NCBI GenBank assembly: GCA_020744425.1
Contig: JAGMUV010000008.1
Span: forward strand, 1,550,001 to 1,614,000
Length of the DNA: 64,000 bases
Direction: 5' to 3'
Origin: Dactylonectria macrodidyma
Taxonomy: Eukaryota > Ascomycota > Sordariomycetes > Hypocreales > Nectriaceae
The position numbers were made by a program, and so were the translations under genes. The notes beneath the pieces are model-generated. The model ran no database searches, was not told the DNA's origin, and saw only the letters and a program-made list of their open reading frames with translations. Positions 1 to 64,000 of this stretch are shown piece after piece; position 1 is the stretch's first letter; every line of letters begins with the position of its first letter.

Positions 1-649
1 TACTCTTAGCAGCCCGTGGCCCGACTCCCAAGAAACCAGCAACTACCCTATCCCTTCGCAGGGCGGGATCCTATCCGATTCGGTCGTCGTCTGTCGAGGA
101 CCTCACGACCGTTACGATAGGTTGGATAGCTGGTTCGACCTCCCCGTCGTGTCAGTGCCGCCAACTCGCTGGCCAAAGCTCAAAGACAGCGGTCTCAAGT
201 ATTCGTTTGCAGAGGAGCGCGAGATGACGAGAGATAAGCTCCGCGGCGCCCTCCGCATCTGCCTATACAATGGATACGACCGAGTCATCATCGGAGACTT
301 TGGCCTGGGCAACGGATACCGCAACCCGCCGCAGGAGCTGGCCGAACTTTGGCGGGACGTCTTTCTGTTCGACCCGGACCTGCGCGGCCAGTTCGCCTAT
401 GTTGTCTTCGTCTTCGAAGACCCTCTCCAGAGTACGACCCGGCATATCCTAGACGAGATTGCCAAGAAAGAGCACGGCTCCAAGGGGAAATCCCGGGCAG
501 GCTCATCGAGCTCGTCAAGCTCGTCCCGAAGCCACAGCTCCGCCCCGACTGACCGACACATCTTCGAGCATGTCTTCAACCCCGCCGAGGTTGACCGAGT
601 TTTGAGACAGCCTGACCCGCGGTACGGACTCGGCATGATTACAACATGA
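1..649 (+). CDS. Microbial-type PARG catalytic domain protein, 3' part
   Basis: The frame is open from base 2 to the TGA at 647-649, so the gene enters from the left edge and only about 215 C-terminal codons are visible. The visible part resembles the C-terminal half of the TIGR02452/DUF2263 family: a stretch around SDSVVVCRGPHDRYD, a conserved alanine/arginine helix (RDKLRGALRICLYNGYDR), and VIIGDFGLGNGYRNPP followed by ELAELWRDVF. Family members are macrodomain-related, poly(ADP-ribose) glycohydrolase-like proteins. The N-terminal catalytic glycine-rich/glutamate region lies outside the window, so activity cannot be judged. A serine-rich low-complexity insert (about bases 500-540) separates the last conserved block from the tail. 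No intron is needed in the visible part. The family call is by motif resemblance from memory. Confidence 0.7.
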   Translation, partial: TLSSPWPDSQETSNYPIPSQGGILSDSVVVCRGPHDRYDRLDSWFDLPVVSVPPTRWPKLKDSGLKYSFAEEREMTRDKLRGALRICLYNGYDRVIIGDFGLGNGYRNPPQELAELWRDVFLFDPDLRGQFAYVVFVFEDPLQSTTRHILDEIAKKEHGSKGKSRAGSSSSSSSSRSHSSAPTDRHIFEHVFNPAEVDRVLRQPDPRYGLGMITT

Positions 650-940
650 TTCGTGGACTACTCCAGTTTGTACCCGAGTGACCTGGCATGGGCCATGGGC
701 CTCAAGAGGCGAAACTCGGGAATGAGGCCCGGGTGCTGAATTTAGGATCACAAGCAGCATGGGTTTTCAGGCGTCTTGCCAAGTAGAAGCACACCGGCCT
801 GGACGGGATCTTGTGTGACGTTTCCTTTTTCTTGTGTTTTTTCTTTTTTTTGCTGCAGTTGTCCGCATTTGAGCGGTCAACCAACGTTGTTGGGCGCTTA
901 GACGGGACCACATGACGCAAGCTACCGTGCAGCAGGGCAG

Positions 941-990
941 CAGTGCTTCAGTCAGCAGTGCTTCAGTGCTTCAGGGCCTCAAGGCTTCAG
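941..990. repeat. Short direct repeats of CAGTGCTTCAG type
   Basis: CAGTGCTTCAGT occurs at 941-952 and again at 956-967. Further CTTCAG copies follow to about 990. It is a small imperfect tandem repeat with no visible function. Confidence 0.6.
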
Positions 991-1173
991 ACCTCAGGGC
1001 TTTCAAAGGGTGTGAGGGATATGGAACAAGGACAAGGAGCAATTCGGGAGCAAATTCGGGATGATATGATGGCTGGCGTCTTTTTGTTGACTTTTTTCCT
1101 TCTCCGTGTGGGCATCTCCGAAGGTTAATGGGCACTGACCCCCTTCGGCGAGCGCCATTTCTAACCATTAGTT

Positions 1174-1207
1174 CCCTTCTTTTCTTTTCTTTTCTTTTCT
1201 TCTTCTG
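1174..1207. repeat. TTTTC microsatellite
   Basis: Consecutive TTTTC-type units form a pyrimidine tract on the plus strand. This is a simple sequence repeat, and no gene start lies close by. Confidence 0.8.
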
Positions 1208-3215
1208 GTCAACGGTGGGGAGTAAAACTTGAGGGCGTCTTGATCGGTTGACAAAGGATCCTGCGAGGCGGCTGTGCCTCCCACGGAGCCGAGGGTTAGG
1301 GAGTCAGGATTGTTGGGCGTGCGCCTGGGCAGGTGACTGGGCTATGGGCGACTGGGTGTTGGGTGTACTTGTTATTAGCTGATGTGTCTAACGAGTTTGT
1401 CTTGTTACCTCGTGTTGCAACCCTGGTCCCCTCGCCTATTCGTCTGTGGATCTGGGACTCTGATGTGCAGATCGACGGAGTGAAACTCGGCCGAGACTAC
1501 CCTAACAGCGGCCACGGGTTGGCGATGACATGCTCTGACTTGACGTTGACGATGATTGACGGCAGTTGCGGATGGATTTTCCGAGTTGGCCATCATCAAC
1601 ACTCTGAAGTCATCACGAATCACCATATCCAGCTTTTGCAAGCACTCGGTCATGATGCAACGCTCGACCCACTCCAGCCCGTCATTGCGGCCCCCAAATC
1701 TCATCCATAAGCCAAGAAACTGAAAAGCCAGTCTCGGTCACAGCATGTAGAGACGCGGGTATCCCCAGTCCCAGGCTGTTCTAAATCCCCATTCCCCCAT
1801 CTCCAATCCGCGTTGCCAATCGCTCCCGCCCACTGCATCTGCACGCAAGCGCGAATGCAACTTGACCCTCCGCCTTCTCCACCTTGTGCCGCATGTCGCA
1901 GGTGGATATACGCTCTGCCGCTGACCGCCTTGTGAGAATGCCGAACGTCGCTGTATTGAGGCCGGACGTGGCGAGCTGAAGGCGGGGATGAAGGCAGGGT
2001 TGGCGGCGGGGACGATGGCGGAGAGAATGACCGTCTGCATGGTTGAATGCCGGAGGATGCAAGCTGGCAAGCTATCGACCAGTGCGTTCGTACTTGATAA
2101 GTTGAAGCATCATGATATGCCGAATATCCTCGGCGTCGCTCCCTTCGGCATCAGACTCTCCTCACCAAGTCCTCCTTCGTCCTTCCGTCCCTCTCCGAAC
2201 CCATTCATCCACACACCAATGCAAGATAACGCACCCCCCCGGGGAGAGACACGCACCCTCGATCGCAGTAGTGCCTCTCCTTCCTTTTCAACCTCGCGTG
2301 TAACGAAGCCTTTCCATCTGGCCAATCTGGTCCATCAGGCTCCTCTAACTGCAGCTCGCTGGACTAGTGGAAAGGCGCGCGTGTCATGGGCTCGAACGTC
2401 AGAACATGTTGGTATACCGCAGGACATCGGAACCGCGGGCCACTAGAGTGTACTCATCATGACCACGAGGGCGTTCCGGTCCGAGATACTGCATCCGCCG
2501 TAATCAACCGTGCCTCAATACCGTGCCTCACCACAACCGGCCCGTTTCCCAATTCACGGCGTGCGCGACCTTTCTCTCCTCCACCGCTCATCGTTGTCCG
2601 ACAGCGCCCGGCGATCGTCTTTCGTCATGTTGCACAAATCTCGATTGCACCACCCGACCACGGCATTTGAGCACCCTCATCTCGCTGCCAATCGAGCCGG
2701 GAACAAGAACAGGACCCTCATTTAGAAAAAGAAAACACGACAAGTAGTACCTTTGTGCCCTACCCCGAAAAAAACCCCTCATGCTCTCGCTCTTGTCTCG
2801 GATGGATATGCGTCCAGGCGAGGTGCAGGCAGTAGGCGCCGGGAAGACTGACCGCTAGAACAGCGATGCTAGAACTGATGCTAGAAGGTTGTTTTGGATC
2901 TAGGCAAGGTTACGTAAACGAGTGTCAATAGGCGAATAGATGGCCCGAACGACTCGAAAGATAATTTCCATATTCCATAGACGCCACGACGGATTGGCGC
3001 GGATTGGCGCGGATAGGCACAGAAATGAAGGCACGAAGCAGACATCGCAGGGATATGGTTCTTTTGTTCGCGAATAGGTTGGGCTGGCTTTGACCATTTT
3101 GTCGGTGTTGTCTTTCGTACTACCACTATCCGACTCTTCTCCCTCCTCCGTACCCTCAGATTATTGATGATTTTTGTATCAAATGTTGTGTTGCATAGAC
3201 GGGCACAACTTCCGC

Positions 3216-6200
3216 TTACCAGTACGCCGGTCTCAGACCCGCAAAGTTCGACAACGCCGCCGCCGGGTTTTCATCGCTCTCCTTCTTCCGCTGACCGCTC
3301 AACTGGATATGTCGTTAGGATGAGCTGATGGAGTGATGTTGGTGAGAAAATAGGTTCAACTTACCTCGAGCTGGACGCCCTTGTGAATGTGCACAAGCCA
3401 GTCCACATAACTCTGCGCCTCGTTGTTTCGATCCTCAACTAGCATTCTCGCAAAGTCAAATTCGGCGCCATCGATACCCTGGCGGGCGAGCTGGATCGTG
3501 AGGCCCTTGGATCCACGCATCGTCCGGAGAAACTCGATAATGTTGCGGACCTGAGCATTGAGATGAGTTTCGAGCACAGGTAGCGCTGACGTGTAGGCAT
3601 CCAAGCCCTTGAGCGAGTCCTTGTCCGAGCCGAATAGGTCCGAGATGAGATTGGGCGATGTTTGAGAATGGAACCAGAGGAGGCACTGCTGTCCATTGTC
3701 AACCAGATAGACACCGCCAGGCTCAACGCGCGAAAACGACGTGCGAATGGAAGGTGGCATCCTCAGGTGGCCAGTCTCAGCGTCGGCGAAGCCATCCTCG
3801 GGCTGGAGGTTGTGAATGGGAATCATGCGTGGGTACAGATACAAGCTAAGCTCGAGAGCGCCCATTGAGCGCAGCATGCGCATCTCATAGACTCTTCGGT
3901 CAGAGTTCTCAATGCCGCCCTTGAAGGCACGGGATTTGATGAGACCCAGTAGATACATGCAGAATTCCTTGAGTCTTTCGGGCATGACCAGCTGGCCAGG
4001 AGGGTATTGCTGAGCAGAGTGCTTGCGATGACAGGCCAAAATATCAATTGCTTTTTCGCCGAGCCAGTTGCGGATATCCTTGAGGTTGCTCGAGGTCGTT
4101 GCCAACTTCGTGCTTGCCTCCTTGGCTAGCATGCCTAGAACTGCGTCTTGGTCCACAAACTTGAGGCACTCGCGAATGCCCTGCTCGCGGTTGTTCGATT
4201 CCTTTGACGTCTCGGTGACACTAGCAATGACATTGGAGCATCGAACGCGGCGTTGACCGGAAGCCGTTGTGTAGAGGAGGGCGGATTGGAAGTGCGCGTC
4301 TAGTTTGGCATCTAGCTTTCCGTCATAGGAAAAGGACACACCCATTGCCTTGTCGGCATCGATGACTCCAATTTCCAAGTCCGCGCCAAAGGTGTGCTGG
4401 ATAAAATTTCCGTGATAGGCCGAGACTTGAAGCCCGTTGGAGCAACGGACCTTCATTAAGGCCTGGAAACCTGTCTCTCGCGTCACAGCATGTGAGATTT
4501 CCAGAGACAGTTTTCGGCTGTCTCGCGGGGCAATAAAGTTTGGATAGTAAAACGTCTCACCCCCAGTAGTAGCGGAAACATGACCTACACATTATTAGCC
4601 ACAAAACTATGATCAGAGCGTCAAACATACCGATTGTGGCAATATCCAGGTAACCACCAGATGGCGCAGCGAGGAAGAAGTCAGCACCGATACCTGAGGC
4701 TGCCATCTTCTCGGAGACCTTCTTCCAAGCTGGATGCTCGGTGGTGTAGAGCTTCTTGTCAATTTCACCTCCGGGGTGGTTTCCATCGTCACGCATAAAC
4801 AGCCGTCCAGGACCCCAGGTTGGGAGCGCCGAGCATGAAGCAACTACCTTGCCTCCCGTGGGCTCGAGTGCAGCAAGCGCCGAGTTAAGGGCTGCAAGCA
4901 GAGCGGGCTCAGGGTTCTTGATGACCGAAAACATGTCGGGTAGTCGTGTGAGGAGAGACGTGATGACCTCCTTGGACTCGTACGGGTCGACAAAGAGGCC
5001 CTCGCTCAGGGGCACGAATGGGTCTTCTAAGTCGGGCATGATCATCATCTGAGCTTGATCAAGAGCGGGCTGGTTGCGGTTAGAAATTTGATTCGTTAAA
5101 TGACTGACAAAACTTACATTGACGTTGTAAAAGTGAATGTCCTTGTCATATGTGACAAAGCCGACCTTGGCACCCTCTGGTATCCTTCGCTTCGGCTCTC
5201 CGTTCTCATCCTTTTCGTGATCCTCGCCTCCGTATAGAGCGACCAGGATACCTTCGCAAAAAGCCTCGACGAAGCCCTTGTTGTAGGACTCCTGAGTGAC
5301 ATCAATCAGAAACAACCATCGCAAGCCAACGGGCTCTCTGGTCCAGTACTCCTTGGGTACTACAAATTCTACGGTACCACGGTGGAGCTCGGGTCGCGAA
5401 TCCCGGTCAACTCGAACGCCTTGGGGTGAGGTGGCGCAAAAGTATTCGGGGGCGGTGTCGTTGGGGTATGAGCAAAGATTGCAGACAAACTTGTTGCCGC
5501 CGGATCGGAACATCATGAAAGGGTTCATGTAAGCCCGGCATCGCCTGCATCGTGGTGGACCAGCATCTCCAAAGTCGAGGACCGGAATCTCAGCCTCTCC
5601 CGGCTGGAGAGGAGCCAGAGGTTGCAACAGCATTCCCAAGGAGAGGCCGGTGGCAGTGAGGGCATCGGTCGTGGAGGGAATATTGTTGAAGGTGAGACGA
5701 GTGTATTTCGGAGACGAGTTGCCCTGGTCAAAGGCTACGTATGAGACAGTTGCAGGCGGAGGGACGTGTCGCTCAAACGTAGGATAGACATTCTTGAGAT
5801 AATGTTGCTGGATGACGTCTCGCGATGTTGGCACACTGGGCAGATCCTCTGGAGAGGCAGTAGATCCGCCAGATGCGACGTTGGCGGCATGGCTGATCCC
5901 GCCCTGGTCTACAGATGGTCCAGGGCCGTAGGCAGAAGTTGGCGCTGAGAATTGGCTCGCGTTGACCATCTGGGGGGTGCCCTGGGGAGTGGCCTGTGGG
6001 CTGCCGAATTGACCGCCAAAGCTTGGGGCTCCGACTGTATTATTGAGGAACTGGCTCGCAGGAGTTCCCGGGGGAGGCATGCCATTGAAGGCTTGCGAGG
6101 AGCCCGTGGGCTCGACGGTGTGGTAGGCATGGCGGTCCTTCTTCTTTCTCCTCGCAGTGCCATGCCCGTCTCCCAAGTTCATTCCTCCGAGTTGCGCGGC

Positions 6201-6494
6201 CAGCGAAGCATCTGCGGAGGGAGGAGCCTGACCGGCCTGATAACCTTGCTCTTGAGGAGGAGCATATCCATAGCCAGGTGCTGGAGCTGGAGACCCGGTC
6301 ATGGGAGGAGGAGCGTGATGGCCACCGAGATATTGGGGCCCGCCATAACCCGGAGCTGGAGGAGCTTGTTGCTGGTACGGGTTTGGTGCTACGGGATGAT
6401 GGAATTGCTGTGGCGCCGGCTGAGGGGATCGATTCGAATCGTTGGGGTCAACTTCGCCCTGGCCGAGAGCGTGATACTGGGCATAATCGGCCAT
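3216..6494 (-). CDS. SEC24: Sec24, COPII coat cargo-binding subunit
   Basis: Sec24 pairs with Sec23 on the ER membrane and selects cargo for COPII vesicles. Exons on the minus strand are 6494-5118, 5069-4631, 4584-3365 and 3302-3216, giving 1,040 residues, a normal length. The start is placed at the ATG at 6494 (MADYAQYHALGQGE), the usual N-terminus of filamentous fungal Sec24; the frame stays open upstream but that part is not Sec24-like. Residues 1 to about 230 are Pro/Gln/Gly-rich and disordered. A zinc ribbon is visible with Cys316, Cys319, Cys338 and Cys341, followed by the trunk (LRWLFLIDVTQESYNKG), the beta-sandwich/helical region and a gelsolin-like C-terminal part ending RPAYW. All three introns have GT-AG borders (62, 46 and 48 nt). 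The 48-nt intron (5070-5117) is stop-free and frame-preserving. Confidence 0.96.
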
Positions 6495-8525
6495 GGTGAA
6501 GATGGAGCTGCCAGGAGGATGAGGATCGCAGGTGTCTATCGGACGAGCATGCGCCGGGTTAAGGAGTACGTGGGGCAAGTCAAGCCTGGTGGTCGGTCTT
6601 CGGGTAGGTCGGTGGCTGGCGAGAGGGAGGGACAGCAAGGAGACGCTGAAAGACAAAATTCGAGAGGCTCAGACACTAGGAAAGGCGGACATGATCTCGT
6701 AAATACTGCGTCGGTGAATCGTTCGGAGACGGCCTGCAGTTCCTGGTGATTCGATAACCGGAAATACTTGGTACCCTCTCTCCTGCCTCGCTGGCCTTTT
6801 CGTCGTGGTGGCTTCCACTTTTTGGGATCGATCGTGCCCGTTTCCGCCTTACTCTGATTGGCAAGGTTCGGCGTGTCAGGATAAGCCTAGCACTGTGGTG
6901 TGGACTGTGTCCTATCGGTGGGATCATGTGATTCCACTGTGTCAGTGAGGGGCGGTTCCTGCGCCTGAGCATGCAAAGAACGGGATGCCGCCCATTTGGC
7001 TCAACCTGATTCACCAGATGGTGAACTTATTAGATAGTTGAAGAGGGGCCATTTACTCATGGTGGTTCTAGGCACGAAATGCATGCTGTCGATTGACGCG
7101 ACATGTTCCTGGTCAAGCGCGTGCCTCCACAGGACAACAGGGTCATCTCAAACGCCAACACGTGTTAAGTCATGGAAGGATAGGCGCCTGTAGAGACCGT
7201 ACTATCCTAATAAAGGCCCAGTAAAGACAGCACATGCGTATCAGTGTGGATCTCGGCTAAAAAGTGCACGCTTGAAGATCTCATGGTAGCACTACCGTAG
7301 GTAGGTAGGCTATCTACACTCGCTCGCTTGTAACGGCCGAAGAGACGATCATGTGTATCTGTAAGTCGCATTGTGAAGAAGCCGAGGAGCTAACGATAGA
7401 AATTCAAGGACCGAAGAAACCGGCGTTTATAAGCGCTTACCTCCAGCGACCCATTGATCTAGGTTATGGATGAGGCCTTCACGATGCCTAGAGGCACGCC
7501 GTTACTGAGGGAGTAAGTAGGAACAATAGCTCCGTGCCTCATTGAATGCTTATAGACACCTGGAAGCCTCGACCATCGTTTACGCATCCTTGAACAATAA
7601 TGATTGCTCTGGTGGCTGGTCTGGGCCTAGTTGAGCAGCTGGCTCAACAGGCTGACGGACACTGAGGCTGACGCGCGGCTGTCTGTGGCAATTCTCTAAC
7701 ACCGAGCATGTAGGCAGTAATATAGTTGTCCAGCGTAAGAAAAAGGCCAGATGACGAAAGAAAGTTCACTTGAGTTACACCAGTGGCAGGTGATTTGAGG
7801 TGTGGGGGAAAATCTTGGTGGCGGGAAGTGGCCGTCTTTGGTCCCATGACGCCCGTCCGACCGTGTAAGTCTTGACCTGGCATCAACGCGCTCCCTACCC
7901 ATCGACAAATGCTTGAGCGTCCATTTAAAATTGCAAAAGTGTCCCGGAGATGCATGCACACATTCCCAGAATGATAAAATGAGTAAATAAGGAGAATCGT
8001 GCTGTGAATGGAGGGTGGTTGTTGGGAGTGCTCGAGAGTGTGGATAGCTTCAGATGCGACGCGGAACGCGGCGATCCGACGTGGAAGTGACTTTGGCCTC
8101 TTTGGGCGATTTCACAGCTGAAACAAATCGGAGCAACACCAAAACACATTCAAAGACGATGCTGATACCGTCCGATCCATCGACGAGCAGCACGAGGAGT
8201 CAGGAGGAGCTGGCGGTGCGGCAATCTCGAATGCGACAATGGGCAACGGTATCGTTGATGCGCCATCTAGACTGCACCACGGTGAGGATGCCTCGTCAGC
8301 AAGAGCCAACAACTCGGCGAATCTAGGCGCGGTGACCTAGCGCAAAATCCTGGAGCGAATTCCAAAGGGCACTCGGAAAATGGCGCATGAAAATCGTAAA
8401 GGAGGGTCAGTCGAGAAGCGCGAGAATCGAGGGAAACGAACACTCGGGGGGACGACGTCCTCGCCCATTCTGCCAGACCAAGATCACAGACTGGTACACC
8501 TCACCCGAGGTGATGTCGGGGCTGG

Positions 8526-8541
8526 CCAATCAGAAAATTGG
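8526..8541. promoter_or_regulatory. Inverted CCAAT/ATTGG pair upstream of histone H1
   Basis: CCAAT at 8526-8530 and ATTGG at 8537-8541 form an inverted pair spaced by six bases. CCAAT boxes bind the NF-Y/Hap complex and are common in histone promoters. The pair lies about 600 bp from the H1 ATG, so a role is only possible. Confidence 0.25.
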
Positions 8542-8961
8542 TCACGCCGCATGTATTATTTTGGCATTTTCGGCGCCCCATTTTACTTGGGCCATATCGC
8601 GGTCGGGGTCTACTTGGCATCTCAAGGCCTGTTGTGGCTGAAGCTGATTAGTGGGGGCTCCATTTTAGTGCGGGCGGATGCTTGGTTGGTGCTAGTGCTT
8701 GTTGTGCAGGTGAGTTATGCAGTGATGGAGGGGCTCTGGCCATGATGGTAGAGCATAATCGACCCTAGCTAGCCCCTCTCGGACTGTGCACGCGGATGTG
8801 CACGTCTTTACAGGGATGAGTCGAGTCCATGGTGTGGCGCTTTTGCTGTGCCCCTCCCGGGGGCAGGTGGCACTTGCAGGTGGTGAGGTGGGAGGAGCGA
8901 AGAGCCTGAGCGAGCCGGGTGCCAGAGCAAGAGCTACTGATTGCGGTCCTGCCCCCGCCCG

Positions 8962-8970
8962 ATATATAAA
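8962..8970 (+). promoter_or_regulatory. TATA box of the histone H1 gene
   Basis: ATATATAAA sits about 175 bp upstream of the H1 start codon and is followed by a pyrimidine-rich leader with CT-rich tracts, as is usual for strongly expressed fungal genes. The distance fits a leader of about 140 nt. Confidence 0.6.
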
Positions 8971-9144
8971 CATGCCCCATCCCCTCCACGCGCCCGACGA
9001 GGTCAACCTGTTCGTCTCTGCTAGCCATTTGATTCAACGTCTCTCAAACTCTCACCAACTTTCGTCTCCGTCGCCTACAGCTCGGTCATCATCCAGAAAC
9101 GACACATTTTCTTCCAATCCTCCAACCCACTTACACACATCGAA

Positions 9145-10164
9145 ATGGCTCCCACCAAGGCTGCTTCCACTTCCAAGAAGTCTGGCCATGCCAGCTACCA
9201 GGTAAGCCCAGTTGCAATCAGGGACGCGGTCTTTTATAAGGACAGGTGGCTAACATTTTTCTAGGACATGATCACTGATGCTATTGTCAACGTATGTTAT
9301 TTCCTCGCTTTTGTTATCCCTTCGTCGCGTCTCCCCCATCGCAGCGCGCCTTCCTGCACCTCCCGGTCGCGGATTGAGGCCATCGCCATGAGCGCCCGCC
9401 CGCCCGTGTCAAGTCGCATGCCGATTTTGCTCTCGTCCCCATGACCATTTTTACTGACGCGCTTTCACCGCAACAGCTCAAGGATCGCAATGGCTCCAGG
9501 TAAGCTTCATTCATCGCGCCACGCAATCATGTCGGCGTGCATCTCATCTCATCGCGTCTCAGTTGCTAACCCTCTCACAGCCGTCAGTCTCTGAAGAAGT
9601 ATGTCAAGGCCAACAACACTCTCAATGTCACGGACAACATGTTCGACTCGCTCTTCAACAAGGCTCTGAAGGCGGGTGTTGAGAAGGGTGCCTTCGAGCA
9701 GCCCAAGGGTCCCTCTGGTGGCACCAAGCTGGCCAAGAAGAAGCCTGAGCCCAAGAAGGAGAAGAAGCCTGTCGCTAAGAAGGAGGCTGCTCCCAAGGAG
9801 AAGAAGGCTGCTGCTCCTAAGAAGGCCGCCGCCCCTAAGAAGGCCGCAGCCGAGAAGAAGGCTCCCGCTGAGAAGAAGGCTCCCGCCAAGAAGGCCGCCG
9901 CCGCCGCCAAGCCTGCTACTGAGAAGAAGGCTCCTGCTAAGAAGGCTGCCGCTCCCAAGAAGGTACGAGAAGGCGAACCCTCATCAACGCGATACGCACT
10001 GACATGATGACCAGACCGAGAAGGCCGACAAGACTGAGACCGCTCTGACCAAGACCAAGACTGGCCGTGTCACCAAGGCTGCTGCCAAGCCCGCACCCGC
10101 CAAGAAGGCCGCCGCGCCCAAGAAGGCGGCTGCACCAAAGAAGGCTGCTGCTACCAAGGCATGA
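9145..10164 (+). CDS. HHO1: Linker histone H1
   Basis: H1 binds linker DNA at the nucleosome entry/exit site. Exons are 9145-9201, 9265-9291, 9477-9499, 9581-9962 and 10015-10164, giving 212 residues. All introns are GT-AG. Two internal exons are tiny (27 and 23 nt), so the globular domain cannot be seen without splicing. After splicing, residues 15 to about 85 give the winged-helix H15 domain (SYQDMITDAIVNLKDRNGSS, then RQSLKKYVKANN and a terminal GTKLAKK). The tail is a Lys/Ala/Pro-rich repeat of the PKKAAA / EKKAPA type, typical of H1 C-termini. A TATA box and a pyrimidine-rich leader lie upstream. The start is supported by the conserved MAPTKAA N-terminus. Confidence 0.96.
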
Positions 10165-12686
10165 GGCAACTCATCTTGACATGTGGAACCTTAATGATAA
10201 TGGCGTTACGGGATTTGTTCATGGGCAGGACAATGAGATCAGGGTTACTGGATTTTTGCAGTTTTTGAACGGGAGCGCGGGAATGTTGTTTGTGTTTTGA
10301 TTGCGCGCGCACAGGGATACGGCGCCGTCGTATCTGTAGGTTTTTTTCCAACCCTATGGGCGTCTCCTTGAGACTGGAGACGGCTGCGCGCCAGAGAAGG
10401 GCAGTGCTTTCAGTAATGTCCTCTGTACTATATCATATATGGCATGACGATTTTTACACGGTGAACGGGATGGGAGAGCCCTGTGATGACGGACGCGCCT
10501 TTTTCTGGGAGGGTTTCAGTTGCAACGTACGGTGCGCGCGTGTTGGGATGCGATGGGAGTGGGTGGGGATTATACCACAGTCGTTTTCTATCCAGTTCGA
10601 TTTTTAATGAGATGTCAAGTCTCCTCAACTTTTTCTATTGACCATTGGGCACGATTGTGATTGAATGTGTGTGTTTGCCTAACGCGGTTCTTTAGGGTTT
10701 TGTTTACACGACTCGGCAAGGCGTGTCTTGCCTGGCCATGGGCCTCGCGTGGGTCCGATGTTCTCACCTTGAGGTCTAGCCCTCATGAGTATGATTTAGA
10801 TATGTTCTAGTGCCTTGTGGGAAATGAATCTACCAAGGTCGGAGCCCGCGACAGATAGAAAGTGATGTTGTGAGGAAAGGGGATGTGCATTGAGACGCGG
10901 TTATCTTGTCCATCGCGTTGGTCATGCAGTTTGTGTTGGAGCGCGGTGCTCTTCCAGCCATCCTTGCGTGTAAGTGGGTTTGTATACTAGGGAGTTGGGT
11001 GTCTTTAAAACACCAGTGATGGTTCAGAGACTGCAGGGCCTAGTTGGAACAAAGAAGTGACAAACTTGCCTGTAATCTATGGCGTTTGAGTGTCTTTGAA
11101 TACTTGCTGCCTCGAACTGGCGGATTGTTGGAGGGGCCTCGTGGCTCACTGAGTTGATGGGCATTGAAAGACTGTTGGCTTGTGGGGCCAGTTCCCTCGA
11201 GTCCTTCGATTCCTTGAGAGCTATTTTCCTCGCTAGCTACATGTGGAATGCGAAATACCAACACCCTAGGCGTGAGGATAGAATTCAATCGCAACTGGTT
11301 GGGCCACATGCGTGATGATGAGAGAGAGCATCAACCTGTCGGAAGACGAGGAATCTTCGAATCAACGATGCAACCCAACATTGTTCGCATTGGAATGCAG
11401 CAAGACGGAGATTTATTCAGCCAAAGATGTAGCCTTTCGTTTTATTCTCCGTAAAGAGCAGCGAGGGGTATCAACTATCAACTATCGACAATCTCATCCG
11501 TCCGAATACGAAGGCTGACTGTGCAACGCGCAATGGAGCGGGGTTGTGATGGCTTGCTGGCGCGGGAGCACTGGTTGTGATGGTGGGTGGCGGGTGGTGA
11601 AAGTGGTGAGGTGGTGAGACATGAGATGCGTTAAGACGCTCGTCACAGGCTCACGTGCTCCCGTCATTTCTCAGTTGACCATTCAAGGTTGATTGTATTT
11701 TTCCTCCGGTCCTAGCCTGGGTTTTTAGGCTCATGCCATGCCAGGTATCTCGCATGCCTGACGGGAAGGATAGGTAGTGTACCTGCCGCCGAACGCACAG
11801 GGCGAGCAAGGTGCAAAGCTGTACGTACCTAGGTAAGGTAGAAGGATGGAAGGAAGTGGGGAGAAGTACGTACCTGCCTCGGAGGGAACAACGTCAGCGC
11901 CCCTCCTAACCCCGACCTAGGACCTGCTAAGGAGCTCCCACTTGGCCCGTGCGCCTTCATGCCGCTGCCCTCCGCGCTGTTCTGCTCCTTCATCGGTGAA
12001 GACGTCGTTCCACGCCCCCCTTGACGGTGACCCGATAAAGCGAATGTGTTTAGGAGCCAAGCCTGTTCAAACCCGTCCAGGCATTCCGTGCGTCAGTGTA
12101 AGTTCGACGCGTATCACGGATTCCCAAGTCTTCAAGCTGTCAACCAACAGCTTGCAGCGCCTGTTCCCCAGTCTCTCTGTCCCCGCGAGAAACGACCGAT
12201 ACTTCCGGCGCTGACATCAGAGTGGTGCCTTTGGGGACCGGAGCTTGTGCCTCGTTTCGTACCTGTGCCTGGTTTCTCGCGCGCGCGCAGATCCCCTGTT
12301 GTCGCGTCTCGGTCTTGTTTCTTCTCGTCTCTGCTCATCGTTTGATTATTTTGCTGTAGCCTGGAACCAGGCTGAGCTCTTCCTCCTATTGCTACCGCAA
12401 CTCGCGAGTGAGTCGGAGCATACGCAAGCGCTGCGCATTTCGGTGCCTCGCTTTCCATCTCGTTCTCACACCCACCCCTCTTACCCCGGTTGACGACGAC
12501 TCCGACAACCCCGACTCCAAAGCTCTTCCACCGGCGCTGCCGAAGATGGCGGGCTGGTTTTGTTCGCATGCGCCTTGACCTGCCACTGCATCCAGAGTCC
12601 CATTCAACTCCTCCCTTTACAAGTCACACAAGCCACGACCAGCTCCGACGGACCCAGCAGAATAAAGGAGACCGCTGCGGCTCATC
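10165..12686. other. Intergenic region, 2.5 kb, no gene seen
   Basis: This holds the H1 3' region and the long 5' region of the proline-rich gene. It contains scattered GTACCTAGGTA-type short motifs near 11820-11875 and a CT-rich segment before 12687. Small open frames here have no recognisable features. Confidence 0.5.
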
Positions 12687-14456
12687 ATGGCCTCATCCAA
12701 TCCATTTCGCAAGCAGACGGCTCCCACCGCAACCACAACGGCCTTTGCGCCAACCACTACTAGTCCTGCCGCAGCTCGCTTCCCTCCTCTCGAAACCATA
12801 GATACGTCTTTCGGTCTCACGGATCCTTCGGTTGTCGACAAAAAGTCGAAGCCCGTCAAGAAGGTCCGCGTTCTCTCTCCGCCACCATTATCCCCCGACT
12901 CTCCCGAATGGCCCTTTACAGCACCGCTCGCCGCCTACGGGCCCGGACAACCCGGAAACAATGACCCGTTCGACGCAGCATCGTCCGACGACAGCGATCG
13001 CGATATTGTATCTGCCGCTGCCCCACCCCCACCGAAAATTGGGAGTCGAGTTCCCGCCAACCCGTTTAGCAAGACATTGCGAGATTTGGAAAATCTCAGG
13101 GCGGATCACAAGCTGGAGAAGAGCAGACGAGAAGAGGGAGACACTCTCAAAGCTTCCCATACGGCTAGAAGGTCCTTGGATGTAAATTCGTTCAAGCGCC
13201 TGCTCATGACGGGAAACTCTGGGTCTAGCACGCCCTCGGCACCTCCAAGGACACAGCATTTAACACCTTCTCAGAAGAGCGCCGCGGACTCGTCTTCAGT
13301 GTCTCTCTCGTCAACGTACGACGGCTCCAAGGACGGTCTTGCGCCTGGGAGCGAGTTCCAAGAAGTATCACTCATCTCTCGAGACACCTCGGATACTCCG
13401 GATGATGATTTAGACCCGGGAAGCGTGTCCGACTCGAGTACATCATTTCACCTGAGCAGAGACAAGAAGCCTCCCCCACCGCCTAGCTCACGACATGGAA
13501 AATCCATCAAGCTGGAGCTGAAAGGAGAGCATGGTTCTCCTGACTCACTTGCTCCCAAATCGCCCTCAGATATAAATAAGCCGCTGCCTCCGGCGCCCCA
13601 CCCAAAGAGTTTCGACGACGATGCTGAGTCGCCCTTTGACCGGGAGTCAGCTGGCAAGACTCCCGAGAATGATCAAGCCCCTCAGAGTACTGGCGGTGGC
13701 AAGAAGCCGGGACCCGCGCCGCCGCCGCGAAGAGGTCATGCGAGGGGAGAGAGCAAAGCATACGTTACGAGTTTGTTGAAGGAAGGACACGATGAAGAGA
13801 CTCCATCTCGGTCGTCGTCGATACGATCCAGAACCGACCGCATTCGCCACGACCCTCATTCACCTGTTCCCCCACCACCTCCTCGAAGACTTCACGGGTC
13901 GAAGCCATCGACGCAAATATCACCGGCCGTAGCCGCGTCTATCGGCGCGGCGATGAGTCAAACGTCTACTTCCTCCGATCCGCAGTCGGAATCCGACAGG
14001 CCCACTGCCCCGACACCCGCAATTTCAGTTGAACCGGTCCCCCCTCGCGATGCTCAGCTAGGAAACTTCAAGGTATCGGCTCCCCCCCCACCACCAGCGC
14101 GCAACACATCCGTACGACGTCCTGCAAGCGTGAGGAGCATGGATAACAATGGCCGACGTACGTCTGCCGAGGCGAAACCGCACAGCGGCATTGCACCTCC
14201 GCCACCCCCACGACGACAGCGAGATAGCAGTCGGAGCAGCATGGACGCGCCCTACAGGAGGACTAGCATTGACGAAGTGCCTCGGACGGAGGAGAGACGG
14301 CTGGACGAAAGCAATCCCTCAGGTCTGGATATAGGTCCCAACCCAGACCACGCACCTCCACAATCGGCAGATGCTCCAGGAAAGGGCGTCAACATCTTGG
14401 CTGACCTTGACGCCCTGCGGAGGGAGGTTGATGCACTGCGGGGGAAGCTGGGATGA
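12687..14456 (+). CDS. Proline-rich NPF-motif protein, possible endocytic/actin adaptor
   Basis: Single-exon gene of 589 residues with no recognised globular domain. Two NPF motifs (SSNPFRK at the very N-terminus and PANPFSK near residue 115) are the classical ligand of EH domains. At least five polyproline-basic sites are present (PAPPPRRGHAR, VPPPPPRRLHG, APPPPPARN, IAPPPPPRRQR and PPPPPSSRHGK), the form bound by SH3 domains. The rest is Ser/Asp/Pro-rich and disordered, and the last 25 residues (LADLDALRREVDALRGKLG) form a short coiled coil. This set of motifs is what cortical-patch or endocytic scaffold proteins show, but that role is inference. The start ATG has the sequence CATCATGG and no upstream in-frame extension is needed. 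Confidence 0.85.
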   Translation: MASSNPFRKQTAPTATTTAFAPTTTSPAAARFPPLETIDTSFGLTDPSVVDKKSKPVKKVRVLSPPPLSPDSPEWPFTAPLAAYGPGQPGNNDPFDAASSDDSDRDIVSAAAPPPPKIGSRVPANPFSKTLRDLENLRADHKLEKSRREEGDTLKASHTARRSLDVNSFKRLLMTGNSGSSTPSAPPRTQHLTPSQKSAADSSSVSLSSTYDGSKDGLAPGSEFQEVSLISRDTSDTPDDDLDPGSVSDSSTSFHLSRDKKPPPPPSSRHGKSIKLELKGEHGSPDSLAPKSPSDINKPLPPAPHPKSFDDDAESPFDRESAGKTPENDQAPQSTGGGKKPGPAPPPRRGHARGESKAYVTSLLKEGHDEETPSRSSSIRSRTDRIRHDPHSPVPPPPPRRLHGSKPSTQISPAVAASIGAAMSQTSTSSDPQSESDRPTAPTPAISVEPVPPRDAQLGNFKVSAPPPPPARNTSVRRPASVRSMDNNGRRTSAEAKPHSGIAPPPPPRRQRDSSRSSMDAPYRRTSIDEVPRTEERRLDESNPSGLDIGPNPDHAPPQSADAPGKGVNILADLDALRREVDALRGKLG

Positions 14457-16289
14457 CGAGTAGGCCGTGCGTTGGTCCCGCACATACCCGCAGGGGGTGT
14501 TGCGTGTGCCAGGAGAGCGGGCAAGCAAGCAAGTGTTGCGACACAGGTTGTACTCGAACATTGTGCGAGCATGAGGGCCGGATGATGATTACACATGGCG
14601 TTCTTGGGGTTGGCACTGTAGAGATATGGACTTGCCTTTTATTCTTGCGCTGTGTGCGCCATGAGGGTAGTTGTATTGTAGATGATTGTGATGCCAGTGT
14701 TATACGAAGTCGATGAGAAAAGAGAGGTCTCTTGTTCTCGTTACTTTTCCAGCTCCTATATGGAAACAGAGGTTAAGATGGCCAGCCCCCCGTTCTAGCT
14801 TTAGGATCTTCTCCACCCCCACCCACACTGGATAGAAGAGGTCCGTGGTCATTGCTTGGAGTAACCCGAAGGAGCCGTGACAGCCGGTAGACGAATGTAG
14901 CAATTCTGCGGGCGCGCTGTTGTCTGTGGCAGAGTATATTGGCTTGACTGGGCCAGGATGGAAGTGCACACATGACTGTAGATCCAGGGATGGTGACGGG
15001 AGTAACCTGAGGGGGAAGAGGGATATGAGGGACAGAAGGGACATGGGTAACATGAGTGACAGACCTGGGTGACAGGAGAGCTTGTCATGGATGGCGACGG
15101 CACAGACTCCGGGGGATCCAAGACTGATCAGGGGACGTGGCTTGCGGGCGTGGTTTCTAGCGAGGTTCCATCTTTCCATGCCACCATTGCTCATACGTAA
15201 GGTGAGGGATCAGGGCTCCACCTGTGCCTCCATATCTTGCGTCTTGTGCGCCCTGCTGGGTTGCCTCGGGCTGCGGATAGCGGATAGCGGCTATGGTGAC
15301 GATGTGGGTTTGAGGAGTGGATAATGGGCAATGGATGATGGGCAATGGATGATGGGCAATGGGGAGCTATAATGGGGAACAGGCAATAGGCAGGTATGGG
15401 TGATGGGCATGAATAATGGGGTGTGTTGCTCCTCTGTCGCGTGTGTCGGTGAGAGCGGAAAGGGAAGCTGTTCCTCTCATGATACAATCGGTTGATCAAA
15501 TCACCCGTCAACACCAGATCAAGAGTCGGTCTGTCGCGACGACACCCACGACAACCCAAGACAGAGAGTCACGACATTACGACACGGCACGACAGGGCAA
15601 ACGAGGGAGTCCGTGATTCTCGCACCCAATCCATTCACCCAGTGGAGCGTTTCTCCTGAGATTTCAGGCCGGCCCTTTCATAAAGCCAGGTGGGCGGTCG
15701 ACTGGGTAAATCGGGAGAGCCATTTATTTGGTCGATATCGAGGCTGGAAACTGAGCCCGGACGCACGAGGGATCTGGGATTCTTTCTGGGCACCTGGACG
15801 AGAGAGCAGCATAGTGCGAGCGCAGTGAAACGGCCTGCTCTTTCCATTTAAGAGTGGCTATTCTTTGGGTGGACTTTATTTGACCTTTCTCTGGCATTCA
15901 TCCACCTCTTCATCCATACGCCTGCGCGACCCCATCACGACCCTCCTCCGTCACTACACCTGCACCTGTGGCTGCCGAAGGTAGTCATCTCTCGTCAATC
16001 ACTGTGGCATCCTTTTCCATTTTCCTACTCTTCTTAGTCCCTTATAGAACCCCACCCTTCCTGCTCTTATCGACTTGTCAACCCCGGTTCAACATCAGTT
16101 GCGCTTACACAGCTGCATCACGACACCATCACCACCAGTCCATTGTAAGGCAGCAACAGCAACAACAGCGCTAGTATTCGAGCTTCAATATTCTCGACTA
16201 AGACCTTACATATACTACGCTTCTCATAAACGATATTCCCATCACTTTCGCAGCTGCGCAAAACCGACACATCCGATAGGAAGACAGCC
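14457..16289. other. Intergenic region, 1.8 kb, with a short tandem repeat
   Basis: No convincing gene is seen. The region holds a 14-bp tandem repeat at 15319-15360 and, from about 15850, a CT-rich stretch that probably serves as promoter and leader for the small gene at 16290. The minus-strand open frame at 14700-15194 lacks any family signature. Confidence 0.5.
15319..15360. repeat. 14-bp tandem repeat, three copies
   Basis: GGATAATGGGCAAT is followed by two copies of GGATGATGGGCAAT. Degenerate ATGGG-type copies continue to about 15420. It is a small minisatellite in an intergenic region. Confidence 0.85.
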
Positions 16290-16616
16290 ATGTGCTACCG
16301 CAACCTAGGCACGCTGGTCTGCTTCTCCTGCGCGCGACGTGTGGGTGAGCAACCTCTCGGAATGTCTCCGTGCCTCGCAGTCTGCGGCAAGTTCGTCTCG
16401 AGGGTCACCGGCGCCGTCGTAGATGGCGAGTGCGGTGTCTGTCGCCAGGCTCGCGAGGAGAGGGCAGATCTAGCTCGGAGACTGAACCAGGCTTTCGGTA
16501 AGTGGCTGCGCTCCCCAGAAATCTGCGAATATTCCTCTGACAGGGCAAAAAGGGAGGACATAGATGCGAAAGCGGCACGAGTCGCGGCGAGAACGGGCCA
16601 AGTGTCGGTGAGTTGA
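16290..16616 (+). CDS. Small cysteine-rich protein of unknown function
   Basis: An open frame of 108 residues begins MCYRNLGTLVCFSCARRVG. It carries cysteine pairs (CFSC, CGVC) plus CLAVC in the first 55 residues, which suggests a small metal-binding fold. An Arg/Glu-rich helix (REERADLARRLNQ) follows. The 3' structure is uncertain. A GTAAGT donor after codon 70 (base 16500) and a GTGAGT donor just before the TGA at 16614 are both present. Splicing the second donor to a TAG acceptor near 16660 would extend the protein by about 65 residues. The sequence does not decide between these models, and I do not recognise the family. Confidence 0.5.
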   Translation: MCYRNLGTLVCFSCARRVGEQPLGMSPCLAVCGKFVSRVTGAVVDGECGVCRQAREERADLARRLNQAFGKWLRSPEICEYSSDRAKREDIDAKAARVAARTGQVSVS

Positions 16617-17441
16617 GGTCGAGGGCTGCGCGATGACGAGTTGCCTGACGATTCTAGCAGCATGACCATGTCGACTCAGGCCAGATTCAACGCCGGATCT
16701 CACACCGAACCATTTCGACCCCGCTGTCTCTTCTTCCACACGGGAGACGAAAACGACACGAACGGGTCTCACCATTTGTGCAAGGCCTACAGACCGTGGC
16801 ACGGCATGCCCCTTGCTCAACCCAACCTTGCACCACGTCGAGCACTTTTTGATGAACTTTTTTTTTCTTTTTTCTTCACATACTTACGACGTAACGGATC
16901 ACGGGGGGCTTTAGACTGTTTCTCAAGGGAATTTCAGAGTAGCAGCATGTATTTTCAGTCAGTATGGTTGCGTTTTGCGGCTGGCGGGCGGGCTCTTTTG
17001 CATTTACTAGCAGGCAGGAAGGGGGACTAATTTCCACGGCGTTTTTGTTTTCTTTCTCTCCACCTTGGTTTTGGGCATGGTCCTGCAATGACGCGGTGGA
17101 ATTGTCGTCTTGGGATGAACGGATGTTGCTGATCGGCCCAATGGGGACTGGGAGAACCCATGTCAGGATGCTCGGCAGGGAGTCTGGGGGAGATCAGATT
17201 AGGAAGGACGATTCGAAACGAAACAGGTTTGCCATTGGTAGTGATTGTGGTCGTTATTACTACGTCTATCGTATTATTACAGCCCAATTTCGGGGCGAGC
17301 ATTCGGGAGACTTTAAATCCCCTTTCTATGAATCTACGATATTGCTTCGTATGCCCCTTCTATAATCCCACGATACTGTGCCCTTTCTTTAAACCCATGA
17401 TAGCATCCCTCTTCTATAAATCCATGATGGCATCTTTCTCT
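16617..17441. other. Convergent 3' region with degenerate repeat
   Basis: This is the shared 3' space of the small gene (+) and the LrgA/LrgB gene (-). It holds a poly-T tract near 16858-16875 and a degenerate 27-bp repeat at 17321-17450. No independent gene is seen. Confidence 0.5.
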
Positions 17442-17450
17442 CTATAAACC
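17321..17450. repeat. Degenerate 27-bp tandem repeat abutting the LrgB stop
   Basis: Units start at about 17321, 17354, 17381, 17408 and 17435, the first being slightly longer. They share a CYTTCTATAAATCC-like core followed by ATGATRGCATC. The 27-bp period equals nine codons, and on the minus strand the units lie directly behind, and overlap, the stop codon of the LrgA/LrgB gene. Confidence 0.75.
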
Positions 17451-19263
17451 GACAAGGGACCGCACAAACGTCACTACGGGTGGTATTGACGTAAATAGCA
17501 CCGTGATGGTGCCAAACAGGCTCATCGACAGACTCGACAGCGCAGCCGCGCGCGGATCTGTCCGAAGCAAAACAGCAGTGGCAATGGCGCTTGAGTTGAC
17601 GCCAAGCGTAACACCCCGGGTGACGTAGTCGTCCTCGGGGATTCGCAGCCAGGCCAAGATGCGGGCGCCAAAGATGACGCCCATGATGCCGCTGATGATG
17701 GCCAGCGCAGCCACCGTGTTGACGTCGCCGCCCAGATTGGACGTCGCCGGCACAGCTAGGGCCAGCGTCAGGCTGCGTGAGGCAAAGGCGAGGCTGCGAG
17801 ATGCCGAGATGCCTATGGCTCGACACAACGGCGGGTAGGCCAGCAGGGAGCCGACGCTGATGGCGACGTTGGGCACGACGATGGATATAAAGTGCGCCCG
17901 CAGCTCGCGCCGGTACTGGAACATGGGCAGTGCGAGGGCCACGATGCTGGCGTCCAGAAGCGTCCCGAACATGTCGCCCGCGCCTGGCAGCGTCTTGCTC
18001 TTGGTGTTTTGCCACAGCTCCAGGTACTTGGCCCCCGTGCGGTAGGCCTTCAGCGTGGTGTCGAGACTGTCGCTGCGCATCGCCGCGAGGGCCCAGATGA
18101 GGAGGACGGTGAGCAGCGAGGACACGAGCACCGGGTGCAGGTACTGGCGCCATGCCCCGGGGATGGACATGGCGGCCATGTAGGCGAGGATGTTGACGGC
18201 GAGGTGGATGACGAGGGCATAACCGGTTGAGTAGTAGAGCGGGATGCCGACGAAGAGAAACACGGCGACAAACGTCAACATGTCTAGGTGAGCGGCGATG
18301 ACGGCGGCCCATTGCTCGGCCGTGGGCGACGGGATGGGCGCCTGCGACGGATAGCTATAGCGGCTGAGGGCCTCGACGACATTCTCCGGCCGGTGGCCGT
18401 TAGCATAGTGGTGCTCCTGGAGCCGGAGCAGCGGCGGGCTCTGCGGCCGCGACGGAGGTACCGACGGCGGCGCCGAAGGGGGGCCGGACGGGGGGCCGGA
18501 CCCGGGCACGGCGACTAGCGGTATCATCGACGTCGCCTGAGAGAAGCTAGTCCGCCGGGACACGCCCGGCGTGGTCGGCTCGGAGCTGGTGGGGATGTCC
18601 GGGGTGCGCCGGCCCAGCTCTTCGGCACGCTGCGACTCGGAGCGCTTGGAGGAGCCCAAGGCGAGCCGCAGACCGCGAGTAATCCACGCGGCGAGGGCCA
18701 TCATGATGATGAAGCCGATGACTGGGCGAGTCAGTCGGGGGGATGTGCCGTTGGGTTTAGGGCTTACTGACGGAAGACGGCGATGATTTTAAAGACTTCA
18801 GCAATGCCAATGGGTGGACTGAGAGGGAGGAGGACAAAGGACGGCGTAAAGAAGACGCCCATCCAACGAAGCGACCAACCAGCCTGGAACCATCAGCATG
18901 CAACCTTTACTGCTTCTCATACTAAGACTCACAGAAACATCAATCACAGCAATCAACTTCCTCGTGCGATGACTCCCCAGCGCAGACTCAGACGCGAGCA
19001 GCGCCAAGAACAGCAGCACCAGACAGGCCACCGACGCGGGGAATGCAACATCGACCTTTCTGAAAACGGTGTCGAGGCCGAAGCAGAAAACGAGCGTCAC
19101 CATGAGGCCGAACGGCACATAGATCCATTGCCGCACGAGCTTGTCGCGGGACGATACAACGGCCTAGCGTGGGGTTTGTTAGAGAGAGCAAAACGGGGGC
19201 TTCGGGATAACGTACTATCTTGATGGCACGCGGGAGGTGTTGGAGGTCGCTGAGCTGCGCCAT
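17442..19263 (-). CDS. LrgA/LrgB (CidA/CidB) fusion membrane protein
   Basis: Exons on the minus strand are 19263-19216, 19163-18933, 18883-18772 and 18721-17442, giving 556 residues. The N-terminal part (residues 20-150) is an LrgA/CidA-like set of membrane helices (VPFGLMVTLVFCFGLD, SVACLVLLFLALLAS, FFTPSFVLLPLSPPIG). A Pro/Ser-rich linker, about residues 160-250, probably faces the cytosol. The C-terminal 300 residues are LrgB-like, with the conserved ATSNLGGDVNTVAALAI and GVTLGVNSSAIATA helices. The same two-domain fusion is known in the plant plastid glycolate/glycerate translocator PLGG1, while bacteria encode the halves separately. Fungal substrates are not known to me. All introns are GT-AG; the third donor is the less usual GTCAGT. 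The stop is UAG and the frame stays open for 35 more codons through a repeat. Confidence 0.88.
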
Positions 19264-20266
19264 GGTGAGGGTGAGAGGCGCACTCGAGGAGGGAGAATGG
19301 GAACGAAAGCGCGAGATCGCTCTAGGGGACCAATGTTTAAAGTATTCCGGCCTGAACGGGGCCGACGGACTTGACACTCCGACCATGATGATGGTGCAAA
19401 GTTCCACTGTCTTGGTGGTTTTGAAGTGTAAGAGGTGCTCTGCTCCACCCATTCGGCTACTCCGTCACTGAACAATAAGAGAAAAAAAAAACAGATTCAA
19501 CGCTAAGGCACAAGGACCCGTCTAGCATGTCGAGGCCCCTAGATATATATCTCTTAATGTCTGCTTTTTCTTCTTCTTCCCTTCTCGCTGCTGGGGTTGA
19601 ATTTTCCAAGAGTCATAGCAACGCAACGGCCCCTGCACGTATAAGAGGCGAGGCGTATTCGGGTGGACTACCTACGGAGCCGGACGGGCGACTCCGAGGA
19701 TCGGCGCCCACCGGGTTGGTTCCGTCTGGCACTAGCAATTATTGATCCATATCGCCCGCTATCTGTCTAATCTGAGTCGTTACAAGGAAAAGCTTCGACG
19801 GGGCCGAGTTGAGATATCGGACCAAACTACCGAGTGGCGTTGTGAACTCATCCGAGATGTCAAGTCACGGCTGTAGCAAAGCCACAGCAGCTGTCAGTCT
19901 TACATCTCTGCAGTCCGCAGTCTGCAATCTGCAATTCCTGGCCGTCATGACCTTATCATGAGGCTCCCGGCATTGCAAGTTACCGAGATTTGCGGCTCAG
20001 GGAGATCTGGTCTGCACCCTTGTCTCCCGGGGGGACGGTTCCCATATCACTCGACTTGGCTGTGTAATGGGCAGATGGCAAGGAATAAAATCCAGCAAAC
20101 CCTCAAGGTCGAGTACCAAGTACGAATACCCAACGAACCCAACGAAGAGCCTTCGCGCCAAGTCATCAACCACGTCGCATGTGTCGGTCCTGTGATTCGT
20201 CCCTGACAGGTTGAGAAGACCAGGGCAAGCAGGGTTCAATCACCCCTCCTTCACCCCTTGACCCCT
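19264..20266. other. Intergenic region, 1.0 kb, no gene seen
   Basis: This is the 5' region of the LrgA/LrgB gene and the 3' region of the HET gene. It contains a poly-A tract near 19483-19492. A tRNA-like 5' half at 19432-19468 was examined and rejected. Confidence 0.5.
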
Positions 20267-22033
20267 CTAATAGATCGTCACAGTTTGCGTCTCCTTGCCT
20301 CGTTCAAATGCCTCGCCAGACATGATTCCCTGGACGTAGCAAAGACCTCCAAAGTCATAATCGTTGTCGCCTCCCTCTCTGCGGTTCACAGTAAACGGGA
20401 AATTTCCTCCGTAAAATACCCAGACTTCTTCTCCTGGCTGCGTCTTAAGGTGGCCGATGCCCATCAACCCTGTTTTGGTGACAAACATCCGCTGGTTCGT
20501 CATCATCCCCTTAATTGTTCGGTGAGTCCAGTATTGCTCGCCGGTCTCGAGATACTTGTAGACCGTCTCAACGTCCTCGTCGTCGGCCGGTGCCTCGACT
20601 CTCTGCTCCTCGTTTCTCAAAAGATCGCCCAGCATAAGCCTTCCGAATGCCTCGCGAAAAGATAATCCTCCGAGATAGGTATCTGGTGTTTCTGGTGTTA
20701 ACTGTTGGATGTGCTCTTTGGCAATATGCTCCCAGTCCTTGATGAGCGCACGCTGGTCGGCATTGTAGTCGGAACCTGGTGGCCTTGGGCTAAGCCATAC
20801 TTCGCCGACAGTTTCAATCGTGTCGACAAAGACTCCCTTCAGCTCTAGAGTATACTTGGTTTTCTCCCGTCGCTTCAGCAGTTCGCCAATGTTGAGATGC
20901 CTCCCGCCATGGGCCTTGTACTCGGGCCAGGCAAACATGTGAAACCAGTCGGTGTTGTGTTCAGAAATGTACGATGCATCAAGTGCCCAGCGGGGCATTC
21001 CGGGCGTTGCTGCTTCGCCCTCTAACCGCGGGTCCATGATGAGAGGGAAAAGACTCTCGTCGCTCACCATCAGGCCAAAGCTCAAGTCGCAAAAGACATC
21101 CACCACGGGCCTATCGTAGTCGCAGTCCTCCACTGTCGGTAGTGATCCAGCTGGTAGGAGCCCCATCAATGCGTAGGCCTTGTCACGGGGATCCGTGGCT
21201 CTGCGGTTCCGGTACCGATTTATCACAAACGCTGGGACGTCGTCGCTGCCTCTGGCACTGTCTACCCAGATTGCCATAGCCATTAGATCGGCCAAGGTAG
21301 GGGTTTTAAATGAAGGAGTAAGGCGTTCATAGAGGAGACTCGGGATGCCTCCAGTCCAGGTTCTCGTGGCGTGTGTCAAGGTTTTCCATGGAAACGTCGT
21401 CGATCCCCAGAGGATCGTCTGCTGCGGTGGAAGAACAGCTTCCTGGACTGTCCATACTCGGCTCCACCAAGGTGTTGTATGCATCCCCAGAGACTCTAAG
21501 GCCTTGAGTGGTCCTTTGAAAGATTCGTCAGACTCAAGCGAAGACGGAAGCGTGATGCCTTCTTCAACCCCTCCCGCCTCGAACAAGGCGGCCATGTACT
21601 TGAGAATCTCCACCGCTTCCTCGGCGTCAGCCTGAGGGATTCCTTGATTGAACTCTCCCATCCATATCTGACAGGTCTGACACTTGGAGTAGATTTGCCG
21701 CATCAGACGAACCTGCTGGGCCTTTTCTTTCGTATCCCACTGGTTGATGCAAAGCTGGTCGATCCAAAGAGCTCGAGATTGGTCTGCTAGTCGCAAGCGC
21801 TGTAAAAGCGAGTGCAGATTTTTCGTCACTCCCACTTTGCGACCCGAGATTTCAACGTCAATGAGGGATTCGCTGTTCCCCCAGACATATGAGATGGCAT
21901 CATATTCCGGGTTCGTCTCCAGCGCCGCAACTCTTAGATCACCCTTTAGTAACGACTCGCTGTCGCCATTGTGAGGGAGGAGGTACAGTATGCGAAATTC
22001 GTTGCGTGAAATCATCTTGGCAGATTGCAACAA
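20267..22033 (-). CDS. HET (heterokaryon incompatibility) domain protein
   Basis: Single-exon gene of 588 residues. The HET domain covers roughly residues 40-200, with its three conserved blocks visible: YDAISYVWG (44-52), LWIDQLCINQ (89-98), and a later block around WWSRVWTVQE. HET domains share a TIR-like fold and trigger programmed cell death after fusion of incompatible hyphae; most genomes hold dozens, and few have proven allelic function. The C-terminal 350 residues carry no recognised repeat or NACHT partner domain. The first ATG (22033) is used here, though Met7 is an alternative. No partner gene such as a SesB, PLP or NLR gene lies beside it. Confidence 0.93.
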   Translation of the reverse strand: MLQSAKMISRNEFRILYLLPHNGDSESLLKGDLRVAALETNPEYDAISYVWGNSESLIDVEISGRKVGVTKNLHSLLQRLRLADQSRALWIDQLCINQWDTKEKAQQVRLMRQIYSKCQTCQIWMGEFNQGIPQADAEEAVEILKYMAALFEAGGVEEGITLPSSLESDESFKGPLKALESLGMHTTPWWSRVWTVQEAVLPPQQTILWGSTTFPWKTLTHATRTWTGGIPSLLYERLTPSFKTPTLADLMAMAIWVDSARGSDDVPAFVINRYRNRRATDPRDKAYALMGLLPAGSLPTVEDCDYDRPVVDVFCDLSFGLMVSDESLFPLIMDPRLEGEAATPGMPRWALDASYISEHNTDWFHMFAWPEYKAHGGRHLNIGELLKRREKTKYTLELKGVFVDTIETVGEVWLSPRPPGSDYNADQRALIKDWEHIAKEHIQQLTPETPDTYLGGLSFREAFGRLMLGDLLRNEEQRVEAPADDEDVETVYKYLETGEQYWTHRTIKGMMTNQRMFVTKTGLMGIGHLKTQPGEEVWVFYGGNFPFTVNRREGGDNDYDFGGLCYVQGIMSGEAFERGKETQTVTIY

Positions 22034-23925
22034 GTGTTGGTGCTGTCCCTCCAGAGATGAGGCGTTTTCTCCTCACATATATGGGTGGACCCTGGTCAGC
22101 AGGGGCATGAAGCCATTGGTACCTGGTCCATGGACGTCAGCTTACTGATAGAAGTCCTTGGTTCCAGATTCGCAGACGAAGTGTAACATTCTCGGGATTC
22201 AGGTGCCAATGACACTCGACCCTTTGACTCAAGTCGTTGCAGGTCTGCCAAAGGAGCCGTTCATCGGTTGCATTCTGAGTCCGAATAGACGTCAGAATGT
22301 TTTAGAATGCGCCTGGAAGTAACTCATGTCTTGATGAAAATAAAAGCCGTGATCTCTGCTCCGAGAAAACCTAATAGAATTGTTATCACTAAGCGGTTTA
22401 TGCTGGCTGCTAATGAGAAAGAGCCACCCATACCTGGCGGCATTCAGTGCCGGAGTCACCTGAGTTGTAGCATCATGTGCTCCTTCCATTGGCGCAGATC
22501 AATTTCCTAGGTGCATCAAATTAATCTAGTTTCTAAATGTAGGTAAATCAATAACCTCCTCCATCCATCGTCGGTCATTCTTTATCGCTTCTCACCTGTC
22601 CCTTAGTCTTGTATTTTTACCATGTTCACTGATCGCAAAGCATCTCGAGTTTGCTTGGACAGGGAAGCCGCTCAACCAACTCCTCTCCCGGAACCTACAG
22701 AGGGAAATATGCCAGGACAGATTCACTCACCCCATGGCCAACTAGAAAGGCCGATGCTCCAACAGTCAACCTCTCGATTGAAACACTTGTAGGACAGGCA
22801 GTTGCGGAAAAGGTTAGCACGCGGTTCCGAAACGACAGACTGTGGGGAGCGCGGTCTATCGTTTGAGCACTTCGATCATCGCATGACTTCATGTCCTGAG
22901 CTGAGACGTGCTCCTCAGTGCTCGTCGGTTCGTGTGCAAGTCCAGGCTGGGCCCTTGAAAAGAGTGCTGACAACTCTCAGGAGATAACACCACCTTCCAT
23001 CGGATCGTGCCACAGTGCTGGGGGATACAATCAATACCAGGCGACTCGGCCGACAAGTCTCCGTAGTCGCCTTGCTCAACGGTTTCGTCGGCGGCATTGG
23101 ACATCTCCACTTGGATCAAGCCGCTCAAGCTTCCCCAGCTCACCCGGCGACCCGGAAATCAAGGAAATCAAGGTCCACAATGGAAGGGAGCGGCGCCGGA
23201 GAGCACAAGAGTCGGAGACAGAGACGGAGAAAAACCGGGGTTCATCGGGCGACGGAACGGTCACGGTTTACTCGGCTCCGACGGCGGACGAGGGCACTCG
23301 GCCGCTCGTGATGGCCGGAATGGTATTGGCGACATCGGAACTAGACCGGCTGAGTTCCAAGGCCAGGCGCCGAGAGGAAACGGAACAAGGCAAATAGAGC
23401 CGGACAAAAGGGTCTATGCTTGGGGATTCAACGATTCATTTAGACATCTTTAGGGAATGTGCCCTGGTGTGCCGCGTTTATCCAGGGCAGTTCTGAATCA
23501 AATTGAATACTGCCATCGGCGCTTTGTTCAACTTGCCGAAAATCAAAGACTGAAGTGTCGGCGAATCGTTGCTCGGAACCGAAAGGGGTAGCTAACAGCG
23601 TTACAAGTTCGATCGGGCATAGACCGAGGCATAGAATGGCAGCCGTTGGTTGGCTGTATTTGAAGTAGTGGCTGCCATCGGCTCCGAGACAATGGGGTTG
23701 GTCTGGCTAGAACTGGAGAAAGCTGGGGTTTATTGGCGATTGCCGCCCGGGTTGCGTCGGATGACTTCATTTATTTGGAAGCTTTTCCCGGTCGTAGCAC
23801 TGTCTCGTGCGTTATCTTAAACCATTGATCTAAGCTTCAGTTGCTCTCTTCTTTGACACCTTCAAATACCCCGTCCAGCCGTTCTTGTTCTCAACCTCCA
23901 ACTCTCCACTACACAGCAATTCACA
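22034..23925. other. Divergent intergenic region, 1.9 kb, no gene seen
   Basis: This lies between the HET gene (-) and glutaryl-CoA dehydrogenase (+). The plus-strand frame at 22918-23397 is Arg/Ser-rich and lacks any signature. The last 100 bp before 23926 are CT-rich, as expected for a leader. Confidence 0.5.
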
Positions 23926-25318
23926 ATGTTCCGACCAATTCTAAGGACATGCACTAGAAACTCCCGGGCCATCGCTCCCATGCGAGCTTGTGCTACTCGG
24001 AGTTTCGCCTCTGCAAAGGGCCCCGCCTTCAACTGGGAAGATCCCCTCAACGCACAAAATCTATTGACCGAGGACGAGATTGCCATCGGCGAGACTGCGG
24101 AGCGATATTGTCAAGAGCAATTACAGCCCCGCGTGTTGCGTAAGTCATAACCTTGGCCTGTGCCCCGCGCCTGCTAACGTCCCCTAGAGGCCTACCGCGA
24201 CGAGAACTATGACCCCAAGATCCTCGAAGAAATGGGAGAGCTGGGCCTTTTGGGCGCCAGCATCCAGGGTTACGGTTGCGCCGGCGTCTCGTCCGTTGCC
24301 AGCGGCTTGATCACGAGAGCGGTGGAGCGCGTCGACAGCGGTTACCGATCCGGGATGTCAGTCCAGTCCTCCCTGGTCATGGGTGGCATCGCCGAGCACG
24401 GCACCGAGGAACAAAAGGAGAGGTTCCTCCCTGAGATGGCCAAGGGAAAGCTTCTGGGCGCCTTTGGCCTCACCGAGCCCAACCACGGTAGCGATCCTGG
24501 CAGCATGGAGACGGTAGCTAGGCCGCACCCGTCCAAGAAGGGAGTCTACCTGTTGAGCGGCGCCAAGACCTGGATCACCAACAGCCCCATTGCCGACGTG
24601 CTGATGGTCTGGGCCAAGCTACAAGAGACGGGCAAGATTCGAGGTTTCCTGGTGGAACGCAAGGACTGTCCGCCTGGCACCCTTGAGACTCCTGCCATCA
24701 AGGACAAGAACGGTCTGCGAGCCTCCATTACCGGCATGATCCAGCTCGATAACTGCCCTGTACCCGAAGAGAACATGTTCCCCAACGTCGAGGGTTTGAC
24801 TGGCCCTTTTAGCTGTCTCAACAACGCTCGTTACGGCATTGCTCTGGGTGTTATGGGCGCTCTGGAAGACTGCATCGCGCGGGCCAGGACCTACGCCCTC
24901 GAGCGAAAGCAGTTCAAGGGCAACCCTCTAGCCAAGTATCAGCTGGTCCAGAAGAAGCTCGCTGATGCCGCCACCGACGCTGCATTCGGTACCCTTGCCG
25001 CCATCCAGGTCGGCCGGCTCAAGGATGAGGGCAAGGTGGCGCCCGAGATGATTAGCATGATCAAGCGCCAAAACTGCGATACCGCGTTGAAGAACGCCCG
25101 AGTGCTTCAGGAGATTTTTGGAGGAAACGCCGTGAGTGACGAGTACCATATTGGCCGTCACGTGGGCAACCTCTACGTAACCCAGACGTACGAGGGACAA
25201 AGCGATATTCACAGTACGTATCCTCCGATTTGTGATGATTAATAAGAACACACCAGCTAACTACTATATAGGTTTGATTTTGGGACGGGCGATTACTGGC
25301 GTCCAGGCGTTTGTGTAA
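23926..25318 (+). CDS. GCDH: Glutaryl-CoA dehydrogenase, mitochondrial
   Basis: This flavoenzyme oxidises and decarboxylates glutaryl-CoA to crotonyl-CoA in lysine/tryptophan breakdown. Exons are 23926-24139, 24188-25213 and 25272-25318, giving 428 residues, the usual length. Residues 1 to about 30 are Arg/Ser/Ala-rich without acids, a mitochondrial targeting peptide. Acyl-CoA dehydrogenase blocks follow: the N-terminal helical domain, [15 protein letters not shown] (FAD/substrate loop), [28 protein letters not shown], and the C-terminal [18 protein letters not shown], in which Glu407 corresponds to the catalytic base. The spliced junctions reproduce conserved sequence exactly. No pathway partners lie nearby. 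Confidence 0.95.
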
Positions 25319-26687
25319 ATGGGTAGAGGATATCATGGAGGCGTACGACGTGTAACGGGCTAGGGATGATTCACAACGCCACGTTGGTAAAAGATACATA
25401 AAACATGAACAAGCAAAAAAAGCCAACCCAACCTGACCCAGATGAGTGCCTTATTGTCGTGAATGAGGCCAGACAGATTGCCAACTGTCGTCAAATACTT
25501 ATCCAACAGTCCCCTGGTGGTGGGTAATCAACGACTAATAGCGCAGCGAGCGGGCCGGATATGTCGCCCAACGTCATGAGCCGGGCCGGAACGGTGTATC
25601 CATCTGGGGCATCTTTGGGTTCGCCGCCAAGGGTGGGCCAATGCTTGCGTCAGGGACGGACCCGGCGATGCCGTCGGGGCAAAAGCATGGTGTCTTGTTC
25701 TGGGCATAGATACCTGAAGGAGGCTTTGCCGGCAATCCGAGCTGAGTTGGAAATTGATGGCTTGCTCAGCCTCAGTAGGGAGCAAGTACTCTGGACGGAG
25801 GACACGGGTTCTGAGTACGGTGTACACGGGGTCTGAGCGAGTTGGGATTACAGGGGAGAAACTGGCGGATCAAGACAGAAGCCAATAGCGAACGCATGGA
25901 ACAGTCACCGCTGCTCTCCGTACCTGTAGTCCACTGCTCGTTCTCGGCCACCGCTCCAAACCAACCCGGATAGCCCTCCACCGCTGAACGGCGTTCCCCA
26001 GACATCGTACTGTCATGGAAAATAAGCATCCGATGGCGCGAGCCCATCGAAGTCAAGCGAAGAACATGGTGCTATTGCCTGGGGCGAAGAGGCGAAGAGT
26101 GACTCGTGCAAGTTGCTTGAGATTCGAGGCGGTCATCGGCCGGTGCCCCAAATTTACGTAGGGGAGTGTTAGTGCGCGCGTACCACACCCTTTTCCGCCC
26201 ACAAGCCCCCTTGAGCGTGGCCGTGCTTGGGCTGCTGTGGCCCAGTCAGCCACGGAGGGGGGGCCTAAAAAACCTGACTTTTCGGGCTGCCAAAATGCAG
26301 GATGCAGGCAGGCCAGCCACTCTTCCCTCACCTCTCTTTGTTGACCCTCCTCTTTCCTCCATACTACTACTACCCCATCGCCGAACGGCACTCCAAATCC
26401 CGCCTCCCGACTTCAGCCTCGACTGAACTCTTCCCACTACATCCACTGACGACTTTTCAACAGACAAATTTACTACCAACATCAACCCATCTCCATCTTG
26501 TTCGAACCCTCGGACAAGTCTTCTCATTGCAGTGTGCGTGCTTTCGCTTCCCCTTCTTCCCTTCTTCCCTTCTTCCCTTCTTCCCTTCTTCCCTCGTCGT
26601 GGTCTTCAAGCGCTGACATCCACTCTCCCTGCAGCACCGCGATCACTCGCACTTCGTCCTTTAGATACCCCTTACAAACCTCACAAG
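25319..26687. other. Intergenic region, 1.4 kb, with CT-rich promoter of the E2 gene
   Basis: No gene is seen. The 3' half is strongly pyrimidine-rich and includes an 8-bp tandem repeat (26554-26593), typical of the leader of a highly expressed fungal gene. Confidence 0.5.
26554..26593. repeat. TTCTTCCC tandem repeat, five copies, in E2 leader
   Basis: Five perfect copies of TTCTTCCC lie 95-135 bp upstream of the E2 start codon. CT tracts at this place often mark fungal core promoters; copy number may vary between strains. Confidence 0.85.
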
Positions 26688-27636
<949 letters not shown>

Positions 27637-30377
27637 CGTTCGCAATCAGACCGGCGGCGGCTAGACCCTGGCGTGGATTGCCCTCCCGTTGATACGGCGA
27701 CGTGGAAACCAATTAAATCATTGCTTCGCATGCGGTTGCGAAATGTCCTTGGGTCATGAGTGGTATTATAGGCGTTGTTATCGCATCATCGCTGGAGCTT
27801 ATGGCTGTCGTGGCAGGCAGCGAAGATGAGGAGTGGCTTACGGCGATTGAGGGAGAAAGGACAACCAGACAGACAGATTAACTACTAAGGGATTTCATGC
27901 GGCTAGGCTTTGGGTTTGCATTGACAGTGTTTTTGGCATCCAGAAACAGGCAGCGTATACAATTTGTCTCTAGCCTTGACGGGTGTAACTCTGACCAGTC
28001 GTTGATTGCGTGGCATTGAAACGTGAAATGATGTGAAAGACAAGTAGACGGATAGAACGGCTTTATAGCATGACGAGTCGATGCCATGAGATGCCAATAA
28101 TGTTAGAGCACTACAAATCCTAGATGTGCTCCAACTTAGCATGCAACTTTTACATAGTGGCGCCACGTTGATGTAGATTTTCTATGTTTTGCAGCCATGG
28201 ACCAGAGGGGATTGTCGATCTCTCATGACGGACCACCTGGAAACGAATTTGGAGAAAAAGAAAGGCGTAGTGTTCTAGCAGACATCTCACGTGGTTTCCG
28301 TCTGCCACCGGGAAGATCACACTCCCTAGGCCAGAGGACATTGGAGATCAGCAGAGAGGGCACCCAGGCAACCGGGGGGTATCACATTCTGCTCACATCC
28401 TCCCTCACATCCTGATTTTCTTCTAGCCGAATACTCACATGAGCTGCGACGATTGAAACCTGTCAACGTCACCAACCCCAGCGTCGCAGGCGCCACGAAC
28501 GCGAAACAGCAAAGTCGAGCGGGAAGTGGACAAGTGTTTAGGAGAACGTGTGCCGAGCCCACGAATCTGAGCCGCAGTGCCGGGCATTTCGATAAGCGAA
28601 ACTAGCACATTTGGTAAAAATTTCCCATGGTGTCGGAGGATGCTTTTGAAACGGGTTTGACCAAGTCTTTGAGCGCTCAGCGGCGCTTTCTGACGGACAC
28701 AGAGGCCTGGCTCGGAGGGAGCGGCTGGGTGCCAAGACTTGCAGACTTGGGGGTCTTTGGATGTGCTTCTTTGATAGACAGCCGCTGGAATGATCCAATA
28801 GGAGAGTGGTGGATGACCCGTGGCTTCTCATAGTTCATCATGTCATGTCTCGTGCCCCTACCTATGGCAGAGAGAGAGGGGGATGAGATGATAGCGCAGA
28901 ATGTGCTTTTGCCTAACGCCACATGCATTCACCAGCCAGCAGCAACCCAGTGGATCTCGACCAGCTGCGACAAGTGGCTGATTTCCAGCCAAGCCGTCAA
29001 TATGTGAAGCGAAATAGAGGCGAAATAATTAGAGGCAACGGGCTTTGGTTGCTTGGGCAAAAACGATGATTGGAGGGGACCCGCTATGGGTGCAACTCAT
29101 CCGGGGGGCTGGCCTAGAGTGGTCGGTGGGCAAACCTGTAACACGGGGGGTCTCGGATGGGGTGGTAGATGCTTCGAGACATGACACGCCCAGGCAAGAT
29201 GGACGATGCGACAAGCACGATGGGGCCAATCACGAGCGGCAAAGGTGACCCTGGCGACGCTCACACGCACTCGAGGGCTGCGGTGATTGAGAATCGAACC
29301 ATTTTCCACCTCTTCGATGCTGGAAACGCCGTAGATCATTAGATGCCGCCATGACTGACCCTAGTCGTTCAAGGCGAGGCCTCACTGTAAAGCCTGTGAA
29401 GCCTGTAATGCCCAGTGGATGACCGCTGGAATCACCTGGGCCGCCCTGTCGTTGCCAGCGCTAGAATCGAACTGGGCGCTAGCACGGCCACTTCGAGACG
29501 TCTCCGAAGCCACCCCGCGCCGAGCCTCTTGTTCCAGGTTCCAACGATGGGCCTTGAATGAAGGATAGGAGAAGACGCGATTGGACGCGGCCACTGGAAC
29601 CAGGTGCGACTCTGTCTTTTTCAGAGGGGCCTTTCAGGGACCTCCCAGGGCGCATGGCGTGGTTGTTCGGGGGTCCGCCTGAATGTCATGTCCGCATCCC
29701 AGGCCTGCCCTACCGTTATTACGGTTCTCTCGGTCGACGACTTTCCCACCAAACCGACTCGTCCTGTTCGCCTTTACGTTCGTCTACTATCTAGGCCCAA
29801 GTGCGTTGCCAAGACTCTCTCCCTTCAAGGCCCAAGTTTCCAAGCAAGGGTTGTCTGCCGCAGGTATGATCTCCGTCGTGAGAAATCACCCGATTTTTGT
29901 TACCCCCCACCAAGGTCGAGCCCTTCGTCCCGTCTCATAAGTGCCCACCAAGCCGCCCCCTTGACCAGTTGTGTGGTTTCCCTTTTTCCTCTCCTTCCGA
30001 ACCGCCATTTAATTGCAGAGTGCAAAGTGCGCTGACAGCCTCTCTCATCCAGGCTCTAGACAGCTCCGTTCTTTTTTTATTTATTTCTATCTTCGCCGTC
30101 TATATTCAATCTCTTTGTTTCTCCCGTCTCGGACGCCACATTGTACATTCAGCAGGTTCTGAATCCACATCTCCCACTCGCTCGGCGCCGAAACCACCAC
30201 CACATCGACACTCGTTGCGACGGACTACGAAAACATTAGGAATTTGAACAACTCCAGACGACTCGCTGTTGATCATCTGCACTTTGAAGAGGAGGAACGA
30301 CTACGTCGCGCGGTGATTGGGCGGTTCTGCGCGCTGCGCTGCTACCGGAAGAAAGTCAGAAGCGACGACCACCCGCC
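27637..30377. other. Intergenic region, 2.7 kb, long 5' region of noxB
   Basis: No convincing gene is seen. The 1 kb before noxB is CT-rich and probably holds its promoter and a long leader. B-box-like GTTCGATTC words near 29290 and 29470 (minus strand) do not fit into a tRNA fold. Confidence 0.5.
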
Positions 30378-32204
30378 ATGAACTACGAGTACGACTACTC
30401 GGAGAAGCCCTCCGAGCGATCACGATGGACGCCTCTCACGCGTATGCTGCTGTCGGGTGAGATGACCCAGGAGAAGCAGCAAGAGCTGTCATCGAAGGAA
30501 AAGTTTGATCGGTGGATGATCAACGAGGGTTACCGAAGAGTGTATGTTGTGATGCCCCCCCTGAGGTCTGCATTCGCTTTGACTAACACGGGATAGGTTC
30601 GTCTTCGTCTTCATGATTACCCACGCCATGATCTTCGGCTTTGCTTGTGTGCACTACTCGATGAAGGAGAGTCTTCAGAGCTCTCGCGACAACTTTGGCT
30701 TCACCTTTACCATTGCAAGATCCGCGGCCCTGGTCCTGCATCTCGACGTCGGCATCATCCTGTTCCCCGTCTGCCGAACCCTCATCTCCCTCCTACGCCA
30801 GACGCCGCTCAACGGAATCATCCAGTTCGACAAGAACATCAGCTTCCACATCACCACGGCATGGTCGATTGTCTTTTGGTCGTGGGTCCACACCATTGCC
30901 CACTGGAACAACTTCGCGCAGGCCGCGATCAAGAACAAGCTGGGCGTCTACGGATGGCTGCTCGCCAACTTCGTCACCGGCCCCGGCTGGACGGGATATG
31001 TCATGCTGATTGCTCTCATGTGCATGGTCCTGACGTCGATCGAGAAGCCCCGCCGGGCCAACTACGAGCGGTTCTGGTACACTCACCACATGTTCATCAT
31101 CTTCTTCTTCTTCTGGTCCATTCACGGCGCCTTCTGCATGATCCAGCCCGACGTTGCCCCGTTCTGCACCAGCGTCGGAGCCGCGGCTGTGGGCGTCTTC
31201 TGGCAGTACTGGATGTACAGCGGATTCTGCTATCTCGCCGAGCGAATCGCCCGCGAGGTGCGTGGCCGTCACAAGACATACATCACCAAGGTCATCCAGC
31301 ACCCCAGCAACGTCTGTGAGATCCAGATGAAGAAGGAACACACCAAGACTCGGGCCGGTCAGTACATCTTCCTGTGCTGCCCTGCCGTCTCGCTCTGGCA
31401 GTACCACCCCTTTACCCTGACCAGCGCTCCGGAGGAGGATTACATCTCGATCCACATGCGATGCGTGGGCGACTTCACCAGGGCTGTTGCCGCCAACCTG
31501 GGCTGTGAGTGGGATAAGAAGAAGCTTGCTGCCAGCAAGGTGGTTGGCGTCAACGGACAAGATGGTCAGGACGTGGACCCGGCCCTCCGCCGGGTTCTCC
31601 CCCGCGTCTACGTGGACGGCCCCTTTGGTTCTGCTTCCGAGGATGTCTTCAAGTACGAGGTGGCTATCCTCGTGGGAGCCGGTATTGGAGTCACCCCGTT
31701 CGCGTCAATTCTCAAATCCATCTGGTACCGCATGAACTACCCCCAAAAGAAGACGCGCCTCTCCAAAGTCTACTTCTTCTGGATTTGCCGAGACTTTGAA
31801 TCATTCGAGTGGTTCCGCTCGCTGCTGCTGGCAGTGGAGGCTCAAGATCTGGATCACCGCATCGAGATCCACACGTACCTGACGGCCAAGATCAAGGCCG
31901 ACGATGCAACCAACATTATGATCAACGACGCCAACGCCGACAAGGACACCATCACGGGCCTGCGAAGCCCGACCAACTTTGGCCGACCCAACTGGGACAT
32001 GATCTTCCGAGGCATCAGGAAGCTGCACAGTCCAGCCGAAGCCGGTGTCTTCTTCTGTGGCCCCAAGGGATTGGGAAGTGCACTGCACGTGTACTGTAAT
32101 AAGTACACCGAGCCTGGGTGAGTTTCAAATGCCTTGCACATGAAAGATGGAAGCGCTAACTATGACGTAGATTCTCCTTTGTCTGGGGCAAGGAAAACTT
32201 CTAA
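30378..32204 (+). CDS. noxB: NADPH oxidase NoxB (Nox2 class)
   Basis: Membrane flavocytochrome that passes electrons from NADPH through FAD and two hemes to oxygen, giving superoxide; in fungi it serves ascospore germination and penetration structures. Exons are 30378-30541, 30597-32117 and 32171-32204, giving 572 residues. An N-terminal extension of about 55 residues before the first membrane helix separates NoxB from NoxA. The predicted heme ligands are His139/His153 (spacing 14) and His219/His232 (spacing 13), matching the gp91phox pattern. The FAD motif HPFTLTSAP, the NADPH motifs GAGIGVTPFASILKSIW and FFCGPKGLGSAL, and the invariant C-terminal GKENF are present. There is no EF-hand, so it is not NoxC. 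Partners (NoxR, Pls1, Rac) are not in the window. Confidence 0.95.
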
Positions 32205-35200
32205 GCCGGCCTCATCGACCAACTCCTTTTCATGCCGTGGCCTGGGGCGGCTTCTTTCTTCTGGGCACGAGTCCATGTACTGTTGCTTTACCCTTCCTTG
32301 GATGGCCCCGATAGAGGCCATGTGAACCTATTTAATATGTGCGCCGGGCGCAGATGTAAGGGGTATATCGTGGGGAGAGTATTTGAAGATGGCTTGAAGA
32401 TGGGCGAGCAAAGTGATTAACGGTCGTTTGAGCTCGGAGTTTGTAGATGGTGTCTTAATCTGTATTGTAGCCATGTAGCCAGTTTCGTCCACGGACTGTT
32501 CATTTCGATAATTGACAAAAAAAACTGCAGTATTCTTTTCGCAGGAGTTGTGGCGTGCATGATGTCACAATCCCCGTGAGGCGCAGTACCCGGTTGAATG
32601 TGAGACTTGCAGCGGCACGTTGGATGGCCGAAGCAACTGACAGCAGTCGAGACCTTCCTGTAAACAGGGGGGCGATGACAAATGGGTGGTTCGGGAGGGT
32701 TATCAATCATGCGTGACGAGGCACCACGCAGGAGGCCTGAAACGGGCCGTGTTTGAAGAGAATGCTGTCTGCTGCAACCTGACAGCAGCTGACGATAAGT
32801 GGAAAGTCTTGTTATCTCGTGAGCGGTCTATTGTTAGGGATGTGTGGGATCATGACAAGGCAAGTGGTGGATGGGTAAGCGGGCAGTTGGATGACATTGG
32901 AACAGCCATGATGGGATTTCTTTCCACTTTAGCGTGCAGGCGTATATGCCGTGGTGTTTCGGGAGAGGTACGATTCGCAATCCCAGGCTGCCAAAGAAAG
33001 CAACTAGGGGGGATTCATGAACTAGACCGTGCTGAGCTTGTGAGTGGAGGGACGTGTATCTGTCGGTTGAGCAACGCATGGCGAATCGGTCAGTGCAAAG
33101 AGGCAACTCCGCTGACAGTTACAGTCAGCCAGGATGCGCATTAACGAGTTTGCCGGTGGCGCTGGCAAAAGGATGCCGTCACTCCGGCCGGAGACGAACT
33201 TCGGAGGCGGCTTACGCTCCCATAGCATGAATAACCTCCCGGCGTGGCGCGGAGCGGAGGTAAGAAATCAGCCCTCCGGAATATCTCACTCGGCCATGAT
33301 TGTCATGTCAGCTCTTTTTCTATACTCGCGCTATACTGAGGCTAATGATGAGTGGCCCTGCTAGAAAAGCTGGGGCAACTCGTGATGGGGCGAGTGCTGG
33401 TCTGGACCGGATGTGTTGATCGTGGGGGGGACGAAAGCTTGATTGCAAATGCCATTCAGTTAGCAGCAGCGGCATAGATGCAATAGCGCGAACAAAAGGG
33501 AATACGCACACATATTTCATTCCTCATTGGGGATCGAGATGCGAAAAGATGGTGTTGATGGACCATGTCGTGGATGCATGGAATCCCTTCTATGTTTGTC
33601 TGCGTACCCCATCCGCACTGCTCCGCCACAACCATTCCATCCCCGGTGTTCAAAGCGCGCCTGATGATTGACGAACCTGGTAACTTGTAACTTGCAGACA
33701 ATGCCCGTGGTTCGTGCATTGTCCTTTTTTGCGGCGGCCCGTTGCCCGTACCAGAGTCGGGCAAATCAAACGTGGACTGATGGCATTTCGGCTGGGTCCA
33801 GGCTCGTCCATCCTGAGCTAGAACTAGCGAATGCTCGGAGATCGGGGCTCAAAATGGACCCTGCCATGTCGTATTTGCGTAGGGAATGCCATTGGCGAAC
33901 TGGCACTTGATGGATGAGCCTGAGCCATGTTGGCCCGAAGAGGCAAAACGCCATTCCGGTGGAGAGCAGATTTGGCTTCCAGAGTGTCGGAGAGTCCACG
34001 AACTGACAAGTCTGCGGCCCCATAAGCAACGTACTTCAGGAAGCTGGCTAGCCTGGGCAGACAAGAATAGTGCACCAGGCGCAAAGCAGCATGCTCGCAT
34101 ATGCATGGCTACGATTAACCGTAACCAGAGAACGCGCCAAAAGGATGTGCTGGCAAACTAGTTTACTCACCACTCTGCAGTCCAATGACAGTTTCAGTTA
34201 GCCCTGCGATTCACAATCAATGGCGTCGTCGACCGCTCGTTCGCTGGCGGCGCCATGGCTCGTGTGGCGGGCTTCTTCGGGCTTCAGCTGATTGTTTGGC
34301 TCGTTTTGGTGTGGATGGGCGGATGGGTTCAGTCCTTCACCTCATTCCAAGACAGAAGTGCTTGGCCATGTCTTAGGTTTTGTCGATCGGGCCTTTGCGT
34401 TGTCTGGATCCGCAAAAAAGAAGAAAAAGGAACAATTGGCTCCTTGAGATGGGGGCATACGTCAGTTGCCACCCATTGGAGGCCCTCTTCAGATGGGAGA
34501 CATCATACGTGGGACAAGTCTTGGTGAAGGCGCAAAAGGTACGAGAGTACATAGACCTCGTATAACGTCTTGACCTCCCACCCACCGCGCATCACGGGAG
34601 ATGGTGGGTCGGCGCCACGGACCTGCGCTAGGCCAAAATTGGCACGAGTCGTTGGTGTCGACGAGCTTGCACCTTAAGGGCATCGAGTGACACATCGCAA
34701 CGTGCAATAGCCAGCAAAATCTGTTTGGTTATTCTGCGACCGAAAAAAGCACTGCCTCGTCTCTGTCTTCTCTAGCCGTTGAGTTTCTGAGTTTATCGAA
34801 TGGAGACGTCTGCTTACCTGTTTCTGGTCGTCGGCCAATCCGTTTTCTATTTTCTGGGTATCCGCATAGCGCCCACATGCTACGTAGTATGTGCTTCCCA
34901 CCCGCGCCGTTTCCCACGTCGTAAGGTACCTGAGAGCTTTGCTGTCGGTGCCTGTGCCGTCGCGGTGTTAGATTGCACAACCATGTACTCCCGTATACAA
35001 CCGCGTAGTCCTACAGTGTACCCCATAGGCCAATCTCGCGTTCCCACCTCATCAGGCTGTCGATATTTCGCCACTGCTCGTCTACTACGTACCTCATCGT
35101 ACGCCCGCGAATCGCAAGCGTTGAGCCCTCAATGCGTGTACAATGCAAAGAAGAACGGGTTGAAGATCGCAGTGCAATAAACCTGTTCATCAGATTGTTG

Positions 35201-35698
35201 GGACCACCCACCACAGCCACATGCAACCGCTACCTTTCGGGGGGGCTGTTACCACCCTCAGCGCTCTCTCCGGCGTGTGCGCCATCCCTCCTTTCCCTAA
35301 TCCCACTGGCAACGCGCGCCCCGCCGCTACTTTTGGCGGGTGTGGCCCTTGCGCCAGGCCCTGGCAGCCCGTTGTGGGCTGTGTGCCAGTGTGGTACCTG
35401 GGCTTGATGGGGCCCTGCATCTCCTGCGTCTCCCGTCTCCTGCGCTCTTGCCGTTGTTCCCTGGTCCTGCACCAGTGACCACTGCCCACCACACCTTCCA
35501 TTCTGTCAACCCCCCTGCAGTCCCTATTTTCCTCCGGTCCCACGTCTCTTCCGATGTCCCCGTGTTTTCCTTCATTTCCCCTTCTTTCCCATCGTCCTTC
35601 GTTCCTCCGACCGACTGATTGATCGAACCCCTCTCCCTTTCTTCCCTTCGTTCCTTTGTATCGCTCTCCGATCTCAGATACACCACAATCATTTCGAG
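32205..35698. other. Intergenic region, 3.5 kb, no gene seen
   Basis: This is the noxB 3' region and the 5' region of the Ser/Thr-rich membrane protein gene. From about 35270 the plus strand is strongly CT-rich and probably forms the leader. Open frames up to about 190 codons occur on both strands but lack signatures; those at 35190-35753 are antisense to the CT-rich leader. Confidence 0.5.
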
Positions 35699-37204
35699 AT
35701 GCAGCTAAAAAGGCTTCTGTTCCTGGGCCTGCTCCTCGGCGCCGAGGGCACACGAGTCGTCCGTCGCCAGGGCAGCCATGACGACGCCCATATCGACCGA
35801 CGCCAGCTAGACTCCAATACCGACAGCGCGACTGGCGGCGACGATTCCACTACTGATGCCGTCATCAGCAGCAGCAGCAGCCCCCCAATCGATGAAGTTA
35901 CTACCTCGACCAGCGCCGACCAAATCACCACTACCACTGCCGACGAAGTCACCACCACCAGCTCGTCCGAAGAGGCTGGCGATACAACCATCAACCAGAC
36001 CGTCACCGTCACCGATGACGACGCTTCAGCCATCACCAAGAAGACCACCGTCCAAAAGACAGTCGTTTCTACCGTCGTCGTGACCTCCACCCTGTTCGAA
36101 ACCAAAACCGTGACAAGCGAAGGCGAGACGTCCACCAGCACCGTTTATTCGACGACTACTGTCTGGGCCAACGAGCGACGCGCTTTGAACCTAGCCCCTC
36201 GCACCGTGGATTCCGATGGCTATGTTGTCGTCGACGCGATGCCCACTGGTGTTACCGAGGTCGCCCAGGACGAGCAGCACGACCTCAAGGCGCTGCTCCG
36301 ACGCAAGCACCTAGCCGAGCGCGCTCTTGTTACAAAGGTGGTCACTGTCACCGTCGGCGGTAACGCAAAAACCACCACGCAGACAGTCACGCAGACAGTT
36401 ATTTCTTCAACCAGCAGCGTGAAAAAGTCGACGAGCACGGTTACGGAAACCGAGGTGTCCGGAGCTAGCACCACGATCACCACCACGAGTGTCCTAACCA
36501 TCACTTCGACCCGGGTCACCACTGGGGTTGTGGTAACTTCGACGGGTACTTCTTCGGATTCCGACAGCTCCAATGATAGCTCCAACGACAGCAGCAGCTC
36601 CAGCAGCTCCAGCAGCGGCCTCTCCACGGGTGCCAAGGCCGGAATTGGCGCTGGTGCTGGTGTCGTGGCCCTCGCCGCTCTCGGTGTCATCCTATGGTGC
36701 TGCCTCAAGAGGCGCAACAAGCCCTCCAAGTCGGAGATTGACGATATGTTCGGCTCTTCCGAGGTACCAGTCGGCGGCGTTCGCAACACCACCACTTCTC
36801 CCCACATGTCGCAAGCCAACCACGGCGTGGAGTCTGGTCTTGCCCCTAACCGCATGGCCACCAAGAGCGAGGGCTACCGCGGTACTGCCATTGGCGACGG
36901 ACGTACCGGGTACGCCAAGCCCGCCCCCTACGGCGCTGCCTACAACAACGCTGTGAGCCCCGAGACGGCCTACTCGCGTACCGCCACTGCCAGCCCTGGA
37001 CGAGAGGATCGCCTTCCTCTGCATCCCTCAGCCGCTGAGATGGACAGCCCCGCAAACACCGCCGAACTGGGCAACGACAACGTAGCCGCAGAGAAGTGGC
37101 ATAACAACAACGCGGCCGAGATTGACAGCCATCCAGTGACGAGCCCCCGGCCAGCGGCGCCCGCTGAGCACGTGTATGAGATGCCTGCCCAGCCATACCG
37201 ATAA
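35699..37204 (+). CDS. Ser/Thr-rich single-pass membrane protein, Mid2/Wsc-like layout
   Basis: Single-exon gene of 501 residues. A short signal peptide (MQLKRLLFLGLLLGAEG) is followed by Kex2-like RR sites. An extended Ser/Thr-rich ectodomain with many TVTVT and TSTST runs should be heavily O-mannosylated. A glycine/alanine-rich membrane helix lies at about residues 313-335 (GAKAGIGAGAGVVALAALGV, then ILWCCLKRRNK). The cytoplasmic tail of about 165 residues is Ala/Pro/Asn-rich. This is the layout of cell-wall stress sensors such as Mid2 and Wtl1, but there is no WSC or other cysteine-rich head, so the sensor role is inference. A CT-rich leader precedes the gene. Confidence 0.85.
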   Translation: MQLKRLLFLGLLLGAEGTRVVRRQGSHDDAHIDRRQLDSNTDSATGGDDSTTDAVISSSSSPPIDEVTTSTSADQITTTTADEVTTTSSSEEAGDTTINQTVTVTDDDASAITKKTTVQKTVVSTVVVTSTLFETKTVTSEGETSTSTVYSTTTVWANERRALNLAPRTVDSDGYVVVDAMPTGVTEVAQDEQHDLKALLRRKHLAERALVTKVVTVTVGGNAKTTTQTVTQTVISSTSSVKKSTSTVTETEVSGASTTITTTSVLTITSTRVTTGVVVTSTGTSSDSDSSNDSSNDSSSSSSSSSGLSTGAKAGIGAGAGVVALAALGVILWCCLKRRNKPSKSEIDDMFGSSEVPVGGVRNTTTSPHMSQANHGVESGLAPNRMATKSEGYRGTAIGDGRTGYAKPAPYGAAYNNAVSPETAYSRTATASPGREDRLPLHPSAAEMDSPANTAELGNDNVAAEKWHNNNAAEIDSHPVTSPRPAAPAEHVYEMPAQPYR

Positions 37205-38646
37205 ACGATATCTGCAGTGTCGGAAAAGTGCTTGGTGTACGGCGAGCGGACACTTACGACTAAAGATCCAAGTGGGTTGGAGTTCCCGAGGGATATGCCG
37301 ACAAGGAGCCTATGGGAAGGGGATATTAATGTCAGATACTGTACATACGATGTAAAATCTTTTTTTTTGTCATTGCATGGGGCTTCCTCACAGTGGATGG
37401 GAAGAGGTTCTGCATCTCAGATTCACCTAGCCGCGCGCTAGTTTTCTTACTTATCTATCTACTACTACCTACTACACTACATTACACTACATTGCGAATC
37501 TTGAGGACAATTCTTTGGTTGATACCTGGGGTCGTTGAGGGTCAAGAGTTGAAAAGAGGAGCTTCGGGAAGGCTTAGTTTTTTTTTTTTTCTTTATGTTA
37601 ACTGACTTGAAAGATATCCAACCTTAATAGCGATTTTCTTAATTGGAGTGAATGTTTGCATTTAGTTGTCTTTAGCATATGCTCGCGTGTTATTGAACTA
37701 GGTCCGGCCATTGGGGTTGAGCAATTGAGAAGTGTATACTGCAACCAGCAACACAGTGCAAATCCTTCCATTCATTGTATCATGACAGAATAGCTCATCT
37801 CATTAGTATCCTCAAAGTGTAAATTGAAAGATAATAGCTACCTAGACGTAGGTCAATTATTAAGTTGGTTCTTGCAGCGGGAGGGGCTGCTGTCAGGCAC
37901 TCAACCTGGTGGACCGTGGCGCCATGCGGCTAGGAGCGGGAACGCAAGAAGAAATAGTTTGCATGCATGTTTCCTACAGGGCCTTGCTGACTTTTACAAA
38001 ACAACAGGGGATTCTCGAGGTGAACTAGTTGCACCAATATTCAACGACTGGACGATGAGACGGCCCTTTTACCGGGCTGGGTGCTCCGAACGCCACCCCT
38101 TGGCATCGTGTCAGTCAGTCTCTTGACTCATAGATAGATTCAACACCAAGTATATGCCGCAATGACAAAATCTACACGCTCTTGTCCGCTCCCTCTCCGA
38201 ACCTCGCAACGGACGACGCTCAGGTCCGAATTTTCCGTCTGACGAGCCTCTCATTGCGCTGGCGGCCGCACCCATCCGATCTGACCACTTTTCTGCGCTT
38301 TTAGTTCCTTGTGTTGCGGGCATCGGCCAATTACTAAGAGGAGTCGGTCCTGGGTTGTGGTGAAACCACCCGCCTCGTGTGGTCCCCCGACTAGTTTTTT
38401 TTTCTTCGCTCTTTTCCAAGGTAGCCCTCAGTTCATTGCCAACAAGAGTGGCGCGGCCCTTTCTGTCGTCTAGTTTGCATTTTAATGACTACGACGGCTT
38501 TTGATCTTGTTTCTTAAAAGTCCAAAGCCAAGTTGGTAAAAGCCGAAGAGTAACCTAGAGGTGTGAGTTCTCGGACTGCACTGACGGGACTCAACTTGTG
38601 AGAACCAACCCTCGTCTCTAGTTACTCGCTCAGTCACGGATTCACC
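37205..38646. other. Intergenic region, 1.4 kb, AT-richer, no gene seen
   Basis: It contains a CTACTAC/ACTACATT simple repeat near 37456-37495 and poly-T tracts near 37362 and 37579. No gene-like frame was found. Confidence 0.5.
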
Positions 38647-40378
38647 ATGGTTGTGCATCACAATTCCAAAGGCAAGTCGACGCCGCCGGCGCAGACTCAT
38701 AGCCTTGGCGATGACTCTCCCAACGGGCTCGACCTCGACAAGGCCGAAGCAGAGCGACGCCTCGTTCGCAAGCTAGATCTACACATTATCCCGCTCATCA
38801 TGACCCTTTACCTGTTTAGTTTCCTCGACCGGTGAGTCAGCCAACTTCCCATGGCCTGATTGTCATGGCTCACAACGCAACGACAGAGTCAACATTGGCA
38901 ACGCCCGTCTGTACGGCCTGGAAGAGGACCTCGGGCTCTCGCCGGAGCAGTTCCAGGTCTCCGTTTCGATCCTCTTCGTCACCTACCTTCTCTTTGAAGT
39001 GCCTTCGAATCTGGTGCTCAAGCTGTTTACGCCGCGCCGATGGATCGCCTTCATCGCCGCGGCCTGGGGCATCATCGCAACCCTCATGGGGCTGGTCAAC
39101 TCGTACGGGGCTCTGCTGGCCTGTCGGTTGCTGCTAGGAGCCGTCGAGGCCGGCCTGTTCCCAGGCTTGACGGTGTACTTGACCTTCTTCTACACCAAGC
39201 GCGAGCTGGCCCTGCGTGTGGGCTACCTGTTCGTGAGCGCCGCCGTGGCCGGTGCGCTTGGCGGGCTGCTGGCGTACGGTATCGGCCACATGGACGGCCT
39301 ACACGGCATGAGTGGCTGGCGCTGGATCATGCTGATTGAGGGCATTCCCAGTTTCGCCGTGGGCGTCGTCACGTATTTTGCGCTGCCCAATGACCCGGAG
39401 ACGGCCTACTTCCTCGACGACGCCGAGAGGGAGCTGATGCGGTCGCGACATGCCCGCGAGTACGGCAACACGGCGTCGAGTCGTGAGTTTAACGCGGCAG
39501 ACATGATGATGGCGTTCAAAGACTGGAAGGTCTGGGCGTTTTGCGTTGCGCAGTTTGGTGTTGATACCATGCTTTACGGTGAGTTTCCTTTGCTCCCAGC
39601 CTATGCTCAAGAGACAACTTGGAACACGACGGCCTAACCAACTCAAGGCTTCTCAACTTTTCTCCCCACCATCATCAATGACCTCGGCGAGTGGACCACG
39701 GCCGAAGTCCAGCTCCTCACGGTGCCGTGCTACTTCCTCGGAGCGGCGGCTTACATGTCCACGGCCTACCTCTCGGACCGGATGCAGCGCCGGGGTCTGT
39801 TCTGCGTCCTATTCGGTGCCATCAGCGTCGTTGGCTACGGCATTCTCCTCGCCGATGTGTCTTCGGGCGCGCACTATTTTGGGTGCTTCTTGGTCGCGGG
39901 TGGACTATACGTCGTCGTTGGCCTGCCGCTGGCTTGGGTAAGTTTTCTCGGGTGACTGGGCACGCTGGTCGAGTTGCTAACTAGTGTTGTAGCTGCCAAC
40001 TAACTCGCCCCGTTATGGAAAGCGGACGACGGGAACGGGAATGCAGCTCACGTGGGGCAACGCTGCGGGCATCATGTCTGCCTTTATCTAGTCAGTATCT
40101 CGATCCTCATCATCGATCCTCGTCAACCGGAAACAGCACAACTAACAGAATGGTTAAACAGCCCCGCCAAGGACAAGCCTCGCTACGTCCGCGGACACGC
40201 CGTGACGCTCAGCATGGTCGGTCTAGGCACCATCATCTATGCTTTCCTGTGGTTCTGGTACCGCAGGGAGAACCAGCGGCGCGCTGCCGGCGAGGTGAAG
40301 GAAAAGTACCGCGGCATGGCGGAGGAGGAGCTGGTGGAGCTGGGAGACGAGAGCCCGCACTACCGGTACACGATTTAG
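38647..40378 (+). CDS. MFS transporter, anion:cation symporter (Dal5/Tna1-like) family
   Basis: Plasma-membrane permease of about 12 helices, 493 residues. Exons are 38647-38831, 38887-39578, 39648-39937, 39993-40090 and 40162-40378, all GT-AG. The first helix ends with the family signature (FLDRVNIGNARLYGLEEDLG). Further marks are SVSILFVTYLLFEVPSNL, LLLGAVEAGLFPG before TVYLTFFYTKREL, the WRWIMLIEGIPS block, and a late PTNSPRYGKRTTGTGMQLTW block. Family members carry allantoate, nicotinate, pantothenate, biotin or other small carboxylates; the substrate cannot be read from sequence. There is no metabolic gene next to it to suggest one. Confidence 0.93.
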
Positions 40379-42323
40379 ACTGAGGAGAAGGGAGGGGTTT
40401 GCTCTGGGCCAGGGCACTGTAGCTACATGGTATTAATGACCTAAGCAGAAAGAGATGGGGTAAAAGCAAAAGTTAATGGATGAGATGAATGACTGACAGG
40501 GTTAGAGACCATAGGGTAGCTGTACTGCAGGCTCATGGAACACTTCATGTCTGTCGGGGCTAGATTCAGTTGTTGGATCATTGCGGTGTTGACTTAGGAA
40601 TTACCGCATCGCATCAGAGCATAATATATCACCATTGGAATAGGGTCTAGGTTGGAACCGGACTGCATCTTGACATTCGTCGTTGGTCAATACGGTTCTC
40701 CATCACCGGCCCGAGCTCAAAGAACGGAAGCATGCCGAGGGACCCGACGTGGACTCACAGCCTCAACGCCTCAACGCCGAGACCGTTCATGACGAACGAT
40801 GACGAGAGCAAAAAAACAACACCAAAACAAGCTATCCAACGGCCGCTTGCGTCGACTTGACGGTCGGCGCGGTTCATCGGCACGGCCGCTAACCCCACCG
40901 GCGGCTGTGAAGGTTGCGACGGCGGCGGATACGCGGCGTAGGTGCGGAGGGCAAGACGGGGGCGGAAGAACGGCTCGGAGTACTGTGCCGGAGAGAGGAG
41001 CATACCTAACTTATTGTTTTACTCTGGGCGGCCTCGTAATCGTAGCAGTAGTGAGTGACTCTCGGGAATAAGGACAATCGTCATTGTGGTCGACTCGTGT
41101 GACTGGCGAGATCCATCGTTTTTGTGTTGGGTGGAGTTGTACATGTATAAATCGGGATACGATGAGGCGCTGGTGACTCTGGTGACTCTGGTGGGTTTAG
41201 CGTGTGGAGCTTGTGCCTCTGCTTTGCATACGTCAGCCGCCCCATCATCCATGCGTCGTCAACTCGTTACTCGTCCAGGTTTTTTTCTTTCTTGTTCTGA
41301 CGGGTGCAGATACGAACAATTCGGCATTGGGCGTGGCAGCACTACAGCGTCCTCGTTGGACCGACGCCTCTGGGTTGTCGAGTCAATGGGCTGCTGCGTT
41401 GGTGGGCGACCTGCAAGCCGACCAGCCAAAGACGATGAGAAGAGCCGTCAACAACAACAGCCCATGGCTATGGGGGCTCCACTGGGTCTCATCTCGTTGC
41501 TCATTTCGTCCCTCAACTTGTGACGGGCTACGCCTCAAGACGAAAAAAAAATTATGGACGTTGTTTCGGCTTCATCCATCGTCAGAAGAACCCCTACTCA
41601 TTGTGTTGGCATCTGTTAGCATCCCCCCTTGTGCGAGACATGGCCTGGTGTACCGCCAACCCGCACACGGATACGTAGTGTGTGTCTCTTGACTGGCATT
41701 TGATCCACAGGAGCTTTATCATCCATACCCAGCCTGGATGTCCGGATGTCCGTCTTGCCTGATCGCCACGGGAATCATGAGCCGTCTCCCCCCTATTACT
41801 CGCCCTATCCGAACCCCCAGATTCCGAATGGCACCCTAGCAGGGCCGTGGGCTAAGAATGGAGCCGGACGCGTCTCGATCAGCCCCGTAGCTTGACTCTT
41901 GAGTGGACGCCGGCATTTAAAAGAAGCCAAGCCACCGCACGCCTCATGCCTTCTATTGAGCCAGGGTATGGGTTTTCTGGTCCTGTCCTTGGGTCTGTGT
42001 CTTGTGTCTGTGTTCTGCATCTTGTGAAAAAGGAACATTCCCCTGTGACCAAAACTTCTCTCCGCTTTTGATCACATCCATCGTTCGCTTGTTTGCTTAC
42101 CTTTCTTCAGGCCTTGGTTTCTATTTCTTCCTTTTTGAGTTTCTCCCCTCCTGGTGTGTCGTCTAGGTTTGTTCCATCTACGAAGCCTCCACATTACACT
42201 CGTTCTTTCATCACGACCCAAACCGTACCATACCAGTCCACATTGGAATCGTACTACCGACCTCCCTTCATACAAACATCTTCGACCTCCCTTCGAGACC
42301 TGACGCCTCCGAGAACCGACATC
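40379..42323. other. Intergenic region, 1.9 kb, no gene seen
   Basis: No gene with support. From about 42060 the plus strand is CT-rich and is probably the leader of the small GPI-type gene. The plus-strand frame at 41086-41523 was considered and rejected. Confidence 0.5.
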
Positions 42324-42752
42324 ATGCGTGTCCAGCTCAAGCATGTCCTGCCCTTGGCTCTGCTCCTGACCGGCGTCGCTGCCAAAACGACCACCGAGGC
42401 ATCTAGCACCGACGTCTCGGACGCATCTACTACGGCCGGCGATACGACGGCTACGCACAAAGTCACAAAGACCAAGGACAGTAGCACGGCAACGGACGAG
42501 GCCAACAGCACCGAGACGGGTGACAGCACCGAGACGGGTGACAGCACCGACACGAACACCGATTCCAAGACCACCAAGAAGGCCAAGTCCTCGACGACTA
42601 CGGCAGCTCAGGAGACAGACACCTGGGTGGCATCGATTCAGGCGACGGTGGCTCCCGACCTCAACGGTGCCGCCGTCTCGTACAAGGACCCAGGCTTGGT
42701 CTTCATTGGTCTCTCCGTCGGCTTGATAATGGCAGGCACAGCATTCCTGTAA
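42324..42752 (+). CDS. Small Ser/Thr-rich GPI-type cell-wall protein
   Basis: 142 residues, single exon. The start is put at the ATG at 42324 because it gives a clean signal peptide (MRVQLKHVLPLALLLTGVAA); an ATG-less upstream frame in the leader is ignored. The mature part is almost wholly Ser/Thr/Asp/Glu/Lys, without cysteine. A TETGDS repeat comes from an 18-bp DNA duplication. The C-terminus is a hydrophobic stretch (GLVFIGLSVGLIMAGTAFL) after a small-residue region, as for GPI attachment. Such proteins are anchored in the membrane or wall. The specific role is unknown. Confidence 0.8.
   Translation: MRVQLKHVLPLALLLTGVAAKTTTEASSTDVSDASTTAGDTTATHKVTKTKDSSTATDEANSTETGDSTETGDSTDTNTDSKTTKKAKSSTTTAAQETDTWVASIQATVAPDLNGAAVSYKDPGLVFIGLSVGLIMAGTAFL
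42507..42560 (+). repeat. 18-bp in-frame repeat inside the GPI-type gene
   Basis: AGCACCGAGACGGGTGAC occurs at 42507-42524 and 42525-42542, with a third degenerate copy to 42560. Each copy encodes six residues (STETGD), so copy changes would keep the frame. Confidence 0.85.
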
Positions 42753-43507
42753 AAGCAATTACGGCATGCCTGCAAAAGCAGCAACTCTCGATTCGAACAC
42801 ACACAATACAAAACACTTGCATCGGCCATGTTTCGGGGGGGTGGTGGTTTGTACCTCTTTTTGGGTGTCTGGAGTTTTTCTGAACAAATCGGCTTATTTT
42901 CTGGGCTTCCCCCCTTGGGGCTAAAGGCGGGCCAGGGTGTCAGGGGATTTGGGGACCGGAATGGACGTTAATAAGACAAAGCCCCCAATGTGGCGCTGAG
43001 ACCATTTCATTTGTGAGCTAAGCTGCCAAGAAGTAGCAAAAAAGGCAGAGCCACCTGAGGAGGAGATGAGGTCCCCCCTCTCTCTCACGGACCCTAGAGG
43101 ATAATAATATGCTGCGTTTTGTACAAGGGCTTGTACAAAATGTTGAATAAAAAAAAACGTAAACCAAATCCAACACAATGTGCCACAAAACCCAAATGCT
43201 CAAGCCAAGTGTCCACTCCCAAGCTGTTTTCGGCAGAACTAGGATGCGTGTCCGCCCGGCGACGCGGCCCCACTTCGGAGCTGGCGCGGGGCTGAAATGC
43301 TGTCGCAGCAGGAGAGGGGTCGAGGAGGAGGAGCTCGTTTTTGGGTACAAATGTGAGGTAAGGTCGTCGTCATGATAGCACATCGTCCTGCCCAACAGTT
43401 TTCTCTGATCCCTGGGGTTTTATATATTTCTCTATTTTCGACTCTCGGCCGTCGGACAATTGGAAAATCTAGAGCTTCGTAGACGCCAACAGACGATTTC
43501 AGTCACC
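42753..43507. other. Intergenic region, 0.75 kb
   Basis: This is the 3' region of the GPI-type gene and the promoter of the Dabb gene. A TATATATTTC word near 43421, about 85 bp before the next ATG, may be its TATA element. No gene is seen. Confidence 0.45.
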
Positions 43508-43967
43508 ATGGCACCCATTACGCACATTGTCTTGTTCAAGTTCAAGGCTGAGGTGTCCATTACCCAAGTCCAAACGGTATGTGTCTCTTGTCTGCCTCTC
43601 AACCCCCTTCTCTCTGGATATAATCCTTCTATACAACTCCATCCCACTGACGCTGCAGCCCCGTCACTTCCACAACACACGCTGATCCCCTCGCCTCTAG
43701 GTCAACGACGACATGCTCACCCTCAAGGACCGCTGCCTGCACCCGGACACGGGCAAGCCGTACATCCTATCGTCCAAGGGCGGCTCGGACAACAGCATCG
43801 AGAACCTGCAAGACGGCATCACGCACGCCTTCGTCGTCGAATTCGCCAGCGCTGAGGACCGTGAGTACTACGTAACCAAGGATTTGGCCCACCGTGAGTT
43901 CGTCAGTGGCCTCAGCGCGGTACTGGCCAAGGCCCAGGTGATCGACTTTACGCCGGGGACGTTTTAA
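43508..43967 (+). CDS. Stress-responsive A/B-barrel (Dabb) domain protein
   Basis: Exons are 43508-43576 and 43701-43967, giving 111 residues, the length of a single dimeric alpha/beta-barrel. The start MAPITHIVLFKFK is the typical first strand with the conserved histidine and HIVLFKFK motif. Later marks are HAFVVEFASAEDREYYVTKD and the terminal AQVIDFTPGTF strand. Dabb proteins are small dimers related to plant stress proteins and some polyketide cyclases; fungal members are mostly of unknown function. The 124-nt intron has GTATGT and CTCTAG borders. Confidence 0.92.
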
Positions 43968-45053
43968 ACAACGGGAGGGGGAGGGTAGGAGGTTGGTTTC
44001 TTCGTCCAAGCGTTTTTCTAGGTTCTAGGGGAAATGCCAACTAACTGCCAACTGCTCAAACTGTTTTCCATGTGTTGCTACCGTCCTTGGTCAACCAGAT
44101 GTCGTGGAACATGTTTCTATCGCGTCTTGTCTCGAGTGCTGTGAGATGGACGGCCAAAGGCTAAAGGACTCCTAGAGTCCAATCACAGTGCCCACGGTCG
44201 ACGTCATCACACCCACCCCGCCATACGCCCAATCAACCAGTTATCAACCCCTCCCTTCTCTAGTGTCCCTGATATTCGAGGCGAGCCAAACAGACCGACT
44301 TAGAATGACGAGCATGAGAGGATGGTATCCAACGAAAGAGACGGCACAGTCGGAGTACGACACAACTGTTCAGAAAGTCTCCAAGACACTGGACGTAGTT
44401 GAGAGAACTGACGCCGCCATGGCCATGGCTTTGATCGGCAGCATTGAATCATCTGCAGTGGGTTGTAAGGCCTAGGACAGGATTTCTTTGTCTCGCTTTA
44501 GGCTGTTCCCTCGCTATGGCCCGCGGGACTGCACTAGACTTCCAGGTATGGAGGTCGCTACAGGTGCTGCAAGTGACCCTCTGTGGGGACCCGATCCAGT
44601 GGAGCGAGGGCCGTTGATTAGGTGGGTAGGCACCTACGAAGTACAGAACTTGGGTGCTGGTGCAGTTGATGCATCCATCCCTAGTTGCCTTGCATCCATC
44701 CCCAACTGCCTTTCCCTTCCTATGGCGGCATCAGCACCACCAACTTGGAATCTATCCACTACATCATTTCCTATCGTCCCAATCCCCCATCCGTCCATCC
44801 TCTCTTCATCTCCTCTCCCTCGGATATCGCGCCTCCATCGAAATCCTTCATCGTGCAACCCGTTGCGCCAGGTCCCCGCCTCTTCCCGGACCTCGATAGC
44901 GCATCCATTCGCCATTGTCCACACCACTTCGTCATTCCGCATTCACCCATCCTCAAGGTCGCCGCATAAAGAATTCACTCCCAGGCCTCGCCCAGATCTC
45001 TCTAGATCTCCAGCCACCTCGACCACGATCGCACGCCTTTAAGAACCGCTGCC
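43968..45053. other. Intergenic region, 1.1 kb, no gene seen
   Basis: This is the 3' region of the Dabb gene and a CT-rich 5' region of the next gene. A 22-bp imperfect duplication (GCATCCATCCCTAGTTGCCTT type) lies near 44669-44712. Frames at 44188-44475 and 44488-45042 lack signatures. Confidence 0.45.
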
Positions 45054-46319
45054 ATGGCGCAGGCGTCGCATCCCACCTTTATTAACCTCCCGCCTCCGAG
45101 CTCGAGACCAGACACTCCGTCTGAGATGCCGTGCGTCCCATCTTCTCTCTTCTCTCCCTCGCGACAATTGTCTCTCCTTTCCCTCACGACAACCTGAAGG
45201 CATCGCTTGCAAAGCCCAAACTCACACCGTCTTTGACTCTTCAGCGGAACCCCCACAAGTACTACAACATCGCTCTCTGCCCTGTCGACTACCGCAATTA
45301 AAGATGGCCACCGCGGCCACTTTCCTCCAGGCTCCTTCAGTCGTGGCCACCAGCACAACCCCTCAACTACGAGCCTTGAGGCTGAGCGTGCCGATCGCAT
45401 ATCCCGTCTCGCCGGTCTCGAACGAGTCTCGACCCTTCGCGCACCGCCTCCGGGGTCTGCGCCGGGTGCCGCATCGTCCATTTCTCCCCAGACCACTCCA
45501 ACATCTACGACGGGCTTCCCGACAAACTTCCCACCCAACTTCCCCGCGACCCAGCACTTGACGCCAGCCTACTTTGATAGCAATGGCCAACCGGTCGCTG
45601 TCACAAAGATGAGCACCGTCGGAACTGCGAGCGCCACCGAGAGCCACATTGACGACGGCGATGACGAGCGCACAACTGGCGGCGAGCGTGACGAGGATAT
45701 GCTGAGCATTGGTACCAATTACCGCGAAGCCGATTCCGTCGCTAGTATGGGAGGGTATGCCGACGATCGGATGGATGAGGATCTTGACGGCATGGCCACC
45801 CGCTCCATCGGAGGCTACGACGATCGCATGAGCGACGACGGCTCTGCGTCACTCGTTGGTTTTGGCGAGGGTGCCGGCAGCACTGTTTCCGGCCCCATCT
45901 ACCATCGTCGCCCCGTCCCCGGGTCCACTGCTGCGCAGCATATCTGGGGCCTCGAGCGCACAAACTCAGGGTTGAGTGATGCGCGCCGCGAACGGGACAT
46001 TCACATGAGTGGCGATACGCCTGTGAGCGCCTCGGCCCTGCAGGAACGCCGAGATGCGCGAATGGTCGACGGGGTAGCAGCAGATCACGGACATCCGTAT
46101 GAACACGGCTCATTCGTCGACACAACATTCCGCGGGCCTGTATCGGCAAGTCAGTCACAATCTCTGCCAGGCGGAGCCCAAGATACGGCCGAGAGGATCG
46201 TACAAAGACTAGATGGTGGCGATATGAGGGCAGGCTCATCCCACGGTCTAGTAAGCCCTGGCAGGGGTGCTGAACCGCTGGGCAAATTCTACTATGAAGG
46301 CGACCGACGAGACAACTAA
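45054..46319 (+). CDS. Conserved-looking fungal protein of unknown function
   Basis: Exons 45054-45130 and 45245-46319 give 383 residues. The start is MAQASHPTFINLPPPSSRPD. A 114-nt intron with donor GTGCGT and acceptor TTCAG joins EMP to GTPTST, which is the only joining that stays open into the long 3' frame. The protein is Ser/Gly/Asp-rich and mostly disordered. Compact motifs that look conserved are KDGHRGHFPPGSFSRGHQHN, EAERADRISRLAGLERVSTL, LTPAYFDSNGQPVAVTKMST, and two GGYxDRM(S/D)(D/E)D repeats followed by LVGFGEGAGSTVSGPIYHRR. I do not recognise the family. The motif order suggests a nuclear or regulatory protein, but that is a guess. Confidence 0.75.
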
Positions 46320-47557
46320 CGCGTTACTTGCACGGAGGACTATAAGCTACCAGTGCCGCAAGGCAACGGGCTCGGGGTAGGATGTTTGTGAGAGGAAAAG
46401 CGGCATGTAAAGGGCTTCGTCTGTCGATCCCTGTCTTGGGGCCATGTATGGGATTCTTTCCCTTGTTTCTACGCCGTGTTTCCAGTCTGGCTCGGGGCAG
46501 AGACGAGAGCTGCCAGTGTGGAACGTCCAGTATAACATAGGACGTCTGGGCACGCCTCGCGATTGTATGTATCATGTGTAAGTGAGTTCCCACTGACTGT
46601 GTGTGGTTCCTGGTTCTCACTTGGTATCCAGTCTGGCAATTCTCTATATACTACTACCCTCTGTGGCACTTTGGCCCTGCTGTGATGCGACAACTAAATG
46701 AGATTTACCCTGGAGCACGAAGATGTACCCCCATCGCCGAATCGCCTGACGATTCACTGCTCTTCAGCAACGCACAACATACAACAATTGAGAGCAGATG
46801 GGACTGAAGATTTCTTCTCATGGGGTACTAGGTCCCTCTCGCTTTGCGCGGTTGTAGTCATTGAAATAATAATAAAGAGCATCGAGGCTCGGCATGACAG
46901 CTTGCCTGGGTTCATCGCAGCGACTCTCGCCTTTGCCAAGGGGTGCCGGCAACGATAATGAGGCAAAAATAATAACAGAATATGCTCAAACATGCCTCTC
47001 CAATCAAGTCGAAAAGCACAATGGACCTCCTTTCATCACTGCCCTCTCACTACGGGCCATGTTTGTTATCCCGGTGAGCGTGAAGACGAGTCAACGCATG
47101 CATGATTGTCCTAAACAGATTCCCCCCAAACAACAAAATTGTAAAACGCTCCCCCTTCCCCGGCTAAGTAATTCACCAGTCGAAGGGAAAGTAAATAGTA
47201 GGTCATGCCACGCCACCAAACTCCAACCTGGTGGGAACCGTAGGTGCAACTACAAGGGATCTAATCATCCCACAGAGGTCGAAAAAGCCTGGGATGTAGT
47301 GCTTGACCTCGGCTTTCACAAGGTGCGTCCCGTATTGCATTCCACACGTGTTTGCCCGAGGGTCAAATGTCCCATATGGGATCAAGTCGAGTTTCTCAAT
47401 TCCCCGAATGTTGTATTCTGCTGATGGTCTTGAGTGGTCGAGACGTTGTAAAAAACCAGACGGCCGAGACTCAAATGTCAAACATGAAAGTAAACGATGA
47501 CAGACTGATGTACCGCCTGGGAGCCGAGTGACGTGGGAGCGAATAGAATCCGGACGG

Positions 47558-47574
47558 CCTTGCGTTTCGCAAGG
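47558..47574. other. Perfect hairpin, 7-bp stem, 3-nt loop
   Basis: CCTTGCG, TTT, CGCAAGG. It lies 88-104 bp beyond the stop codon of the minus-strand Zn2Cys6 gene, so it would be in its 3' untranslated region or terminator zone. Confidence 0.7.
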
Positions 47575-47593
47575 TGCCGGCCGACGTTGTTAC

Positions 47594-47620
47594 ATCTCCC
47601 GCGGCTCATTAGCGGGAGAT
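47594..47620. other. Perfect hairpin, 9-bp GC-rich stem, 9-nt loop
   Basis: ATCTCCCGC and GCGGGAGAT pair around GGCTCATTA. It lies 42-68 bp beyond the stop codon of the minus-strand Zn2Cys6 gene. Shorter complementary words (GTTAC/GTAAC) flank it and could lengthen the structure. Confidence 0.75.
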
Positions 47621-47661
47621 GATGCGAGGCCGTAACGTATTAATGTTCAATAAATATGTGT

Positions 47662-49904
47662 TCAAGTGCAGGCAAAGTCGAGGCCCATTCGTCGGGCCAA
47701 GCCTTGCCAGTCCCAAACGGCGATCCAGTCGCCTTGCTCCATGGCGGCCCAAACGGCCTCGAGGAGCTCACATGCCCGATCGCAGTTGCGAAGGCCAGTA
47801 TAGCCGCGAATTGCCTTGATGGCAGTGCGAATCCTCTCACGCTGACCGCTCTCAAAGCATGCCGTGCCGATGATTAAGCAAGGGATGAGAAGAAGGGTCT
47901 GAGACGGGTCCGAGGGCTTGAAAGACTCCAAGATGACTAGGGACTCCTCAACGGCAAGGGTAATGCGGCGATCATGATAGGCGGGACGTCTGCTCGGGGG
48001 CGGCGAAGAAGCTCTGGGGACGTCTCCGATATGCGAATCATGCTCGTGCATCGAGTTGCTCCTGGACGGGTTCCTGGTTGAAGGGAGGCTGTGAGGGGTG
48101 TGGACGCCGTTCGCAGGAACCCTAGCTGTAGGAACAGTGGCAATCATGGAGGCTCGTCGCGGGGGAATAGTTGCCCCATGAGGCAATGCGGGTAGGGTGC
48201 TGAAGGTCGAGCGTCGGATCGATGAAGCAGAGGGAGGATAGATGGTTCGGAAGAGATACACCCACATCATCTGCTTGTATAGCAGTGCTACACTGTCACG
48301 AGTGTCGCCAGGGGGCCATTGGGGTGACCATTCTCGGATAGCAGCGTCAATCTCAGCTGCTTGGTATAGACTAGTGTAGTCGACTAGAGGGTCGATACCA
48401 GCAGACATGTTCTCGCGTATGGTGTTCCGGATGGTGGTGATCTGGGACAGGTACTTGAATAAGCCATCAGCAACGCCGAGAAGTCGGGGAGGGTTAATGG
48501 GACCACTAGGTTCCCAATTCTCGGACGATAGGCGGTTAGTCAGCGTCTCGGGGTGCCAGAAGAGATCATCTGCGTAGATGTGGTATTGGAAGAACTCGGT
48601 GATAAAAGTATGGAAGGCTGGGTCCTCAGGGGGGGAGTGTTGGATAAGAGTCTGGTAGGCCTGCAGGTGGACGCGATGTTCGCCTCGGGGATTGCCCTCA
48701 GCTCGGGTCTGCAGCAGCAAGCACAGCATCTGGCCGTACCTCGCCGATAGGATGGTCTTGTACTCGGGATCGTCCTTGTCAACGGATCTACCCATGTCCT
48801 TGTAGAGTCGCTTCATTGCCTGGTCGTGGTGGTAGTCGGATCGCTGCTCCAAGAGTTCCCGACTGGACTGTGGGTTATCTGCGAGGAGCTTGGCGCCATA
48901 TGGAGTGTCCAGGTCAATGTGCTTGCTGCTCACGGCAAGGATAGAGTGCATAAGTCCTTGGTGCTTGTTGGCGAGCTGTAGGATAATGTCCTTGAAGGCG
49001 TTCTTGGCCTCGCCCTCGACCGTGAGAATGTTACTCAAGTGGGCGACGTAGTGCTTCCAGAAGATCTTGTCCTCGGCTGTCTCGACACCATGGAATATGG
49101 GCTGCATGGTGATGACTGGAAGGCTCTCTCTTCGCAATCGTTCTGCTTTTGTTAGATGGTCACTCGACTGTTACGTAGAACAACATACCCTCTTCAGCCC
49201 GTTCCTTGCCGCTCTTCCAGATTTGTTTCTCATGATATCCTTCGCATACCACAGCATTCTTCTCGCAGTTCATGCCTACAAGCAACGTTAGAGATAGCAC
49301 AGAAATCGACTTGAGGTTGGATCGTACATCGAGGCTTGGCTTCGTCGCACTTCTTCTTCCTCTTCCGGCAAGTGATGCAACCAGTTTTTGATCGACCTTT
49401 AGTGACTTTGCTCGCTCCGATAACAGGGGTAAGAGGATTCTTCCTGGGCCGTCCTCGAGGTCGCTTTTGCTTCGTCGTGACAGCCGGGGCTTCAGATTGG
49501 GCGCTGGGAGCCAACGGTGCGGCCTTCAATTCGTCCAAGTCATCATCCATGGGTTCTAGTTTTGGGATGGTGAGGATATCATCGGACCCTTGCTCCCAGT
49601 TGTTGTCCATTTCTACATCGTCTCGTTCGGCATATCCAGTACTCCACGAATCGGTGCACGACGACGAAGCCGAATGGACCATGTTCGGCGCGGAGGTATC
49701 CATAGTCATGTCCATCTCGGCGCTGATGGGAGACAGCTGCCCCGCCTGCAATTGAGTCGTCGATGCGTTGACCATCCAGGGGGCATCCATCGGCGAGGGG
49801 GACTGCGGCATCATGGATTCATGGGCTTCGTCGGAGGACATGCTGTGGTTATCCGACCACGACAAACTTCCGTCTTCGGACACGAGAGCGAGTGGTCGAT
49901 CCAT
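47662..49904 (-). CDS. Zn2Cys6 transcription factor with AT-hook and fungal TF domain
   Basis: Exons on the minus strand are 49904-49328, 49275-49189 and 49142-47662, giving 714 residues. Residues 1-140 are acidic and Ser/Met-rich, possibly activating. An AT-hook (KRPRGRPRKN) sits at 147-156. The binuclear zinc cluster follows with Cys176, 179, 186, 193, 196 and 203 in the canonical C-x2-C-x6-C-x6-C-x2-C-x6-C spacing; the first intron splits the codon of Cys193. A conserved linker (GYHEKQIWKSGKERAEE) leads into a long helical C-terminal region of the Fungal_trans_2 type (HGVETAEDKIFWKHYVAHLS). The zinc cluster sits in the interior and not at the N-terminus. Targets are unknown, and no obvious cluster lies beside it. 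Confidence 0.93.
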
Positions 49905-52900
49905 GGCGTATCGAAAAACAAGTTGGTTTCGATTGTCGGGATATGTCTAGGAGCAAGAATTGACTGAGAGATCGAAACCGGCGGTGCCAGACTAGATGAA
50001 TGGCTCGACAATGATACAACGGGCTTCAGAGGTCAGAGGGTGACAATTTGACAGACAAATGTGGAGACTAGAGCGTGGCGGCGGTGGATGTTAGGCCGGA
50101 CTAGCCATCGACGCTGCACACCGGCGGCTGATCGAAGCTCCTTGTGGTCGCCTAGTAAGGGCGACGAGTTGGAGGACGTATACGCAGGATGAAAGGGAGG
50201 GAAGTGGGAGGAAGATCTGAGGGATGGAGGGGCCAAGTGGGTGGAGAGCTCTTATTTGGGACGTCAGACTAAAGGGTGACAGGGTGTGGAGGATTGAGAT
50301 CCAGCAGTATGCCTCTCTGGAGCCCGTCAACGCCATCTCCCCACAGCATCGTAGTCGAGCTTGGGGGGTTCGGATCCAGTCGAAGACCGAAACAGCACAC
50401 TCCAGAGGGCGCCATAGAGGGCGCCAATGGGCTAGGTGAGTGTCATTTTCCTCCAGGGCCTAGGCCATGTGCCGTTGGTCCCGTCCTGGACGCTGATGGA
50501 GGCCTTTGTGGCTTGGAGGTGCATCCCCTCCAACCTGGCTTGGTCTGGGCTGACTGGTGACTGGGCTTGGCTCCTAACGATGGAGGATGGGATATGGAGG
50601 GGACTGACTGACTCTGGACGCATTTCTCCACCTCGAGTGATGGGGGGACCCATCTTGCAGCCCCCCCCCCTTCATCTTTAGCGTCGACTGGGGGCCTCGA
50701 CAGGACCGCGAGGGTACTTCAGGGTACACGGTTCGGTTTTCTGCTAAGCGGGACGCTGGCCTGTGTTGTCGATTTGTGTGAGCTGGGGTTGACGGTGAAC
50801 TGAGGGCGCTACTGATGCTGAGATGGCCGAATGTGATGCGCGGAATTGTGATTTCTAAGGGCTGCCGCTCTCTGGGAGACGCATTCCCCCCAGTCTGGAG
50901 ACAGGGACGCCGAGAGCGAGCGGCGATTTGAGCCTTGTGGTTCAAAGAACGAGACGGAGCGTGGGATAGAGGCGAAGTGGTTTGCCCGCGTGAGAGAGTT
51001 GTGGAGACTAGGGCGTTGTCGTGGTTCGACCATGTGTTGATCTCCTCAATGAAGTCGCACGACAACGACATCCACCAACTCCTCGCCGACTCGGTCCTTG
51101 CAAAAGCCGACATGCTAATGGCTGATTGTGATGCATGGTGCTGTGACATGATATCATGGTGAACTTCAAGGAAAATGGGTTAGTATCCTCCATGGCGGTT
51201 GGAGTTCAGTCCAGCACTGCCGTGCATGCGTTTGTGAATGTTGCATGCTCTTCACTGCGGCTAAGAACGCCCAAAAAGACATTTGTCTTGGCCTTGGGCA
51301 GAGATACATGGTCCTGCTAATTGGCGGAGGTATTGCTCTCGCCATATTGGACCTGTGGTTTGCCCACGTACTTGGCTCGGCCAATCGACAAGGCATTGCG
51401 TAGGTGTTGCGAAACCTCGATTTGCTGCGAAGGCGGCCTGGGATGCATTTTTCAATTAAGACATGCAGATCAATGGTCTGGCCTTTTTGGGAGAGGAGTG
51501 GTCGCCGCTGTCGCTTCTTGCTGGCCTCAGCCGCCCGCAATTGCGATCTAGAGCTGAAGGAGGGTGCGAATGGGCTGATGGTGAGGTTCTCTACCTGCCG
51601 CCAGAAACTAGGCAGTATTAGGAACGGATTGTCCCAGACTGCAGTGCAAAGTTGTGGTATGCCTTCTCAGAGCGTTGAAGTTGAATGTTGACGGCTTTTG
51701 TTCCACATCAAAGATGGGCTTTGGGAAGGTGGCGTTTGAGGTTCCCAGTTCGTTGGAAGTGACATCGGGACCGGGTGTACAGTGTGCATCTTCCTACTCT
51801 GAGCACGAAATCCGCGGTTTTACAGTGCGAGCTCAGAGCATTACGGTGCGGACAGAGCCTGGCGCATTGTTCCACGTTCCGACAATACTCCAACATTGCA
51901 ACGTCGATCATCATCATATAGCTCATCGCAACCACAGGTACATCGAAGTTTTGCCAACTGGCCGACAGTGTGCATGTCAGCCTGCAACATGTACTATGTA
52001 CTATGCATGGTAGACGCTCCGTCTCGGCCAGACCTAGACGAGAGACGAGAAACGAGCCACACTATTCTTGCGCGCGACTAGACCATTGGAGGGAGGATTA
52101 CGCCCTTGAACAATTACCAACACATCGACTCAACATGGTGTTTGCTATGGGCACATTCACTGCTCAAAGTACTCGTCCGTCCCCTTTTCATTGTTCTCCC
52201 AAGTGCTGACTGATGCAAGTCCAGGACCCCCAATGCATACCGTCCGACCTAGATGCAGCCTACTACTGCAGTGTGTTATTAGCGCACGCATGGCTCTCGG
52301 CCAGCTTCGCAAGCAGAATCCCAGGATCAATGCCAATCACACCAATGTCGCTAGACCACTGTCCCGGGTTCTCCTGTTTTGGTACAGCGCCAGTGACTGA
52401 CACCTGTGATCAACATATTTCGCCGCTCTTCGGAGCAGAATGGAGGTGGGCTTCGGCTGTTGACCTAGGGCAATCCCCTCCATGGCCGATCCTCACCTTC
52501 GGAATTGCCCACCAAGCACTTAAACATGGCGCTCGGAAGCCCTCGCTGTTCCGGAAATGGTCCTGGCTGTTTCGATCTTGCTTGCCCAGATGTCTATCTC
52601 GGTCCACCATCGCATGCGGGAAGTTGCATCTCCGCAGTCCAGCGCCTCGTCACGGACCTACAGGTGGCCAAGGCGGACTTTCTAGTGAGACAAGGCTTCC
52701 CTTGGTCGGTCGATCATCCACGGCCGCTTTTGTTGGTTGCCAATCCACTCGATATGCCGATTCGATAGTTCCACCCTGGCCACAGCTCCCGCAGAACGCT
52801 CTATTCTTGCCGACATAATAATTGAGGCCAATGTGTTGGTAGGGCCTCCATAACCCACTCGATTTGCAAGGTCTCCTCACCACCAGTAGCGTCACAACTA

Positions 52901-55041
52901 CAACCTTTTGAGATGCCGATGAGCCCCCACGCCATATAACAAGGATTGTGCTCGGCTGCCCACCTAGGGTCACGTTAGTGACCATCCCTCGCTGTTACAT
53001 GAGGTAGCATCAGGAAACCTTGTGTTCGGCCGTATGCCCTTCGAGACGCGCAATTCCGACCCAAGAACCACGACGCCCGTTCCTCACTTTTTGCTTTTTC
53101 CTATGGCGGGGGGCAGTAGTCGATAGCCCTGGCTAAGATGCAATCCCCTAGCCTTTGCTAGGAACCAGGGCTGATTACTGCTGGTGGGCCGCCGCCTAGC
53201 CATGCCGCCTAACATGCTGGTCCTTGCTATTAGGTCCTTTGGATGTGGCATCGAGACCTCGCATTCTGGAGCATTTAAAGCCAGACAAGCATGTCATTTC
53301 TCTGGCATCCCGGTAAGGCTCATAGAGTGAAGCTGCGCATGAACACGACCGGCAATACGAGGCATCAAGTTCGATTGTCGCGCCCCAGGACCGATCTCGA
53401 TAGACACCGACAGAGGGGTCAGCTTGTGCGAATGCAATTGAGCAATCCCTCCACGTCACTGCGGTAGATCTCCGCATTACCTTGGCCTTCCGATGTATGA
53501 ATAGACCCTCGTACTCCGTATGGGTGCCCAGACCCCCATAACAACCGAATTCATACATGCCTATCTCATTGGGAGGAATCTCTTCTTCTCGACACCTGCG
53601 AGTGTCCTGGTGGGGCTGGATGGGGGCGACGGACAAGAGTAACGAGGGTGTAAGACATGCATCCCAGCAGGTAGGTCTTGCGCAGAGCCCCGGCCTACCA
53701 TTGTCAATTATCCGGATTGCCCAAACAAGCAACCCTCCCCCCTAGTGAAAGGTCGGCTGAGGCTGGACCCCTCCCTCCCACGAAGCCATAACGGGCTTCT
53801 AGCTGGTGGTGTTTAGTTTGGCCTTTTGGGTTAGCGAGAGACTCTATTGCCACAGGATGCTTCGGTCATCGACAAAAGTGGAAGAAAAATCGCGTCCCGT
53901 TTCCGCCACACTCCTCATTATTACTACAATGAGAGCTGAGTGTCCAAAGCTGAGTGCCCAAAGCTTCACCCGTCAGCATGGGGAATGTGCCACGTTCCAT
54001 GGAGCAATTTGGAGGCTTGACGCTCGGGGCTCTCGGGCCCACACAGATCCGCCTTCGTGTGTCCCAAGGTCTCTGGAGGACTTGACGACTACCTGCGGAT
54101 CATCAATGAACAGATGCAGTCCCGAGCAATAGACTGAGCGTGCGCTCGACCTCGACACTGCCAACCACGACCAACTCTTCATAATGAAACGTACAAATAC
54201 CGCAGTCCCTCAATCATGCCTTTCTGGGCCTAGTCCGGCTCGAGCACAACCAAGGAGAATTGTGCGGATTTGATGCATACAACGGTACTTGGGGGTACTT
54301 GATCAACTTTAGCCCAATCACGGCCAGGCGTTTCGGTTCGAACTGGGCCTTGATTTTGGGAACAATAGACAACGTCCAAACCGATTGTTGGTGTTTATGT
54401 TGCCTTGTTCTGGCGCCTTTCAGCAGATCTACCATGATTAGTTTGGCATTCCGTTCAAATCTCATGGCCATGGGCGGCGGCCAGCGGAACGATCGCCGTC
54501 TAGCGAATGCCCCCATGCTCGGACCCCTGGAGGTGCGGCAACCATACAAGGGCTAGCAATGGGCTCGACTCGGTTGCAAAGCTGTTAAAACTGGCCGATT
54601 GGCTTCCAACAGACAGAGGGAGAAAAAAAAAGGCATCCTAAGGGCTGACAGTTGAAGCTTGAGACACAGCGGAATCTCAAGATGCGAATCACTCTCGGAC
54701 ATGATGTCTCACCGCTCGACGGCTTGGCTCGGGCGGTCTGGGTGCCGTTGGTTTGAGTTCAACGGCGCCCAAGTCAAGGTGCGGACCGTGAGTGACTCCC
54801 GTCTTTTCCCTAGCTTGGTGACTGTGCGGGTGAATGGATCCAACCAGGTTGTCGACCTCTAGTCCTACCCAAGAACGTGCTCATCAGCAGACGTCATTAT
54901 CATCGGCGGCCGCGTGCTGGTGACAAGAGAACGATGCAACGACCTGGTGGTCTAATAATTGTTTCCTAACCGCGCTATTGGTGCAGAGCGCCGGTCCAGC
55001 GTGATGTCTTCTGAGACAAGTTCTGGCCTTGATTCTCTGGC

Positions 55042-55419
55042 CTAACCTGTCTCATCCTTCAAGTAGCGGCTCAAGGAATGATCCAACGAGATGGCGCGCG
55101 CGATCTTGACAATGCGATCCTTGGTGGTTGGCGGACCTGCAGCGTTGACACGCAGCATGTCGTTGGATCTCGTCATTCTGAGGTTTACCAACAGAAGACC
55201 CTGGCGATCGCTCTAAACCAGCACGGCACATGATGCCCTGGGCGCTAGCACGCTGTTGGTCTCGATATTGTTGCAGACGAATCTATACCACCTGTCCACA
55301 TGCGCGGTGAAGCTCAGCTCGTATCCAGTACACCACCACTCGTACCAGGAACCATACGCCTGGGAGCTCGGCCAGTTGACCGTCTCCAAGGGCCGAGCCT
55401 CCGAAGCGCTGCTCGTTGC
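55042..55419 (-). pseudogene. Relic of a protein gene of unknown family
   Basis: One minus-strand frame is open from 55419 to the TAG at 55042-55044, except for a single TAG at 55213-55215; a TGA (55420-55422) closes it upstream. The translation is strongly protein-like on both sides of the internal stop: an aromatic-rich stretch (YGSWYEWWCTGYELSFTAHV), then NIETNSVLAPRASCAVLV, the stop, then RQGLLLVNLRMTRSNDMLRV and AGPPTTKDRIVKIARAISLD. No start codon lies in the first part. I do not recognise the family. It is most simply the decayed 3' end of a gene. Confidence 0.4.
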
Positions 55420-57898
55420 TCAAAGATGGACGCCACCACCACCAGCCCCTGGTCGACTCACCAGCTCGTCAACTGACACCCTTACCGGCCTAGTAGCAAC
55501 CACCCCAAGCCAGCCACGCTCTTAGCATGCCCCATGCCCAGGTTGCGTCCCAAACCCGGAGCATTTAGCCCAAGCAGCTCGACGAGGATGAAGCTGGCAC
55601 AAGAGCGAGCGTAACTCGATTAACATGTAACTAGTCTCGATGACATTGACCAAGGCCTAGAAAAGGGGATCTCCCACCATCCCGGGCCGGGTCGATCTCT
55701 AAACTGTTCAACCGGGCCGGCCTTGAGAAGATGCGGTGAGCTAAGTCTTGGCGCAGCCACTGAACAGACAACATCTCGCATGCGTCTGAGACGGTGGCAT
55801 CTAGAATCAAGAGGCACAAGACAACCAACTGTTGTGCCAATGGTAACTCTCAAGCCACTTAGTCTAAGTGAGACGAGGCCACCCCACGGAACATGTGACG
55901 GCGCTGTTTGGGAACTGCGGGTATCGTCTACTGTATGAACGGTCACCACGGTGTGCTTTCGCAACGGCGTCGCTTGAGAATAAATGGTCCTCTTCCGTCG
56001 TTAAGGGTCCACGGTCGCCGCCTCCGACCAAAACGGGGCCGTGTACTGTTCCAATACAGGCTTATTTTGGATTGTTCCTCCCAGACAGGGGCTGCACGGT
56101 CTTGCATATTCAATGCCCAGCCCCTCGATTATTCCCCAGGTCAATGTATAAAACACCATGCTTCTCAGAGCAGGGCTGGATGCGGGAAGCATTGACCGTG
56201 GGTCGTGCCATCTGTTGTTACCTGTTGCGGTTGCGGTTGGCAATGTGTTCTAACCCACAACCCGAAAGCACAATAGCTAACACACACAATGGTCAACCGT
56301 ACAACAGCCAACCCGCGATGTGTCAGGATCAGCAGTTAGTTGAGGCTGGCTGATTAGTTCTCTTCTGCAATGCGCACAATGCGAACCACAGTACCTCGCT
56401 GGTTTAGTTCCGGGTTGGGCGATTCATGGCGCCATGGCTTGTCTCTACCGGCCAAGTCTCCGAGGATAGTGCTGTACTGCACTCATCATAACGGTTTCAT
56501 TGGCTCAAGGACAGTGTCCTTGTGCCGCTCACCTACCCCAGGGGTTCGGGTCGATCCATCGTCCCAAGCCATGAGTTCGTACGATTGCTCCGGTGTCCAG
56601 ATCCTCCATCACCTGAGAGCGCCATGGGAGCTTGAGGCTTGCTATACATAGCATGGCTAGCCACTCATCTAACTCTCAGGGGGTGCCGATGGCCCTTGGC
56701 GACCCATAAGGTTGGCCTCGCGCAGCCTTCAAAGGCTTTGGATAGGCTAGAATGGGAGGGGACGTGCTTCGGGTGTTGGCCGAAGACCGAGACTTACTTC
56801 TTCGTTTTTGCTGCGGTTTTGTGGTTGTTGACTACGGACAGAGCACACACATTATTTGTCCCAGATACCCCAGACTGGGGGGAGGGGAACAGATCTACAG
56901 GCCATGCGCCTTGGGAGTGGAGCTAATTATTCATGAAATGAAGCCTGGTGGTGATGAAGGAGGTCGAGGTCGAGTGGGGGCGTGAGGGCGGTGTGTCGTG
57001 CTAGCGGGTGAATTGGACGGCTTCACCAAACCACAACAAAGACCATGACAGATGGAATGCCGAACCACTGCCAAACGGTTCAACCGTTACATCATCGCCC
57101 GCGGACCGCGTCTCGGCCAAGGCCTCGAAGCCCAACGTTGCGTTGCAGCGCCTCTACCCAACGCTTTCGACCGTAGGTGGCTCTGTCTACAGATGCAGAT
57201 GCGCCCCTTTTGCCGGATCTAGGCGGTTCTGGTTCTCGATTCTCGCCAGCCACGGATACAAGAGCCAATAGCAACATGCGCAGTACTAGAGCACTGTGAG
57301 GCCTAATTAGCGTGGCTCTGAGGCACGCCTGCCCGTGGTATATTCGACCTGCGCGGTGGGATGCAAGTGATTCGGTGGGGAGCCGGTCTCGTGCAGCGTC
57401 ACGGGGGTCAAGGTAATCCCTCGCATTGTCCTTATTATCAATGCGCAGGTCTTAGTGTGTGTGTTATGCCGTGGTGAAGCGCGATGTTGCTGGCCTCGTC
57501 GCCCAATGTACTGTCCTTGGGCTGAGTTGACTATTGAGGGACTTGGGATTATCGCCATGTGAGAGTCAGTCAGAATGAGTACGGTACGTGTGTGTGTGTG
57601 TGGGCAGTGCAGGTTTGATTTCTGGGTCGCGATGTGATTCATGCAGGATACGAGTCAGAACAAGACGATCCAACCAACTTTCTTGGAGGTTTCGGCCGAC
57701 GACGGTCGATGCGTGGGTGCGGAGGGCACATGATGCTGACATGGATGAGTGTCAGCCAAAGAACGAGCCAGAGGATGAGCGTTCATCCTTGTCTGTGGGG
57801 TGACCGTGGTGAACCGCCGGTGAGCCGAGTGTCTCAATCCGTTGCGCCCGCCCCGTAACGCGCCGAACATGCGGCTCTGTACCAACCTATTCGAGATG

Positions 57899-58033
57899 TT
57901 CTAGGAAGAGAGGTTCTAAGAAGAGAGGTTCTAAGAAGAGAGGTTCTAAGATGAGAGGTTCTCAGATGACAGGTTCTCAGATGACAGGTTCTAATATTAC
58001 AGGTTCTACGATAACAGGTACTCAGACAACAGG
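57899..58033. repeat. 15-bp minisatellite, nine copies with a divergence gradient
   Basis: Nine 15-bp units start TTCTAAGAAGAGAGG and drift step by step to TTCTCAGATGACAGG, TTCTAATATTACAGG and TACTCAGACAACAGG; a tenth unit is barely recognisable. One plus-strand frame reads through all units as Ser-x-x-x-Gly pentapeptides but has no upstream start codon. Confidence 0.9.
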
Positions 58034-58274
58034 GTGTATTATCACAGACTGTGCCATACCAAAGACATTCACATGCCTCTCATCCAACATAGTCAGACAC
58101 ACTGCAACCTAACAACATGCATGGATCACTTGCGACATGACATTTACTTTGGGAAACTTCAGCTGACAAGGTGAGTATATTACGACAACTATCTAGTTCT
58201 CACAATATGACAACCAGACTGGTATCATCCCACCCTTTCGACTACCTATCACACCAACACTCAGATCTCGCCCT

Positions 58275-59498
58275 CTACTGTCGTCTCGCTACAACCTCAT
58301 CCTCTCTGCTCTCCTCCCCTGTCACTCCCCCGCCACTGAGTCGGCTGCTCTCCGTCTTGAAAGCCGATCTAAGCCCGCCACTGCTCGGCTTCGAGTTTGG
58401 GGCGCGTGTCGCCCGTGATCCCTCCCGTGCCTGTTTCCGGAGCTTCCGTGTCTCAACGCTGAGATGCTGAGGCTTCTTTGCTTTGTAGACCGCCGCTGCT
58501 GCGTCATCCGCCACGCGAGATTTGGCTCGCCCATCCAGGTAATTGAGTCGCGAAGACCCAGGCAGTGCAGGCAGCGGCGGTGGAGGTGAGGCCGAGAATA
58601 GGGGTTCGGGGGCGGCGATGCTCTCCATGCTCTGTCTACGAGCGAGACTTCGGTTCTTGCGGCGGAGATCTTCTTTGCTCTGCGCTTTGCCAATGGAAAG
58701 TTGTTTGCGGGCAGGCGATTTCCCGTGAGCAACCTCGCCCTGTGCCATCTGCTTCTCCACCTTCTCTCTGAAGTAGGCCGCTCGTTCCATCTTCTCCGAC
58801 TTGTTCTCGAGTCTTCCAGTCATCCAAATGGATGAGCAAGGCGGAACAGGGTCTTGGTTTTCGAATGGATTCCAGTGCGTAGAGGGCGCAACGGGAGTTG
58901 TAGGCATTTTGCTACCACCGCCATGATGAGATCGGAGGCGCTTGCGGAAGAGGCTGCCAAACCCTGAAGTTGGTGTTCGTGGTGTCCGTGGAACGATAGG
59001 TACCTTTGGCTCCGCCGATGGTGCGTCGGTCTTCTCTGGCTTGGGCATGTTGATGCTGCTTTGCGGAATTGGCGGAGGGGCCCGGCTCGGCGGGTTGAGT
59101 CCATGAGTAGAGAATCGGTGAGTCTCAACAGGATTCACAACAGTCTGATAAATCGACTCCTGGGTGGCGTCATGTGTAGTGCTCGATGCGCTAGGCTCGA
59201 GTCTTTGTTTGTTCAAGATGTTGTTTCCAATGGGGTGCCCGACCGACTCCATGTAGCCAAACTCGTTTCGGTGTACGCTGTTGTCATGGGCACGACTATC
59301 ACGTTGCTCTGTGTCCATTTCTCTCCAAAGTCCGAGGCTGTTGATGCCCGGCGTCGTAGTGGTCTGCGCTCTCTCGATGTTCAACGGGACTCCATGTTGA
59401 GTAGGTCGATCCGAATGCGAGTTTGTGTCAGACGAAGCACCAGGGGCTTTCTGGGCAGCTCGCTTTTCTTTTACCGACCCTTTGAGAACCGTTGAAAA
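58275..59498 (-). CDS. Third segment of the large interrupted gene
   Basis: 407 codons open directly behind the UAG at 59499-59501 and in the same frame as the two upstream segments; they end at a UAG at 58275-58277. The first ATG is only at 59318, 60 codons in, and the codons before it look like protein (FSTVLKGSVKEKRAAQKAPG), which argues for a continuation and not a separate gene. The segment is basic, Pro/Ser-rich and largely disordered, with RTPRTPTSGFGSLFRKRLRS, a WNPFENQDPVPP block, a charged coiled-coil-like stretch (ENKSEKMERAAYFREKVEKQ), and a PPPPLPALPG run. Family and function are unknown. If translated separately from the ATG, it would give about 347 residues. Confidence 0.6.
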   Translation of the reverse strand, partial: FSTVLKGSVKEKRAAQKAPGASSDTNSHSDRPTQHGVPLNIERAQTTTTPGINSLGLWREMDTEQRDSRAHDNSVHRNEFGYMESVGHPIGNNILNKQRLEPSASSTTHDATQESIYQTVVNPVETHRFSTHGLNPPSRAPPPIPQSSINMPKPEKTDAPSAEPKVPIVPRTPRTPTSGFGSLFRKRLRSHHGGGSKMPTTPVAPSTHWNPFENQDPVPPCSSIWMTGRLENKSEKMERAAYFREKVEKQMAQGEVAHGKSPARKQLSIGKAQSKEDLRRKNRSLARRQSMESIAAPEPLFSASPPPPLPALPGSSRLNYLDGRAKSRVADDAAAAVYKAKKPQHLSVETRKLRKQAREGSRATRAPNSKPSSGGLRSAFKTESSRLSGGGVTGEESREDEVVARRQ

Positions 59499-59501
59499 CT
59501 A
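59499..59501 (-). other. Second internal in-frame UAG, in a hairpin loop
   Basis: The codon follows RNLRPPE and precedes FSTVLK. On the RNA, bases 59511 to 59488 can fold as an outer ACCG/CGGU stem and an inner UGAA/UUCA stem with a UAGUU loop. The adenosine of the stop is base 59500 (a T on the plus strand). Fold by eye only. Confidence 0.65.
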
Positions 59502-61610
59502 TTCAGGCGGTCGCAGGTTTCGTCTGTTGCCCATAGTCGGAGACTGAGGAAGCGTGGGCGACGAATTGTAGTCTCTGTTGTGTCGTGGGGTGAAGCCAGA
59601 GGGCCCGTCTTCTGCGACGTTGAATGTCGACTCCGACTCAATGGTGTTCCAAGACTGCTTTGGGCTCACTGCGGTCGATGAGGATGGTAGAAGAGCCTTG
59701 GGAATCGTAGGAGAGTCGCCAACGATCGAAAGCTGAGACTTCATTGTCTCCAAGGCCCCTTCGTCTCCGCTAACTCCAACCGCCTCGCTCTGCATTTGTC
59801 CGAGGTCGACCATGTCGAAAAGATCCTGCATGTCGTCTTTGGGTTCTCCATCCCCACCTGTATTGAAGTCTCGCGAACTCTTTGGCCGTTGGCTCTCCTC
59901 CTGCTCAGCCGGCTGGGACACGCGGCGGCCCAGTCTGAGCGGCTCTGGTTGCAATTCCGAAATGATGGAACTGCTGTCGGATGCGGTGCTCCAGAAGTGT
60001 GCAGAAGATGCTTGAGGGAACTTGGGAAGCTCTACTACGCTGACGCTCTGCGCTAATCTGGCCTTTCTCGCGTCCTCTGGACGCAGAAACCCACCGGCGC
60101 CTCCGATGACGTATCGTGCCAGCGTGGATGGTGTGAGTCGTGAAGTCTGTTGGGCGGCAATCGGGAAGTGAGCCATCGGAGTGCTGGTTTCGGGCGATGT
60201 GTTTGGCTGAACGCTGCTGTAGTCGATGACTCTGATCTTGGGTCCTGGGTTCGTGAAGTCGACCGAGGAGAAGTCTTCGGTGAATGGTTGAGGTCGCTTT
60301 CCGGAAGACTTTCGCGTACTGGGGTCTGGAGTTGCCAAAAACTGGTCCATCACTTTCTCTGTGTACAGGGCAGTCTCTGCACTGGCTTCCGATAGTGGTG
60401 ACGAAGTGCTGGCTTCTCCATCCTTGCATACCTTTCTCCAAAACTCCTGCTTCTCGTGGCGCTGATGCGGCTGGTCGTGGTGGATGATCATTGCAGGTTC
60501 CTCTGGAAGGTCGTTTGCATAGATACTTCCAGTGACTGGAGGAGAGATGACATCGCCGATTGCTTGGTGCTTCTCCTGTTCGTCTTCTTTGTCTGGGGGG
60601 CTTCCTTGTTCCGGTTGCAGGTGCAATCCTTGCTCGGTGCGTGGCACGGTAATCTCGCCTCCGTCGTGAGGAGTAGATTCGTCGGATTGTGCAGTCGCTT
60701 CAGTCTCAACTTCAGGCAACCCAGTGTTTAAGGATGAAATCGCATCGCTCACGTTATCATAGTGTAGATCCATTAGGGGAGAAAGGTCTGGCAGGTCGTC
60801 CAGGTGCAGTGACAGACGCGGGTAGGCTGAGGCTGGTGCGTCTACCTTGACTGTTATCACGGACTCGTTATCAGAGTCATAAAACTCCGGATTGGTGAGG
60901 CTGAGAGTGCTCCCACCATTGTTGCCTCCCCCGACACCAAGGTCTCGTCGAATGATGTGCGGGATCCGAGGGATAATCAGGAACTTGTCCCAGCGCGGCG
61001 ACCAGTAGCGAGCCTCCTTCATTCTGGGAAGTTCGCAGGGCCGATTCTCTCGCTCGGCCAGTGCCTTTTCAATGAGGTACATTCGGGCATATTCCATCGG
61101 CGACAGACGTGGCTTCGCAAGCTCGTACTTCATCTTTGGGCCATCTCTCGGGTGAGAGAACCGCTTGGGGACATCTTTGCCGTCAGTGACGATGGGTATC
61201 ATGTCAGACTGAGGTCTCGCGCATAAGTTCCGGGTGCCAGTCTCGGGAACATGCCCGGGGTCGGAAATTTGCACCTTCATCGCAGGGCGACGATTCTTTT
61301 TGCCAAGTTTCAGTGTACCAGATGCGTCCTTTTTGGCGGGAGGCTGTTTCGTCGACAGCTCTTCAGGCAAAGTAGGATCGTCGGGGTTCGATCGTGATTG
61401 CATCTTCTTGATGAATTTGGCCGATTTGGCGGCAATCTCTTCGATTGGAGGCAGGGGAGGGACTGGGGGAATTTCTTCCTTCTTTGCCTGGCGGCGCATC
61501 AACTTTCGAAGTCGTTTGGCGCCTTTGGACCTCTTGGATCGTTTGGAGGCTTTAGAGTTAGAGCTGGCGACATTTTCGTTCTCTTTCTCGTCGTCAGAGT
61601 CGATGCTCCA
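59502..61610 (-). CDS. Middle segment of the large interrupted gene
   Basis: 703 codons open directly behind the UAG at 61611-61613, in the same frame as the upstream segment. The first ATG is at 61499, and the 37 codons before it are protein-like (WSIDSDDEKENENVASSNSK, then a Lys/Arg-rich run). Visible blocks are a proline stretch (EEIPPVPPLPPIEEIAAK), KPRLSPMEYARMYLIEKALA, a compact block (EARYWSPRWDKFLIIPRIPH, then IIRRDLG), GSTLSLTNPEFYDSDNES, and long acidic Ser/Pro-rich disordered parts. It ends at a UAG (59499-59501), behind which the frame continues at once. I recognise no family. Treated as a separate gene, it would begin at 61499 and give 666 residues. Confidence 0.65.
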
Positions 61611-61613
61611 CTA
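61611..61613 (-). other. First internal in-frame UAG, in a hairpin loop
   Basis: The codon follows QEVNSRDV and precedes WSIDSDDE. On the RNA, bases 61625 to 61598 form a stem of AGUCGA with UCGACU, a two-base bulge, three further pairs, and an eight-base loop CUAGUGGA that holds the UAG. The adenosine is base 61612 (a T on the plus strand). Fold by eye only. Confidence 0.7.
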
Positions 61614-62925
61614 GACATCTCGACTGTTGACCTCTTGCGGAATGAGCAACCCTAGAATCGACATCTCCAACGGTGACAAGTCGAGCTCCTTTGCGAGAGG
61701 GTGCTGGCAAAAGTCCGTTTCGGAAAGGTCTTTGGGGTAGCAGAGGACGGGTGGCTCAACCTTGTCACGAGTAAAGGCTGCGCAGTCTGTCTTGGCTGGT
61801 GAAATCTCGCGGCCAGGCATTCCTTTGAGTAGTGGGTTCGATGCAATGGTGACAGAAGGAGTCGGCGGCATGAGAACAGACGAGTGTTGAGAATCAAAGG
61901 ATGCGTCGCCACTGGTTGTGACATCGGGAGTGGCCTTCTTCGGGGAGGTTCCGGAGGGCACAAGGCTTGGTACACTACCCTCGGTCGATAGGTAGGACGA
62001 TTCCGTAGATGAAGTTGGCCCGTACATTTCGATCGGACTCTTCTGGGCCAAATCGTGCAAGATGGCCAAGCAGGACTGTTCCAGCTTCTTGGATTCTTCA
62101 CAGTACTTGCTTAGGGCGTCTCGACCTTCAGCATATCCGGCGTTGTCACAGAACCCGAAAAGCTTCATCTGAATCATCAGTTTCTGGTGATCGGAACTGC
62201 GTTTACCCCGCATCAAGTACTCAAAGACGGAGAATCGAATGCTGTCTCGAAGGCCGGGTGAGTAGGGTGTCGGATCGATGTCGCCTTCATCTTGAAAAAC
62301 CACAAAAGGGGGGAAGAGTGCGTTGAGTCGAGCCATCAACTTTAGTGTTTCCTCATCACTCTTGGTCAAGTCTTCGATCAAAGCCTGCAGGTTTCACCGG
62401 TTAGCATCGATAATTATTTCAGGAGGAGTGTGGGTTACTTACGCAAATTCTGAAAACCATGTGGAACCGTCGGTAGTGAGTGGAGGCATGATGGTCAAGC
62501 TCGTCAACGAGTTGAGCCTGGTGTTTCTCAAGCGCTGTAGTCTCCATCGCGCTCTTTGTCGCTTTCATGAGGCGGAGACGATGAAATTCCATCGCATCCA
62601 AATAGCCGAGCCCATCCAGAAGTCGAGATCGGTCGATACCTCCATCTCCGGTGTGCCTGAAAATGTTGCTGGATGCTTCTTTCAGGTGTTTCCGGGGGTT
62701 AGCACCGTAGTTGATGCCCTTTGCAGAGCGAATAGCGGGCCAAGCGGCTTTGATCTCAGCCTGGAGAGCAGGATCGTTGTCAAGGGCGCGTAGCTTGCGT
62801 TGAACATCTTGGGCGAAACCACATTCTTGAGGGTTGAGGTCGTTGTTGGGGTCAAGAAGTCGTGTCAGAATTTCGTGGCCGGAAGTGAGCCACCACTCCT
62901 CGAGCTCTGCCGCGAAAGGCGGCAT
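61611..62925 (-). CDS. First segment of the large interrupted gene
   Basis: Exons 62925-62443 and 62384-61611 give 418 residues up to a UAG. The 58-nt intron has GTAAGT, a CTAAC branch site and TGCAG, so this is an expressed-type gene start. The ATG lies in CC-ATG-CC context; the protein begins MPPFAAELEEWWLTSGHEIL. The first 230 residues look folded and mainly helical (RSRLLDGLGYLDAMEFHRLR, EKHQAQLVDELDHHASTHYR, DEETLKLMARLNALFPPFVV). The next 120 are Ser/Thr/Pro-rich, and the end is ELDLSPLEMSILGLLIPQEV. Behind the UAG the same frame continues for 703 codons. With both internal UAGs read as sense, the product would have 1,530 residues. The family is unknown to me. Confidence 0.75.
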
Positions 62926-62976
62926 GGCTCTCGGATTTCAAAAGAACGAGGGCTGACGTTGATGGATGCGTGTGTT

Positions 62977-63027
62977 GATGAATAGCTGATGCTGATGAAT
63001 AGCTGGTGCTGATGGAGTGTTGATGTT
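62977..63027. repeat. 17-bp tandem repeat in the leader of the large gene
   Basis: GATGAATAGCTGATGCT, GATGAATAGCTGGTGCT and a degenerate third unit lie 52-102 bp upstream of the ATG, and thus probably within the 5' untranslated region. Confidence 0.75.
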
Positions 63028-63179
63028 GATGGTGTTGTTAGGAGGAAGTTGTTGTGGGTAAGTTAGAAAGGCGGCGGCGGTGTTGTGGTTGAGAAGAAAT
63101 AAAGTGGGGAAGTGAGTGACTGCAAATTCGAAGGGTGCAAGATCAAACATTCCAGAGTCCCGGATTCAAGGAGTGCAAA

Positions 63180-63224
63180 GTCGAAGAGTGAAAGGTCGAA
63201 GTGTGGAGGGTCGAAGTGCGTAGG
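63180..63224. repeat. 15-bp tandem repeat upstream of the large gene
   Basis: Three imperfect units of the form GTCGAAGWGTGRARG lie 255-300 bp upstream of the ATG at 62925. No function is visible. Confidence 0.7.
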
Positions 63225-64000
63225 GATGATGTAAGGGTAAGGTGTGAATAAGAGAGACGTGGAAGGGTGAAGAGGTTGAAGTTCATTCAATAACGAGGTA
63301 TGTTGGAGAAAGGAAGTTATGGGTGGTCAAGTTGTAGTTTCTCTTACTACTAGTACTCAGTTACTGCTCACATGGTGGCTCATCTTTGGCTCTGAACAGC
63401 TGGCGAACACTGGCGGATCACACCGAGGTGAGCGAGGATAGAACAACACGTGACCCAAGGCTGCATAGGTGAGCACCGTACATGATCAATGAGCAATTGC
63501 AACCTGTTTTGACTCCCCATGGCTGTCTTGACGCGAGCCCCAGTGGTGTCGAGATGTATCTGTGTGGTGTTGAGATGTGACTCTGCAGGCCTACCCTGGA
63601 GCAGAGAACGGATCTCTACCTTCTACGTATGCTTCCAGAGCGCATCACGTGAACTCTGGTTTTGCTAAACCAATGTAAAGAGACGCATGAAAGCGGCACA
63701 TATCGCTCAATTTGCGGAGTCTTTGTTGATGAATTTAGATGGTCGGGCACCTACATACGTAGTAAAAGTTAAATGAAGCATGGCTCGGCCGAAATCTAGG
63801 GAGGTATCAGGAGGCCTCGCAATCCCCTGAAGCCCCACAGAGTCCTGGTTCCTGCTTTGGTGACGGAATGTGGGTAGGCCAATGGTTGGCGCTTTTGTCT
63901 TTCTGTCAGTCAGCAGAGATAATTGATTTAGGGTTTCCCTTAGTATAGAGCAACTAAACGCGGGCGTAATTCTCACACTCGAAAGGACTTCCGTCAGTGA

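What the first reader, a model, noticed from the sequence alone, without database searches (positions are those of the whole stretch)
58275..62925. One 1,530-codon reading frame interrupted only by two UAG codons: candidate for A-to-I stop-codon correction
Seen: the minus-strand segments 62925-61611 (one intron), 61610-59502 and 59498-58275 share one frame, and each is closed only by a UAG. Behind both internal UAGs the frame is at once open and protein-like for 37 and 60 codons before any ATG, so separate genes are an awkward reading. Known: Sordariomycetes carry out A-to-I mRNA editing during sexual development, with a strong preference for UAG (to UGG, Trp) and for hairpin loops. Some genes with premature UAGs depend on this to make full-length protein. 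Inferred: this locus is such a gene. Alternatives are translational readthrough (neither context is the efficient UGA-CUA type), recent pseudogenisation, or three genes in line.
Basis: partly seen in the sequence, partly recalled or inferred. Interest (0 to 1): 0.92.

Follow-up and report, generated by a model that had tools for sequence, protein, structure and literature searches.

The report
Ancient mid-gene stop awaiting RNA editing
A fungal gene carries a stop codon in its middle that sits at the same place in relatives from four families of the order Hypocreales, and the fungus likely edits it away in the messenger RNA, so that one gene would make both a short and a much longer protein.

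Summary
The protein matches Dactylonectria macrodidyma.

The two UAGs differ. UAG1 is ancient: of 111 homologues from three searches, 41 end exactly there; of 31 from metagenomic or unnamed sources that cover the place, 28 stop there and three read through with Trp, Tyr, Tyr. Parsimony puts a stop at the root of the sampled tree. Its neighbours fit published A-to-I editing preferences (5 of 6 preferred, none disfavoured, as at a PUK1-like kinase's first UAG). The genome holds that UAGUAG kinase and an Ame1-like copy with the editing-specific MV pair.

UAG2 is known only from Dactylonectria: 26 of 28 homologues have varied sense residues there, none Trp, and its context is poor (2 preferred, 3 disfavoured), though it lies in a hairpin loop.

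Verdict: UAG1 is very probably a premature-stop-correction editing site; UAG2 may be a new end or a weak site. No RNA was available. The short form's fold weakly resembles telomere protein Poz1, a lead only.

The parts
62443..62925 (-). exon 1, codons 1-161, start ATG at 62925
   Evidence: aligns from residue 1 with homologues P0001-P0005
62385..62442 (-). intron 1, 58 nt, GTAAGT donor, GCTAAC branch-like site, CAG acceptor
   Evidence: same exon junction in P0001
61614..62384 (-). exon 2, first stretch, codons 162-418; end of the default short form (418 aa)
61611..61613 (-). UAG1 (codon 419), conserved premature stop; candidate A-to-I site is the A at 61612
59502..61610 (-). middle stretch, 703 codons, conserved behind UAG1
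59499..59501 (-). UAG2 (codon 1123), seen only in Dactylonectria; A at 59500 in a 5-nt hairpin loop but poor editing context
58278..59498 (-). last stretch, 407 codons, conserved in related genera
58275..58277 (-). final UAG; most full-length homologues align to this end

Best explanation
This is a single gene whose first in-frame UAG is a stop codon conserved at one place across the fungal order Hypocreales, and it is likely corrected from UAG to UGG (Trp) by A-to-I editing of the mRNA during sexual development, so that the gene would make a 418-residue protein by default and a much longer one when edited. Shown by sequence: the interrupted frame; a stop at the same position in 41 homologues; coding conservation on both sides; Trp or Tyr at the place in the three apparently unspliced relatives that read through; a context matching published editing sites; an Ame1-like copy with the MV pair and a PUK1-like UAGUAG kinase in the same genome. 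Inferred: that the stop is UAG in the relatives too, that the Tad2-Tad3-Ame1 complex does the editing, that it happens in fruiting bodies, and that both forms are made. UAG2 is a younger stop known only from Dactylonectria: left unedited, the edited product would end at 1,122 residues; inefficient editing of UAG2 in its hairpin loop would give some 1,530-residue protein.
For: Stop conserved: 41 of 111 homologues end at it, 39 of the 41 exactly 8 residues after the P of LGLxxP as in the window, 2 after 9. Of 31 proteins from metagenomic or unnamed sources covering the place, 28 stop there and 3 read through with Trp (P0103) or Tyr (P0070, P0101) and identical spacing (SRDV-W-YNFDSDDE against SRDV-*-WSIDSDDE). 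Parsimony on a midpoint-rooted tree: root state stop, 2 losses. Gene models hide the place with small introns at differing positions (37 of 111 skip it), the sign published for PUK1-like genes (PMC4817773, passages) and CHE1 (PMC11169179, section 7). Five models (P0013-15, P0082, P0097) resume with Tyr where homologues have Ser, which implies exon end TA before an intron G, hence UAG. Editing context -2 to +4: 5 preferred, 0 depleted (preferences: PMC9600606 section 6); 60 of 1171 UAGs in the window, itself included, are as good; equal to UAG no. 1 of the PUK1-like kinase. A in a hairpin loop for flanks of 12-25 nt. PUK1-like tandem UAGUAG at a kinase CD**SIG site. Of three DUF726 loci only one has MV 31 residues before the catalytic Ser, the pair essential in FgAme1 (PMC11087585 section 17). 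Against neutral decay: about 8, 28 and 14 nonsense changes expected on the Dactylonectria branch in the three stretches; the only one seen is UAG2 itself.
Against: No RNA evidence. UAG1's A is not in a hairpin loop when 30 nt are taken on each side, the published setting (P 0.16-0.18), and hairpin loops are common around UAGs anyway (33% of 600 sampled at 30 nt, 57% at 15). The stop codon was read from DNA only in the window; elsewhere it is inferred from gene models, which favour UAG by construction. The Dactylonectria copy evolves about 3.6-3.9 times faster than Cylindrodendrum's in all three stretches and has lost about a tenth of otherwise invariant residues, where four sister species lose 0-5%, which points to relaxed constraint in this lineage. 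Two of three read-through relatives have Tyr, not Trp; Purpureocillium P0081 shows Lys in its model. UAG2 has a poor context (1103 of 1171 UAGs as good or better).
Confidence: 0.76

Rival explanations
1. The ribosome reads through UAG1 at some rate without editing, giving the long form by programmed readthrough.
For: A conserved stop with conserved coding behind it is also the signature of programmed readthrough; Tyr is a known insertion at UAG (recalled) and is the residue in P0070 and P0101.
Against: The base after UAG1 is U (UAG UGG); this is not the UGA-CUA type nor UAG-CAR-YYA (motifs recalled). Editing is known for 69 further genes of this kind in F. graminearum (PMC4817773, passages), and a Trp occurs at the place in P0103.
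Confidence: 0.1
2. An in-frame intron over UAG1 is spliced out in some transcripts, as gene predictors assume.
For: 37 of 111 homologue models skip the place; FgBUD14 uses both editing and alternative splicing (PMC11156358 part 2). 34 in-frame GT-AG pairs span UAG1.
Against: None of the eight best-scored of these pairs (the only ones printed) has a GTRAGY donor (best GTCAAC); the models disagree on the boundaries; the supposed intron sequence is conserved as protein up to the stop and is read in frame without gap in P0070, P0101, P0103.
Confidence: 0.06
3. In Dactylonectria the gene is decaying: UAG2 is an ordinary nonsense mutation and the last 407 codons are now dead (this concerns UAG2 and does not exclude editing of UAG1).
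For: None of 28 homologues shows Trp at UAG2 and 26 have other residues, its editing context is poor, and the whole gene runs on a branch about four times longer than its sister's.
Against: Behind UAG2 there is no frameshift or further stop in 407 codons; the rate ratio there (3.87) is like that before UAG1 (3.75); invariant residues are kept 53 of 60 against 117 of 129 before UAG1. About 14 nonsense changes would be expected there had it been neutral all along. A very recent loss is not excluded.
Confidence: 0.3
4. Three separate genes in line, each with its own start.
For: Some databases hold pieces as separate proteins (P0006, P0021, P0023).
Against: 37 and 60 codons of protein-like sequence precede the first ATG; frames that run on through the place exist in three relatives; pieces begin at differing Met codons.
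Confidence: 0.02

Closest known systems
PUK1 and the other premature-stop-correction (PSC) genes of Fusarium graminearum (PMC4817773; passages read)
   Same: In-frame UAG in an exon, predictors insert a false intron, preferred editing neighbours; the paper says most of the 69 have no known domain, and that PUK1 orthologues have UAG or a genomic G at the place.
   Different: Editing is not observed here; this gene carries a second UAG, known only from Dactylonectria, 704 codons downstream. Whether the F. graminearum orthologue (P0075, chromosome 3) is already one of the 69 listed genes could not be read (supplement not available).
CHE1 / ZAO zinc-finger genes with the OLD deaminase (PMC11169179 abstract, passages and section 7; PMC12754623 passages)
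   Same: Conserved UAG between a short and a long form; the same three kinds of annotation error.
   Different: No Pfam domain, so no zinc finger found, and no OLD-type deaminase (PF14441) match on this contig: 10 matches in the genome, none on C76.
FgBUD14 (mentioned in PMC11156358 part 2)
   Same: A UAG that is both edited and lies in an alternatively spliced intron.
   Different: Identity not tested here by sequence; no Pfam domain was found in the three stretches.
Poz1 / TIN2 shelterin bridge (fold only)
   Different: No sequence match, no significant Foldseek match; helical bundles can reach such Z by chance, and talin reaches 10.7 in the second model.

Membership tests
PUK1-like A-to-I premature-stop-correction genes | in-frame UAG inside an exon of a single gene | tested here: met
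   UAG1 place read in frame without gap in P0070, P0101, P0103
PUK1-like A-to-I premature-stop-correction genes | frame behind the stop conserved in relatives | tested here: met
PUK1-like A-to-I premature-stop-correction genes | preferred nucleotides at -2 to +4 (UAG1) | tested here: met
   5 of 6 preferred, 0 depleted
PUK1-like A-to-I premature-stop-correction genes | preferred nucleotides at -2 to +4 (UAG2) | tested here: not met
   2 of 6 preferred, 3 depleted
PUK1-like A-to-I premature-stop-correction genes | edited A in a predicted hairpin loop | tested here: inconclusive
   UAG1 yes at 12-25 nt flanks, no at 30-50; UAG2 yes at all eight flanks tried; background 33-57% of 600 sampled UAGs
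PUK1-like A-to-I premature-stop-correction genes | automated models avoid the UAG by false introns or end at it | tested here: met
   37 of 111 skip it and 13 annotated proteins end at it; P0001 lacks 14 codons (42 nt) there
PUK1-like A-to-I premature-stop-correction genes | editing cofactor Ame1 (DUF726 with MV pair) in the genome | tested here: met
   1 of 3 DUF726 loci; orthology to FgAme1 not tested by a tree
PUK1-like A-to-I premature-stop-correction genes | Tad2 and Tad3 deaminases in the genome | tested here: inconclusive
   7 PF00383 matches, not assigned
PUK1-like A-to-I premature-stop-correction genes | A-to-G change in RNA of fruiting bodies | not testable with these tools
   no RNA reads available
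OLD-ZAO module | target lies next to an OLD (OTT_1508) deaminase gene | tested here: not met
   10 PF14441 matches in the genome, none on the window's contig C76
OLD-ZAO module | long form carries C2H2 zinc fingers | tested here: not met
   no zinc-finger family among matches up to E 1 for the three stretches
Poz1/TIN2 shelterin bridge proteins | TRFH-like helical domain | tested here: inconclusive
Poz1/TIN2 shelterin bridge proteins | binds Tpz1/TPP1 and Rap1 or TRF | not testable with these tools
   needs binding assays

The most novel reading that the evidence does not exclude
The gene is the missing Poz1/TIN2-type telomere-bridging protein of filamentous fungi, and an ancient UAG lets RNA editing switch it from a short vegetative form to a long sexual-stage form; in Dactylonectria a second UAG adds a third, doubly edited form.
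Probability: 0.1. Interest if true: 0.9.

Novelty: new member of a known kind. Interest (0 to 1): 0.6.

Why it matters
A stop codon kept at one place in four families of Hypocreales while the coding sequence behind it stays conserved suggests that the stop itself is useful. If edited, it would be a widely conserved premature-stop-correction site and a clean case for asking why fungi keep a stop that must be edited away, rather than writing Trp in the genome. It can be tested at once with existing Fusarium perithecial RNA data. If right, dozens of public gene models of this protein are wrong in the same place. It also shows that two UAGs in one frame can have quite different histories.

Tried and rejected
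Orthologue DNA: no relative in viral contigs or genome contigs, so the stop codon could be read from DNA only in the window. Pfam on the three stretches: one weak match (PipA, E 0.21, below its cut-off), taken as chance; on the 39 members of A2 only matches of E 0.068 or worse. Profile search of PDB sequences: best E 0.048, to a bacterial secretion substrate, taken as chance. Paralogue in the genome as an intact copy: none found. TRF-docking motif [FY]xLxP (recalled): none in the window's protein. Papers naming six homologue locus tags: none. CHE1 as the same gene: rejected (310 aa, zinc fingers); FgBUD14 not tested by sequence. A paper with more PSC genes (PMC10776026) is not held, and the supplementary tables of PMC4817773 could not be read. 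The listings show no paper on this gene, but I do not know its F. graminearum locus name, so a report under that name would be missed. P0039 and P0042 (Fusarium decemcellulare) were dropped from the 'ends at the stop' count because their last residues are not homologous; by alignment column alone, one search counted 37 of 42 (those two included, P0067 and P0069 not). The label 'unspliced' rests on source labels and on starts inside exon 2, not on DNA; P0031 may be from a spliced transcript. The two structure models share all alignment rows in a different order and are not independent. In the free trees the placing of the window's sequence beside Ilyonectria and Cylindrodendrum has weak support (38, 74, 58), so the branch lengths are from a fixed topology.

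Full report
What is there. The gene lies on the minus strand. Exon 1 (62925-62443), a 58-nt intron (62442-62385) and exon 2 (62384-58275) give one frame of 418, 703 and 407 codons, parted by UAG at 61613-61611 and 59501-59499 and closed by UAG at 58277-58275. The other five frames of the spliced sequence hold 30-69 stops each. In the genome (77.3 Mb, 77 contigs) a relative's protein matches only this locus. The protein P0001 of Dactylonectria macrodidyma is the same as the window's up to UAG2, except that it lacks 14 codons around UAG1 with one changed residue at the junction; so the window is from that species or one very near it (inference).

One gene. A homologue search with the frame read through gave 28 proteins; 20 of them have 1,408-1,583 aa, from Cylindrodendrum, Ilyonectria, Neonectria, Stylonectria, Cosmosporella, Fusarium, Paramyrothecium and Sarocladium. 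Among 21 homologues over 1,300 aa all three stretches hold conserved blocks: for example PRLSPMEYARMYLIE behind UAG1 and KKPQHLSVETRKLRK behind UAG2.

UAG1 is ancient. Searching with the first stretch alone gave 42 proteins, of which 37 end at the window's UAG1 by alignment column. A profile search gave 87, many of them seen before. Of the 111 different proteins, 43 were classed as ending there, of which two (P0039, P0042) were dropped as not homologous at the end, leaving 41; 17 run on past the LGLxxP motif, 37 skip the place in their gene model, 14 do not cover it. In 39 of the 41 the stop comes 8 residues after the P of LGLxxP, as in the window, in 2 after 9. The 41 include Fusarium verticillioides, Metarhizium rileyi, Ophiocordyceps camponoti-floridani and Sarocladium strictum, of the families Nectriaceae, Clavicipitaceae, Ophiocordycipitaceae and Sarocladiaceae. 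Among 31 proteins from metagenomic or unnamed sources that cover the place and appear unspliced, 28 stop there and 3 read through with the same spacing: P0103 with Trp (SRDV-W-YNFDSDDE), P0070 and P0101 with Tyr. On a midpoint-rooted tree of 49 sequences, 21 labelled stop (five of these from the window or from gene models), 3 sense and 25 unknown, parsimony gives a stop at the root and two losses. The Purpureocillium model P0081, with Lys at the place, was left unknown and would add a loss.

It is exonic and it is UAG. The three read-through sequences show that the place is coding, not intron. In five annotated models (P0013, P0014, P0015, P0082, P0097) the exon after the false intron starts with Tyr where homologues have Ser, which fits if the first exon ends in TA and the intron starts with G: the codon is then TAG (inference). 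Models favour UAG by construction, so this is no unbiased count. In the window, 34 in-frame GT-AG pairs span UAG1, and none of the eight best-scored has a GTRAGY donor; for UAG2 there are 4, none with a branch-like site. The pattern of errors (ends at the stop, starts at a later Met, false small intron) is that described for CHE1 (PMC11169179, section 7); false introns are also described for PUK1-like genes (PMC4817773, passages).

Fit to editing. Published preferences for -2 to +4 are C/U, U, A/G, G, A/G, A/G (PMC9600606, section 6). UAG1 has 5 preferred and none depleted; 60 of 1171 UAGs in the window (both strands, itself included) are as good; the first UAG of the PUK1-like kinase scores the same, its second 3 and 3. 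UAG2 has 2 preferred and 3 depleted; 1103 of 1171 are as good or better. Folding: UAG2's A lies in a 5-nt loop (UGAA-UAGUU-UUCA) at all eight flank lengths tried (12-50 nt); UAG1's A lies in a hairpin loop for flanks of 12-25 nt but not 30-50. Of 600 sampled UAGs of the window, 57%, 48% and 33% do so at 15, 20 and 30 nt. Primary sequence is reported to matter more than structure, and loops to matter most where the neighbours are poor (PMC9600606, abstract and section 7), so weak editing of UAG2 is possible.

The machinery. The genome holds a kinase with tandem UAGUAG at CD**SIG; tandem UAGUAG in the kinase domain is the mark of PUK1 (PMC4817773), but orthology was not tested. It has three DUF726 loci; one, C45:3921673-3922725 minus, has MV exactly 31 residues before the catalytic Ser, as MV500-501 and S531 in FgAme1, where the pair is essential for editing (PMC11087585, section 17). 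At that distance the other two have AH and SL. The alternative OLD deaminase system is unlikely: 10 matches in the genome, none on this contig.

UAG2. Of 28 homologues aligned, 14 have R there, 4 K, 3 D, 2 G, one each S, N and P, and 2 a gap, P0001 among these because its model ends at UAG2; none has Trp. On a fixed topology of 11 sequences the Dactylonectria branch is 0.435, 0.836 and 0.708 substitutions per site in the three stretches, against 0.116, 0.234 and 0.183 for Cylindrodendrum: ratios 3.75, 3.57, 3.87. Residues invariant in ten others are kept in 117 of 129, 65 of 73 and 53 of 60. So the whole gene is fast in this lineage, with no extra loss behind either UAG. Neutral drift along that branch would have left about 8, 28 and 14 nonsense changes inside the stretches; the only one seen is UAG2 itself. 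UAG2 is thus either recent or tolerated through editing; these data cannot tell which.

Verdict. UAG1: very probably a premature-stop-correction editing site, widely conserved in Hypocreales; editing itself is inferred. UAG2: real, known only from Dactylonectria, of unknown use. Whether the Fusarium graminearum orthologue is already in the published list of 69 could not be checked.

Noticed in passing
58277-58242: The final stop is also UAG; behind it the frame stays open for ten codons to another UAG (58244-58242).
   Followed up: no
58275-62925: The whole gene evolves about four times faster in Dactylonectria than in Cylindrodendrum.
   Followed up: partly
L009 (G000:C12:4374800-4376900, minus): PUK1-like kinase with tandem UAGUAG at the CDWWS-like place, a likely second editing-dependent gene in this genome.
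   Followed up: partly
L008 (G000:C17:201500-206500, plus): A frame of 860 codons (kinase match in its C-terminal half) broken only by two UAGs, another candidate of the same kind.
   Followed up: no
G000:C45:3921673-3922725, minus (L012): Likely AME1: the only one of three DUF726 loci with the MV pair.
   Followed up: yes
20270-22072: HET-domain (heterokaryon incompatibility) gene.
   Followed up: no
3359-6668: Sec23/Sec24-family gene in two overlapping ORFs, probably joined by an intron.
   Followed up: no
P0081 (Purpureocillium lavendulum): Gene model shows Lys at the UAG1 place and is named after a cytochrome P450, perhaps a fused or misnamed model.
   Followed up: no
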